Positions 1-64,000 of a DNA stretch of 64,000 bases are shown here, piece by piece. The stretch spans positions 11,109,904 to 11,173,903 of the forward strand of contig CM022672.1 in the NCBI GenBank assembly GCA_012295275.1. Reading direction: 5' to 3'. This DNA is from Chrysomallon squamiferum (lineage: Eukaryota; Mollusca; Gastropoda; Neomphalida; Peltospiridae). The position numbers and the translations under genes were made by a program. How positions within the stretch are numbered: position 1 is the first letter of the stretch; the number at the start of each line of letters is the position of its first letter. The notes under the pieces are model-generated. The model was not told the origin of the DNA and ran no database searches. It was given only the letters and a program-made list of their open reading frames with translations.

Positions 1-3000
1 CTTTTAATAGGGCTTCTGCTTTTTCAAGTTCATCCACTTTTTAGATATGTTTTAATGTTTTCAGGATTGCCTCATTATTATTGTGATATTGTCTTTATAA
101 ATTGTTTCTGATTGATATGTCTATCCTGTTAAACAAAGGTCGTAGTTCAACAAAACATACATGTATGCTATCCACAAAGTAGGTACTAAACTTGCCAGTA
201 AGTGCATAAAAGGCAAATGCCACAAATATTTACACTCATGCTTGCTGTTAAAATAAAGGCATGATCTCAAAATACCAAAGACAGTGCATGTATGTTTATA
301 TAATAGGTGGCCTCTGGTGAATTCTGTCAAATTTAGTCTTTTTGGTATAACTATATAATTCATGTGTATTAGAGATTGAGTCTGGTCATACTAAAGCATT
401 TTGGCCATCATAAACGTTTGTAAACTTAGACTACAAATGTTTAATTCTTGTTGTGTTGATGTTAATCTAGTCAGAAATCAATTTCCAGGAGTTCAATAAT
501 GTGGTTATGCATATGTGTAAAATTTGCAGGGAAAATATATTTTGTAGAGAGGAATTTGTATGTTAATCGTAATATATTTGTTTGAATTTTCAGCATTTAT
601 CACTTTGTAAGATTAATATTTATATAGTCAGTTTTATACATTTGCGCAAAACTGAAATCTTTTCATTGCATGCAGATACTATTTTTGTTACTAAATTGCC
701 ATTTCTTTTTTATAACAATTACTGTGATTTCACTTAACACATTCACTTTTTGTATGAAGCGGTCATGAATCATTAATTGTCCTCCTTGGACAGTGGGAAA
801 AAAGTTACAATGATTATTGTCATTAGTTAGGAATATAAACCAAGAGCACAATATGCTATGGCATTACCCTACAAGCATTCCCCATTAATAGTGCCACAAG
901 GCATTGGAAATACATTTAGAACGTTAAAAAAAAAAAAAAAAGGTTTTTCATTGATTTTCCAGAAATGTGCTCTTGAGCAAAATTTGTGCAATTTATTAAA
1001 GGTTGTGCTGTAATGGTTATATTTTGCTCAAAGAGAATGGATTAATATTTCATTGTTAAATCAGACAGAATTTTCTAGAGTTCCTATTTCAAATCCTACT
1101 GATGAAATAGCAATATATTTATGAAAAATATGTGCAAATGTATTGTAACTAAAATTTATTTATGCATAAATGTCAAAATAATTAAAATTACTGTTTTTTC
1201 AAATAGCATCTTTTCTCTCATCCATTTTTTTTTTTTTTTTGACTCACATAATAATAAGTTGGATTATATTTTATCCAGATAACACATTTAATACTTTGTT
1301 AATTATTATATTATTCATTATTTTTGATAACTTTGAATTTGTAGGACCTGTGAAAATAGATGGATGTAGTTAGGTTTAATGTTATTATTACTTTTGTATT
1401 TAAAAGAGTTTGGTGTGGGAGGTTAACTGATCAGCCCAATATGTTAGAAATTTGTTGTGTGGTTTTCAAAATAGGAAAATGTAGTTGTTTACAGTAAATA
1501 ATTCTAAAATTTATTTTATATTTCTTCCTGTTGGTTTAGGTTTGTTTTATATTTTAAGGTTCAAGATTGTGACAATGTGCATTTAAGAATGCATTGATTT
1601 ACAATCTTTGTTATTATTTATTAATCAGTTTGATGTGAATTTCAAAATACATGGCTTCCAAGGGGGGTCAGTGTTAAACTAATTTAGCATTGGTATTTTT
1701 TTTATTACTTCACCAAGTAGAATGTTATTTGTGAGTGTGAATGATAATAATTTCTAGGTGATATTTTCAAAATATGAACCAATGCATCGACTATAATTAT
1801 TAATGTTTTGCAGTTTGCAGAATTTGTTACGCTGTTCTGAATTTTGAACTTTTTCAATTTTTGCATGATGTTTATAATAATAAAAAAAAAAAAAATTTCA
1901 CATTATTTTTTATCTACAACATATTTTGAATAACTTGATGTTGAGTATTTTGTACTTTTGTCCGTTTTTATATTGTTAGCAAAATAAACAGTGACAAATG
2001 ATATCTTCCATATTTAACATGTAGGAAGGGTATTAATGCACATGTTCTGTAATTGTGAGATCTACTTCAGATTGTGTTTATTTATTATCCTTGGTTGATG
2101 TCTTTCCTTATGTTGTTGACTTAGTTGACAGTGCTTAACTTTGCCTTTATCCACAGATCTGTGATCGTTTTCAGATAACATGCTAGATTATTCACATAAA
2201 ACAAAAAACAAAAACAGTTTTATACAGTTATATATTTTTCCACACTAAAACAATTGCGGGTTAAATAAAACATTAACTGTGATCATTAAAGTAAATTCAG
2301 AAAAGAAACATTGCCAATTTGGCATGTCCATCAACTTTGCTGTTTGTTTATGTTTCAGCATGAAAATGTCATTGTTTGGTCCATCTGGACAACAGTTCTA
2401 ATCATTTGTAAAAACAAAGTTTGACACAATTGTAAAATTTCTTTTATTAATCATTAGCTTCACTTATTTTTGTTTGTTACAATTTTGCTATTTTTGAAGT
2501 ACATTTTATATTTCCTTTTTTATATTATCATTGTTAATGTAGAAAAGATGAAAAATCATATTTTTTATTCAATTTATTTTTAAGTTGTTGTTTTAAACCA
2601 GCAAAACAAAATTTTATATGCAGAAATGTGGAACCTAAGTAAAACAAAAATGTATTTATATTTATTTTAGATGTTTTAAAGAGAGAGTACTAGCTTTTAT
2701 CTAGATATTTACTTATAGTTGTGAAATTTAACTGAGTGAAATTTTCAGCAGCTTGATGACAAAGTGTGATTTAGAAAAGCTGTTAAAATTGTTCAGTGAC
2801 AGAGCATTGAAATTTTATGTGTTGTTACAGCATTTTATAACAAAAATTGCTTGTAGTCATTTGATTATTTGACAGATATTTTGACAAAAAGCAGCAAACA
2901 GAAAAAGAATAACACTGAAAAATTGAACTTAATTTAACTTTTTACTGTGGTTCCACAAAGCATGAATTTTATTTTGTTGTTTTACTTTTCTGCCAACAGG

Positions 3001-3484
3001 TATTCACAAAATCCTGAAACACAAAGTGTCTTATTTGTTATCCGTTCACATTGATACTCAGTTTAATATATTTATTACGTTTTGTATTTAAATTAGCAGA
3101 GTGTATCTGTTAAGTGTTGTTTCAGTTTTCTGTGAATCTCTCTGTCACCATTGTGTAACATGAAAATGTATTAAGCATATGGTGGCAGACTGATGGACTG
3201 GTAGAAATTTTTTATTATAAAAGTGATATAATTTAAAAAAAATATATATTTACTCATGTTTCACTTGTAGATATGTATTTATCCCATATTTATTTTTCTG
3301 TGGCCAGTTATATTTTTCTGCATGTGAGTTTTATATTTAATTAGAGTAAAGGCCATCAGATGATATTTTCAAGTGCAAATATAAATGCTAGTCAGTAATG
3401 TGACTACTACTTGTCACTTTATTATTTATATATTCCTTTTCTTTCTTTCTCTATCTTTCTCTCGATTTCTTTTTTCCCCATATT

Positions 3485-3516
<32 letters not shown>

Positions 3517-5350
3517 AACATTATCTTAAGAGCAGTAATGCTACTTATATATATATATTTATTTATTTATTTATTTACTGAAAGTGTAAATTACTGTGCT
3601 TGCCATTTTATATCTGTCTCTCTTTTGATTATTTTTTTCACCCCATGTAAAACCTTGTGTAAGTAACGTGAAGTGGTTTATTTCTGATTTGATTTAAATA
3701 CAAAATGTGAATAACAAATAAAATAAAATTGTTTTAATTTGCAATCAGTGAAAATTTAGAGATTTGTTTAGTAATTTGTCGTAAAATATTTTTAAAAATA
3801 ACTACATATATCTTGGTAAGCATAATCAAATTTATGGGATTTTCATTTTACATCTTCAAATAAAAAATGGTTATTAAAAATTTAATTTTTTAAACCAAAA
3901 ATCATACAATAATACATTTTAGTTAAAAGATTCCATTTTCAAGTTGCCTGTTAAAGTCACTGTTTCCATATTTATTTTTTGGTGTTGGGATTAAGCAGAA
4001 ACTTACACGTGCAATATTTCAGGAAATGTTCTTTTTCGGTTATGTCTTTGTATTCATATTGCTTATTTTTTTATAGCACCACGTCAGTACAGTGATATTG
4101 TATCAATATTGTGATTTTATCCAAAATATAATATTCCATTAATAAATTAACAGCTGCTGTTTAATTCTGTTTGTAGAATTCTGAGATTTAGTACAAATCT
4201 GTGACGTTGAATAACTCCAGGATCACTGTCATGTCTCAATTGTTCTTTTGTTAACTTTGACATAGGTTTTAACATCTGACCAAATTATGATTTTGCAATA
4301 CAACAAATATTTCATATATTTCTACATAAAACTTGATTAATTAGATCTGTTTCTTTACAGGATAAACTTGAAGAACTTTTAACATTTGCTATGAAGACCT
4401 AAATATAATTAATTATGCAAGAAGTTATTATAAAACTTGGTAAATTTTTTTATTTAAAGTAAAATAAACAAAGACAAAATATATATATATCACGTTTTTT
4501 CTGCAGAACAGTATTAATGAATAAACAATAATTGAGTGTATTTTCATTATGATTAAATTAATTTTTTAATACCTATTTTCATGATAGAGTAAATGTAATT
4601 TGTCACATGTTCAAACCTTATCCTCATACCATAACACTGCATATACAAATATTTCAATGTTAAAAAATTATTTGTTTCACTGTGTAATTGTGAATTTATT
4701 TATTTATTTATTTATTTAATGTTTCAAATGACTCAGTATTAGTATTTTTATATTTGTAAAATATAACTGAGTTTAAAAAACAAAGAAAATTATGCTATAT
4801 TTTGTTTATTTTCAGAGCTGTAATTTTTTTTGAAAGAAAAATGTACATTGTAGTTGCTATTTATTTGGAATTTTGTAAATTGAACTGTTTGTACCATCAG
4901 TTAGCTAATATTTAATGGTGGATATTTTATTTGCATGTATAATCTTACATTTCTTGACCAATTTCACACCAGTTGTGTTTTGTATATGGGGAGTTTTCTT
5001 AGCATTTTTGTTGAATGCCGTTATGGATTATAAAGTTTCTATGTTTTAATAAAAACAAGTCTTGTTTTTTTATTTTACTAAACAATGAACACTGCACAAG
5101 TGTCATTGGTGGCTTGTTTATGTTTCAATAATTATTATTTACTGCTTAATGTTAGAATTTTTTGAATTCATCATTGTCAAAATTATTCCAAATAGAGAAA
5201 ATTCATGGTCGCTTTGTTTGATCATATTGCTGCTAACACGTTATTTATATTTTTAAAATAATTTTAATATCTTTCTATTCTTAACATTTGTGTAAGATTT
5301 TCTTCAGAAAAATAAAGGTTTTCAATAGTAAAAGCATGATTGTTGTTTAC
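1..5350 (+). other. Non-coding T-rich stretch, probable 3' UTR of an upstream + gene
   Basis: No credible exon is visible here on either strand; the few short open frames are AT-rich and resemble nothing. The + strand carries clearly more T than A, the pattern seen on the sense strand of introns and UTRs in every gene of this window. The bias flips to A-rich after about 5350. An AATAAA hexamer lies near 5312, just before the flip, and would suit a cleavage site. I infer a 3' UTR of more than 5 kb, or a last intron plus UTR, of a gene left of the window. It contains poly-A near 3487-3511, a short AT run with TTTA repeats near 3547-3580, and further TTTA repeats near 4696-4719. Confidence 0.4.
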
Positions 5351-6145
5351 TAAAAGCATTGCTAAAAATACTGAATATATCACATTATTAATAGGTTACA
5401 TTGGTTAATTTTGTCAAATATCTACTCATTAATTACAAAAGAATCATAGATTGGAGGCCTGGTTTGTTCACTGAAAACTAAATCTACTTAAATTTAATTT
5501 TAAATAGAAAAAGAAATAGGATTTCATACCAGTCATTTAAAATTATATTTAAGTTAGCCTTTCAATAAATATGTTAGGCAAAATCTCATTTTTCTGAGAA
5601 TGATGCTTTAAATTCATTATATATTTATTAAAATATTTAAAAAGAGATGTGTATAAATATGCACAAATGAACAAAAGACTGTTGTAAAATACATTGTTTT
5701 ATTTACTCTTTGATCATCATAACTGTAGTTACAGTATGAATGAAAGAAACTAAACTAAAAAGAAATGCAAAAAACTTTCAAATATGTTCTCGTAAACAGT
5801 TTGATAACTAATGTTTAAGACAAACATCATGAAATAAGAAAAATCATCAGTATGCTTATTTTTGTTAAATCAATAATAATTACAATTATTATTATTATTT
5901 TTACATAAATTACTAATCTAGTGTAATTCATTATAATGGGTTTAATAATATTAATTCAAAGTAGAACAAGATATAATGTTTTTGCTGAAAAGTCTTGAAC
6001 AAATTGTTTCCTCATAGTGAAATTATGATAAAATTAATAGTTTGGTTTTAATAATAAATATTTATATTAAATTTAAGTATAATATCAATTTACTGAAATA
6101 TCTCAGTCCATGGGTATTATTTTAGATTCCAGGTTCCTTTGGATA
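5351..6145 (-). other. Non-coding, probable 3' UTR of the orphan membrane-protein gene
   Basis: A-rich on the + strand, so T-rich in the sense of the minus-strand gene that ends at 6146. No exon-like sequence. Probably 3' UTR and spacer between convergent transcripts. Confidence 0.3.
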
Positions 6146-7252
6146 TTAGGCCCAGAAGGCACCCATGGCTATGATACATCCTATCAAAATTAATAGTCCA
6201 AAATTATTCATTGTGCGAACTCCAAACATGGTTTTATCATCTGAACAACAGATACAAAAACATGAAAACATCTTCAGCCAACTACCACACCAAGAGTTTA
6301 CTGTCCACTGTCCATTGTCACAGAGCAGAGTGCAGCAAAATACTGGGCAAGGAATATCACACTTGCAGCAACATTCTTGTAGGTTGCAGGTACAGAGATA
6401 TTCTTGCTGTCTACAGCAACAGCATCTCCACCATAAATTGCAACAGCCATGTTCACCTCCAATCCTGTTGTAAACTGTAATATATCGAAAAAGGCAACTT
6501 GCTAATCCACTAGCCATAGCTAATATTGAAAGAGTATGGCCTTGGTGATCACAGCTGCACCCATAGTTGAACATTAACAAAATTATGGCTTGAGGAATTT
6601 CTTTGAAATACAAACTAATATAGAGATCATACTGAGCATGGCCTAATTTAAATGTTATTATTCCCAGGTGACAGAGAATATCAAGAATGATGTTAATGCA
6701 CTGGAGAACAGCAATAAAAGATCCAGCCATAGAAAAAACAGAATAAATCTGTCGTATTATTTCTCTATTTGTTCCACACATAGAAGTTCCTTGAATTATG
6801 TCTAGTTTATTAATTTCATAGCAAATACTTCTGTCAAACCTGAAAACAAGCACCCAGTCACTTGCAATGTCCCATGCAAGCACTAAAATGGTGAACATTT
6901 TTAAAAATGTAAAAGCATTTGATGGATTTTGATCAGTCAGGGTGGTTCCACTTTCAGAAATGTTCAACTTCTCTTCATAGTTGTTTTCTCTGTGATCTAA
7001 CATCTGCTGATCAGAGTAAGAGTTTCTCAAATTTTCTCTTTGAAAGGATTGCGCAGGTTCAAAACCTCTTAGTTCTATTTCATCAGTAGGAATGCCGGTG
7101 CTGTAATTGCTTGGGAACAGATTTTCAGCTCTCATTAAGTTGTGATCATATGGTAATGGTGGTTTGGTGACTGGATCAGGTTGTCTTCCTCTGTAAATCT
7201 GATAGTCATCTAATTCATTTTGGAAACTGTAATTAATACTGCCTCTCTCCAT
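6146..7252 (-). CDS. Orphan multi-pass membrane protein with cysteine-rich loop (368 aa)
   Basis: A single uninterrupted frame of 368 codons; I do not recognise the family with confidence. Residues 1-115 are hydrophilic, rich in Asn, Gln, Glu and Pro, with no signal peptide. Hydrophobic segments follow at about 116-138, 169-200, 210-231, 240-260 and 349-368, the last reaching the C-terminus. Between the fourth and fifth lies a run of 21 cysteines (C270-C336) with clusters such as RCCCC and ECCCKC, which suggests heavy S-acylation or metal binding. The motifs WDIASDW in the first segment and YFKEIPQAIILLM in the third faintly recall XK-related proteins, but this is a weak resemblance. A CAG acceptor-like site about 20 bases upstream of the ATG may mark a 5' non-coding exon. 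Its coding composition is much less AT-rich than the flanks, supporting a real gene. No function is assigned. Confidence 0.75.
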   Translation of the reverse strand: MERGSINYSFQNELDDYQIYRGRQPDPVTKPPLPYDHNLMRAENLFPSNYSTGIPTDEIELRGFEPAQSFQRENLRNSYSDQQMLDHRENNYEEKLNISESGTTLTDQNPSNAFTFLKMFTILVLAWDIASDWVLVFRFDRSICYEINKLDIIQGTSMCGTNREIIRQIYSVFSMAGSFIAVLQCINIILDILCHLGIITFKLGHAQYDLYISLYFKEIPQAIILLMFNYGCSCDHQGHTLSILAMASGLASCLFRYITVYNRIGGEHGCCNLWWRCCCCRQQEYLCTCNLQECCCKCDIPCPVFCCTLLCDNGQWTVNSWCGSWLKMFSCFCICCSDDKTMFGVRTMNNFGLLILIGCIIAMGAFWA

Positions 7253-9871
7253 ATTTTAAAAAATAAGTTTCTGTCAGCCAATTTGTTATCTGTAATTATA
7301 AAATTAATGATAGAATAATTTTATGAAAATAAAGTTTGATTTTTTATACATAATAAATGTGCTATATGAAGAATAGCAGATTAATGATTTATAAAAAGGA
7401 AAGTGGATATAATGAAGTTAGAATAAATTTTAGTATATAAATAAAAAATAAATGAAAATATGGGTGTGGAATGGGCAATAACTACCAATAATTTACATGA
7501 TTATGAAAAACTAAAAAAATACACATGAATAACATTAAAATCTGTCAAATAAAATAATTATCTTAACAGGAAATTGATCAGTAACAAACAGGACCACATA
7601 TATCCATTGTAACTATGTAAGACTATATGAGATCGTATATTATGAATTACACTTCATTAAACATTTCAAAGGTACCAAAAATCTATATTTTATTTATGAT
7701 GTATTGGGAGAAATCATTTCAGAGCTTACTAAAAACAACAATATTTCTATTAAGCTGAAAAAAAGAAACCAAAAAACTTTTAATTACAGCACTGTATACA
7801 AATTATTTGTAATAAAAATACTTACTTTTACTGAAGTTGTTATTTCACTGAAACCAATCCTTTATATATCAGCAACCCAATTCTGTTGTTCAAATAGCTT
7901 CCTTGATAAATCATGTAGCTATAAAGTCTTTACTTTATCAGCTGATAACATTTTTGACAGCATGCGCTTTCTCAAGATAATGTTAGTGAGTCATAAAAAT
8001 GTCAAACTCTTTTATCTTGGAGCATACCTGAGTTGCTTCAATATTTAATTTAAATGTCCAGCCCTGCCTTTTTTTTTTTTTTTTTGATGATAGAGACAGT
8101 GGGTATTCAAATATGTTTCAATGTTTCAGTATCTTGCTTGTGCGATAATCAGGGTTAAAGACCAAGTACAATGCTGGTAGATGAAATGTCACATTTATCT
8201 ACATAGGACTTTGACAATTTTCACTATACATCTTTACTTTTTTAAAATATCAGTTAATAGATCTGTCTAATAAATATAGATTTTAGAAGTTTTCTAATAA
8301 TAATAATAAAGAAAAACTAAATAAATAAAAAATAAAAAAATAAAAAATAAATAATAATAAGAAAATTATATATAAAAAAAAAAAAAAGAGCAAAAAAACA
8401 ACAAACAAAACAAAATGGATTCAGTAATTTTATTTTGAAAATAAAATGCCTCTAATAAATTATTTCAAATATAATAATAAAATAGTATATACATGTTCAA
8501 TAGGTTATGTATGTATTTAAAATTTAACATTTATATACATATGGCAAACTCATTTTCACATCAAATTAAAGAAAAATTTTGTTAGATATAAATTAGATTA
8601 TTAAAATATTATAACCCACGATTAAAAATATGTATATATTCTTTAAGATTTTTTTATTACCAATGTGATATTTATATTAACAGCCACATATACAAATTAT
8701 GTTTCAAAAGTCAAATCAAAACTGAAAGAAGTAGAAGAAGAAAAAGAAAACACAGCTAAATTTTATTTTCATTTTCTAGTGTAACTGTTAAATATGTCTC
8801 CTCCTGAGACCCAGTTCATAAATTATTTTAAAAATTTTAAATTCAAAATAATAATTTTTTTTAAAAATCGTTCACATACAACAAAAACAACGAAGCTGTT
8901 TTGATAACAGTAACCTTCATTATTCATTCTGCACCAGTGTAAAAGATCTGCAATTCCTAACAGTAGTAATATATATACTTAGCAACTACAATTAATTCTT
9001 AAACATATTTATCATGTTGGTTAATAACCTGTTGTGAGGAACCACTATATGCTTTTCTTATATATTCTGTCTAAGATTAATAAAGCTTTGTCTGGTTTTC
9101 TGCAGTTCAGCAGTGTTTTTCTGGACATTTATTATTTAACCGAAAATGATTCTGTCTAGGATTAATAAAGCTTTATTACAGTTAGTTATTTCAACATAAA
9201 TTCTGGCTTTAGCCAGCAGTACTAAAACGGTGTCAAAAATAAAACAACAGTCATTTGAGTTTTCTTTTGTAATCTGTAACAACAGAAAATAGTTTTACAC
9301 AAACACTGTTGTCAATCACTCACTGTCACTGTGTCATTCACTCACTCAGTCTTTGCGTAACTTACAGATAACAGAACTAAATTAGGGCAAATGACACTTA
9401 GCTAGACAGTAATTTGCATACTTGTCTATAAAGACTTGGACCATTTAAATGAACATCAGTTGAATTTAGCTATTAAGCTAACAAATGTTGTTTATTAGGA
9501 TAAAACGTTTTGTTGAATGTCAGAACAATTAATAAACCGAGTAATGCAATTAAAAGTGAGAAAATAACTGTTAATTTTATTTTATTTTTAAGGATAGTAA
9601 AAATGTGTATGCTTTGATAATGAATGTTATGATGAAAGTATGTTCTTATGAGTAGGTATATAACTAAGAAAACATATCAAGTGACACTGATTTTCAATAT
9701 TTGTAAAAAATTAAAATACCGCATAATATATTTGTATTTTAGGAAATTCATAACAATGAAAATATCTGAGAAAATGCATAACAAAGAAAATATTATATCT
9801 TATATATATGTTAGAAGAGAAAGCACAAAATTAATATATAACAGGTCATGAAAATGTATTTTTCATTGATG
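7253..9871. other. Intergenic, no gene seen
   Basis: AT-rich spacer between the 5' end of the orphan membrane gene and the 3' end of TMEM128. An open frame at 7704-8048 (+) has AT-driven composition and no splice or homology support. Poly-T lies near 8070, A/AAT-rich simple sequence at about 8299-8420, and a short direct repeat (TTCTGTCTA-G-ATTAATAAAGCTTT type) near 9066 and 9149. The part next to 9871 is likely the TMEM128 3' UTR. Confidence 0.4.
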
Positions 9872-11492
9872 TCATCCAAACATGGCAACGACAACAATAA
9901 ATCCCATGAAAAGTGTAAAGAGAATGAATGGTGTAAGAAAACTCCAGACTGGCCACAATCCAATCATCAAACTGAAATAAAAACAAATAAAAACTATTGA
10001 ACATAGGTAATTTATCAGAAAAGACAAAAGTATATCTGAAAAAAATATATATCCACAACTGAAAAAAAAAAAAAAAAAAAAGAAATGTCAAAATTACTTA
10101 AAAAAAAAAAAATAATACAAAATAATAATATTTTATTTTTTGATCCTTTTTTTTTTTTATCAGTGGCTTTATTGGTAACCTTAAATAAAAATCATTTAAA
10201 AAAAAATTAAAAATAAATAAATAATAAGATCTTTTAGGAGATGAACACTACTTGTTTACATATCAGAAATCTCAGAATATAAATTTCATCAAATAAACTG
10301 GTCAAAACAGATAAGCAAAGAGTTTTAACTATAACCGGTTTTACTGGTAACTTAAAACTAGTTTCATTTTTTCAAATTAACATTTTTGTAATGGATATGA
10401 AATGCTTCCAGCCAAAACTGTCATTAAAAAGTGGCAAAACAAAATAATATTAAAAAATAATAAAATAAGATAAATAAAATAAAAAAAGTATAATATATAA
10501 ATAAAACATCAAATATTCATCACTCTGAATGTGGTGAAGAACATTTTATTATTTTTTCATCTATTTTATTTATTTTTAAAGTGGTACCTTTAATTTCTTT
10601 ATCACATGCATCAGTTCCTTAAAAATAGTTTAAATGTGATATAGTATTAAATGACGTTAAAACATTTGTCAGAAATGACAATGTTGCTGGATATAAAAAA
10701 ATTAAAAAATTCTATAGGTCAGTTGGTTCACTGGACATTTCAGTTTTTATCTTTTATGAATCCTATGGGAAAAACAGAAGTGAATACACTTTCAAATAAA
10801 CTATTGGATACCAGAAATATGAAGTTTTTATTTATTATTATTTTTTAAACTAAATTATCAGTAATTGAAATTTCAGAGCATATTCATGAATAATTTAAAA
10901 AAAATCAATTAATTCTTACTTTAAAAATATAATTTATATGACATATTAAGAGATAGTATTTAATAATAATAATAACAATAATAATAATAATAATAATAAA
11001 GAAATAAAAGAAATTAACCATAAATACATATATACATATATCTATAATAAAAAGAAATATGTGTACTGGTTATGACCATTTTAGAAGTCATAACACAACT
11101 GAGTTAAACTGAATCTCTGGTTCCTTATAATTCCTGGGTAACAGTTACCACTTTTCCAACTTTTACGATTACAGAGAAATAAAAGGGAAAAAAGCTCTGA
11201 CTTAATTATTAATACCATATGAATATTATGCAGTCACATTAATTATTAATTCTTACCAAATTCCACCAGAGATGAATGCTGCTGAGGCTATAGGAATGGC
11301 TGCTGGGTACATACGCTCCCAGTTCTCAGAGCTAATCTTTTTAATACAAGACAACCATACTATGAGAAAAAATGCAATGGAGATGTTGATTCCAATAAGG
11401 ATGGCCCCAATGTTGAACCACAACCTAAAAATTAAATCAGAACACTATTTTATTTTGAAGGGAAATAAAACAAATAACCAAAAATTTTAAAT

Positions 11493-11544
<52 letters not shown>

Positions 11545-13029
11545 CAAAAAAAAAAAATAAAATAAAATAAAATAAAATAAATAAATAATAATACTTAAAA
11601 AAAGAAAAGAATGGGAATAACATTAAAGGATTTACTCAACTGAATACAGTTATCCTCATTATTACAGTACATTACTAATTTACTATAAATAATACAGTGG
11701 AACATTTTCTTGTTTATCATTCTTATTGTGTTATTTATTACATTAATAGTATTATATTCATAAAATTTTATGGTTGTCTTTATTAGTACTGATATTATAC
11801 CAATATTTTTTATATATATACTATAACTATACTGTTTGTTTTTTGGAGCGAATTAGATAAATATGTAAATACTTTATAGATTCTCTACTAATATTTAAAT
11901 GTTAACAATACATTGCATTTTCCTTATTATTATTAAAAAAAAATCCATAATTATTACAGATCTCTATGCTATAAAAGGTAATTTTATGGTTTTCATTTAC
12001 ACATCTGTTTTGATGCTGTCATGGATTAGTTTTGTACAATTCTCCAATCAAAATTATTTTGCATACTTGAAAATTTATTATTATTCATTATTAATATTTA
12101 TGATTAGAGGAAGGGAGATATTATTTTGTAGCACATGTATATTCTATTTCTGTTTGTTTGTTTTTAAATTATTTTTTTAAATTTTATTACTTTATCATAT
12201 TCTTATTACTATTATTACAGAAATAGTTATATAGCAACATATATACATACTGAGATGAACAGAAACAGACTGGTGTAAAAATGACACCACACGTCTCTCT
12301 TTTTATATTGTTATTTTAAATTGAGTTATTATTATTATTATTATTTTGAATATGGTATTTTTATTTACTAATACAAGTAATACTGAAATTACAGTATTGT
12401 ATTTTTTTGTTACACAAACAAACATATAGTATATACAAAAATATTATACAATCATACATACATACTTGCAAATAGACAAACACGCACACATACACACACA
12501 CACACACACACACAAATATAGATTATACATATACATATACATTAGACTGTTGTAAATCTGTGTTATAGAAGACTACACCCCACCTGTTGATTCTAGGATC
12601 ATATCTCAAAACGAGAAAGAAGTCAGAAAAATGAAAAACTGCTACAGCAGCAATCAACCACAGAATATTTTGAAAGCTAAAAACTGAAGTTTTCCGTCTA
12701 TATTTTTCAAACTGTTTCTCAAATTCCTTTTGTGTCTTTAAATCAATATTTGCACTCAAGCTACCCCCATCACCTTTGTATCTGTCGGGGTCATGCAAGG
12801 CATCTGTAATTAAAAATGTATTCACAAATTGTTTAAAAAGTTTAAAATCAGTGTAATGTTGTTTTTTTTTTTTATATTTATATATTACTATTACTTCTAG
12901 TGAACACTGAGTCAGGGACACACATTTTATATCGTTAACAATTTTTTGAATTAAACAAGAACAACATTAAAAAAATAACAACAATAATAAAAAATCATTT
13001 TAATGTTAAACATAAAATTATGTGAATGA

Positions 13030-13091
<62 letters not shown>

Positions 13092-13337
13092 CAACAACAA
13101 CGAAATGAAGCAACAGGATGTGAAAACTCCCTAAAAATAAATAACTACGTAAGAAAAATTAAATTAATGATATTATGTTCATTCAAAGTATAGAAATGTC
13201 ATTTTTTATTTTAGAACGTTATGACAAAACAAGGAATTGTTAAATAATAATAAAATACCTGGATCAATTTCTTTAAGAAACTGTCCAGCAATTTTCGACT
13301 GAACTTTTCTACGAAATGCTTCTTCTCCGGAAGCCAT
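9872..13337 (-). CDS. TMEM128: Transmembrane protein 128 (TMEM128), four exons, 188 aa
   Basis: Exons in coding order: 13259-13337, 12584-12803, 11257-11424, 9872-9971. All junctions are GT-AG, phases match, and the 567 nt encode 188 residues plus stop. The protein has a hydrophilic N-terminus with a charged helix (about 47-64), then four hydrophobic helices at about 70-92, 102-125, 140-160 and 165-187. The most family-specific part is the C-terminal half: YPAAIPIASAAFISGGI, then LWPVWSFLTPFILF and GFIVVVAMFG, which follow the vertebrate TMEM128 pattern (PALIPI..., LWHVWSFFTPLLLF). TMEM128 is a small four-helix protein thought to reside in the ER; its biochemical role is unclear. The start MASGEEAF was chosen because it opens the first exon in frame and the next upstream exon-like signal is absent. 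A CCGGAAG ETS-type motif overlaps the start region. It is transcribed divergently from securin. Confidence 0.9.
11493..11592. repeat. AAAT and AAAAT simple repeats
   Basis: About 12 copies of AAAT, a poly-A stretch, then AAAAT units, in TMEM128 intron 2 beside the exon at 11257-11424. Confidence 0.8.
13031..13089. repeat. AAT trinucleotide microsatellite
   Basis: About 18 copies of the AAT motif followed by a few ACA units, in TMEM128 intron 1. Confidence 0.85.
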
Positions 13338-13636
13338 TTTGATGCTTCTGTCTAACAACAGTACTTTAACACAGACAGAAATGCTACAAATGGCGTTATC
13401 GTCAACGAATGTCCACAAACACTGAATCAAAATAAAAAAGAAAAGAAAAGAAAGTGAAGTGAAAGGATAAACTAAAAAATATAATAGTAAAACATACGGC
13501 AACAAGCCAAAACCAAAACGTTAATAAAAGTTTCCTTTATTATATTTTATTATAGAAATTAAAATTTTAACTCTGATATTAATATATTACTTATTATTAG
13601 TTTTATTTAATTCTTAGACAAGTCTTGTTAACATAA

Positions 13637-13637
<1 letters not shown>

Positions 13638-13723
<86 letters not shown>
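13638..13723. repeat. Palindromic AAT/ATT microsatellite
   Basis: (AAT)n directly joined to (ATT)n, so the two halves are complementary and can fold into a hairpin. Upstream of TMEM128. Confidence 0.85.
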
Positions 13724-14642
13724 TTGCTTAATTTTAGTACAAGTACATTTAAAACAACAAATAAACTTGTAATATATTTTAAAAAATAAGAAGAGGAAGC
13801 AAAACAAGAATTTTTTTTTCAAAATCAAATAATAATTTAAAGGAATGTTTAAAATATGTTTTATCAGTAATAATAATAATAATAATAATAATAAATATTG
13901 CTTATTAAGCATTCAGGTAAGTCTACTTCAGTTTAGACTATTTGAAAATGGTTTGTAATTTTTGCAAGGCTATTTTCATTGAATTGTAACACAGTGTTAA
14001 TTTGATTGTTTTGCAGATTAATAGCAACCTGAAATGGCTGAACTGTTGAATAGTTGGTTACTACAACTAACATTTTCATTGGTTGTTTAGGCCGGAAGCG
14101 CGAGCTTTAAAAACAGAAAATTATTGAAACGCTTATTGTCTGACTTTTTGTTGAACATATTTTGTGAAGTAAAATGTTTACATAACCTAAAAGTATTAAT
14201 TGGTTGTAATAATGTAGCACTTTATTAGTCTTACCTTTTAAAGTTACAATTATATTCGCAAAACGTAGTGATTTACGGGACTTAACCAGAAAATGTATTG
14301 TTTAAAGACTAAATTTCACAATTTTTGGTTTATCATTTTATGATTGTTGTGATGTCTGTAGATTAATTTCTTTACTAAAATGTTATATTATACTGATCAG
14401 CGGCGAATCATTATAATATATCAGACTGAATAACAATGAAAAAAGTATATAACGTGAATATTGTTTAGTTTTATTAACATATAATCAGTAAAGAGACGTG
14501 TGATTTAACCCATTTTGAACATTGGTCACCGACTCACTTAGTTCTGTACCATAATCACAGACGACCAAGAATTGCATGCTCACAGAAGGGAAATATAATG
14601 CTCTATTGTCGGGGGGTTTTGTGGGTTTTTTGGTGTTTTTTT

Positions 14643-14926
14643 AACCTTATATTCAATGAGAAAGCCAAAAAATATTGTTGTTTCAAAAGTTTCATTATAA
14701 AGTTTCATGATAGTTGGAAGGAATTACTAAATTAGTACTATTAATGTGTTATATAAACTGAATATATTTGAAAAATTCCACCATTTTTCTTAACATGATA
14801 ATATATATTCAGTTTATATAACACATTAATAGTACTAATTTAGTAATTCCTTTCAACTATCATGAAACTTTATATTGAAACTTTTGAAACAACAATATTT
14901 GTTGGCTGTCTCATTGAATATAAGGT
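14643..14926. repeat. Long inverted repeat, MITE-like hairpin (arms about 124 bp)
   Basis: Two nearly perfect complementary arms, about 14643-14766 and 14803-14926, flank a loop of about 36 bp. The outer ends read ACCTTATATTCAATGA and its complement TCATTGAATATAAGGT. Only a few mismatches are visible. T-rich sequence outside the left arm faces A-rich sequence outside the right, so the pairing may extend a little. It has no coding capacity. It lies between the likely securin promoter and its first coding exon, so it probably sits in the first intron. It resembles a foldback or MITE-type non-autonomous element; no clear target-site duplication could be fixed because the flanks are simple sequence. 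Confidence 0.8.
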
Positions 14927-14985
14927 AAAAAAAACAAAAACATATATGAAATACCTTTTTTATTTTCCATACAGATATAACTAGG

Positions 14986-17315
14986 ATGGCATCACTACAG
15001 TTTCAGATTCATACTGACCAAGAAAACCTGAGATTTTCTGTATCACCATCAAAAAGAGACCAGAAGACAGTTTCAGGAATACGTAAGACAGTGGAAAAAT
15101 ATATGAATGAACAATAATTAATCTTTAAAGATCAAAAAATCTATTCAGAATATATTACTTCATAATTATTTATCATTTTATGACTTTAAATATTCTGTTA
15201 AGTATTGCAATTCAGAAAATAGTTTGAAAATTTAAAATTTATGTTATATTTTTATTGTTTATATTGGTATCATACTGTCACTGCATTTTCATTATTTTAT
15301 ATTTTGTTAACATTTAGAATTTTGTTTTCGGAAAAATTTAAATTCTGGATAGTAGATATTTTATTTTATATTTTGTTTTGTTCAGGTGGCAAAACATTTC
15401 AGTCAGGTACACCATATGCAGATACTACACCTAGAAAGGCTTTAGGTGATCTGAACAACAGAAGCCTCTCACTATCAGGAAAACCTCAACCGCCTTTGAA
15501 AAATCTAAGTAACACATCTGCTATAAAGAAACCAGTTCAGAACATATTAAAACCATTTAGTACCCATAAGGAAAACAAAGTACTGGGATCAAAAATAAAA
15601 CATCATGGAAATCGACAAAACAAACATATACAGGTACCTTGTACTTCTGAAATACTAAATTCACAGTGGCACCTATTCACTAATCATTTATAATTTGTTT
15701 AAAGATTTTACATAGTTTAATAATAATAATAATAATTATTATTTTTTTAAATATAAAAATACTGGTCTTGTTAATTATGCTTGAATTGAACAGTTAAAAC
15801 CTTTCAACATTTTCAGTTTATTAATACATATAAAATTGATCACTATAAAACAGTAATGTGACTATGTGAATAGACTAATTTTAAATGGAGTTAATAAAAA
15901 CTAATTATCTGCTTCTGTTAACAGAAGGAGACCAACAGAAAACAAAGCTGCACAGCTCCAGAGGCAATTCAAATTTCCTCAGAGCAAAGATTATCCCATT
16001 CTGAGGAGGATGAAATTGAATACATGCCAGTTGCTCCGAAAATGAAAGGTATTTTTAAATGTCAAACATATAAAACAGAAAAGGTTTAACTTGAATTGGT
16101 CAACCCCATAATCATGATAATGTTTTATTGTATTTGCACATTCAGTCTTCTAAGTGTATATATATGGTTGCATGGATATCTCAGAATAATTAAGCTCACA
16201 TAATGAGGGTCATTTCAAATTTGTATATTTATTTTTACAAGTAAAATTATGTTGCATTTTATAGTGGGTTCTTTTTACAAGATTGCTATAAATTATTTTG
16301 GTTTCAGAGTCACATTAACTGTAGGTTTATATCAACCAAGATAAAGTTAAATGAAAATGTTTTCTTGGATATTTTATTGTATACAATTACTTTTAGCTGT
16401 ATAAAAATTAAAGAAAAATGATATTTTACTTAGAATATTTTTATTTATGAAGACTAAATCATTCATGAGACAGTAACACTAAACATTTGTAATATTTTTT
16501 AATGTTTGTAGCATTCATTGCATTTCTGAACACATTGCAGATGATTTTGAAGATATATGGCCAAAGAAGGAACGAGTGAGCACGTATATTGAAAAATTAA
16601 TCAACTGGCGACCACCTTGTCTGTTTGGAATTAATGCTATTAGTGATGATGATGAAGAAGAGGATGAAGAAAAAAAATTACAAGAAATGCAAGATTTGAT
16701 TGACAGTTTACCACAACCACAACGAAATACCCCCAGTAAGTTAAACGCCATGACCTTTGATTGGATTACAAAGATCATACATTTATGCAAACAAAACAGT
16801 TGTGTATATGGAGGAAAATGTATAGTTGTTGCACAAGTATTAATTCTGAGCTTTTTGAAACAATGTTTCACTAAACTGTGAATTATAGAAAATCACATGT
16901 TAATAGGATGAACATTTAAAATTATTTTTTTACTAATTTTACTGGCTAGGCCAAATTAACTAAGTTAAGAAATAAAATACTGTTATATTTAAATCATAAC
17001 GGTTGACAATTATGTATATTAAGAAGAAAAAAATCATGTCTTATGGTTGATTCAATCTTTCAGTTATCAGTTTATGAAAACATTATTTTACCATGTTTAA
17101 TAATACCCTACTCCTTGAAATTTTAATGCAGCTTTTACACATTTTCTTTGACAGAAATTACAGAGGAAGATTTAAAAGCACCTGATTGTCCCCCTGTATC
17201 TCTTGATGATATTTCATTGCCATTCATAGACGAAACTCTTGTTTTGCCCTCCATGGAGGAATCGTTCAGTGCTTTTCCACATCTTGAGAAGCTCCAGCTG
17301 AATGTGGATTATTAA
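14986..17315 (+). CDS. PTTG1: Securin (PTTG1-like separase inhibitor), five exons, 274 aa
   Basis: Coding exons: 14986-15082, 15386-15633, 15925-16048, 16541-16735, 17155-17315; all GT-AG, phases consistent, 825 nt. Securin holds separase inactive until the anaphase-promoting complex degrades it. The N-terminal half shows GKTFQSGTP followed by a destruction box RKALGDLNN (49-57), in the same arrangement as vertebrate securin (GKTF... RKALG..N). A KEN box lies at 94-96 inside STHKENKV. Near the very N-terminus, where vertebrates have DKEN, this protein has DQEN (11-14). The C-terminal half is acidic, with EEDEIEYMP, DDFEDIWPKK (a likely separase-contacting segment) and a DDDEEEDEE tract. It ends LQLNVDY. 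A 5' UTR acceptor ends at 14974. A polyadenylation hexamer AATAAA lies near 17783. Homology is limited to short motifs, as usual for securins; the combination makes the call good. Confidence 0.85.
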
Positions 17316-18336
17316 TGATTTTAAAAGACACTAGTCTCAAATCATAGATCAGTTTTAATTTCTCATTTTGTATCATCTATGCAGAACTGCCTATTGAAGA
17401 GTGGGGAAAAATTATGTTTAGTTTTTACTTTATTTTCCAGTTAATGAACCAAAAAAATGTTTCAAGTCAGTTCATTGTACAAAAAAAAAAAAAAAAAAAA
17501 GTTGTTGATCAACATTTTATTTCATGTTATCTTTAATTGCTGATAAATAACTTTTTCTCATTAACTGACAGGCATATTCTGAAAGAGTGACTACTTGTGG
17601 ATATTACATTACAAATCTTAAATATCAAGTTTGTCTAGGATTCTGTTGGTTAATACTTTTTGCATAGGACAACAAATATCCATTAAATAATTTATTTACT
17701 AGTTCCTATATCATTATTTATTTCTCATCATATACTTTTATTTGGCATGCTTTTCTTTTCTGTATGTATTTTTTTTTTGTAAATAAAATACTTTTAGTTT
17801 TGGTTTACTTTTGTCATTGTTGTGTTTGCACTGTACCAAAGATGTTTTTTTTTTTTTAAATGTATAAGATTTCTGAAGATCTAACTACTAACTAGAAATC
17901 TTTCTTAAATCAATATTTAAATATATGTTCTAGCCAGACAAGCCTTCCTTTCATTCATAAATTCTAGGATTTCTATTTAAAATGAAAAGACCAACTAAAT
18001 TCAAAGTATATTTTATTTTTAAATGTTTGTTCAAACAGACATGCCTTGCCTTCATTTTTATTTAAAATGAAAATGCTAATTACAAAGAAGACTTATGTCC
18101 ACTCTAATCTTTCAGTAACAAGAAGACGATTTTTGATGGTTGGATCTAATTTCATTCACAATTACTTTCTTTTTTTTAAACCATATTAGAAATTTGTTCT
18201 AAAATTTCAGAGTAATGTTTTTGTATTTTTATTATTATATATTTTTTTAAACTAGACATCAGCTCTAAACAATGAACAATGAACAGCAGAATAGAAATTT
18301 GAACTTTACTTTAAAGACACAATGTAAATAACATAA
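17316..18336. other. Convergent 3' UTRs of securin and SFR1
   Basis: About 1 kb with no exon. T-rich on + up to about 17830 (securin 3' UTR, with a poly-A tract near 17481-17500 and AATAAA near 17783). An imperfect direct repeat of roughly 100 bp (CCAGACAAGCCTTCC... and CAGACATGCCTTGCC..., each followed by ATTTAAAATGAAAA) lies at about 17930-18075. Confidence 0.4.
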
Positions 18337-19948
18337 TCAGACAAAGTCTTCTTCTTTTGAGTCGTATTTGACCAAGTTCTTTTCAATTTGAAGATGATGA
18401 AGTAATTCGGTCATGGATGGTTTAGGTTCTGGTAGCAGTTCATGTAAATCTTGTAAACTTTGCTGACTAGCTTGTCGCCATTTGTCTATTAATGTCTGCA
18501 AGTGTGACAGATTGTTCTGTTAAAATAAAAATTAATCAAATTAATGGAACTCTGAGGCTTCCAGATTTAGTAAATGTTCAAAAAATAATATAAATCTACA
18601 AATTTATTGAACCGATACCAAATTATTCAAGAAGTGTTTTTTTTTTCACCTCAGTAATTTAATTCTCATTACAATTGACTAGTTCTATTTTTTTTTTTTT
18701 AAATTATACATGATTTTTACACTCACCTTTGATCTGTACATTTTCACCATTTTTAATTTTCGTAATGTTTCTTCCTTAACTTTTATTTCCTGCACTAAAT
18801 TTCTTTGTGAATTTTCTTTCTCAGACAAATTAATATTTAGAGGCTCAGATTTCTTTCTCAGTGGTGAAGAACCATCTAAACCTACAGAACTGAAAGGTTT
18901 TGCTAAATTCAGCTGTGAATAACAATCTAGTTTCTCGCTACTATAATCATCTTTTTTAACATCTGAATGACTAAAGTTCAACCTGGATGTTCTACAAGAA
19001 AGTCTTCTGTTTGTTTTGGATGATAAAGGAGTTTTATTAACAGAAGAAACATTGGACAACAAATTCTTTGCAGAAAATGGTGAATGGTTGAACAATCTGC
19101 TAGCAGGAGAAAGAAAATTATGATCTGAAGATGAGTTTAGATTGTCAGATTCACAATATTTTTCAGAAGATTTTAAATTCTGTGCATCACTACGATGTGA
19201 AGGAGAATAATTATTCTGTAAGTCTTTCCCAGAATCCTGTGAAAGTGGAGCAGACAATACTGGTGAAGATTCAGGTGTTGTTCTCTCAAGGCAGATTTTC
19301 TTTGCAGGAGTTGATGTGTGGTATCGACCACAACGTTTCAATTTATTCTTTAGACTTGAACTCATCTGAAAGTACAGTTACTAAATGAACAGCATACATT
19401 CTTATAATTTACTTGTGACTGAATCTATAAGAAAAATCTACTACTGACAATTTTATAGCTATGAAGCCTTAAAATTACCAGTAGTAGATTTTTACTCTTT
19501 GTTTCTGTCTCATTATTTTTATTATTATTTTTTTAAATATTAAATACCAGCAGCCAGCAATTGAACACATCCCAGATTTACTAAAAGAGATTAACTGTAT
19601 ATCCTGTATTACTAAAGTGACATAAAGTAACTTTACATAAAAGAATGTTTTGTTATCCTTTCTGTCATTTAAGGTTATTTTAAAAATGTTAATTACACAA
19701 TTTCTTAAAGCACAAATAAACGACAGATTGTGACTTAATAAAATATTGAAGTCCAATATATTAAATTTAATAAATATTACATAAACCTTTCAGTAACAAA
19801 TGACAAAACACAAGATCTAACAGTTGCTCTGGCAGAATTAATTTAATTACTTTAATATTAAAAGGTAATAATAAAATTTTATTACCTGTCCAGATGAGAG
19901 AGGTGTCAAGGGTTTTGCTCTAGTTTTCTCTTCGGGTGTACAACTCAT
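18337..19948 (-). CDS. SFR1: SFR1, Swi5-dependent recombination repair protein 1 (MEI5), three exons, 293 aa
   Basis: Exons in coding order: 19886-19948, 18727-19365, 18337-18516; GT-AG, 882 nt in frame. SFR1 pairs with SWI5 to stabilise RAD51/DMC1 filaments in homologous recombination. The family-defining C-terminal coiled coil is clear: a helix with KEETLRKLKMVKMYRSK (ending at residue 234), directly spliced to NNLSHLQTLIDKWRQASQ, then TELLHHLQIEKNLVKYDSKEEDF. Vertebrate SFR1 has the same order of motifs (LRRLKLVKMYRSK, LSQLQLLIKKWR, HYNRSEEEF). The N-terminal two thirds is Ser/Asn/Lys rich and disordered, with SP and TP sites. Near the start, GQMSSSLKNKLKR matches the vertebrate PMSATLRERLRK segment, which supports the short first exon rather than initiation at the internal Met at residue 22. 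Head-to-head with NCAPH, tail-to-tail with securin. Confidence 0.93.
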
Positions 19949-20365
19949 TTTTAAAATTTTTCTTTTTAACAAGAACTTTTCTAGAATTATAAGAATAAAA
20001 TGATTTAAATACATAGTCTCATTACAAACTTCTAAACAACTGATGTTTGGTGGTGTCAGGATATACCTAGAATTTGTATTTATTATTTTTAAACAGAGTT
20101 TATTTCAAAACTTATACGAACTTTAATATTAAGTTAATATATATATATATATATATATTATTTAATCATTCATTACCAGATTGTGATTATGTCGATCAAA
20201 TAACATTTCTTTTAACGATCTTCTTAATTTACTATCTCTATAGTATATAACAACGTATATACTATTCATTGTGTATTTTGAATCCAGTTTAGATTAATGT
20301 TTATTGAATGGTTCAATTAGCTGTATCATTTTCATAATTTTTGTGTATACAATTATTTTAGATAA

Positions 20366-20397
<32 letters not shown>

Positions 20398-21734
20398 GTT
20401 CACAATTTTTTTTGTTTATTATTAATTATTATAATTTAAAAAACAGTAAATGTTTCCACATCAACAATAATCATTTTGATATTAAAAGATAACTGTTTTG
20501 ATACTGTGTAAAGCAGCACTTACAAAAATAAGGCCAGCCTTCATCTAGCTTTTAATTTTATTAACAAAAATTAGTTTGACATCACTAAGCAAGAACATGT
20601 CATCTCGCGTGATAATACGGAAAAGGCAATAAATGAGAAAACAAAAAGAAACACGTTTCAGATACGTGCTACGCTTCCTATAACATTTGTGTTAAAATAG
20701 CAAGCACCTGTTAACCACTCTAAGTGGATGGCGGTCAGTTCAAAAGCTTATTATTTTTTAAAGTTGAAAATCATCTAAATTTGGTAAGAATTATTATGTT
20801 ATTATTGTTATTAAATTATAGACATATGTCAAAAAAAAAAAATACGTTTTACTGAGAATACAGTAATGTTTTTTTTTAATGGTACATCATTGACAGTCTG
20901 AGTCTGCTAAATTTAAGTCTAAGACCGAGTCCTTTGTTGTGGTATTACTATTACTTGATATCATATGCGATAAAATTTTCAAAATCATTAATTTCCTAAA
21001 ACATTATACAACATTAAGAAGAGGAAAAATGACACCAAGATCGAAAAAAACGTTACCAATTTTTATCGGAATAATTTTTTTGCGGTTATTTTATTTTCAT
21101 TATCTACTGACAAACTCTGATCCGTTTCTGTCATTTTGCAGCATAAACACTATATATATCGCATATATATATATATATATCCACTATCCATGTATTATGT
21201 ATCAAAATGATGATTTTTATGAGTTCTAAACCTCTAAATGTTAAATAGCAGATAATACTGTGAAAATCATAATGAAAATATCACAAACTGAACCAGTTTA
21301 TTATTCAGTGATTGTTAAACACCAAACGAATTTGAAAACGTCAGATTAATTAACCATGATCAATCTCTGAGAACATTAAATTGATTAGTAACATTAAAAG
21401 AAAGTAATTACAATGTAAAATAATAATAAATAAACAACAACAACAAGAAGTAAATAAATAAATCTTAATAATAAAATACATGAATTGCTTAAAAAAGAAA
21501 ACAACAATAGCAGGACTATTTTACTGTATGTATGGTCTTTAAATTTAACCATGGATGTGATGCCATATAATAATATCTTTAAAATACTTATTTAAAGTAT
21601 TTGTTTTTTACATTTCCTTGTTGTTGTTTTTTGGTTTCTTAGTTTTTGTTACTGATTTTTTTTTATTACTGCTATTTTCTTCTGAATGAAGAACTAATAG
21701 ACATTGTTTTTTTTATAATTACAGACTGGTCACC
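19949..21734. promoter_or_regulatory. Divergent promoter region between SFR1 and NCAPH
   Basis: About 1.8 kb without coding exons. A less AT-rich patch with CpGs (about 20600-20740) is the likeliest core promoter. A candidate NCAPH 5' non-coding exon ends at a TTTG|GTAAGAATT donor near 20782 and would join the acceptor ending at 21724, ten bases before the NCAPH start codon. Open frames at 20304-20492 and 20939-21229 are AT-driven and rejected. AT microsatellite at about 20136-20158. Confidence 0.4.
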
Positions 21735-24700
21735 ATGTCGACAAGACGTGAAGTCTTGTCACCAATTAGTAACACACCTGTAAGCCAACAACAGTCATCA
21801 GAAAAATTTGTTTCCCCATCAACAAGTCATGATGTTGGATTACAAAGTCCTGTTACACAGCTAAATTCTGTTCATGATTATGAAAAAGAAAGAAAGGAAA
21901 GAAGAAGATCTCGTATATTGGATTTGCAGAGAAAACATCTTGGCAGTCCTAATTCTCCATCAGACAGGTAAAATATTAATCAAAAATATATTTTTATTTT
22001 TGGCAGTGGTCTTTGTATTGTTTGTATCTGTGACAGTAAATAACAAAATAGGTATGTAACATGTGTGGAAGTACTATCTGTCGTAAAGCATGCATTAGTG
22101 ACATGATTAACTAATCTGTTTTATTTACAGTAATTTCAGTTATGATTATTTATTCAGTTGCTAGGCAAAAACAGATAAAACAACAATATTGAAGTATGGA
22201 AGACTCTTTATATTCTTAAATTAATTATTAGACATATATTAATCTGTTATCATTAGAAGAATTTTGCCTTAGTTTGAGCAAATAATATTTTATTTGTCAA
22301 AATATATTTGTTTCATTAGTTTATTTTTATTTTTATTTTCATTTTTTTAATGGTTATAAGGTAAAGTCAAAATCTTTAACTCTTTTTATTATAACCGTTC
22401 TATGAACTGTTTCAGAGTGACTCCACTTAATGGACTAAGCAACGTGCAGCTGGCAGAACATTATGAAAAATGTATCAAGCTTTCAGTCGAAAATGTAAGT
22501 AATGTTTAGCAAGGATTTTAAAACATATTCTAGCTGTTGGGGGGGATACAAATTTGAATTACATCACTGATTAAAATATAAGAATTAAGTTTCAAACTGT
22601 AAAGTCATTCAAATTTAAAATTAATGTTATTGCAAAAAAATGAAAACGTAAATGAACTGCCTTGAGTATTATTTTTATTTTTATAGTATAATTTCTATTT
22701 ATTTCATTTCTCTTATGGGATGCACCACCAGTCTATAGCAGGGTATGATTTATTAAGTAAAGTCAGACTACATCTTTTCAATTTCATTGTAGAAAATTAA
22801 TTCAAAAAATGCTTTCGGACTTCATCTTATTGATTGCATGTCCGAAATGTTGAACAAGAAAGAACTAGAAAACTTTCAGGTAATTTTTAAATTTTTTTTA
22901 GTTTTATTAATTTATTAAAATAACAGATTAACCAGTTAATATTGTTTTATTTAATGTTACTTAATAACACAGAGCAGAATTGATAATTGATATTTCATAA
23001 ATATTGTTAATACTTATGAAATATCAATTATCAAAATTATTAAAATAATATTTTCCTTTGTTTTTAGTCATACATTTTTTTTTTGATAATAATAATGATA
23101 ATAAGTATAATATTAATAGAAAAAAAAATTATGAGAAAAAGTCCTCCAAAAACCATAAATACTGGAATATTCTTCTAATAAATTTTTTAACAACAAAGCA
23201 TTTGGTTGAAATATTTATTGAAATTTTTAACTGTTATATTTCTTTAGGTAGCCAGTTACACGCTTGACGCTAGTGCTAAAATTTATGCAGCTCGTGTAGA
23301 TTTTATGCATGCGGAAGCCTACAAACTTCTGTCAGAGCTTGGCCGAGGTTCTGACAAATCTAAAAACACATCTGAAAATGGTACATTCTTTATTTTTTTA
23401 TTTACATATTCATAAATATATATATATATTTTTTTCTTCTTCCTTCAATCAGATAACAAACCAAATAAAGAAGGCATAAGATTAAATATCAAGATGGCTT
23501 TATTTATAAAATTAATGTGACTTACAGGACTTGATTAACTGGAAAGGATTATTATATCCAGACAAAAACACAAATATATCTTTTATTATTATATAGAAAA
23601 AAATAGTTCAAACTTTATTTTTTTTCATTTTTAAATTTTGGATTAACAGATAATCTAGACGCAGATATTGAAAATAATGAACAAGAAGAGGAAGGTCAGA
23701 AGAAAAAGAGAAAGGTTGGTTTAGATATTTTATTTGATCTTTATCAGAAATATAGTTAATAAGCTTATAGTCCTGCAGAGGACTATTTGGACCTTTGGTT
23801 CATACAATTAAGGGTTTAGAATAATACATTTTTTAATTTTTGTGGAATAAACAATAAAAGCTGTAAGATACAACTATCACAATCAGTTTGAGATCACTGT
23901 ATACAACATTCCTGGCTTTTCCATTGGAAGAGAGAATGAATTAATTCTTTTCATTACTAACTCTTGAATGTCCAGCAAAAAACTGACAATTTATACAGAT
24001 TTCCAATATTTTTTAAAGACATTAATATAATATTTATATTATGTTTTTCTTTATGTTCATAAATTTTACTGCACAAAGAAATTATTACCTCTTCAGTTGA
24101 AAATGGATTAAGATGCGCACTTCTGCAATATTATTCTTTTCATGTGTCATAACATGTTACATTTATTAAATTAACCAAAGATTATTAGATGGCAGTGGAC
24201 ATTGCTGACATGGTGGGCACCACTAACATGAATGTTGCCAACATAGTAGTCATCACTGACATCACTGTGGCAATCACAGTCTCAAACAATGTTATATTCA
24301 GTACTGTTTAAGACTCTTTTGTTAGTATTTTTTGTGAACACACAAACATGAACAGATTTGCTTTTGTTTATATATATTTTGTGAAGAATCGGTTTTGATA
24401 AACTTTGACACCAATGTTGTCAATTTATCAAATTTATTAGAAACTTTATTAATCTTGTTTTTAAATTAAGAAAATGATTTTGTCTTAATTATTTTATGTT
24501 CATCCCTATTATTTCCACATAATGGTTTTTATTAATTATGGTGAAATAATAAAACATCTGGCAGAAGAGAACAGGATGACATAATCATATTGGTATCTAC
24601 AGTGTTCTTATTTTGCATGAAGAACCATACACTAATGTTTCTTGTTTCTAAATCATGTCACTTCAAAGCTTGCTCATTAAAGTTGATTAAAATATTTGCA

Positions 24701-27700
24701 TTTACAGGCAAAGAAGAGTCGCACAGTTGAAACAAATTTGAAAAATATCAGTATGAACAAATCTGACATTGAATTTGAGGTACCTTAACTTTTGTTATAA
24801 GATTAAATCAGAATTAATTCAGGTTTTATATCAACTGGTTTTTTTTCTTCTTTAAGAAAGAAAAAAAATAGTTGATAGTAAAACAGGAGAGCAATGAAAT
24901 CTATCAAAAACAGAAATCAAGCTTTTTGCTAACATACAAATAATAATAGTGATGAATTAATTGGGCTATAAAATGCATGTCTACAACGTATAATGATATG
25001 TGTATTGTTTGATAAAGTTATTTATTTTTTTACTTTTCTATTATTTTTTTTATCTATAAGGAGTATATTTAAATTGCTAAATGCATTTAAGGTTCTAAAC
25101 ATAACATTTTCTAAATTTTATAATTTACATAGCAGATCTTTGACTGATTTCTGAAATTAACAAGAACAAACATTAATCTTGAACTTTTTTAATAGAATAT
25201 CTGACTGTTCAAATATTCTCTACTTATAAACTGTAATGTTTTCTCTGATTATATATTTGTTTAGGTAGACCCTATGTTCCATATAATGTCAGGAGCATTT
25301 GCTGAGGGTGGCTCAGATGGCTTGTTACTCAGCAATCTGAGATGTTTCGATGACACACAACAGTTAGTTTTAGATTCATCCACAGTAATACCAGTGACTG
25401 ATAACTCTGAAAGGAAAGTGTCTGAAAGAAAACCTATTTCTGATACTGCAGAACTGAAAGGTACAGTCAATGAAAAAAAAACAATTGTTTCTAAAGAAGA
25501 CATTTTTTAAAACCTCATTTCATATTCTCTATATTTTACTTTAAGATAAATAAAAAAAGTACCAAAAATAGTTAAAATGTTATTTAATTTGTTTTAATTT
25601 ATGCTTTCTTTTGTTACAGATCTTCTACAGAAAGCAGACTTGGATAACAAACAGATCTGTCCTGCATTTCATGATTTCACATTTTGTGGCTGGGATAATG
25701 TATGTTTTTTAACAATGTTTTGTAATAAATGTTTGTTGTAGCTTTGAGAATCATGGCAAATATTATCTGAAATATAATGGCAGACATTTAATTGAAATGA
25801 ATTTAAAATTTGCTCAGTTTTAAATTGAAAAAGTTTAATAACAATTTATCAAAAGTAAAGATTTCTTAGAAGAGTATAAATATGGTTTCCATATATTTGG
25901 TTAATATTACATGTGAGGTGTCATGTGGATTTGAATTCTATTTACTTATTTTTTTCCTTCAGAAACTAGTAATTAATATATTTTTTTTTTAAATTTAATT
26001 TAAAAAAACAAAAAAATATTAAGCTTATCATAATGTTAAATTTGGAAACATTTACAATGAACTTTAATGAAATATATTGAAATGCAATAAACTCTTTAGA
26101 TTTGGGGAAACTTTTATTACATTTTATTATGAAACTAACATGTATGTTGTGAGATAAATTAGTCTAAGTTGTTTTTGCAGTACACAAGTAGTACCAAAGG
26201 CCAGTCTGATTTCATATTTGATATGAATGCTGAGCCTGAACCCATACCACAAGTTGAAGATGAATTCCCTGAAATGCAGTCTGAGATGGCTGCTGGACTT
26301 AGTGGTAGTGATGCAGGTAATAATTTTCCTTTACAATTAACAAACTCTGAGATACAGAAAATATTATATAGGATTCTTAAAATCATGTTTTTGGTAGAAT
26401 AAAATCATCTGGGATGAATTACACATCCCGAAATTGCTGTTAACTTTCTTAATAATGAACACAAAAACAAAACATAAATAAATAAAATTAAATAATAATC
26501 AACATAATAAACATACATTTAACAAACCCTATATGTAACACTAATTCATCAAGAATATTTATACACATTGACTTTTGTCTGTGTTATGCAAAGGGCACAG
26601 TGCTAACATTATTTTATTATTATTTATTTCTCTCAATGATTCTATTCTAATAACACTTACTTCTGGTTTTCAAAGATCTAAAAAGATGTTTGTTTTGAAT
26701 GTTACAGAGGATGATGTTATTCCAAACGAGACCTCGGAGTGTAAAATTGTTGAAGACAGTAGAACTGCTCAGTTGATGGACAGAGCATTTGAAGATCTCA
26801 CGTAAGTGTGTGATTGGCCCTCATGAGTGGGCTTAGTTTATCCATTAATATTACAAGGTTATTTTTTATAAGAACCTTCTCATGAACATGAAAGCATGAA
26901 ATTGGGCACTGGTTGGAACCAGAAGCAGCACAACGAGTGCACTCAGAATGATTGATTGTGATGTTGTTGGTGTATGTATATTTGTAAAACATTAGACACA
27001 TATCAATATACATGTTAATAAAATTATATTAACATTGTGGAAAAAATCTTTTTTGCAACAAATCAATTTTATCTCCTTATTTTACAATGTTTTTTTAAAT
27101 TAATGATAAAAAACAAAATTGCTTCAAAGTTCCTCAGCATTTTTATTTGAAGTAAACAGAAATATTTAGGCTGTTGATATAAAAGTTGAGGATCAAAGAA
27201 ATGGCTCTTTCAACTCATCTATCATTCACATTTAGTTATTGGAATACATTTCACTTTAATATTAAATAATATTTATTAATAATAATTCTTCTTATTAATA
27301 AACTTAATTTTTTTTTTAGTCATGGCAGTACGGGAACGTTGCTGCAGATTTTGGCTTCGGAGCCATCTGACTACTCATATTTTAAAAAGGCAATTCTACA
27401 GACATGGGCTGGACCATCCCATTGGCGGATAGGAAATTTGTCCAAAGATTCTCGACTGAAGAGCATGAACAAACCTCAGAAATCTAAAATAAAAAAGTCA
27501 GCCTTGCGAATTGACTATGACCAGACTGACGACTGCGAGTATTTCAAGAAATCCAAAACAACAACACTGACCAAACGGACACTGAGTGGCTACAGCAAAG
27601 ATCAGACAACTCTGCCCCCAGATCTTCACTACGATGTCAACAAGCTTTTCAAACTGTTTTATCATCCAAAAATAATGGTATATAACAAATTTTATTTTAA

Positions 27701-30700
27701 AAAATCAATTCTGATTTGTTGACAGAGCCAGGCATTATGACTGTCTTTTATCCCACATTTTAATTCTTTTTTAAATTTACAAAAGAAAAGATAAAAGAAG
27801 GAATTAAGAGCTCTTAATATTTTAATATTTTCATTTTATAAAAAAAAAGAGTGGGATGCAGGTCATTGAATGTTTGCCTGATTCTATTCTAAATTTGTTA
27901 TAATAAATAATAATAAATTTGTTGTTTTTAGTATTGTTGGAATTGTAAGAAAAAATACTGTGGGCTTTTCTGTTAAAATGAAAAAAGATTGATAAATTAT
28001 AATTATATGACATGTTCAATTAAAATGGTCTTTTATTTTAGACCAACATTTCTTGACAACTGCCTCTTTAACAGTGCTTAATTTTATTACTTTAGATGTA
28101 ATAATAATTATTTCAGATCAAACGTCAGAGTCTCGATGGTGTGGGTCTTGATCAACTTTCCAACAGCGACCACAACAACACAAACGACAGAGAAAACTTC
28201 TGTGCTGATTTAGTAAGCATTCTTTGCTATCTGGACAACTCACAGACAAACTAAAATATTTTAGTTTTCACCTGAAATTTAAAAAATAACTAAAATGAAA
28301 TAATGAATGTTGGCATATTTTACCTGAGAATTATATACAACATTTTGTAAGTGAGTGGGCTGGAGTGCAGGTTTACGGAGTACATTTTTTGGTAACAACT
28401 GTTACAGCAGCACACAACATGTTTATCTAATCTTTGATGTTGTTTCTTATTTATGAAGAGGTGCCTATAAAAAAAAAAAAACGATATGTAATTCTTGACA
28501 TTAGCCCATGAATTGGATGCAGTGGATTTCCTCATTCATAATATCGTTATTGAAAGAAGGTACAGCTGCTGCCTAATGTCTTAATTATTTAATCTTAAAA
28601 CGGTTTGAGCTACTGTAAAGGCGGACTTCCTGACAATGTGATTAGCATTATTTGTTAATAAAATCTTATTTGAAGTTATCAACATTATACTTTTGTTAAT
28701 AACATTCAACATTTGTATGATAAATTCAGTCAGAAACAAATTTTAGTTTTCTTTGCAATTCATGTTTTAAATGTTACATACATACATATATACATATATA
28801 TATATATGTTGTATTTTTTCTGTAAAGGTTGAAGATGATGATGACAACAACGAGTTTGACTTCAACTTCTCTGGAGACTCTGGTGACTGTAGTCAAGGAC
28901 CATCACAAAATATATGTGAACCAAGCTTACAGATGGGTGGGGCATCTATGGATGGAACAGTCCTCTGTGGGGATAAGCTACTTGCTCAGCCATACAAGGT
29001 ATTTAAAAAAAAAAAAAAAAAATGTATAATGTTCTATAATTTTGTGAGGATTAATGGGAAGATATGATTATTTATGGCTACAGGAATGTTCAGATTAGTC
29101 AGATGAAGTTGAGAAAAATCAATGTTGCTCTGTCATTACTGCTAGTATACTTGTAAAAAAAGAAAACAGCCCAATTTTTCTGTCTTTTAGAGTAAAATAT
29201 CTAATTTGAAAATTTTTGTCAAAAATAAATTGGTGTTTTTAGTAAACAAAGTGATGAATATATATTGTGGAAATTGGAAATACCTACCGATTTACCCAAA
29301 TTATATAGGTTTTTTTGATGGTTTTTTAATGACTAAATAATGGATTAATGCAAAAAAATGAATGTTTCTTTGAAACAGTAGTCAGTTCAAGAGGGTACAC
29401 ACAATAGCAATTTATTTCTCATTTGAGAACAGAATCTGAAATCTATACATCTGTTACATTTTTCAAATATTTCAGACATTGAATGTTAATTGATGATGGG
29501 TTTTGTTTTTGATATTTTTTCCTTTTTTTCCCACTTCTATACAGGTTCCCAAGATAGATATACCTTATGCCAAAACAGCCAAGAAACATGATGTTAGAAA
29601 ACTCAAGTCTGCCATGTGGAAAATTCTTACAAGTTCAACCTCTGAGCAGGTAATTTTTAGATTGAGTTTTCAGTTTGTTTCAATGCAGGTGTTAATAAAA
29701 ATATGAAAAACAGAAACCAGGTAATACAAGATGACAGTTCAGTGTGGGGAGTTAATAAACCTAAATTCTATGTGAACAGCAGGTGCAGTGTGACAGCTGT
29801 TGAATATAATTTAGGATGTTAAGGTTCTAGGGAAGATGGAGAAAAACAGGAGTTTAGTGTTTTGAACAAAAAACTTTCATTAACACAAACATTTTTATGA
29901 AACACATGGACTGACACATTAGTCATTTTATTTTAAAATTGTATTTGTTTATTTATATTTTTGATCAGTATAATTAATTATTAAGTAGTTATTTTAAAGT
30001 TTTAAAGTTATCAATTTTTTTTATTTATATAAAACTGGTAACTTATAGTGGTCAGTAATAAAATTTGTTTCAACATATATTTTAAAAATGAGTTTATTAA
30101 AGAATTTTCTTTTTATTAATTAATTTTATATTTTATAATCTGTAAGAATGATCGATCCTGGCAGTATTCCTGGTAGTGTTTACCAATATATAAATCACTA
30201 TTTTTCAGTGCAATGAAGATGCACATTCAGAAACAAATATTTCAAAAGGAATACAAGAGTTGACAATGGGAGAAAAATCTATGACTGACCAGTGGTCTAT
30301 TGGCAAACTGCTACAAAAACTACCACAGCATATCTCAGAAAATGCTGCAACAAATCTCAGTGTTCCAATAGCATTTATGTGTCTTTTACACTTAGCAACT
30401 GAAAAGGTATCTGAAAATGTCAACTTACTTAAGAATTTGTAGTTTTCCTTAAAGATTATTTTTTTTATTTTTATAAATTGTCAGTATCATTAATTTTGTC
30501 TGTGTATATTTATTTTTAAAAATTATTTTATACTGTAGTGAGTAACAAATAATCTATGTTTGTTGTATATTCATTATCAATATTTAATTTTAAGACAAAA
30601 CTTATCATATACTTAACTAAAATTTAAACTGTCTCCTAAAAATGAGTTTAACGTAAAATAAATTTTAATATTATATTATTTCAAATGATTTGCATTTCAT

Positions 30701-31001
30701 TATATATACAGTATAAGTATTTAATTGAAATTAAAACTGAATGATATTCCTACTTGATATTTTTAAAAAAACAGTCTCTAAAATGACAGTTTAGATTAAT
30801 ATATGTATCATTACATATATATATATATATACCCTACAAGTTTGTATTTTACATTGACTGAATATTTTTTGGCAGTTCTTTTTGTTCTTCTGTATTCCTC
30901 TCTTCTTTCACACACACATATTACATCTCTATTTATATTTACAGGGTTTGAAACTTGAAAGCATTGACATGAAGGACGTGATGATCTCTCAGGATCTGTA
31001 G
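21735..31001 (+). CDS. NCAPH: Condensin complex subunit 2 (NCAPH/Barren kleisin), sixteen exons, 719 aa
   Basis: Exons: 21735-21967, 22416-22494, 22793-22879, 23248-23380, 23650-23714, 24708-24779, 25265-25460, 25620-25699, 26181-26316, 26708-26801, 27320-27677, 28117-28212, 28828-28998, 29545-29649, 30209-30406, 30945-31001. All are GT-AG with matching phases; 2160 nt in frame, close to the usual 720-740 aa. NCAPH is the kleisin of condensin I, bridging the SMC2/SMC4 heads for mitotic chromosome compaction. Visible family segments: RVTPLNGLSNVQLAEHYEKC, then INSKNAFGLHLIDCMSEML (N-terminal kleisin helices binding SMC2), the VASYTLDASAKIYAARVD motif, VDPMFHIMSGAFAEGG, a central DYDQTDDCEYFKKSK and LPPDLHYDVNKLFKLF block, and near the C-terminus VPKIDIPYAKTAKKHDVRKLKS with SVPIAFMCLLHLATEKGLKL, the winged-helix end contacting SMC4. 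KKKRK at the exon 5/6 junction is a basic NLS-like patch. An acceptor ends at 21724, so a 5' non-coding exon lies upstream. AATAAA near 31430 and 31646. Confidence 0.96.
22981..23033. repeat. Short perfect inverted repeat in NCAPH intron 3
   Basis: Arms of 20 bp at 22981-23000 (TGATAATTGATATTTCATAA) and 23014-23033, exact reverse complements, with a 13 bp loop. Could form a stable hairpin in the pre-mRNA or be the remnant of a small foldback element. Confidence 0.8.
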
Positions 31002-31952
31002 CACCTTTCATTGTTATTTATAGTATGTTGCTGAAGATATAACATTTGTTACAGGTTTCTGTTGTATATTTTATATACATCTTTTAGATTTAGTTATAAA
31101 TTCTTCCAGTTTCCCATTTTTGACTGTTTCCCCAACATAAAGGAAAAAATAGGTTCTTAAAGTTTGAATTTTTGTTGTTTACACTTAATATTGTGTGTAA
31201 ACAATTACATATTTTAAAAATCTGAACACACCCATTTTATCTAAAAGAGTAGGTTTGACTGTTTCAATTCGAAATCAATCTTTAATTAATTTTAGAAATT
31301 TTTATTGTTATATATTTGTTAAACTCCAAAAATCTTATTATTTTCCCATTTATTTTAAACATTATATAAAATAAATGATATTTTACTGCAATTTGTTTCA
31401 AAATTGGTTTTATTTTAAACATGATAAAATAAAGGTTCAATTTATTGCTTAATAATTAATTTAGAAATTGCAATATAAAAAAGAAAAGTCCCTCCCCCCC
31501 AAATTTTTTTTTTTTTAAATAAAAACAATTTATACAAATGTATTCTCAGTATTTTATTTCACTGTGGAAAATTTATTAAATTATCCCTTTTTTATAAAAT
31601 CAATTATTTAGTAACTAGCATATCTTCATATTTTTATTTACTGTCAATAAAAGACTAAAAGCAAATGTTTTTGTTATAATTTGTAAACTATAATAATTTC
31701 ATTCATATTGTGTAATAAGGAATGCTGAAATGTTTGTATTTAAAAATATTAGATTAAAACCCAATAAAAAAAGAAATCCTTGAAATATTTCTTAGTGTGC
31801 TCATTTAAATAATCATGAATTGCATCATACATTCTTATTGGAATAGTTATACAACATTCAGATCAAATAAAAATACACATTTTGGTATAATATTAATATT
31901 TATTTTCATTCAAAAAATTAGTTTTTACGAGTGCAAAGTACTTTGGCAGTAG
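31002..31952 (+). other. NCAPH 3' UTR and spacer
   Basis: T-rich on the + strand, no exon. Candidate polyadenylation hexamers near 31430 and 31646. After about 31700 the composition becomes mixed, consistent with the gap between convergent NCAPH and E93-type transcripts. Confidence 0.45.

Positions 31953-31997
<45 letters not shown>
31953..31997. repeat. Homopolymer A tract, 45 bp
   Basis: Uninterrupted run of A, the longest homopolymer noticed. It lies between the convergent NCAPH and E93-type transcripts. It could be a retroposon tail remnant or simple slippage expansion; no element body is recognised upstream. Confidence 0.85.
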
Positions 31998-31998
<1 letters not shown>

Positions 31999-34900
31999 AT
32001 TGATATTTTTTCCCCCATCATTTTTCAGGCACAGTGAGATTCTGCAATATATTACCAATTCAACAATGTGTAAATAAAATTAAAACAACTTAAAAACAAA
32101 CATAAAACAACAAATAAATTCACATGACAACAAAAGAAAACAGTAGACTAGTGATTATACTTCATAGATGTTGTTACAAATGAGACAATTCAAAGTGTAC
32201 CTTTAACAATACAAAGAATTAATCCAAGTATATTTTATATATCTCCAAATTACATTTCTTTTTGTTTTTGGACATTCGGTTATAATAATGAAATATAGTC
32301 ATGTTTCTGTGGTCACTGCACAATGCATAAGGCAGACCAACTTTTTAGTGTTGTCGGATAAATTGAAGTATTGCAAACAACCCCAGTTGTGGAGGAATAA
32401 AATTGCTGTTTTCAGATGTTTTGTATGAATATTTTATTTTTGTTGTACTTTGCAATGAACCATAACAGATCAGCCTCAAACAATAATTAACTTGGGAGTG
32501 TTATGAATTAGACTGTGAATTCATATTGTCACACGTACACTTTAAAATGCTGGAATCCTTCATAAAATATTCATGTGAATGCAGTGTGATGTAATGCAAT
32601 GTTTTATGAGGAATAAATGGCGATATGAACAGATTAAGATGTAAATGTTTATGAACAAACTATATGACAGTTAACAAACCTGTTTGATGATAACATCTGG
32701 CAACAGCTCTTAGGCTGACAGTATTATTACACTATTCACAACTGTATTGACATAACAAAAAAATTTGCTTAACATTTATATAACAATAAATGTTCGAATG
32801 AAATAGTGTTTGTTTTTTTTGTTTTTTTTTCAACTGATATCTTTTACATTCTGAAGCACCAAAAATCAGAATCAGGTTTTTCATTAGTGCTGCCAGTAAT
32901 CTGTTTTCCTGTTCTAGCCAGCACTCCAAGTTAATAGCCTTTCAAAGAAAACCTGCATGTAAAAGCTTATTCAATAATCCTGTTTTTGGGGGTGGTATAT
33001 TTTCTTTCATAATAATGCACTTTTATTAAGTTTTATTATCATTATTTTTTTTTTTCAAATGCTATTTCCATTTAATGAGTGATAAAAATAAAACAGGATA
33101 ATTCTCTTGTTTCAACAATGAAAAAAAAAAGGTAAAGGAATGATGAAGTAAAATATATGTATTTAACTAAGTTGGATGCATTTATATAATGTTAATGGAA
33201 TTTTACTTGTAATATTTTAAAAAAAATAAAAGGAAGGATAATAATATAAAAAATTATTTAGCTTTCATAATTTGAGGAATGTATAAATTTTCTGTAATAC
33301 AAGGTACTAAGACCCTCTCCTAAAAAAACAGATTCTTTTCTTTTTTCTTTTTGCTGAAAACTGCATTTTAATACATAAATGTCAAGCTAAAATATCTATC
33401 ATTTTCAGAAGCACTTTATATATATATATATATATATGAAACAACATTAATAACATTTAAAATAAAATACAGTTTAAAACAAGACAGAAAGTGTATATTA
33501 ACAGTTAACAAAATTCAATAAAAATAAAAATACATGTTTAATTTTGAGCATAAATAAAATGGAACAAAATTGATCACAGAAAGACTGGATTAAAAAAAAA
33601 TAAAAAAATGAAAGGTTATTATTTTTCACAACCCTATATAAAAAATAAAAATAAAAAAACCTAAAAAAACACACCAAAACCCCATAAAGTTTAGTATAGC
33701 AAATGAACAATGATTTGCAAGTAACTAATTACTGAATGTCATTTAATGTTAACTATCCCCTTATAACATTTTTCAATTACAAGAAGCTATCTCATAATTA
33801 CAAGTTAGCAATCTGATAGTATATAATAATGATCTTGTAAACTGTAATGTTAAAAAATCCCATAATTTTCAAGTAGCACTACCTGACTTCTGAACCTTAC
33901 ATTGTTTATTGTTCAGAGAATATTAAATGATCTATATTTAATAAAATAAAATAAAATAAATAAATAAATAAATAAATAAATAAACAAACAAACAAACAAA
34001 CAAACAAGTAAATAAATAATTTAAAAATTCACACTGAATAATACTCCCCCTTGATTTAGTCTCATTTATCCTCCCTTAAAAACACTGAAATAAAAACCTG
34101 ACACACACATACATACAAAATGAAAAAACTGACAATAATTTTAAAAATAATCGTTTCTGCCACTGGAAAATATGTCAAAAAAGACATCAGTGACTGATAA
34201 ATGAGACTAATACTCTGATGCAGCTGTATAAATTACTAATAAAATCAACTCAAACTGAACAACAGCATTCAAAAACAAAATTAAATTACATAAATGTGAT
34301 ATGACTAGTAACTTCTGAACAAAAGGCATAAATAAATATAATGAATACAATGAGCAAATACAGTGAGACAGACAATCTTATTATCTGTATATATTAAATA
34401 TATTAAAACATTTAGAAAAAAATAATCTGTTTTTAGAACAGATTGATAAAGATGTAACATTCACTATTCAAACTCTTATTTCATAATGATATCTATTCTT
34501 CAAAATATGAAGTGAATATACAAAACACGTATAAAACAAATAAATTTCAAATAAATTCTGAAAACAATTTCATACTAATAAACAATATATAAATTATTCT
34601 AGAAAGGAATGCACAATAAAAATTGATAAATATATACATTAATGAGCACCAACAAGTTCACATTGTTAAACTTTCTAACTAACACTTATTTCTAAAAATC
34701 TCAAATAACACAGGACACTCTTTTAAACTTTACTCAATATTTTATCTTCCCTCTGTTTATACCTATCACCATAACTTATAACAGTCCCAAGACTATGGCT
34801 ACTACTACAACTTATAAGTTTAAAAATTAAGAATTGTAAATTTGAAATATTCTAATGCAATATGATTTCAAAGCCTGGTGTGAACTTACCTTGGTTCTAA

Positions 34901-35870
34901 AATGAATTTTATTTTTTAAATAAAATAGTATGAAAATTTTGTTAATTTTGATGTCAATTTTACCATATATGCTTCATGATACAAGTATTAAAAAAAAAAA
35001 AAAAAAAAAAATTGTGAAGTAACTGTGAGGTAAAATATGGAATACAAGCTATAAAGTAACATTTTAAAATGGCCACAGCCAAGGAATTTGTCATATTCAA
35101 GGCACTTCCTTTAGAAAATATGGCACCTGATCCAGTTTTATACATCTGAATTTCAGTTCAAATTTGTACCCTATTAAAACAACATAGTACAAGATTTTCT
35201 CCAACATTAGTAAAAACATTTCTTTCTTTTGACTGCAGTCTTATGTTATTTTTGAACACTAACAATAGCAAAGGCAAAATTCTCATCAAGCACTAATTTC
35301 ACAATCAGACAAAAATATCTGATGTTAAATAAATAATTTTCATTAACTGCAAAAATTTAAGTAATATGAAACAACTGTTAAGCTCAGTTATTAAACTATA
35401 AATATATTCATTAAAAAGCAAATGGGTAAAATAATTCTTACAATACAAATTGAAAAATACTATAAATATTTTATACATTTTGTTACATTTATAGCAACAA
35501 ATTTTAATTTTGTTTGTATATATATTTATGTGTGTGCTCTGTATGTCTGTCTGACTAGAAATGTTAATGTATATGTACAAATAAAGAAAAAAGCATCACT
35601 AGCAAAAAAAAAAAAAAAAAAAAACCTATAATGTAAACTAATCACAGAGTAAGAGATTATGCTTATGACTTGCATATAAATATATGCAAATTGTGATAGA
35701 TATAAATTATGCAATTAAAAGTTTTGTTTTAAATACTGCAATATAATTTTTTTTTACCTATGGATCCTAGATACAAAAAATGTGTAAAAATGTGTAAAAA
35801 TATCTCAGATCAGAATAAACTGATTATTTGCTTAATTGTAATGATAATTATTGTATAAGTTCCAACAGCA

Positions 35871-35904
<34 letters not shown>

Positions 35905-37719
35905 AACTGCATTTATAAAACAATAGGTAACATTAAGAATATATTAAAACCCCACAGAAACATTACAAACAGAAGATTTCTGGTCTATATCTGGCATAAT
36001 TTTTAAAAGTTAATAAATTATCAAAATAGTGATATATGTTTACACAATCATTAAAATACCACAACTGATATGTTTCAATGACATTTCCAATGAAAATAAA
36101 GAAGTGAAAATTAAAAAAATAAAATAACAATTTTAAAAATCAAATCAGAATAAATATAAAATACTTACAAAATCACTTTCAATCTGTACATAACAAGAAA
36201 AATAAACCTTATAATCATATCAGCATAATTTTCCCACAACATTAACCAGTTATATATTTAGATATATATATATAGATATATATATATATATATATATAGG
36301 CAACAATTAATTTTTTTTTTCTTTTTCATTTTTAAAGTTAAATCTCAACTGTATGTACAGAACATTCAAGGACGGGTGATGACTCCCTCAACAGAGTCAA
36401 AATCATTAGGCAATGAAAACACAGGTAACACGAGGTAAGAGACTTAAAGAAAAAAAGTATCTATAAACTATTCTTTAAACTAAATATTCTATCTGAAATG
36501 CTATCATAATACAGGCTTAAATAATTTATTTTTAAAGTGCATCTTTTAAAATGAATGCCTTTACACACTCTTTGTATTATTTTTATTTTTTTTAATTTCT
36601 GATAGAAGTCTTTTCTTATATAACAATTTTATTTGTAAGAGTTACAATAGCTAACCTTTGTTTCTGAAACCAGTCTTTATCTTCTGGCACCATAACTGGC
36701 TCATGGTAATAAACAAATAGTCACCTTTGTCAATTTATAACAACATTATTTTTCTTAATCAGTCATTCATATATATATATATATATTCACATCTCTTTGT
36801 GTAAAGAAAGATCTTTATTATATATAATGTCTATGTATTTATCAGTTTCTTATACTTATTATATATAAAACAATAACTGAAATTATATAAAACATATTTA
36901 AACCATTTGTAAAAATCATCAAAGATGCACTTTATTGATAACAATCTAAATAGTTATTTTATGTAAACATTTCACCTTTGTTTTCCGTTTTGTCCATTAA
37001 ACAGAATAAGACTAAAACACTGTCTTTGACTTCTAAACTGCAGAAACTTTTTGCATGAGCAAAAAATCTTTATTTAATCCTCTGAGCAATTTTACAGCTA
37101 AGTAAATTAAGGCATAAATGGTAAATGGGAAAGCTAAGAAACAACTTAAAATCCTCCCCCTCAAAAAAAATTAAAAATTAAAAAAAATACAAAATAAAAA
37201 ATCTCAAAAATCAATAACAGATGTTTGGGATGACAATATCCCTGTAACCATTTAATTTGATTTTAACTACCATCTACTTATAATTCTTAAAACAAATAAC
37301 ATATTTAGAAATGGTCATAATCTTTGATTAGTAAGATTTACGATGGAAATATTCTGCTGACAGCAACAAGCATTATAGTAAGGTCATATTGTAAATTTTT
37401 CTGTAATGCTATTACATCATGAAAAATCTTTTAAAAGAACAAAATGGGCCAGTATCAAATGAACAACAATTGGTAACCCCCAAATCAATCACAGTTTTAA
37501 AATAAATTATTACGAAGATTTAAATACCACTTTTCATAAGTTACTCTAAAACATCCATTTGTTAAAAGCTGAATAAAAAGAGTACGAGTTTACCAAAATC
37601 AATGCTGCCGTCATCACTACAGTATAGATAAAACTTTATAGTTATATACTAAAATATTAAATATTTAACAGACACATATAAAACACAATACATACTTCTT
37701 TTTACTTTTCTTTTTTTGA
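31998..37719 (-). other. Probable long 3' UTR of the E93-family gene
   Basis: About 5.7 kb following the stop codon of the minus-strand E93-family gene. It is A-rich on + (T-rich in sense) throughout, has no plausible exon on either strand, and no other gene is visible. It carries AAAT/AAAC tandem runs (about 33938-34018), poly-A runs (about 34989-35010, 35604-35624, 35872-35901) and AT runs (about 33418-33437, 36259-36298, 36769-36786). A single long 3' UTR is the simplest reading; a non-coding transcript is an alternative. Confidence 0.45.
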
Positions 37720-40700
37720 TCAGTTAAAAAGCAAAAATCTTTCTTGAAGTGAACCAACACCATTTGGTCGTGGAAAGGTAAAGGCATCATCTTGTGTAAA
37801 GCTGCTAGACTTGCTTTGAACTTTGTGCTGAAGCTTTCGTAGCAATTCTGAGGCTGGTGTATTTAAGGAAAACCCTGATGAGAACAAGCCCATTGTAGGG
37901 TCAAAAGCTGTACTTCCATTAACAAATGGCTGCAACCATGGCATAGCACCAGATGTGCTCTGTTTGGGAGATGTGAAGCCAAGAGGGCTTACCTGGGAAC
38001 TTTCTGATGTTGAAGCTGGAGGTGGGGATGCACTTAAATTTGAACTGGTTTCTACTCCCGATCCAGTTTCTTTCTGATTCTGACTCTCTCTGACTTTCTT
38101 CTGTCTCAGTAGGTGTCGCTCTTTAACTTTGTATTCTAGTGTGGAATGTGGAACACCAAAATAACTACCAGCCCTATGAACACTCATCTCACCTCGTTGT
38201 ACTGCTCTCACTGCCTCCATCAACAACTGGCTATTGTATTTTCTATACTGTCCCCTTTTTGGTCGTGTTTTCTTAATTCCTGATGAACAGCCACTAGAAA
38301 TTCCATGCTTTTCTCTAACAGATTCTTTTCTACATCGCTTTGGAAAATGACCAGATAAATCAATGAACTGAGATGAAGAAACAGCAATAGAATCAGGACA
38401 GCTTGTCAGCTGAGATGTATCCGTAGAAAAAGAGCCTCTTGATGGGCAGTACTCATCAGGTGTTACAGTTCCTGAGCTGTCATCATTGGACTGATCACAG
38501 AACTTTAATTTCTCTGATATTGATCTAACAATAATGTCTTTCAAGGCATCACCTATTTTACTATTTTCATAGCATTTTCCTTCCAATCTTTCGACTGTAT
38601 CTTGAGCATTTGATCCTTTTGATGAACTATTTCCAGGCTTGTAGGACGGAACACGAAGGTCAGCCAAGTTAGCAGCTGTCATGCCGAAACCAAAACATGG
38701 GCTAAATGGAGTGAAAGGACTAACATTAGACATGGCATCATCTAAATCTCTACTGAGTCCAAATTTTGTTTCTGAAAAGGATGCAACTGAGGCACTGTGG
38801 CTTTCCATTTCCAGTCGTTGTTGAATCAATTTACGAATCAAATCTGCCAATAAAGGCAACTTCAGTTCATGAGAATGGGCTGGTGTACGTAAGTTGTCTC
38901 TTGAACCATTCAAATTGTGTTTGCGCCTTAGAAGTTCCATCCTTCGGTCAAATTCTTCATCATAACTATCTAAATCAGGTTCCTTCTTGATGTGCAAAGG
39001 GAATGGCAATGGTGGCAGATAGGCAAAGGAACTGGTCTGCATTAAATCTGATAATGTCATACCATTATCATGACAGTTTTCCTCAGCTGAGCTTGAATCT
39101 TCTATATCCATCTGCAGATTCTCTTCTGATTCTATTTTGAATATTTTGTTTCGAAGAGTGGATCTTGGAATGCCATAAAGCATGGCTGCTCTGCGAGTTC
39201 CTAATTTTCCATCACGAATTTCTGTAACTGCTTGTGAAAGCTCATCGTCTGTGTATGCTTTCTTCCCATTTGCACCATCTTTTTTGTTCCTTCTGGAAAT
39301 AAATCACCACCATAAAGGAATTTAACAAGAAAAGCCAAAACATTTTTTTTTTTAATTTCTATAACAACCATGTGTTTCACATATAAAATTTAATTTGCTA
39401 ATTTATATTTAAACAAATTTTCAAAAAATAATATTGGTTGCTCAGAATAAGGTTAATAAACCAAATTACAAACTAAGAGAATTTTATTTTAGATGATGAT
39501 TATATTGTTTTTTGGATTTCATAAAAGCAGCAAGTTTTATGCTTTTCTGTTATTTTATTATCACACAATTACCGATAACAAAGTAAAAGCCACACCTTTT
39601 CATAATGTAACATAGATAATTATTATCCAGGCAATGTAAAAACAATTAAAAGCTTAAACATCAACACATACCCTGCTAACATAAGAATCTGAGGAATTTT
39701 GAGTTCTATATGCCCTTTGATGGTGGATGGAATAGACATCTCTCCATCTGTGTTGGAAAGAACTGTGGTTGTCTGTGCACCTTTTGCAGTGTTATTTGAT
39801 TCAAGACACTCTCGGCCAAATCCATGAGTGTAGAATTGTGGGCAATAAGGCAAAAGTTCATGCAAATTTCGAAGGCCTGCAAATGAAAAAAGAAAGAAAA
39901 ATAATTGAAAAATTATTAGAAGAACTATCACTTCAAATTATTATTAAAATAAGTTTATTATATCTCAGAGCTGGTAAAAGGTACTGGCAACAAGATCAGT
40001 AACCCAAGGCACCATATGCTAAGGGGTAGGGTGGGGGCCATATTATATCTGAGGTCTTTCAATACAAAGGAGAAAATGTTAAAATAATAAATAAAATAAT
40101 AATAAAAAATAAAAAATATAAAATTGAAAAATTCTTTGGTGGAGTCTAATGTTATTGATAATCTAATTAATAATTATATTATCAAACTGAAAACTAACTG
40201 ACAAAAGGATAGTTGTGTTAGCATGCCAGGACTGGCTTGGTATTATAAAATTCAGGATTATTTAGTAACATATTTTTTTTTTTATAAATATTACTATAAC
40301 TTAGTAAAATTTTCTCAGTAAAAAGAAACCAATGTAAAATTTGAGGATTTACTCACCAGGATAATCAGTTTGTGATTTTCCATTTCGAACATCATCTGTC
40401 ATCTGATCAACAATGTCCTACAACATTTAAAAAAATATAAAAATAAAAATACAGTTAAGGTACTGATATCTATCTATCTGTCTATACGTAATACCATGTG
40501 CCATTTTCTCTTTCTGTTTAAAAAAAAAAGGCATAAGAACATGTATCATTTTCCATGTAAGGAAATTCAGAATAATGATAATAAACAAAATGTAAAAAAG
40601 AAGAAAGGAATGAGGGTAAAACTAAAAATAATATTACAGAACATTATTTTAAAAAAATGTTGTTTTTTTAAATTAGTTTTCCTAATTTTAAAATGGTAAT

Positions 40701-43700
40701 TATTTTGGAAGTATAATATTTACAAATGGTGGAAAAACAAAACAATTCTAAAACTAGTAATACTATTTTACAGCAATTAGTTAACAGCAAATGATACAAA
40801 TTTACACCACCTGTTTTGTTCCTACAGTTATGTAACAACATAGATTTAGAACACTTACATATTATCAGTTTAGAAAGATTAAAAAGAAAGGATTTATAAA
40901 TTCAGCCTTTTGATTTATATGATAGCAATAAACCACTTACAAATAAAAGTGTTAGCCTGGAACTGCAATAGAAACATTTTTGTTCTGGTACCCAATCAGA
41001 TATTTCTTTTGGTTCTAGACCTAAATGTAAATAAATAAAATATAAAACTGTATGTAACAGATGAGACCAAATAGTTGTATATATTTTAGAGTAGCTGTTT
41101 TACCTTTTTCGGCAATAAAAAGAAAGACATAATTTCTATATTATTTCTTAAATTTCTAAGTAACACAGCAATATTTCTTAACTTTAGAAGATCAGTAACA
41201 TTTATTGCTTTTTGATGATATTATATTTTCAAATTGCTAACCAAATATAATAAAACTAATAGATTTAATACTAAAATAAAAACTTGTTGGATGGTATCAG
41301 CATGATGAACAGTATTATTATAGGCAATGGTACAATTCTAAGATAAAAATCAATAAACATGTAGTTTGGTTTTTTGGTTGTTTCTAACATTTGTAATATC
41401 CATAAATAACAGAGAACACAATTTTGCAATAAAGTTTTTTTCTTTAAAATTTCATTAATTCAACAACCATGGAGGTATAAATAATGAATAAATAGTTAAC
41501 ATTAGTCTGTGGAAATCTATATAAATTTATTTAAATGTCAAAAACCTTCAATTGATTTCCATGTATTTCTGTTTGCACAGGTTTTTATATTAAACATATT
41601 ATCACTGTATAAGTAAAATAAAATAAAGATCTATTAATAATCTGAGAAAAAAGAAAAGAAAAAAGATCTGAGTACAAGACTGCATTCATATATTACATAT
41701 CTAGGTATTCAAAACAGAACAAAAAACTTTACTGATTTTTGAACATTATATTAACAGAACATTAATATGCATATAAAATTGGCAAAACACAAAACATTCA
41801 GTATTTATCAGGTCACTGTTAGTGATTTAGTGTTGTTTTTAACTAAAACAACTAATGTTTTAATTCATTATCACTAGATTATTTTGAACACAGTTTAATT
41901 GATTAATTTTATAACAGAATGGAGATCACTGGGCATCTAAATTAGTATAAATAAAATTAATTTAAAATAAAGAACATATTTTAAATATACTGAATAAATT
42001 TGATTTTAAAATAAGCACAACAAAGTAAACAACTTCTTTGTTTTTGTAATATCAACTTGAACATAACAATGTTAAAAAAAAATATGCTAAGTACAATAAC
42101 ACTAAGCATTCAGAAGTTTTAAAATGTTTGCATTGTTACAATCTCAAAACCAGAAGAACAGAAAATGTAAATCTATTTGTGTCTTTATGCTGGTCATATT
42201 TTATTGGCTAACACTAACCTTGATAAACAAAACAAATCAATCATTTTAACTTTTATGCCTACAAAACCAACTATATTTCTTGTTGGCTATATCTAAAGAA
42301 CAGTTTGAAGCATAACAGATAATTTAGGACTACTGTTAATATTTTAAATAATTAAAATAAATATCAAATGCTTTTTTAATTTAATCTCCATCTCAATCAT
42401 CATCCCAAATGAAAATTTATTTCCCAAAATACTTTTCAAATAATATACTGTAAATATGAAATCTTGCTTAAGAAAATGATCTAACAGAGGCCTGAAGGAT
42501 GATGTACCCTTTGCCACAAAATGATATAAAACAAAGACAAAGTCATATGCTTTTATGCCTGTTAGAAAATGTATATAAAATAGTATTTTGATGCTAACTG
42601 ATCAAAGAAAAATTGTCATTTAACAGCTGTTTTCTCATTCAAATTATTACAAACTCATCATCACTGATAATCAATAATCTTAAAAATAGAAATGAAAAAA
42701 TAAAATAATAAAAGTTATATAACTTACAGTATAGTGGTTCCAAGACATCTTTCATTACATTTTCTCCAGCAAACTGTTCTGCAATGGTTTCCAAGGCTGT
42801 TAAAAACAAGAACAACAAAATAATAATAACAGTAATAAAAATAATTATTAGAAAAAAAGAGAAATAAAACAACATTTTATAATTAAACATTTACAATGTG
42901 TTTCTAAAATGTTTTTGTAATATTTTTTATTTAAAATTTTTTTAAAAACAAATTCAAATTTTGTTCTGTTTTATACATCCACACAAACAAAAATTGGAAG
43001 AAGAAATAAAAAAATTATTTTAAATTTAAATTTAAAACATGTCCCCCCCCACCAGGTAAGTAATAGCAATCAAGTGGAAAATACTTTTAAAAATAAACTG
43101 ATCTGTGAGATAAATATTTTATTCAAAGTCTATAATTACAGGCATTCTGAAACATTTAAATTTATGTTCATCATTATGTCACTATTTTATAATAAATTTA
43201 AGTGGCAAAAACAATTAATTTAAGAAAAAAAAGAGTAAGAAATCTACCCTCAACAGTGAACAGGCATCTAAAATAGCATTAAATACTCATTTCTATATAT
43301 ATATATATATAAAACAGAGTACAGTTTTATTTTCAAACAATTTTAAAGAATATACAAGCCATTTTTAACATTTAATAAAAACCAAAACAAAACATAACAC
43401 CATATCTAAAATTATTCCAAAAGAATAAAATATTATGAAAAATGATGTCATACATATGTAATTTATGTATCTAAAACATATCTTCTGACCTAAATATTTC
43501 CCCACTTATAACAATTTTCCAATTGTCCTTCTCTGCTAATCAATATCAGCCATAACTAGCATTACTGTCACCAAATTCGACAATAATGATGTATGGCTAT
43601 TACAATAGAGAAACATTTCTGGAGATCAACAGATGTAATGTGCTTTACTAGTAATATTCATTTAATGATGCTTCAATATTTGGCTACCATCAGCAACCTA

Positions 43701-44406
43701 TTAGCAAGCTCATTATAATAGTGCGACATAAGGTCATGTCTCATCGCCAACTCAGATCAAAAACTAGACACACAATAGCATCTCACCTTAAATAAGTAAA
43801 TAAACGAAATGTGGGTCATACAGGTGCAAAAATAAAACCATTGCTACTTTAGTAAAAGATAACAAATTAATATACTGACTCCACCGAAAGCACATTATTA
43901 ATGAGGTATCTATTGTGCTAAATCTTAATAAGGGCACAAACATGGCGGTTATGATTATGATGTACAATATGGTTCAGGAATTTTGGTAGAATGGTCTCAT
44001 TTAAATGAAGCAACAAGGTGAGCAGACGACATATTCCCGAACTTAGTAAAATCGACACTTTCGATAAGACACCTACATCGGTAAGTCCTGATAAAATATA
44101 ATGCGAAAAATCGACCCGAAGCTAAAAAATTACTGGGGATGAATTTGGCTACAGAAGGTGCTTGCTTTATCGATCGATCCAGAGGATGACCGAAGATTGG
44201 CGAAATTTTGACAATGGTGAGATAGTGTTTTCTATCATTCATATGTCGCCTAAGCCAATATGATATACAAAAACATTTTAGAATGCATAATAAATATACT
44301 TACCAATGGTCAGTGGTATTTTTTTGCTCCATGATAAAAGTTCATTTCGAAAAATTCGCCTTTCCTGAGCGCACTGTGCGCTACCGCAATCAACCATGTT
44401 GACCAT
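37720..44406 (-). CDS. Eip93F: E93 / Mblk-1 / LCOR-family transcription regulator with two pipsqueak HTH domains, six exons, 696 aa
   Basis: Exons in coding order: 44304-44406, 42728-42796, 40941-41020, 40357-40417, 39672-39876, 37720-39292; GT-AG with matching phases, 2091 nt. The family comprises insect E93 and honeybee Mblk-1 and vertebrate LCOR/LCORL, nuclear DNA-binding regulators; insect E93 acts in ecdysone-driven metamorphosis. The N-terminus has Cys pairs (DCGSAQCAQERR and KCFYC, about residues 6-12 and 70-80) that may bind zinc. HIELKIPQI, just before the first HTH, matches the LCOR DLKIPQ motif. First pipsqueak HTH about 184-230 (YTDDELSQAV, GIPRSTLRNKI). PLHIKKEPD offers a SUMO-type site. 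The second HTH, about 515-568 (KRGQYRKYNS, GEMSVHRAGSYFGVPHSTLE, YKVKERHL), is nearly identical in character to insect E93. Two in-frame ATGs open exon 1 (44406 and 44397). Ser/Pro-rich tail. Head-to-head with MORN4. Confidence 0.92.
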
Positions 44407-45016
44407 GCACTACCGCTTACGTCATGATGCTATGACCTCTAAACTCGTGACGTTTTGCGTACAGGTAAATTTTTCGTGTTCTCTTGTTTGCTGACGTTTT
44501 ATGGACAGGTGAACAACACGGAAGAAGCGGCGTCTTTAACATTTTATAGGTAACAAGACAACGCATCTGGTACTTTTAAAACAGGTTTGTGTACATCATA
44601 TATAAGTATTCACACCATGGCAGGAAATATTTGAAAGGAGTTTAAACTGAAAATCTAACTGTCAGAGACTCAAATTTAAAGTAATCCAGGTGGTTATTTA
44701 CAAAGCCAAAAATTATGTCAATAAATAAGCGTGTCGTATTAACATTAACGTGACTTCAAAATCTATATTTAAATATCACTAATAATAATAATAATAATAA
44801 TAAAAGAAGAAGAATTTAAGAGTAATATCAAATGTTTTAGAATTGTTTATTTTATTATTACTAATTTAAATTTTATACTAATTTAATTATAATAATTTAA
44901 TTATACTAATTTAAACTAATTTTCCATCTATATGTATATTATATAAAATCTTCTTCTTTAATAATAATAATAATAATAATAATAATGAAATAATTATTAT
45001 TTAGAATACTTCAAAG
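44407..45016. promoter_or_regulatory. Bidirectional promoter of E93-family gene and MORN4, with CRE-like sites
   Basis: About 610 bp between divergent start codons. A full ATF/CREB-type site TTACGTCA lies at 44417-44424, only about 10-20 bp upstream of the E93 start codon, hence probably within or next to its 5' UTR. Two further TGACGTTTT half-sites at about 44448 and 44492 each lead into a GGACAGGT- or GTACAGGT-like segment, so they form a duplicated block of about 44 bp. These GGT steps could also serve as MORN4 5' UTR splice donors, with the acceptor ATTATTTAG ending near 45004. AAT microsatellites flank at about 44780-44804 and 44961-44986. Function is inferred. Confidence 0.5.
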
Positions 45017-47207
<2,191 letters not shown>

Positions 47208-50200
47208 TAATCCAGTAACATAATATAAACTACCATTGTCTTTGAAATTTCAATCGCTGAAAATTAACCAAAAGCAAATGTATTTGATTATTGTTCAGAA
47301 CAAAGAATAACATTTCAGTATGAAGAAGAATTATTTTCACGTGCATTGATTACTCAAGGCATTCCTTACATTGTTAACCTAATGATTGTAACAGATCATT
47401 TCGGTTTTATCCAGTTGTTAAGAACTGCTTTGTATTTTATTTAATAGTTTGAATGGGAATAGGTGTTTGTGATTTTGAAATCAGTTTTTATGCTTACTAT
47501 ATAATAATAAAAATAAAGTAATAATTATAACAATAGAGGTTTTAGTAAAAAAAAGTTACTTGAAATGACATCAAGGTTATTTATAAACTTACAACAATAA
47601 AATACTAACAGGTATAATGCATGTGCATAATGTTGAATTTTTGAAGTTACTTGAAATGACATCAAGGTTATATATAAACTTACAGTAATAAAATATTAAC
47701 TGGTGCAGTGAATGTGCATAATGTGGAATTTTTAAAATTATTTTTATTTTTTATTATTATTTTTTTATATTACACAATAGATAAAATTAGTAAGATTATT
47801 TTGTCATCCATAATTCTAAATATATATCATTCAATGTATTTTACATTTTGAATTTTTTTTACTGCAAAAACAATAATTATTTTTTTTGGGGGGTTATTCT
47901 TTAAAGTTTAATATATGTTTTTATTTGGCAAATATAAAACAATCTTCTGGTATTTAATTTTGAAACTAGTGTTTGAAGTTGTTTCTGTAGAATTATTTTC
48001 TAAGAAGAGATAAATAGACTATTTTGGAAGTTTATCTTTTTCATCAATTGTACATAATAATCAGAACTATTACTAATTAATTTATTCATAATGATAGTGA
48101 AAACCAAATTTTATACATATTAATGGTTATAATATAACCGATAATGTTGGAAAAATATCTCCCCCTATACTAACATTTTAATCATTTTTATACTACTTTT
48201 TTTTATTACTACTACTACTAGTACTACTTCAACTTCTAACTATATTAATTTCTTACAATTTTATCATTTACAAAATGTGTGTTCCTGGAAATATGTTCAT
48301 TGTTGGTGTTTGTCATAATATAAAAATTTTAAATTCAGTTATCAATTATTTGTGTGTGTTGAGTGACATATGAAGCATATTTAGCCATTTTCACAACATT
48401 ACACATAATCATTACTTTATTACAATATTATATAACATTTTTTATAGAATTCCATTTTTATTTTATGAAATAAAATCTTTTTATTTAGTTTTATATTTGT
48501 TTTAATTACATTTGTGAAAGATTGCATTTTATATTAAAGGTATTGTTGTCATAGGCAACTAATAAAAATCTTTATTAGACTTGTTACAAATATAGCAATA
48601 AGAGACTGCCTTAAATATTACAAAAATATGTTGTCATAGGCAACTAAGAAAAATCATGGGTATACACTTTCTTATTTAGAGTTCTGACCCAGAATCTACA
48701 ATGTTGTTCCGGTTGATCACAACTCTTACTATTATGAACAGAAATGCTTAAGTATATTTCCTTAACTATTTCTTCAATTTAATTACAGACATACCAAGTA
48801 ATAAAAAAAAAAAATAATAAAAAATAATAATAATAATAATAAATAATAATAATAAATTAGTAATAAATAAATAAATAAATAAATAAATAAAATTAAAGAT
48901 ATTAATTTTTCTATCATCTATTGAATGTTGATCATAACATTTCTAACTTCCCACTTTAGTATTAAGACATTTTTTATATGCATCTTCTCATATATACGAA
49001 ACCATATATAATCATGCAATTTATCAAACAAGTGCTGGAAATTAGGAATTAAAAACTAACATTTATCTTAACCTTTTAAATGGGTGCCTTAAAGTTTATT
49101 AGGTTTTAAAACTTGTAAGAAACTCAAAAACTATTACTGGAACTTAATAATCTTAAAAGTTTTAATTCATAAATTATAAATGAAAACTAAATGTTACTGG
49201 AATGCTCTAAACAGGTTTAGAATTAATATGATCTAAAAGGAAGGTTGTTTTTGAGTACTGATGTTAAAATTATTAAATACAGTTAAACGTTAGTCTCACA
49301 AAATTGTTCATGGGTATAGTTAGATGTAATTGAAGTGGATTAGCACTGATGAACTATAATCAACGTCTACCAATATATGATTCATCTCTTTTGTTATTTC
49401 ATATAGCAGTGTAAAATTATTTTTCAGTCTGTGTGCTACGCTCCTGATGTGATATGGGGTGATGTGTTATAGTGTGTGTGTGCATTTGTGCACATGCAGA
49501 TGTTTGTAAGTATATTAAGATTTCAGAAGATTTGTATATGTGTTTGTGTGAGTATGAAACTATACTGATTCTCAGCTCTTTATATGATAAACAGTAAACA
49601 ACCAAGGACATGCTGTTGTAAAAGCTTTAATAATTCTGTAAAATATATGTATATAAAATATAACAAATTTCTTGGAACATTTCCTGAATATGCATCAAAA
49701 TGGATACATGATATTTTTAATGCAATGAAAGCAGATATATATTTATATATAAAAGAAAGAAGATTAAATATCTACCTGAGCATGCTAAAAATGCTGCAAA
49801 ATCAAGTTAAAACCATTTTAAGGATTTACAGTTTAAAACAAATTATAATTGGTCAAGAAGAAGCATCTTAAATTTTAAATGCTTTGATGTGTACTATAGT
49901 AGAAAAATATAAAATATATTTTACTAAAAAAACAAAACATCAGATACACTTGATTTGTGGATCCTTTAAAATTAATTATTCACAAAATGAATTATTTCAA
50001 ATTGTACTGCCATATTTGTAATGTGGTTCTTATTTATAACAACAAAAAATAACAAAACATGTACAAACATACCCATTCATACATCCATAATCATACACAA
50101 TTAAAATTAATGTGAATTTGTTTAATTTATACAGACTTATTCAGTATGTATGATTAAGATTGAATGATTATACAAATATACAAAAGTGATAAAAATAATA

Positions 50201-50295
50201 ATAAAATAAAAGAAAATAATAAAAATGTAAAAAACAAACACTAATGTAAAAATTGGAAAAGATATTCATTTCAAAGAAAATGAAATTAATTATGT
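47208..50295. other. MORN4 3' UTR and convergent intergenic region
   Basis: About 3.1 kb with no exon. T-rich on + to about 48750, consistent with a MORN4 3' UTR. A 91-bp tandem duplication lies at 47553-47734. A repeated GTTGTCATAGGCAACTAA motif occurs near 48545 and 48631; it contains the near-palindrome GTTG-TCATAGG-CAAC. AAT/AAAT simple sequence lies at about 48806-48892. The part next to 50295 is probably the TIR gene 3' UTR. The open frame at 49584-49871 has no support. Confidence 0.4.
47553..47734 (+). repeat. 91-bp tandem duplication
   Basis: Two copies beginning AAGTTACTTGAAATGACATC at 47553 and 47644, similar through GTGCATAATG(T/TG)GAATTTTT, with scattered point differences. Lies in the presumed MORN4 3' UTR. 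Confidence 0.85.
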
Positions 50296-53200
50296 TCATC
50301 CACAATACTTTTGAATGTCATCATTTGTCTTACTAAGCAGTATAGTTTTCATATTTGACAAATTTGGTCTGTTGTTTTGTGCTGTGTCTTTGGGTGATTT
50401 TTTAGCATAATGTGAAACTGGAACTCTTGTATCGTTAGTTTGTCTTGGTGGTGTTGACTTTGACTCCTCAATATACATTTTTTGCATTAAACTCTTTACA
50501 ATCCTTGACACTGACTGACCAATTTCTTCAGCGGAAGCTGTAGTTTTATTCAAAATAGACCAATCAGTTTCCTGAACTCCTTGGGGAACCTTTGTAAAAA
50601 TTAAAATGAAATGTTCAAACTGAAACCATTTTCTTTGAGTTGAATACATCATATGACAACAAGGAAAGTAATTTTAACTTTCTAATGATTTCTCCCCTGA
50701 GCTTTTAAAAAAACACGAAAAATAATAAAGTATAAATTAACTTTGTTTTAAAAACTGAAGTTAAAATTACAACTGTAACATACTGAATGAATTTCAGTGC
50801 AGCAATTCTGGAAAATGAATAATGTACTGGGAAGGCACTGATTTGATATGAAATTAAATCTGTAATTTGAATCTCACAATTCTACCTCAAATATCTTTTC
50901 TGGAACATTAAACTTGCCACCGGCAGCTCCTCCTGTAGACTGTATAGGAATAACAATATGGTCATTCCAAATAAACTCCTCTGCCTCATGTGCAGCACCT
51001 GGTCCACCTGAAAAACAATATTTATTATATAATTAATACAGCCATAAGAAACTGTGTGTGTGTGTGTGAGAGAGAGAGAGAATGAGGGAGAGAGGGACAT
51101 TATTATTGCACTAAGAGATAAACCATGTTTAAAATGAAGAAAGAGATGAAACAACAACTAACATTTGTGACCATAACAGAGTTATAATTATATGTTTATA
51201 ATGGAAGATGACAATTTAACAGAAAATGTGCTTATAGATAGAATCTTTAACATTGTGTCTAATTTGTGAATTTATTTATATTCTTATCTATTACAAAAAA
51301 TAAAAAAAAAAAAAAAAAAATAAATAAGTAATAAATAATAATTAAAAAAGTGAACCAAAATGTTCACTTGCACACAATAAACTATTAGAATTGCCACGTT
51401 TTGAATGAATCCTGGCTGTTTACACATCTTACCTTCTATAAGGATACATATATCAAATGTTCTTCCCACAATTGTTTCTCTTTCTCGAATGCTTTCTCCA
51501 CAGAACAGTGTTTTTCCAAAATCTGCAACTCTAAATGTTCCATCAGAATTCTGATTTGTACATTTCTGATGATTCTGAAAATAAAAATAAAAATATTTTA
51601 TTCATTTAGAAAACAAGGTTTTAGATGATAATGTTTTTGTTTTTTTAATTATATCAAAGTGTTTCAACATTTGTTTGAGATTTTTAAGGCACCTAATAAA
51701 ACTAATAGGTTAATAAAAAAAAATGGACCAGACTTTTTTTTTAATAAAAACTGGTTATTTAAAATTGTTAAAAATAATAAATAAATAAAATAAAAATCAA
51801 TATGGCTTTTAGAAAAATACAACAAAAGAATTGTTTATAATACAGCAATAACAAATAATATCCTAACATTTTCCTGTATAAATATACATGGAACATTTTT
51901 TTAAATATTTTTATTTGCATAACAAAATTGTTTAATAATGAAACTAATAACAACAAAGAATAATTAGAAAATATCGCAAAATACCAAATTAATGTTTTGT
52001 CAACACAGAAGAGATAAAAGATAAATAATAAAATACCTGACAATCCTTCTCAGGTAAAATGTGCCACACCCTTCCCTTCTTTTGAGTTTGAACTTGATCA
52101 AAGAAAGCTTTGCTCACTGTCTCACCAACCCCCTGAAACCCTCCTGTTATCAAGACAACATCATCCAGTTTAGCCAGCTCCTTGCCCACACTCCTAAAAG
52201 CAAAATATTAACTGGTGTTTACCTTTTTGTCTTGAGAAGGAAATAGTCTTCTTAAACTAGGCAGTGTCTTTAGTATTTAATATGTGGGTTAAACATTTTT
52301 TTTTAAAAGTATTATCAGTCTTTTTTGAAAACAAAATATCATTAATTTATTAATCTAAGAATATAATTACATTAAGAGTTTACCACCATTTATTGACTTG
52401 TATAAACAAACACTAGTTTCAATTTTGAATTGTCATTACCTGCAAACTGCCTCTGAACTTGTCTTGTAAAATTTTGTTTCTCCAGCAATGTATACACACA
52501 GCTTTTTGCCAATATTTCTTTTAATGTGATTTACCTTTTAAAAATAAAACAGTTTGCAACTTAGTAAAATATTAATATTGCTGTAAAATAATATTATCAC
52601 GGAGGAACATAGCTTTGAAGATATTTCCTTGCAAATAAATGTTAGAAGAAATAATACAGAATGTTTATATAAATGATCACTTTACAATTTGTCTAAAAAT
52701 ATGTATTTTTTTAAATCTTCTTAAGTAAAAACTGTATTAAGTGTTATGCAATCTAGATTGCTAAAACTAAGAGTTCAATAATGGATTTGAGAGAAAAAAC
52801 AACATTTCTGCAAGTAAAATTCTATTAAATGTCATGGAACTCACACTGCTAAAACCAAGAGTTCAAAAATTGTTTTGGGAAGACAATAAAAAAAAATTCT
52901 GTAAGAAAAGAAGTCTGTTAAATGTCACAGAAATCACAATGCTAAAAATTAAGAGTTTAGAAATTGTTTTGAGAAGACAAATATTTTACTTACTCCCTGA
53001 GAGAGCTTGACCTCATTAACCTCTTCCTGGAATAATTCTTTACCTGTAGGGTCAAGGACTTGTCGTATTCTGGCTAGAAGGGTCTGTCTGTAATTTGTCT
53101 GATTAATATCCTTTAATAGATTGAAGTAATCTTATTATTAGTTAATAAAGAATAGCTAGTTCCTGGAAAATAAGTAATCAGAAAAGAGATTTGTTATACT

Positions 53201-56200
53201 TACAAGCTATCTTTAAAATGGCAATTCCGAAAAACAGTTGTTGTTTCTTAAAATAAGTCAACTAAATGGTGGCTAATCTGTGATACTAAATTAAAAAAAA
53301 AATAATATGTGTAACAATAATGAATTTATAATGATAAATGTATTAAACACATTAAGAATATGCTAATAATAATGTATATATAAATAAATCTGTAAAAAAT
53401 TAATAAACATTAATAAAATGCAGAGTAGTTACACACATCCATACATCCACATTCATGCATGTATGCATGCACACATACAAATACATCTAAATACAAATAT
53501 AAATATATAAATTATACAAACTTCAAAAGAGCTGGTGCCTATCAACATACTCATCCAACCAGGCATGCAGAAGTCTTCAAATTTAACAAGGATTAATTTT
53601 TTCCTGTGCTCACAATAGAAAACCTATTAAAAAAAAAAAAAAAAAAACACTAATATCATAATGTAACAGAACTAAATAATGACGTATAATTCATAGATAT
53701 TAAATTGTCAAAAATTGTCAAAAATAAAGTGAAGTGAAGTGAAGTGAAGTGAAGTGAAGTGAAGTGAAGTGAAGTGAAGTGAAGTGAAAAGTAAAGTAAA
53801 GTAAAGTAAAGTAAAGTAAAGTAAAGTAAAGTAAAGTAAAGTAAAGTAAAGTAAATAAATAACCAAGCAAAAAACAAATTAATAAACAATTCAAACTGGT
53901 TTCTTACAAAACACAAAGCCATTAAAATGAAGAGTAAGCTGATGCATTCAGGAACACATATCTATTAATATATTTAATTTTAATATTTAGAAAAACTATA
54001 TGTCCCAAATGGCAAAATAACTAATTTTAAGATAAAATAAAGAAGAATGGAAATAAGTAAAAATAAAAATTCTCAGATTTAATATACAATAAACTGCACC
54101 TCATACCTGTTGCTGACATGTTCTGGAACGGGAAAATGCCTGTGAAAGTATTACAATAATAACACCAGCTTGATCAGCCATTTCTTGAAATTGTTGTTGA
54201 TGATGTTGACTTTGTTCTAAAGATACACTGTTTTTGTTGTTGTTCTTGTTCAGCTCTGCATTGGAGATTTGACTGCTGGGTACTGGAAAATATATTAAAA
54301 TAAATATATACATAAATAAATAGTGGTAGAAAATGTTTTTAGAAAATGTGCAACACACACACACTCAGACACACAAACATATAATGGCAAGAAGTTGGGA
54401 CGGAACTGTATTTACTTTGATAATTTACTTGTTACTTACTTATGTTAATTATTCAAAGTTATTTCTTTAGTGTTTAAATTTTAACTGCTGGTTTCAGTCT
54501 TAAAATACCATTATTATAATGGTTTTCATTTAAAAATAACAAATAAAGTGTTGTTATTTAAGAACTATTTCGTTTTGATGTATTGTTCTTGTGGGGGTAC
54601 AACAAAATCAATATGCATGCTCCAGACAGCAGTCATTTGAGAAATAAAACTTTTAATTTAAATTAGTTTTTGCAATATTTATGACTGCAGTTTAAAGAAA
54701 TAACTGTAATGGTAATAATAATAAAAAAAAACCCATTGCAAACATGAATCCAATTACATAAATCTTTTATGTAATTTTTTAATATTACAGAAAGTAATAA
54801 TCTCTTAACTTACATAGGTCCTGACTAGTAGTGAAATAATCTTGACTGTCACTATTTTTCTGGATTGAACTCCAAACAATGAAACCTTCACTTTCCAACC
54901 AGCAACCAATATCCTCAACCTTGAAAAAATTACAACAAAACAAAAACATTATCTATAAGTTTTAAATAATATTTTTAAAAATAATTTCTTTTTTTCAGAA
55001 GTGTAATTGTTAGAAAATTTGACTTCTTTCTTTATATTTTAGGATCAAATACATGATCTATAATTGTAAATCATATTGGCACACAGTAATAGACATAAGG
55101 CTTAGTAGTAGCAGCTGAAGTGTTGGTGGTAGTAGTAGTAAAGTACTAGTAGCAGTGGTAATGGTAAAGATAATGTTAGTGGTGATGATAGTAGTAATAG
55201 GAACAGTAATAGTTGTTGTACCAGTAACTGTAGCACCAGTAGCAGTATTAATAACAATAATAATAAAAATAGTAATTTCATCATAATATTAACAGTCTAA
55301 TAATTTAATAATAATAATAGATTATCTACAATGAAACAAAAGCTTAAAAAACTTAAATGAAAAAAAAAAATTACATGAAGAGATGGACCAAATATTGTAG
55401 AAAAAAAAAAAAAAAAAAAAATGTTCAGTTAAATTCCAAAGTATATACTATTTATAAAATTATTAATGATAACAAATAAATAAATATGAGTAGCCTGACA
55501 TGAATGTGTACTTATTTTACTTAAGCAAGGTGCTGACAAAAATACAAATGTATTAAAGTGATTATATTAATGAGAAAACCAGTGCCCTGCCGTGTATTTT
55601 CTCCAGAGCCATTTGTTCAAACTTACAAAGGTACTACAGTCACATATTGCAGCATAAAAAGCAAACCTTCAGATTATTTTCTCCAAAATGATAGGAATAC
55701 CAGAATATGGAAAAAACCTTCCCTTTTCTTTTGTCATTATAAATTTTTATTCTTTTTTAAAATAATTTTTTACTTGCTTAAATTTAGCTACATTTTGTTG
55801 TGTAGTGTCAGAGTGGTATGTTTTAAAAAAGTGAAAAAAAAAATAACAAGGAGTTGAATAAGTAGCTGACCCTCTCATTAGTAATGCATAGATCTAAGAA
55901 AACCCTAGAATTAATTCCACTTGGCAAAATATCCGTCATACTTACAAACTGAGCTTGGTTTGGGTGAACACATATGACTATCCTCTTTTCAGTTTCATTA
56001 TTGTCTACTGTCGAATCAAGGCTCAATACACCCTTAGGAAGTTTTCCAGCAAATGTCTTCATTAATGTTTTCTGCAAGATAAAAAAAAAAAAAATAAAAA
56101 AATAAAATAGAGGACTATCAAATTGGTATATTTAATTACTGAGGTAAAGTCATCAAACAGTATCTGATTGAAAAGATACTTTTTACAACATATCAAGAAG

Positions 56201-59200
56201 TCTTGTCTGTTAGAGAACTGAAATATATGTATTTTTTAAATAATCCTTTAAAATATGATGATAACAATATTATTATTAAAATAATAATAATAATAATAAT
56301 AATGCAGTCACACATATAAAAATATATACAACACAAACAAACACACATACAACATAAAGAGTTTATTTTGACGTTACTCACTCTCCTGGAAAGGGAAGGT
56401 AATCTGTTTACAGTTTCTGACTTCAGATGTTTCAGACAAACTGCTATATCATGGGCTACCATTTTCACATAGCGTTTTTCCCAGCAGTTGGTATCGTAAG
56501 CATGTGCAGAATTTCCTTCTGCAATTTCTGATTTTAAAATATTATACATTATTGTACATGTAATTAATAGATTTGAACACAAAATTAAATATATTTTAAA
56601 ATTATTGTAATTTATTAAAAACAACTGTTTTTATGGTTTAAATAAATAAAAAAATAATAATAATAAAATAAATAAATAAATAAAAAGAATAAAAAAGAAA
56701 AACAGGAATAAAATAAATGTTAACAATGAAAATATTAAAAACAATCAATACACACTGATGATTAATTTAACAAACAAATGCACTAATGTGTTTTGTTATT
56801 CAAAGAAGGTGATTTAGCAACTTATACAACACATTCATTAATCTTTTTATAATATATTTGGAGAATTAAACTAACATTCAGTACATGGAATTTTGAACAC
56901 AACATTTACATACCTGCTTGAATCTGAGCTGGAGTTTTCCAGCTGATGTACTGTGTTGTAGCAAACTGGATAGCAAGAGATCGAGGAGGCCAGACATCAA
57001 GAAAATTAACAGGTAAAATGTACTTCCCTAGCACATCAGCTAACTTCACCTGTAATTTTAAACATATTATTAATGTATCAAACTGCTACAGTACTTTAAA
57101 AATATTTTAAATATCAATAAAATTGCATTAATTATTGTTGTTTTTATTTGGGTGTTTTACTCACATGCATTACTATTGGCTATGATCACTAAAAGGCAAT
57201 TATTTACATTAGAATCTTTCATTTATATGTTGCTTCATTATTAAGAAACACTCATAGACTTTTATATGATTGGAGCCTAAAGAAAAGACAAAATTTAAAA
57301 AAAAAAAAAAATTGTTGTTTTCTATATTGTTGTTACAGGTAAGAATTTGCTCTCTTTCAACCACACATATACTATGTACTTTTAGCAACAGACATATCAC
57401 TTTCCACTGCTCTACTATTTTTCACCATATTGCAATGCTATGATAGAAAAAAATGATTTTAGATGTATTTATTTCTCTTTCAAACCCAATCATATTAATT
57501 TACAATCGCTTTAACAACAGCTATATCACTCTCACCTCTCTGTTGGTCCACTGAGTTTCCCCATATCGTGGTGTGATAAGAGGAATGAAAACTTCACAGT
57601 TGCTCACAGCGTAGTTCAAAGAATCCTGCCAGTCAACACCACTTTTAATTTCGTGTACATCCTAATTTAAAAGTTGATAAAAATTAAAAAAAAAAAAACA
57701 TACAAACCCACCCATAACCCCTCCACAAAAATGAACAATCATACAAACAAACAATATAAAAATTAAAAAATTTAATAAATCATAAAAAAATTAAATTAAA
57801 ATAAACTAAAAAATCCACATTAATATTAATTTCTTATGAATATCAAAGTTTTCTTGGCTATTAAATCAAATATGGTTAATATAAGTAATATACAATATTA
57901 AATAATATATAAATAATATATAAATAAAGAGTTCATGTGTGAATTTTAATAGATATATAATGAAATGTGAATATACATTTAGATACAAAAAACATAATTT
58001 AAAAAAGAGCCCAATTTTCTTAAAGTGTGCTCTATACATATTTTAAAAATAAAGATTTAAATCCACAGTAATTAACCATAAATTCTTATTTCATTTGGGT
58101 CAATAATTTTTAGATGTTGTAAGAATCTAATTATTAGACAACAAAGTAAAAAAATCTGAAAACAGCATTTTGGTTGCTAAAAAAATAATGTTTTTAAAAT
58201 AGATCTATTCTCAGCTATTCTAAATATAAAATTATCTATTTATATTTGAAATCTAAAAATCAAATGAGAAATTTCATTCTTCAGCCTCAAATGCATTACA
58301 TTGATAATAACATTTTACCAGAAATACACTAAATCCAAGCAGAGATAACTCTTCTTTGAGATTTAAAGCGTGATCTGCAGCATCAGCTCGAGCATAGCTG
58401 ATAAGCAGTTGTTTTGCTTGACCAATTACATCGCAAATACCACATTCATTGCCAGATTCTTCACAACTTGGCCACCTACTGTCTCTGCTAACAGAAAAAA
58501 AAACCAAAAAACCCCCATTTTTTTGAATTTATACTGCTCAACAAAAATATCAGAGAAAGAAAGACAGGTATATTCAGCTGAACTTTATAATGATAAATAT
58601 ATATCAGTTAAAAGCATGCTTTAAATAGAAAACCTGTACATTACAGATATTCAACTGAATTTGTAGATTCCAGAAAAATCAGACTACTTTAATTGTTCTA
58701 AATTAGTAAATGTACAAAATGCAAACAACTGGCAAAAAGAAAAAAATAATGATTTTCAAAAAGTATTTATTGTGTAAGAAATGTGAAAGTGGTAAAACAA
58801 AAATGTGTATATTGTACTTAAAAACTTACTACTAATGGAAAATATTAAAATAATATAAAAATGAAGAAATAAACCTTTTTAATCTTTTTCTAGGAACAAC
58901 ATCCATCTGGCAATTTGAATTTGAAAAGTCAAGACATTCAAAAGAGAAGACGTCAGCACAAACACAAACTGAACCATCAATCAGACAGTCCATGACAGTC
59001 ATGTGCTCTTCCATTTGCTTGCTGATTGGCCAGGAGTTTGAATCAAGAAACTGGTAATTGTTTGTGATGCCTTTGAAAAATGCAATCTGAAATTTGTTAT
59101 TAGCGAATTGTGCATATGGCTCATGTTTTAAAATTTCAAAAGCAAAGATTCTTGGAATAGACTAAAACCATCATTACGTTATTGAAATATTTTATATTGT

Positions 59201-60732
59201 ATGTAAAAGAAAAATTAATATATTCTAGAACAAAGATTTCATCTATATAAGTAAGCCTTGTCTTGTAGAACACAATACAGCATTCAGGGTTTTAGAAACT
59301 TAAATAAAACAGAAATGGTGGGAGATTATATATTTTTAATACAAACAGCAGTCACCATAACTATCAGTTGCTTTACCAGGTTTCCTTAATCAACCTGAAA
59401 TCTCTGCAGTTTTATACAGTTATTTTCATGAACAAAATCAAATCAAGTTTATTGAGTATCAAATTCTTCTTTATGCATTTATCTACTGTTTTTACCATTC
59501 AATACTTACTTCTTTATTAATGGAATTTCGTAGTTCAGATAATTTAGTTGCGTATTCTGCAAATACAAAACCTACAGGGATATGAGATTTTGTCTTCACC
59601 CCTATCTTTAACATTTCTACAAAAAATAAATAAATAAAACCAACAAACAAATATATATATATATATATGTTACTTAACAGTACAACAAAATATATTAAGT
59701 AAATTCAGTTATTGCTTCTTTTGATTTTTTTTTTCATTTAATTTGTAAAAAAGACACTCATTTGTAATGTTGAAATGTATCAGCCATGAGTAGATGAAAT
59801 TTTAATAATAATAATATAAACACTACTGAGGTTAAATTATAAGATACACATAACACATATGAACTTACACACACACACACACACTTTCACACAATCAGAA
59901 TTTTTATAGCATACAAATTTTAAAAAATTACCATATTTTCTCTGAATATATACAATATTGTCTGGAGAAATAATCTGACTGACTTTAATGTACTTCTCCT
60001 GTGTTTGGTTGATTGTCCATCTATAAAAAAATATTTTCTTTTCGGCATTAATCATTTTATTCATACATAACCAATTTCATTATTTTAAATAATAATCCAA
60101 AGAAAGACTCCAAGCTAAAGTACCATAAGAAAATATAAATTTTACTTAATACTATTTCAGTTTCTTTTTCCTTTTATTAGTATTAATAAGATTATGATTA
60201 TTGTTGTAGGATTTATTTATTACAGAGTGCTAAAAACCTTACTTTTTATGGGTAAGAAAGATGAATTGGTTAGGAACAGCAGGAATCTGTTGAGAAATCA
60301 AAGTTCTCATATCAACCACTGAAAGAGATCCATTAACCAGCTTTTCATTTTCCAAAATCACAATCCCCAGAGAAACAGATGAATCTCTTGTACTTTCAGA
60401 AACCAACTGCACTCCAATAATTGTTGTCATGGTGATCAATCTCTGTAAATAAAGAGCAAGTATAATGTTGAATACACATTTTTTTTTTTTTATCAGCAAA
60501 CAATACCGCAAGAATAACTTTCATTACTTTTACTTTTTGAAAATGAACTTCATAATCTTTATAATCTTAGTGTTTTAATATTTACTGCTTAAGATCAGTT
60601 TACAGTATGATTACTACATTAATGGATACAAATTGTAACATTGAATAAGTTTTGGCATTCTCTTTCTGCCAGTGCTTTGATTATTAGTATTATTACTATT
60701 AATATGTCTACTGCTTTGATTATTACTTTAAA

Positions 60733-60817
<85 letters not shown>

Positions 60818-60990
60818 CACTTAATCACATAATTATTTTAAAAATAGAAGAAAAAAGAAGCAAAAAAGCTTATTTTGACAGTTCAAAAACTGAAGTATTA
60901 CATGGTCAATATCTCTACAAGATGGAACAAACATCTATTTTCATGCATGAATCTAATGTGTTTTACAGAAGAAAAAGAAAACAAAAGAAC

Positions 60991-61025
<35 letters not shown>

Positions 61026-61446
61026 TAATAATAATAAAAATCAATTAAAAAATCAGTAATACAACATCAAAAATACTTTTCACTTAATATTATGTGCAAA
61101 TATTAATATGATGATCATTTTAAATCTGGAGTTGGATTTAATCAGGAATTTAAGATTAGTGAAAGTTACTTACTATTCACATAACTCACTCATTACTGTC
61201 AAAGCTTAATCCTCAAATTAAAATTGAAAGTCAAAGTGGAACAGAAGACTCACACTCAGAAGTGTCAGCGATGGATAATCATAATGATGTTAAAAAATAA
61301 TACTTTAAGCAAACAATTTGTTTTTAGGAAATTATTTGTCAATGGATTTTAATTCCTTAGAATAACGTTAATCTGCATATAAATACTGACTTGATATTAA
61401 GAAAACTCTTAATAAAACTTTTAACTTTCCCACCAATGCCAGCCAT
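50296..61446 (-). CDS. TIR-TIR-SLOG protein, nineteen exons, about 893 aa
   Basis: Exons in coding order: 61387-61446, 60243-60442, 59932-60020, 59510-59616, 58875-59086, 58319-58487, 57536-57661, 56914-57049, 56382-56527, 55946-56071, 54814-54919, 54107-54282, 53522-53623, 52994-53110, 52440-52534, 52037-52193, 51433-51574, 50886-51007, 50296-50589. Phases all match over 2682 nt. TIR1, about 248-372: LLISYARAD (box 1), GFSVFLDVHEIKSG, W290 (SARM1 F603 position), VFIPLITPRYG, then W317-T-N-R-E321, aligning with SARM1 W638 and catalytic E642. TIR2, about 445-580: IVICVHPNQ, GVIIVILSQAFSRS, with T547/Q551 at those sites and a long Asn/Gln/Ser insertion (about 470-525), so probably inactive. SLOG (DprA/LOG-like Rossmann), about 634-800: LCVYIAGE, VLITGGFQGVGE (669-680), FDICILIEGGPGAAHEAE (P-G-G-type loop at 756-763), IQSTGGAAGG. 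Residues 1-222 are an unrecognised conserved-looking module; the tail is basic and disordered. Likely NAD-linked signalling, by inference. The first exon is the least certain. Confidence 0.85.
52738..52985. repeat. Three degenerate copies of an about 85-90 bp repeat in a TIR-SLOG intron
   Basis: Between exons 14 and 15. Each copy contains AATGTCA-type sequence, then (C/A)TGCTAAAA(C/T)(C/T)AAGAGTT and TTTGAGA/GGGAAGACAA. Copies start near 52738, 52825 and 52916 and diverge by about 15-25 % by eye. Confidence 0.65.
53726..53853. repeat. Pentanucleotide array switching from GAAGT to AAAGT
   Basis: About 12 copies of (GAAGT/AGTGA)n followed directly by about 13 copies of (AAAGT)n, in the intron between exons 12 and 13 of the TIR-SLOG gene. 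One base change in the unit then propagated. Confidence 0.9.
60735..60814. repeat. Compound (CT)n(AT)n microsatellite
   Basis: About 23 CT units followed by about 16 AT units in intron 1 of the TIR-SLOG gene. Uninterrupted, so likely length-polymorphic. Confidence 0.9.
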
Positions 61447-62448
61447 CCTCTTTTCTATCTTTCGAAATAAGAGATCACCATCAAATTTAAAGATCCTGAT
61501 ATAATTTAAAAAAAAATAAACTAAATGTTTTATAAAACGTAACAAACTTTCATATAATTTATTTAAAGGAAAAAAGAAAAATAAATCTCCACGGCAACAC
61601 TCTAATAGGTTATACTGATGGTTTGAAAACGTGAGAAATTGATTTATTGATTACTTTTTTTATTTTGACAGGAACCGGAAATTGTATATAGTAAAAGTCG
61701 AAAGAAATAGAAAAAGGGGAAGGTTTGACTTCTATTTTTATGTTTGTATTTAGTTATTTATTTGGTTAAAAATAGAGAAATAAAGACCCGAATTTCAAAA
61801 ATATTTTCGCTTTCAAAAATTACTTAATACCTATACTATAGGTAAGCAACATGTTCATCGATGGCAGATCTTCATTATAAATTTACTGGAAATCCCAGAC
61901 CCAAGTCTACGTCTGTGTTCAGAGAAGTTAAAGATCTAAGTCTAACATCTCTAACTATATGGTCAAAGGAGTCAGAGAGAGATAATTTTTACAGACATCT
62001 GAGAAAGTGTTACGAGAATTAATGACATGGCCTATGAACGACATAATGGATTTAAAGAATTATCTTACATTAATGAAATTAGAAGTGTACAGTACATTCA
62101 ATGATTCATGATCCAGTTTATACTCAGTTTTCCAAGTATTTATGAGGTTAATAATATTATGCAGTTAACAGATAATTTCAAACACCTTTACTGTTGGCAA
62201 GCTCTGTTTATCAATATATCTTTATATGACAAACATTTAGGCAGAAGTGTCATTTGTGGTTAGAAGTAAAAACTGATGATGTGAAGTTTCAGAATCATTC
62301 CTCTGCATTGCTGTTGACAGTGTTGCAGAATATCTTTCCTGTCTGTAACACATCTTTAGTCAAAATGCCTTGTATGTATGTTTATAAAATTATTCTGCAG
62401 TACTCAGTAGTTTAATTTATTATTAATATTTGCATTTCTTTATTTCAG
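61447..62448. promoter_or_regulatory. Divergent promoter region between TIR-SLOG gene and R3HCC1-like gene
   Basis: About 1 kb. On the minus strand an acceptor-like ATTATATCAG near 61495 precedes the TIR-SLOG ATG by about 48 bases, so a 5' non-coding exon probably lies further up (about 61550-61700). ACCGGAAA near 61674 is a weak ETS-type motif and the best promoter candidate. On the + strand the R3HCC1-like 5' exon should lie around 61700-62040; an isolated 53-codon frame at 61861-62022 sits there but is not recognised. Confidence 0.4.
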
Positions 62449-63665
62449 ATTTATGTGCAACAGTTAAAACGCAAATCTGGCTTTTCTTCTGGATGGAAGA
62501 TATTTAAACTCAGAAGATTCTGAATTTGTTGATCTCATAACTGCAGATATAAAACAATTTTTGGAGAATCCATGTCTTGATCGGTAGATGATGTTTTGTT
62601 ACTGAAATTGGAACCAGATAGTAGTAATATATGTGGTGTTTTTTAATAGATAAAATATTAAATTGTTTTGCGATAGAATTTATTCAAATTAGCATGACTG
62701 ATTTTAAAAAAGCTGATGAACACAGCACTTTAGTTTTTAATATTATTATTTTTTTTTTTTAAAATAATAGTATTCACTGTTGTTTTTGAAATGGTGTGAA
62801 TTGCTGTTTTGGATAATAAATTTTAAATGAATGTAATGTTTCTTAACAAATGTTTTTGTTTTTGTTTGAAAACAGGGTTCTGTTATTTCCTCCTGTAAAT
62901 AATTACCACCGCTTTCTCATACACAACGTAGTTGAAGATTTTGAAGAAGTGAGAAGTTTTTCTGTTGGTGAAGGTTCTGAACGTCGGACTGTTGTCTGTC
63001 TTCAGGACTCATTGAAACGGTACATAGCATATTCTTATTAGACAGAGATGGAATGTTACATTGTAAATATTATTTAATCAAACATGTAACAAATTCATAC
63101 TGTTCATCTTCAATTAATTGTGCTTCAAGTTTTGGCTTTGTATGGTAACAGAGAGTAAAGAATAAAAATTTTACAGAATCCATATTTTGTTGATTTGTAA
63201 ATTAAAAAAAAATTTTTTTTAAGAGTTACTTCTTTCCATTTCATAGTGAAAAGAAAAGTTTAAAATTTTATTTTTAAAATATTTTTTCTATATCAGTTTC
63301 AATTATTCCCCAAAAATGAAATTTAAATACAAATATCAAAATATGACTTCCTTTTTCTGTGCAGTGGGCCAAAAGGGCTTGAATTAATGTCATCATCTGA
63401 AAACTGGACATCAAGATGCGGTCGTGGTCGAGCTCGACTTTCACATAAAAGTCAAATTAATTCTGCACCAGGAAGCTCGTTTCAACAGACTGGTGCAGGA
63501 GATGGACATTTCTGTCCAAGTAAAAACACCTGTTCACCAAATGATGCAAGTCAGTTTGGTTACCAGAGGTTAGCTGAACCATCAAAAACTGATCCTTGTG
63601 CAGAGAGTAGTGACAACTCTAGCAGAAGAAAATCTTTAACATCTAGGTGTCTAGTTGAATACTAA
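62449..63665 (+). CDS. R3HCC1: R3HCC1-like R3H-domain protein, 5' part, with unresolved start
   Basis: Exons seen: 62449-62583, 62876-63019 and 63365 to 63646 or 63665. The first reads [25 protein letters not shown] then [11 protein letters not shown]; the second [18 protein letters not shown], then [20 protein letters not shown]. This follows vertebrate R3HCC1 (FLSPNENDFV, VLLFPPL..RYLIH, SFSVGEGWKRRTVIC), the R3H single-strand nucleic-acid binding fold with its Arg-x3-His (R-F-L-I-H) core. Exon 3 is low-complexity (RCGRGRAR, Ser/Asn-rich) and can end at an AG|GTGTCT donor at 63646 or run to a stop at 63663-63665. Family members are longer, with a C-terminal RRM-like part, so more exons probably lie right of the window. 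Oddity: no ATG opens this frame downstream of a TAA at 62465-62467; see findings. Confidence 0.8.
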
Positions 63666-64000
63666 TATTCATTTTACTTACATGTTGTGTTAATTGTTAT
63701 TGAAATTATGATTTTTTTTTTCTTCTTTTATATACTACCATGTTTTTATCTAGTGTATATAATTGTAACCAAAAAGATTATGAAATCTATAATTTCAATA
63801 TACCTTTTAATTGATGCTTAGTTGCATTTTGTGAATTTGAAGAATATAATATTATAGATTTTGTTATTAAGTAATTTGTATAACACAGCAAGGCAAGATG
63901 CCTAATGAGAGCTAAACATTGGGCTCCTGCAGAAAAAGAAACCACATTGTGTGATCTTTGATCAGTGTAACAATGGAGAGGGTGAATCCATAAATTCATG
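63666..64000 (+). other. Probable intron of the R3HCC1-like gene
   Basis: No confident exon. Acceptor-like CAG sites occur near 63889 and 63930, each followed by a short open frame to or near the window end, but neither joins exon 3 in a way I can verify. Confidence 0.3.

Follow-up and report, generated by a model that had tools for sequence, protein, structure and literature searches.

The gene and its locus

The window, i.e., the whole stretch of 64,000 nucleotides of Chrysomallon squamiferum DNA that was analysed, contains on its minus strand a gene whose predicted product combines two TIR domains, designated TIR1 and TIR2, with a C-terminal SLOG domain. The 19 exons join to a frame of 893 amino acids, which is open to a single terminal stop, and all introns (18/18) are of the GT-AG type. 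The nineteen-exon gene that an earlier note had proposed for this range is real by these features, and the numbering given there for W290, W317-x3-E321, VLITGGFQGVGE, and EGGPGAAHEAE agrees with the 893-residue model. The features discussed below are the following:

50296..61446, minus strand: whole gene, 19 exons, 893 amino acids (GT-AG introns, open frame, 72% identical ortholog)
61446-61387, 60442-60243, 60020-59932, 59616-59510, 59086-58875, minus strand: exons 1-5
58487-58319, 57661-57536, 57049-56914, 56527-56382, 56071-55946, minus strand: exons 6-10
54919-54814, 54282-54107, 53623-53522, 53110-52994, 52534-52440, minus strand: exons 11-15
52193-52037, 51574-51433, 51007-50886, 50589-50296, minus strand: exons 16-19
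59932..60442, minus strand: first N-terminal beta-grasp-like domain (predicted), about residues 26-114, exons 2-3 (models of P0001 and of the sponge relative P0046)
58875..59616, minus strand: second N-terminal beta-grasp-like domain (predicted), about residues 117-195, exons 4-5, with a linker after it (predicted models)
56382..58487, minus strand: TIR1, about residues 247-400, exons 6-9, catalytic-type Glu kept
57536..57538, minus strand: codon of E321 (GAG), the last of exon 7 (family alignment)
52994..56071, minus strand: TIR2, about residues 442-605, exons 10-14, without the Glu
54107..54109, minus strand: codon of Q551 (CAG), aligned with E321, the last of exon 12
50296..52534, minus strand: SLOG domain, about residues 634-841, and C-terminal tail, exons 15-19 (Pfam, PADLOC, hhalign, predicted fold)
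51479..51481, minus strand: R740, likely counterpart of ThsA R371 (by eye)
50985..50987, minus strand: E763 of EGGPGAAHEAE, aligned with ThsA E403 (hhalign alignment)

The closest named relative is LOC121384084 of Gigantopelta aegis, to which the protein is identical at 622 of 866 aligned positions (72%). Comparison with the ortholog favoured the exon-5 acceptor at 59086, and an acceptor at 59161, which lies 75 bases upstream and would add 25 amino acids, was dropped. The start codon is unsure because exon 1 (20 amino acids) lies outside the ortholog alignment, which starts at residue 26. In the species' own genome (404.6 Mb, 22 contigs), 18 of the 21 matched places belong to this gene and cover the whole chain, and the other three are weak matches to TIR1 only (30-42% identity) on two other contigs; such counts are lower bounds where families are large, and the gene looks single-copy.

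In several relatives, TIR and SLOG share a single open reading frame on a contig of roughly 2.8-3.6 kb (source 'lgn'), and these contigs were taken for transcript assemblies; P0011, for example, is an 887-residue frame on 2,867 bases. P0052 is a complete open reading frame with a name of the transcript-assembly type. Support for a single transcript with both domains comes solely from relatives. Judged by its Pfam domains, its database relatives, and the 72% identical ortholog, the protein is not a product of chance. That the gene model is an artefact, in which separate genes or pseudogene pieces were joined on paper, is extremely improbable in view of the GT-AG borders of all 18 introns, the lack of an internal stop, the orthologs from many phyla that share this domain order, also on the short contigs taken for transcripts, and a tree that recovers most animal groups (see below); a fusion artefact was dropped on these grounds.

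Elsewhere in the window, a 527-residue open stretch at 37723-39303 on the minus strand begins, by eye, with a helix-turn-helix of the pipsqueak type, and an open stretch at 15223-15690 on the plus strand resembles securin by eye (TPRKALGDLNNR).

Domain architecture

Domain conservation was assessed in alignments of 47 (A1) and 102 (A2) of the 120 listed proteins and in a further one (A4, 56/137). The fold was predicted with AlphaFold2 for the Gigantopelta ortholog P0001 with the 102-sequence alignment (mean pLDDT 81.4, pTM 0.70) and for the sponge relative P0046 with 56 sequences (mean pLDDT 83.8, pTM 0.62). Both models present the same order, namely two beta-grasp-like domains, a low-confidence linker, TIR1, TIR2, a helical joint, and SLOG. 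The two N-terminal domains resemble each other (hhalign 99.1%) and match no Pfam family; their assignment as beta-grasp is a prediction drawn from how strands and helices follow one another in the models. Talin (6mfs) was among the Foldseek matches (E 7.8e-5, matched range not printed).

The second TIR domain claimed in the earlier note is present, since Pfam TIR_2 matches the window protein over two stretches (8.4e-24). TIR1 is the most constrained domain of the family in the 102-row alignment. Its W-x3-E motif, as shown on the sponge relative P0046, aligns with that of the SARM1 TIR, and the Glu at the place of E321 is kept in 99/102 rows, in line with the earlier description of a Glu of the NAD-cleaving type. 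The other three rows comprise a Lys in P0010 and two gaps in relatives in which the stretch is missing, all of which are possibly effects of gene prediction. At the matching place TIR2 has a Gln, likewise in 99/102 rows. This Gln for Glu, the two predicted beta-grasp domains, and the age and breadth of the family go beyond the earlier note.

The profile match between TIR1 and TIR2 is modest (hhalign 62%). The codons of E321 and Q551 each end their exon, and the introns behind them occupy matching positions in phase 0, as would be expected had one intron been copied along with the domain. PADLOC ThsB matches the window protein with 1.8e-14, as do other TIR models, and Pfam ThsB_TIR (PF08937) has no match in it up to E 0.1. 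A weak match to DUF4062 stays below the cut-off (13.7 against 24.7 bits); in one preprint, DUF4062 proteins are reportedly treated as TIR-like NADases.

For the C-terminal part, the SLOG fold proposed earlier is supported by the structure prediction for residues 634-841 (approximately) and by a match above cut-off to Pfam LDcluster4, a SLOG family (9.2e-11). LDcluster4 ranks first in Pfam for the SLOG pieces of the relatives and of the window protein, and STALD stays below its cut-off in the whole window protein (21.9 against 24). The best NCBIfam model is TIGR00725 for 10/11 SLOG pieces, with 27.3 against a cut-off of 106.9 and hence below it in the first member. PADLOC ThsA is matched by 10/11 SLOG pieces of the relatives and by 7/10 full-length relatives, some of them weakly; the PADLOC scan of the window protein gave no ThsA model at E <= 0.1. 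Judged from these sequence comparisons, the domain is homologous to the SLOG domain of ThsA. The corresponding hhalign comparison used 99/102 rows (length at least 190) and the eight plasmid ThsA genes minus that of L009; its controls hold no other SLOG family, and it identifies ThsA as one relative, not necessarily the nearest. A STALD search was uninformative, as the 14 control genomes were empty like the own genome.

Plasmid locus L009 (1882-4241) of Mycolicibacterium vanbaalenii itself encodes ThsA (PADLOC 8.8e-61), followed by a DprA-annotated gene that matches PADLOC ShosA (8.7e-51), and no TIR gene is annotated within the 6.3 kb seen.

The model has a Rossmann-type fold with the TGG and GGxG motifs by which the SLOG superfamily is recognised, and ThsA with 3'cADPR is among its top tied structure matches. 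TM1055, molybdenum cofactor carriers, and the nucleosidase PpnN match within 1 Z, and therefore the predicted fold does not tell a sensor from an enzyme. According to an excerpt of the ThsA study (PMC10022894), an Arg and a Glu of the SLOG domain coordinate the ligand. Among the ThsA ligand residues R371, K388, and E403, only E403 was aligned by profile comparison, with E763; R371, judged by eye, likely corresponds to R740, and K388 has no counterpart in the SLOG domain. The Arg/Glu pair is mostly kept in the 102-row alignment, with the Glu present in 90/102 rows. Seven of the 12/102 rows in which it is missing are bivalves of the oyster type (P0066, P0074, P0076) or scallops (P0073, P0075, P0085, P0088), in which EGGPGAAHE has decayed and the Glu of TIR1 is kept. 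Any ligand binding by SLOG is therefore dispensable in some lineages, and these rows represent a natural experiment on the role of the domain.

Relatives and descent

A database search with the first, longer model yielded 202 proteins at E <= 1e-3, the best 120 of which were listed; a second full-length search listed the best 120 of 221, and a TIR2+SLOG profile search listed all 38. The earlier proposal to search animal proteomes for this architecture is answered by relatives across animals with both domains in one chain. Among the matches listed, holders are found in molluscs (gastropods, bivalves, a chiton, and a cephalopod), nemerteans, annelids, a priapulid, echinoderms, hemichordates, and chelicerates and their allies (spiders, scorpions, ticks, mites, horseshoe crabs, and a sea spider), and also in Trichoplax and sponges; some of the proteins are partial (Trichoplax 734, Dysidea 372 amino acids). 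Names of vertebrates, insects, nematodes, or cnidarians do not occur among the matches listed in the three protein searches. The TIR2+SLOG matches have listed lengths of 193-660 amino acids; 37 of them (E <= 4e-20) probably belong to this family as fragments or further relatives, and the 38th, P0175, matched at 1e-4. A tblastn match to glucose dehydrogenase (E 4) was discarded.

Centruroides vittatus and Tachypleus tridentatus have two different relatives each among the matches listed. In Tegillarca granosa, KUTeg_005650 and KUTeg_005651 (P0013 and P0045) bear consecutive locus numbers on one contig, and P0045 lacks the TIR1 stretch around the Glu.

In a maximum-likelihood tree of 40 rows, starred support was obtained for echinoderms, hemichordates, nemerteans, chelicerates plus the sea spider, bivalves, gastropods, and two sponge groups. 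Molluscs are supported with 93/91, the two annelids do not group together, and the deepest forks are weak. The tree recovers most animal groups, in keeping with vertical descent. Beyond animals, scans with short patterns, in which absence is weak evidence, gave no matching stretch in viral_contigs for the whole protein, 138 matching stretches (0 confirmed) in viral_contigs for the SLOG patterns, and 15 (0 confirmed) in a prokaryote genome collection for two TIR1 patterns.

Searches of an open-access collection (5.39 million papers), with Gerdol 2017 and the 2015 SLOG-defining paper outside the scope, yielded no report of an animal TIR-SLOG protein, which agrees with the earlier statement that no named animal family with this order was known to its author. 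The 2015 paper, which reportedly defined SLOG and STALD, may already describe animal fusions of this kind. Several clades of eukaryotic TIRs, mollusc members included, are described as uncharacterised in a 2026 atlas, and its main text, as excerpted, does not mention SLOG (PMC13142454). For Aplysia, whose relative is P0031, an excerpt of an immunome study counts 17 proteins with a TIR domain only and leaves SLOG unmentioned (PMC9334734), and the term SLOG is likewise absent from an excerpt of a paper on placozoan TIR proteins (PMC6321704).

Proposed function and comparison with known systems

Sequence establishes which domains are present and in what order, the conservation of E321 and of the Gln at the matching place of TIR2, and the SLOG-ThsA homology. 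We assign a probability of roughly 0.5 to the reading that the protein is a TIR NAD hydrolase or cyclase which is switched by an NAD-derived nucleotide on its own SLOG domain. TIR1 would cleave NAD+, and because catalysis requires TIR-TIR contacts in SARM1 and AbTir, TIR2 may be an inactive partner that helps TIR1 to assemble. The SLOG domain would bind NAD+, ADP-ribose, or a cyclic ADP-ribose isomer and thereby set the activity of TIR1, a gating modelled on the control of the SIR2 part by SLOG in ThsA, and the N-terminal beta-grasp domains might carry an input or an assembly contact. By analogy alone, innate immunity or cell death is the most probable context.

Two other readings have to be weighed against this one. 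SLOG could be an enzyme of the LOG or PpnN kind, breaking the N-glycosidic bond in an NAD-derived nucleotide, such that the product of TIR1 is removed or converted. We consider this unlikely: the Thr of the LOG motif, GGxGT, is Ala in 70/102 rows and Thr in 3/102, Pfam reports no LOG enzyme family for the 11 SLOG pieces, and TIGR00730, a LOG-type family, is found in 1/11 pieces with E 0.038. The SLOG domain of ThsA is not known to cut its ligand. The Arg and Glu of ThsA that match those of the animal domain coordinate the ligand, as excerpted above (PMC10022894). Alternatively, the protein might be a non-enzymatic adaptor, with both TIRs as contacts in a Toll/MyD88-type pathway and SLOG as a relic or a nucleotide-tuned scaffold. 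The absence of the Glu from TIR2, the weak profile relatives of this domain (TIR of TLR2/TLR15, 0.011; MyD88, 0.68), and the loss of the SLOG motif in oyster- and scallop-type rows fit such a role, and conserved TIR proteins were proposed as alternative adaptors by the authors of the placozoan study (PMC6321704, excerpt). However, the SARM1-type motif is retained in 99/102 TIR1 rows over animal-wide divergence and in the most constrained domain, and an adaptor TIR has no need to keep the Glu; we therefore judge this role improbable.

The proposed nucleotide-switched TIR enzyme gives one eukaryotic TIR family a concrete ligand hypothesis and, if enzymatic, would stand beside SARM1 as an enzymatic TIR system in animals. 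As the family spans sponges to snails, it would also trace a logic of bacterial antiviral defence back to the base of the animal tree. Should the ligand be the product of TIR1 itself, a self-amplifying or self-limiting Thoeris logic would result in one chain. In its complete form, TIR1 would make a messenger of the cyclic ADP-ribose type, the SLOG domain of the same or a neighbouring protein would sense it, and the resulting feedback loop would drive the cell into NAD+ loss or an immune response; the system would date back to the last common animal ancestor and have been lost in vertebrates. We regard this possibility as rather doubtful. If true, it would explain why the immunology of model animals never met the system. 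Whether TIR domains give cyclic ADP-ribose isomer signals in animal cells becomes a question testable with one construct.

Among known proteins, PpnN and LOG nucleosidases differ in that sequence profiles put the animal SLOG domain with LDcluster4, STALD, and TIGR00725. TRPM2, which binds ADP-ribose through SLOG-bearing MHR domains, is likewise an animal protein with SLOG and matches weakly at the glycine-rich motif (E 0.013). Unlike this ion channel, the window protein contains no channel family and no strongly hydrophobic 19-residue stretch (maximal mean 1.56). The ecTIR-DC families of Gerdol 2017, which are reportedly conserved invertebrate TIR proteins, resemble the TIR-SLOG family in their invertebrate conservation, no vertebrate occurring among the matches listed, and may include it; three further papers, the placozoan study among them, cite these families. 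SARM1 is closest to TIR1 in sequence and shares its W-x3-E site. The TIR of SARM1 is controlled by NAD metabolites through an allosteric site in the ARM domain, whereas neither ARM nor SAM is matched in the window protein up to E 0.1 (Pfam), the gating role would fall to the C-terminal SLOG, and a second, inactive-looking TIR is present. In bacterial Thoeris, messenger making by the TIR protein ThsB and sensing by the SLOG domain of ThsA are split over two proteins. The type I system has two genes where the animal protein is one chain; Pfam and PADLOC scans of the latter gave no SIR2 family match up to E 0.1, among TIR and SIR2 domains, a catalytic-type site is present in TIR1 alone, the inactive-looking TIR2 and the two predicted beta-grasp domains are additions, and K388 of ThsA is not kept. 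Common to both are a Glu-bearing TIR and a SLOG domain in one system, the SLOG domains being homologous and similar in predicted fold, which, if the proposed function is true, would directly tie bacterial antiphage NAD signalling to animal biology.
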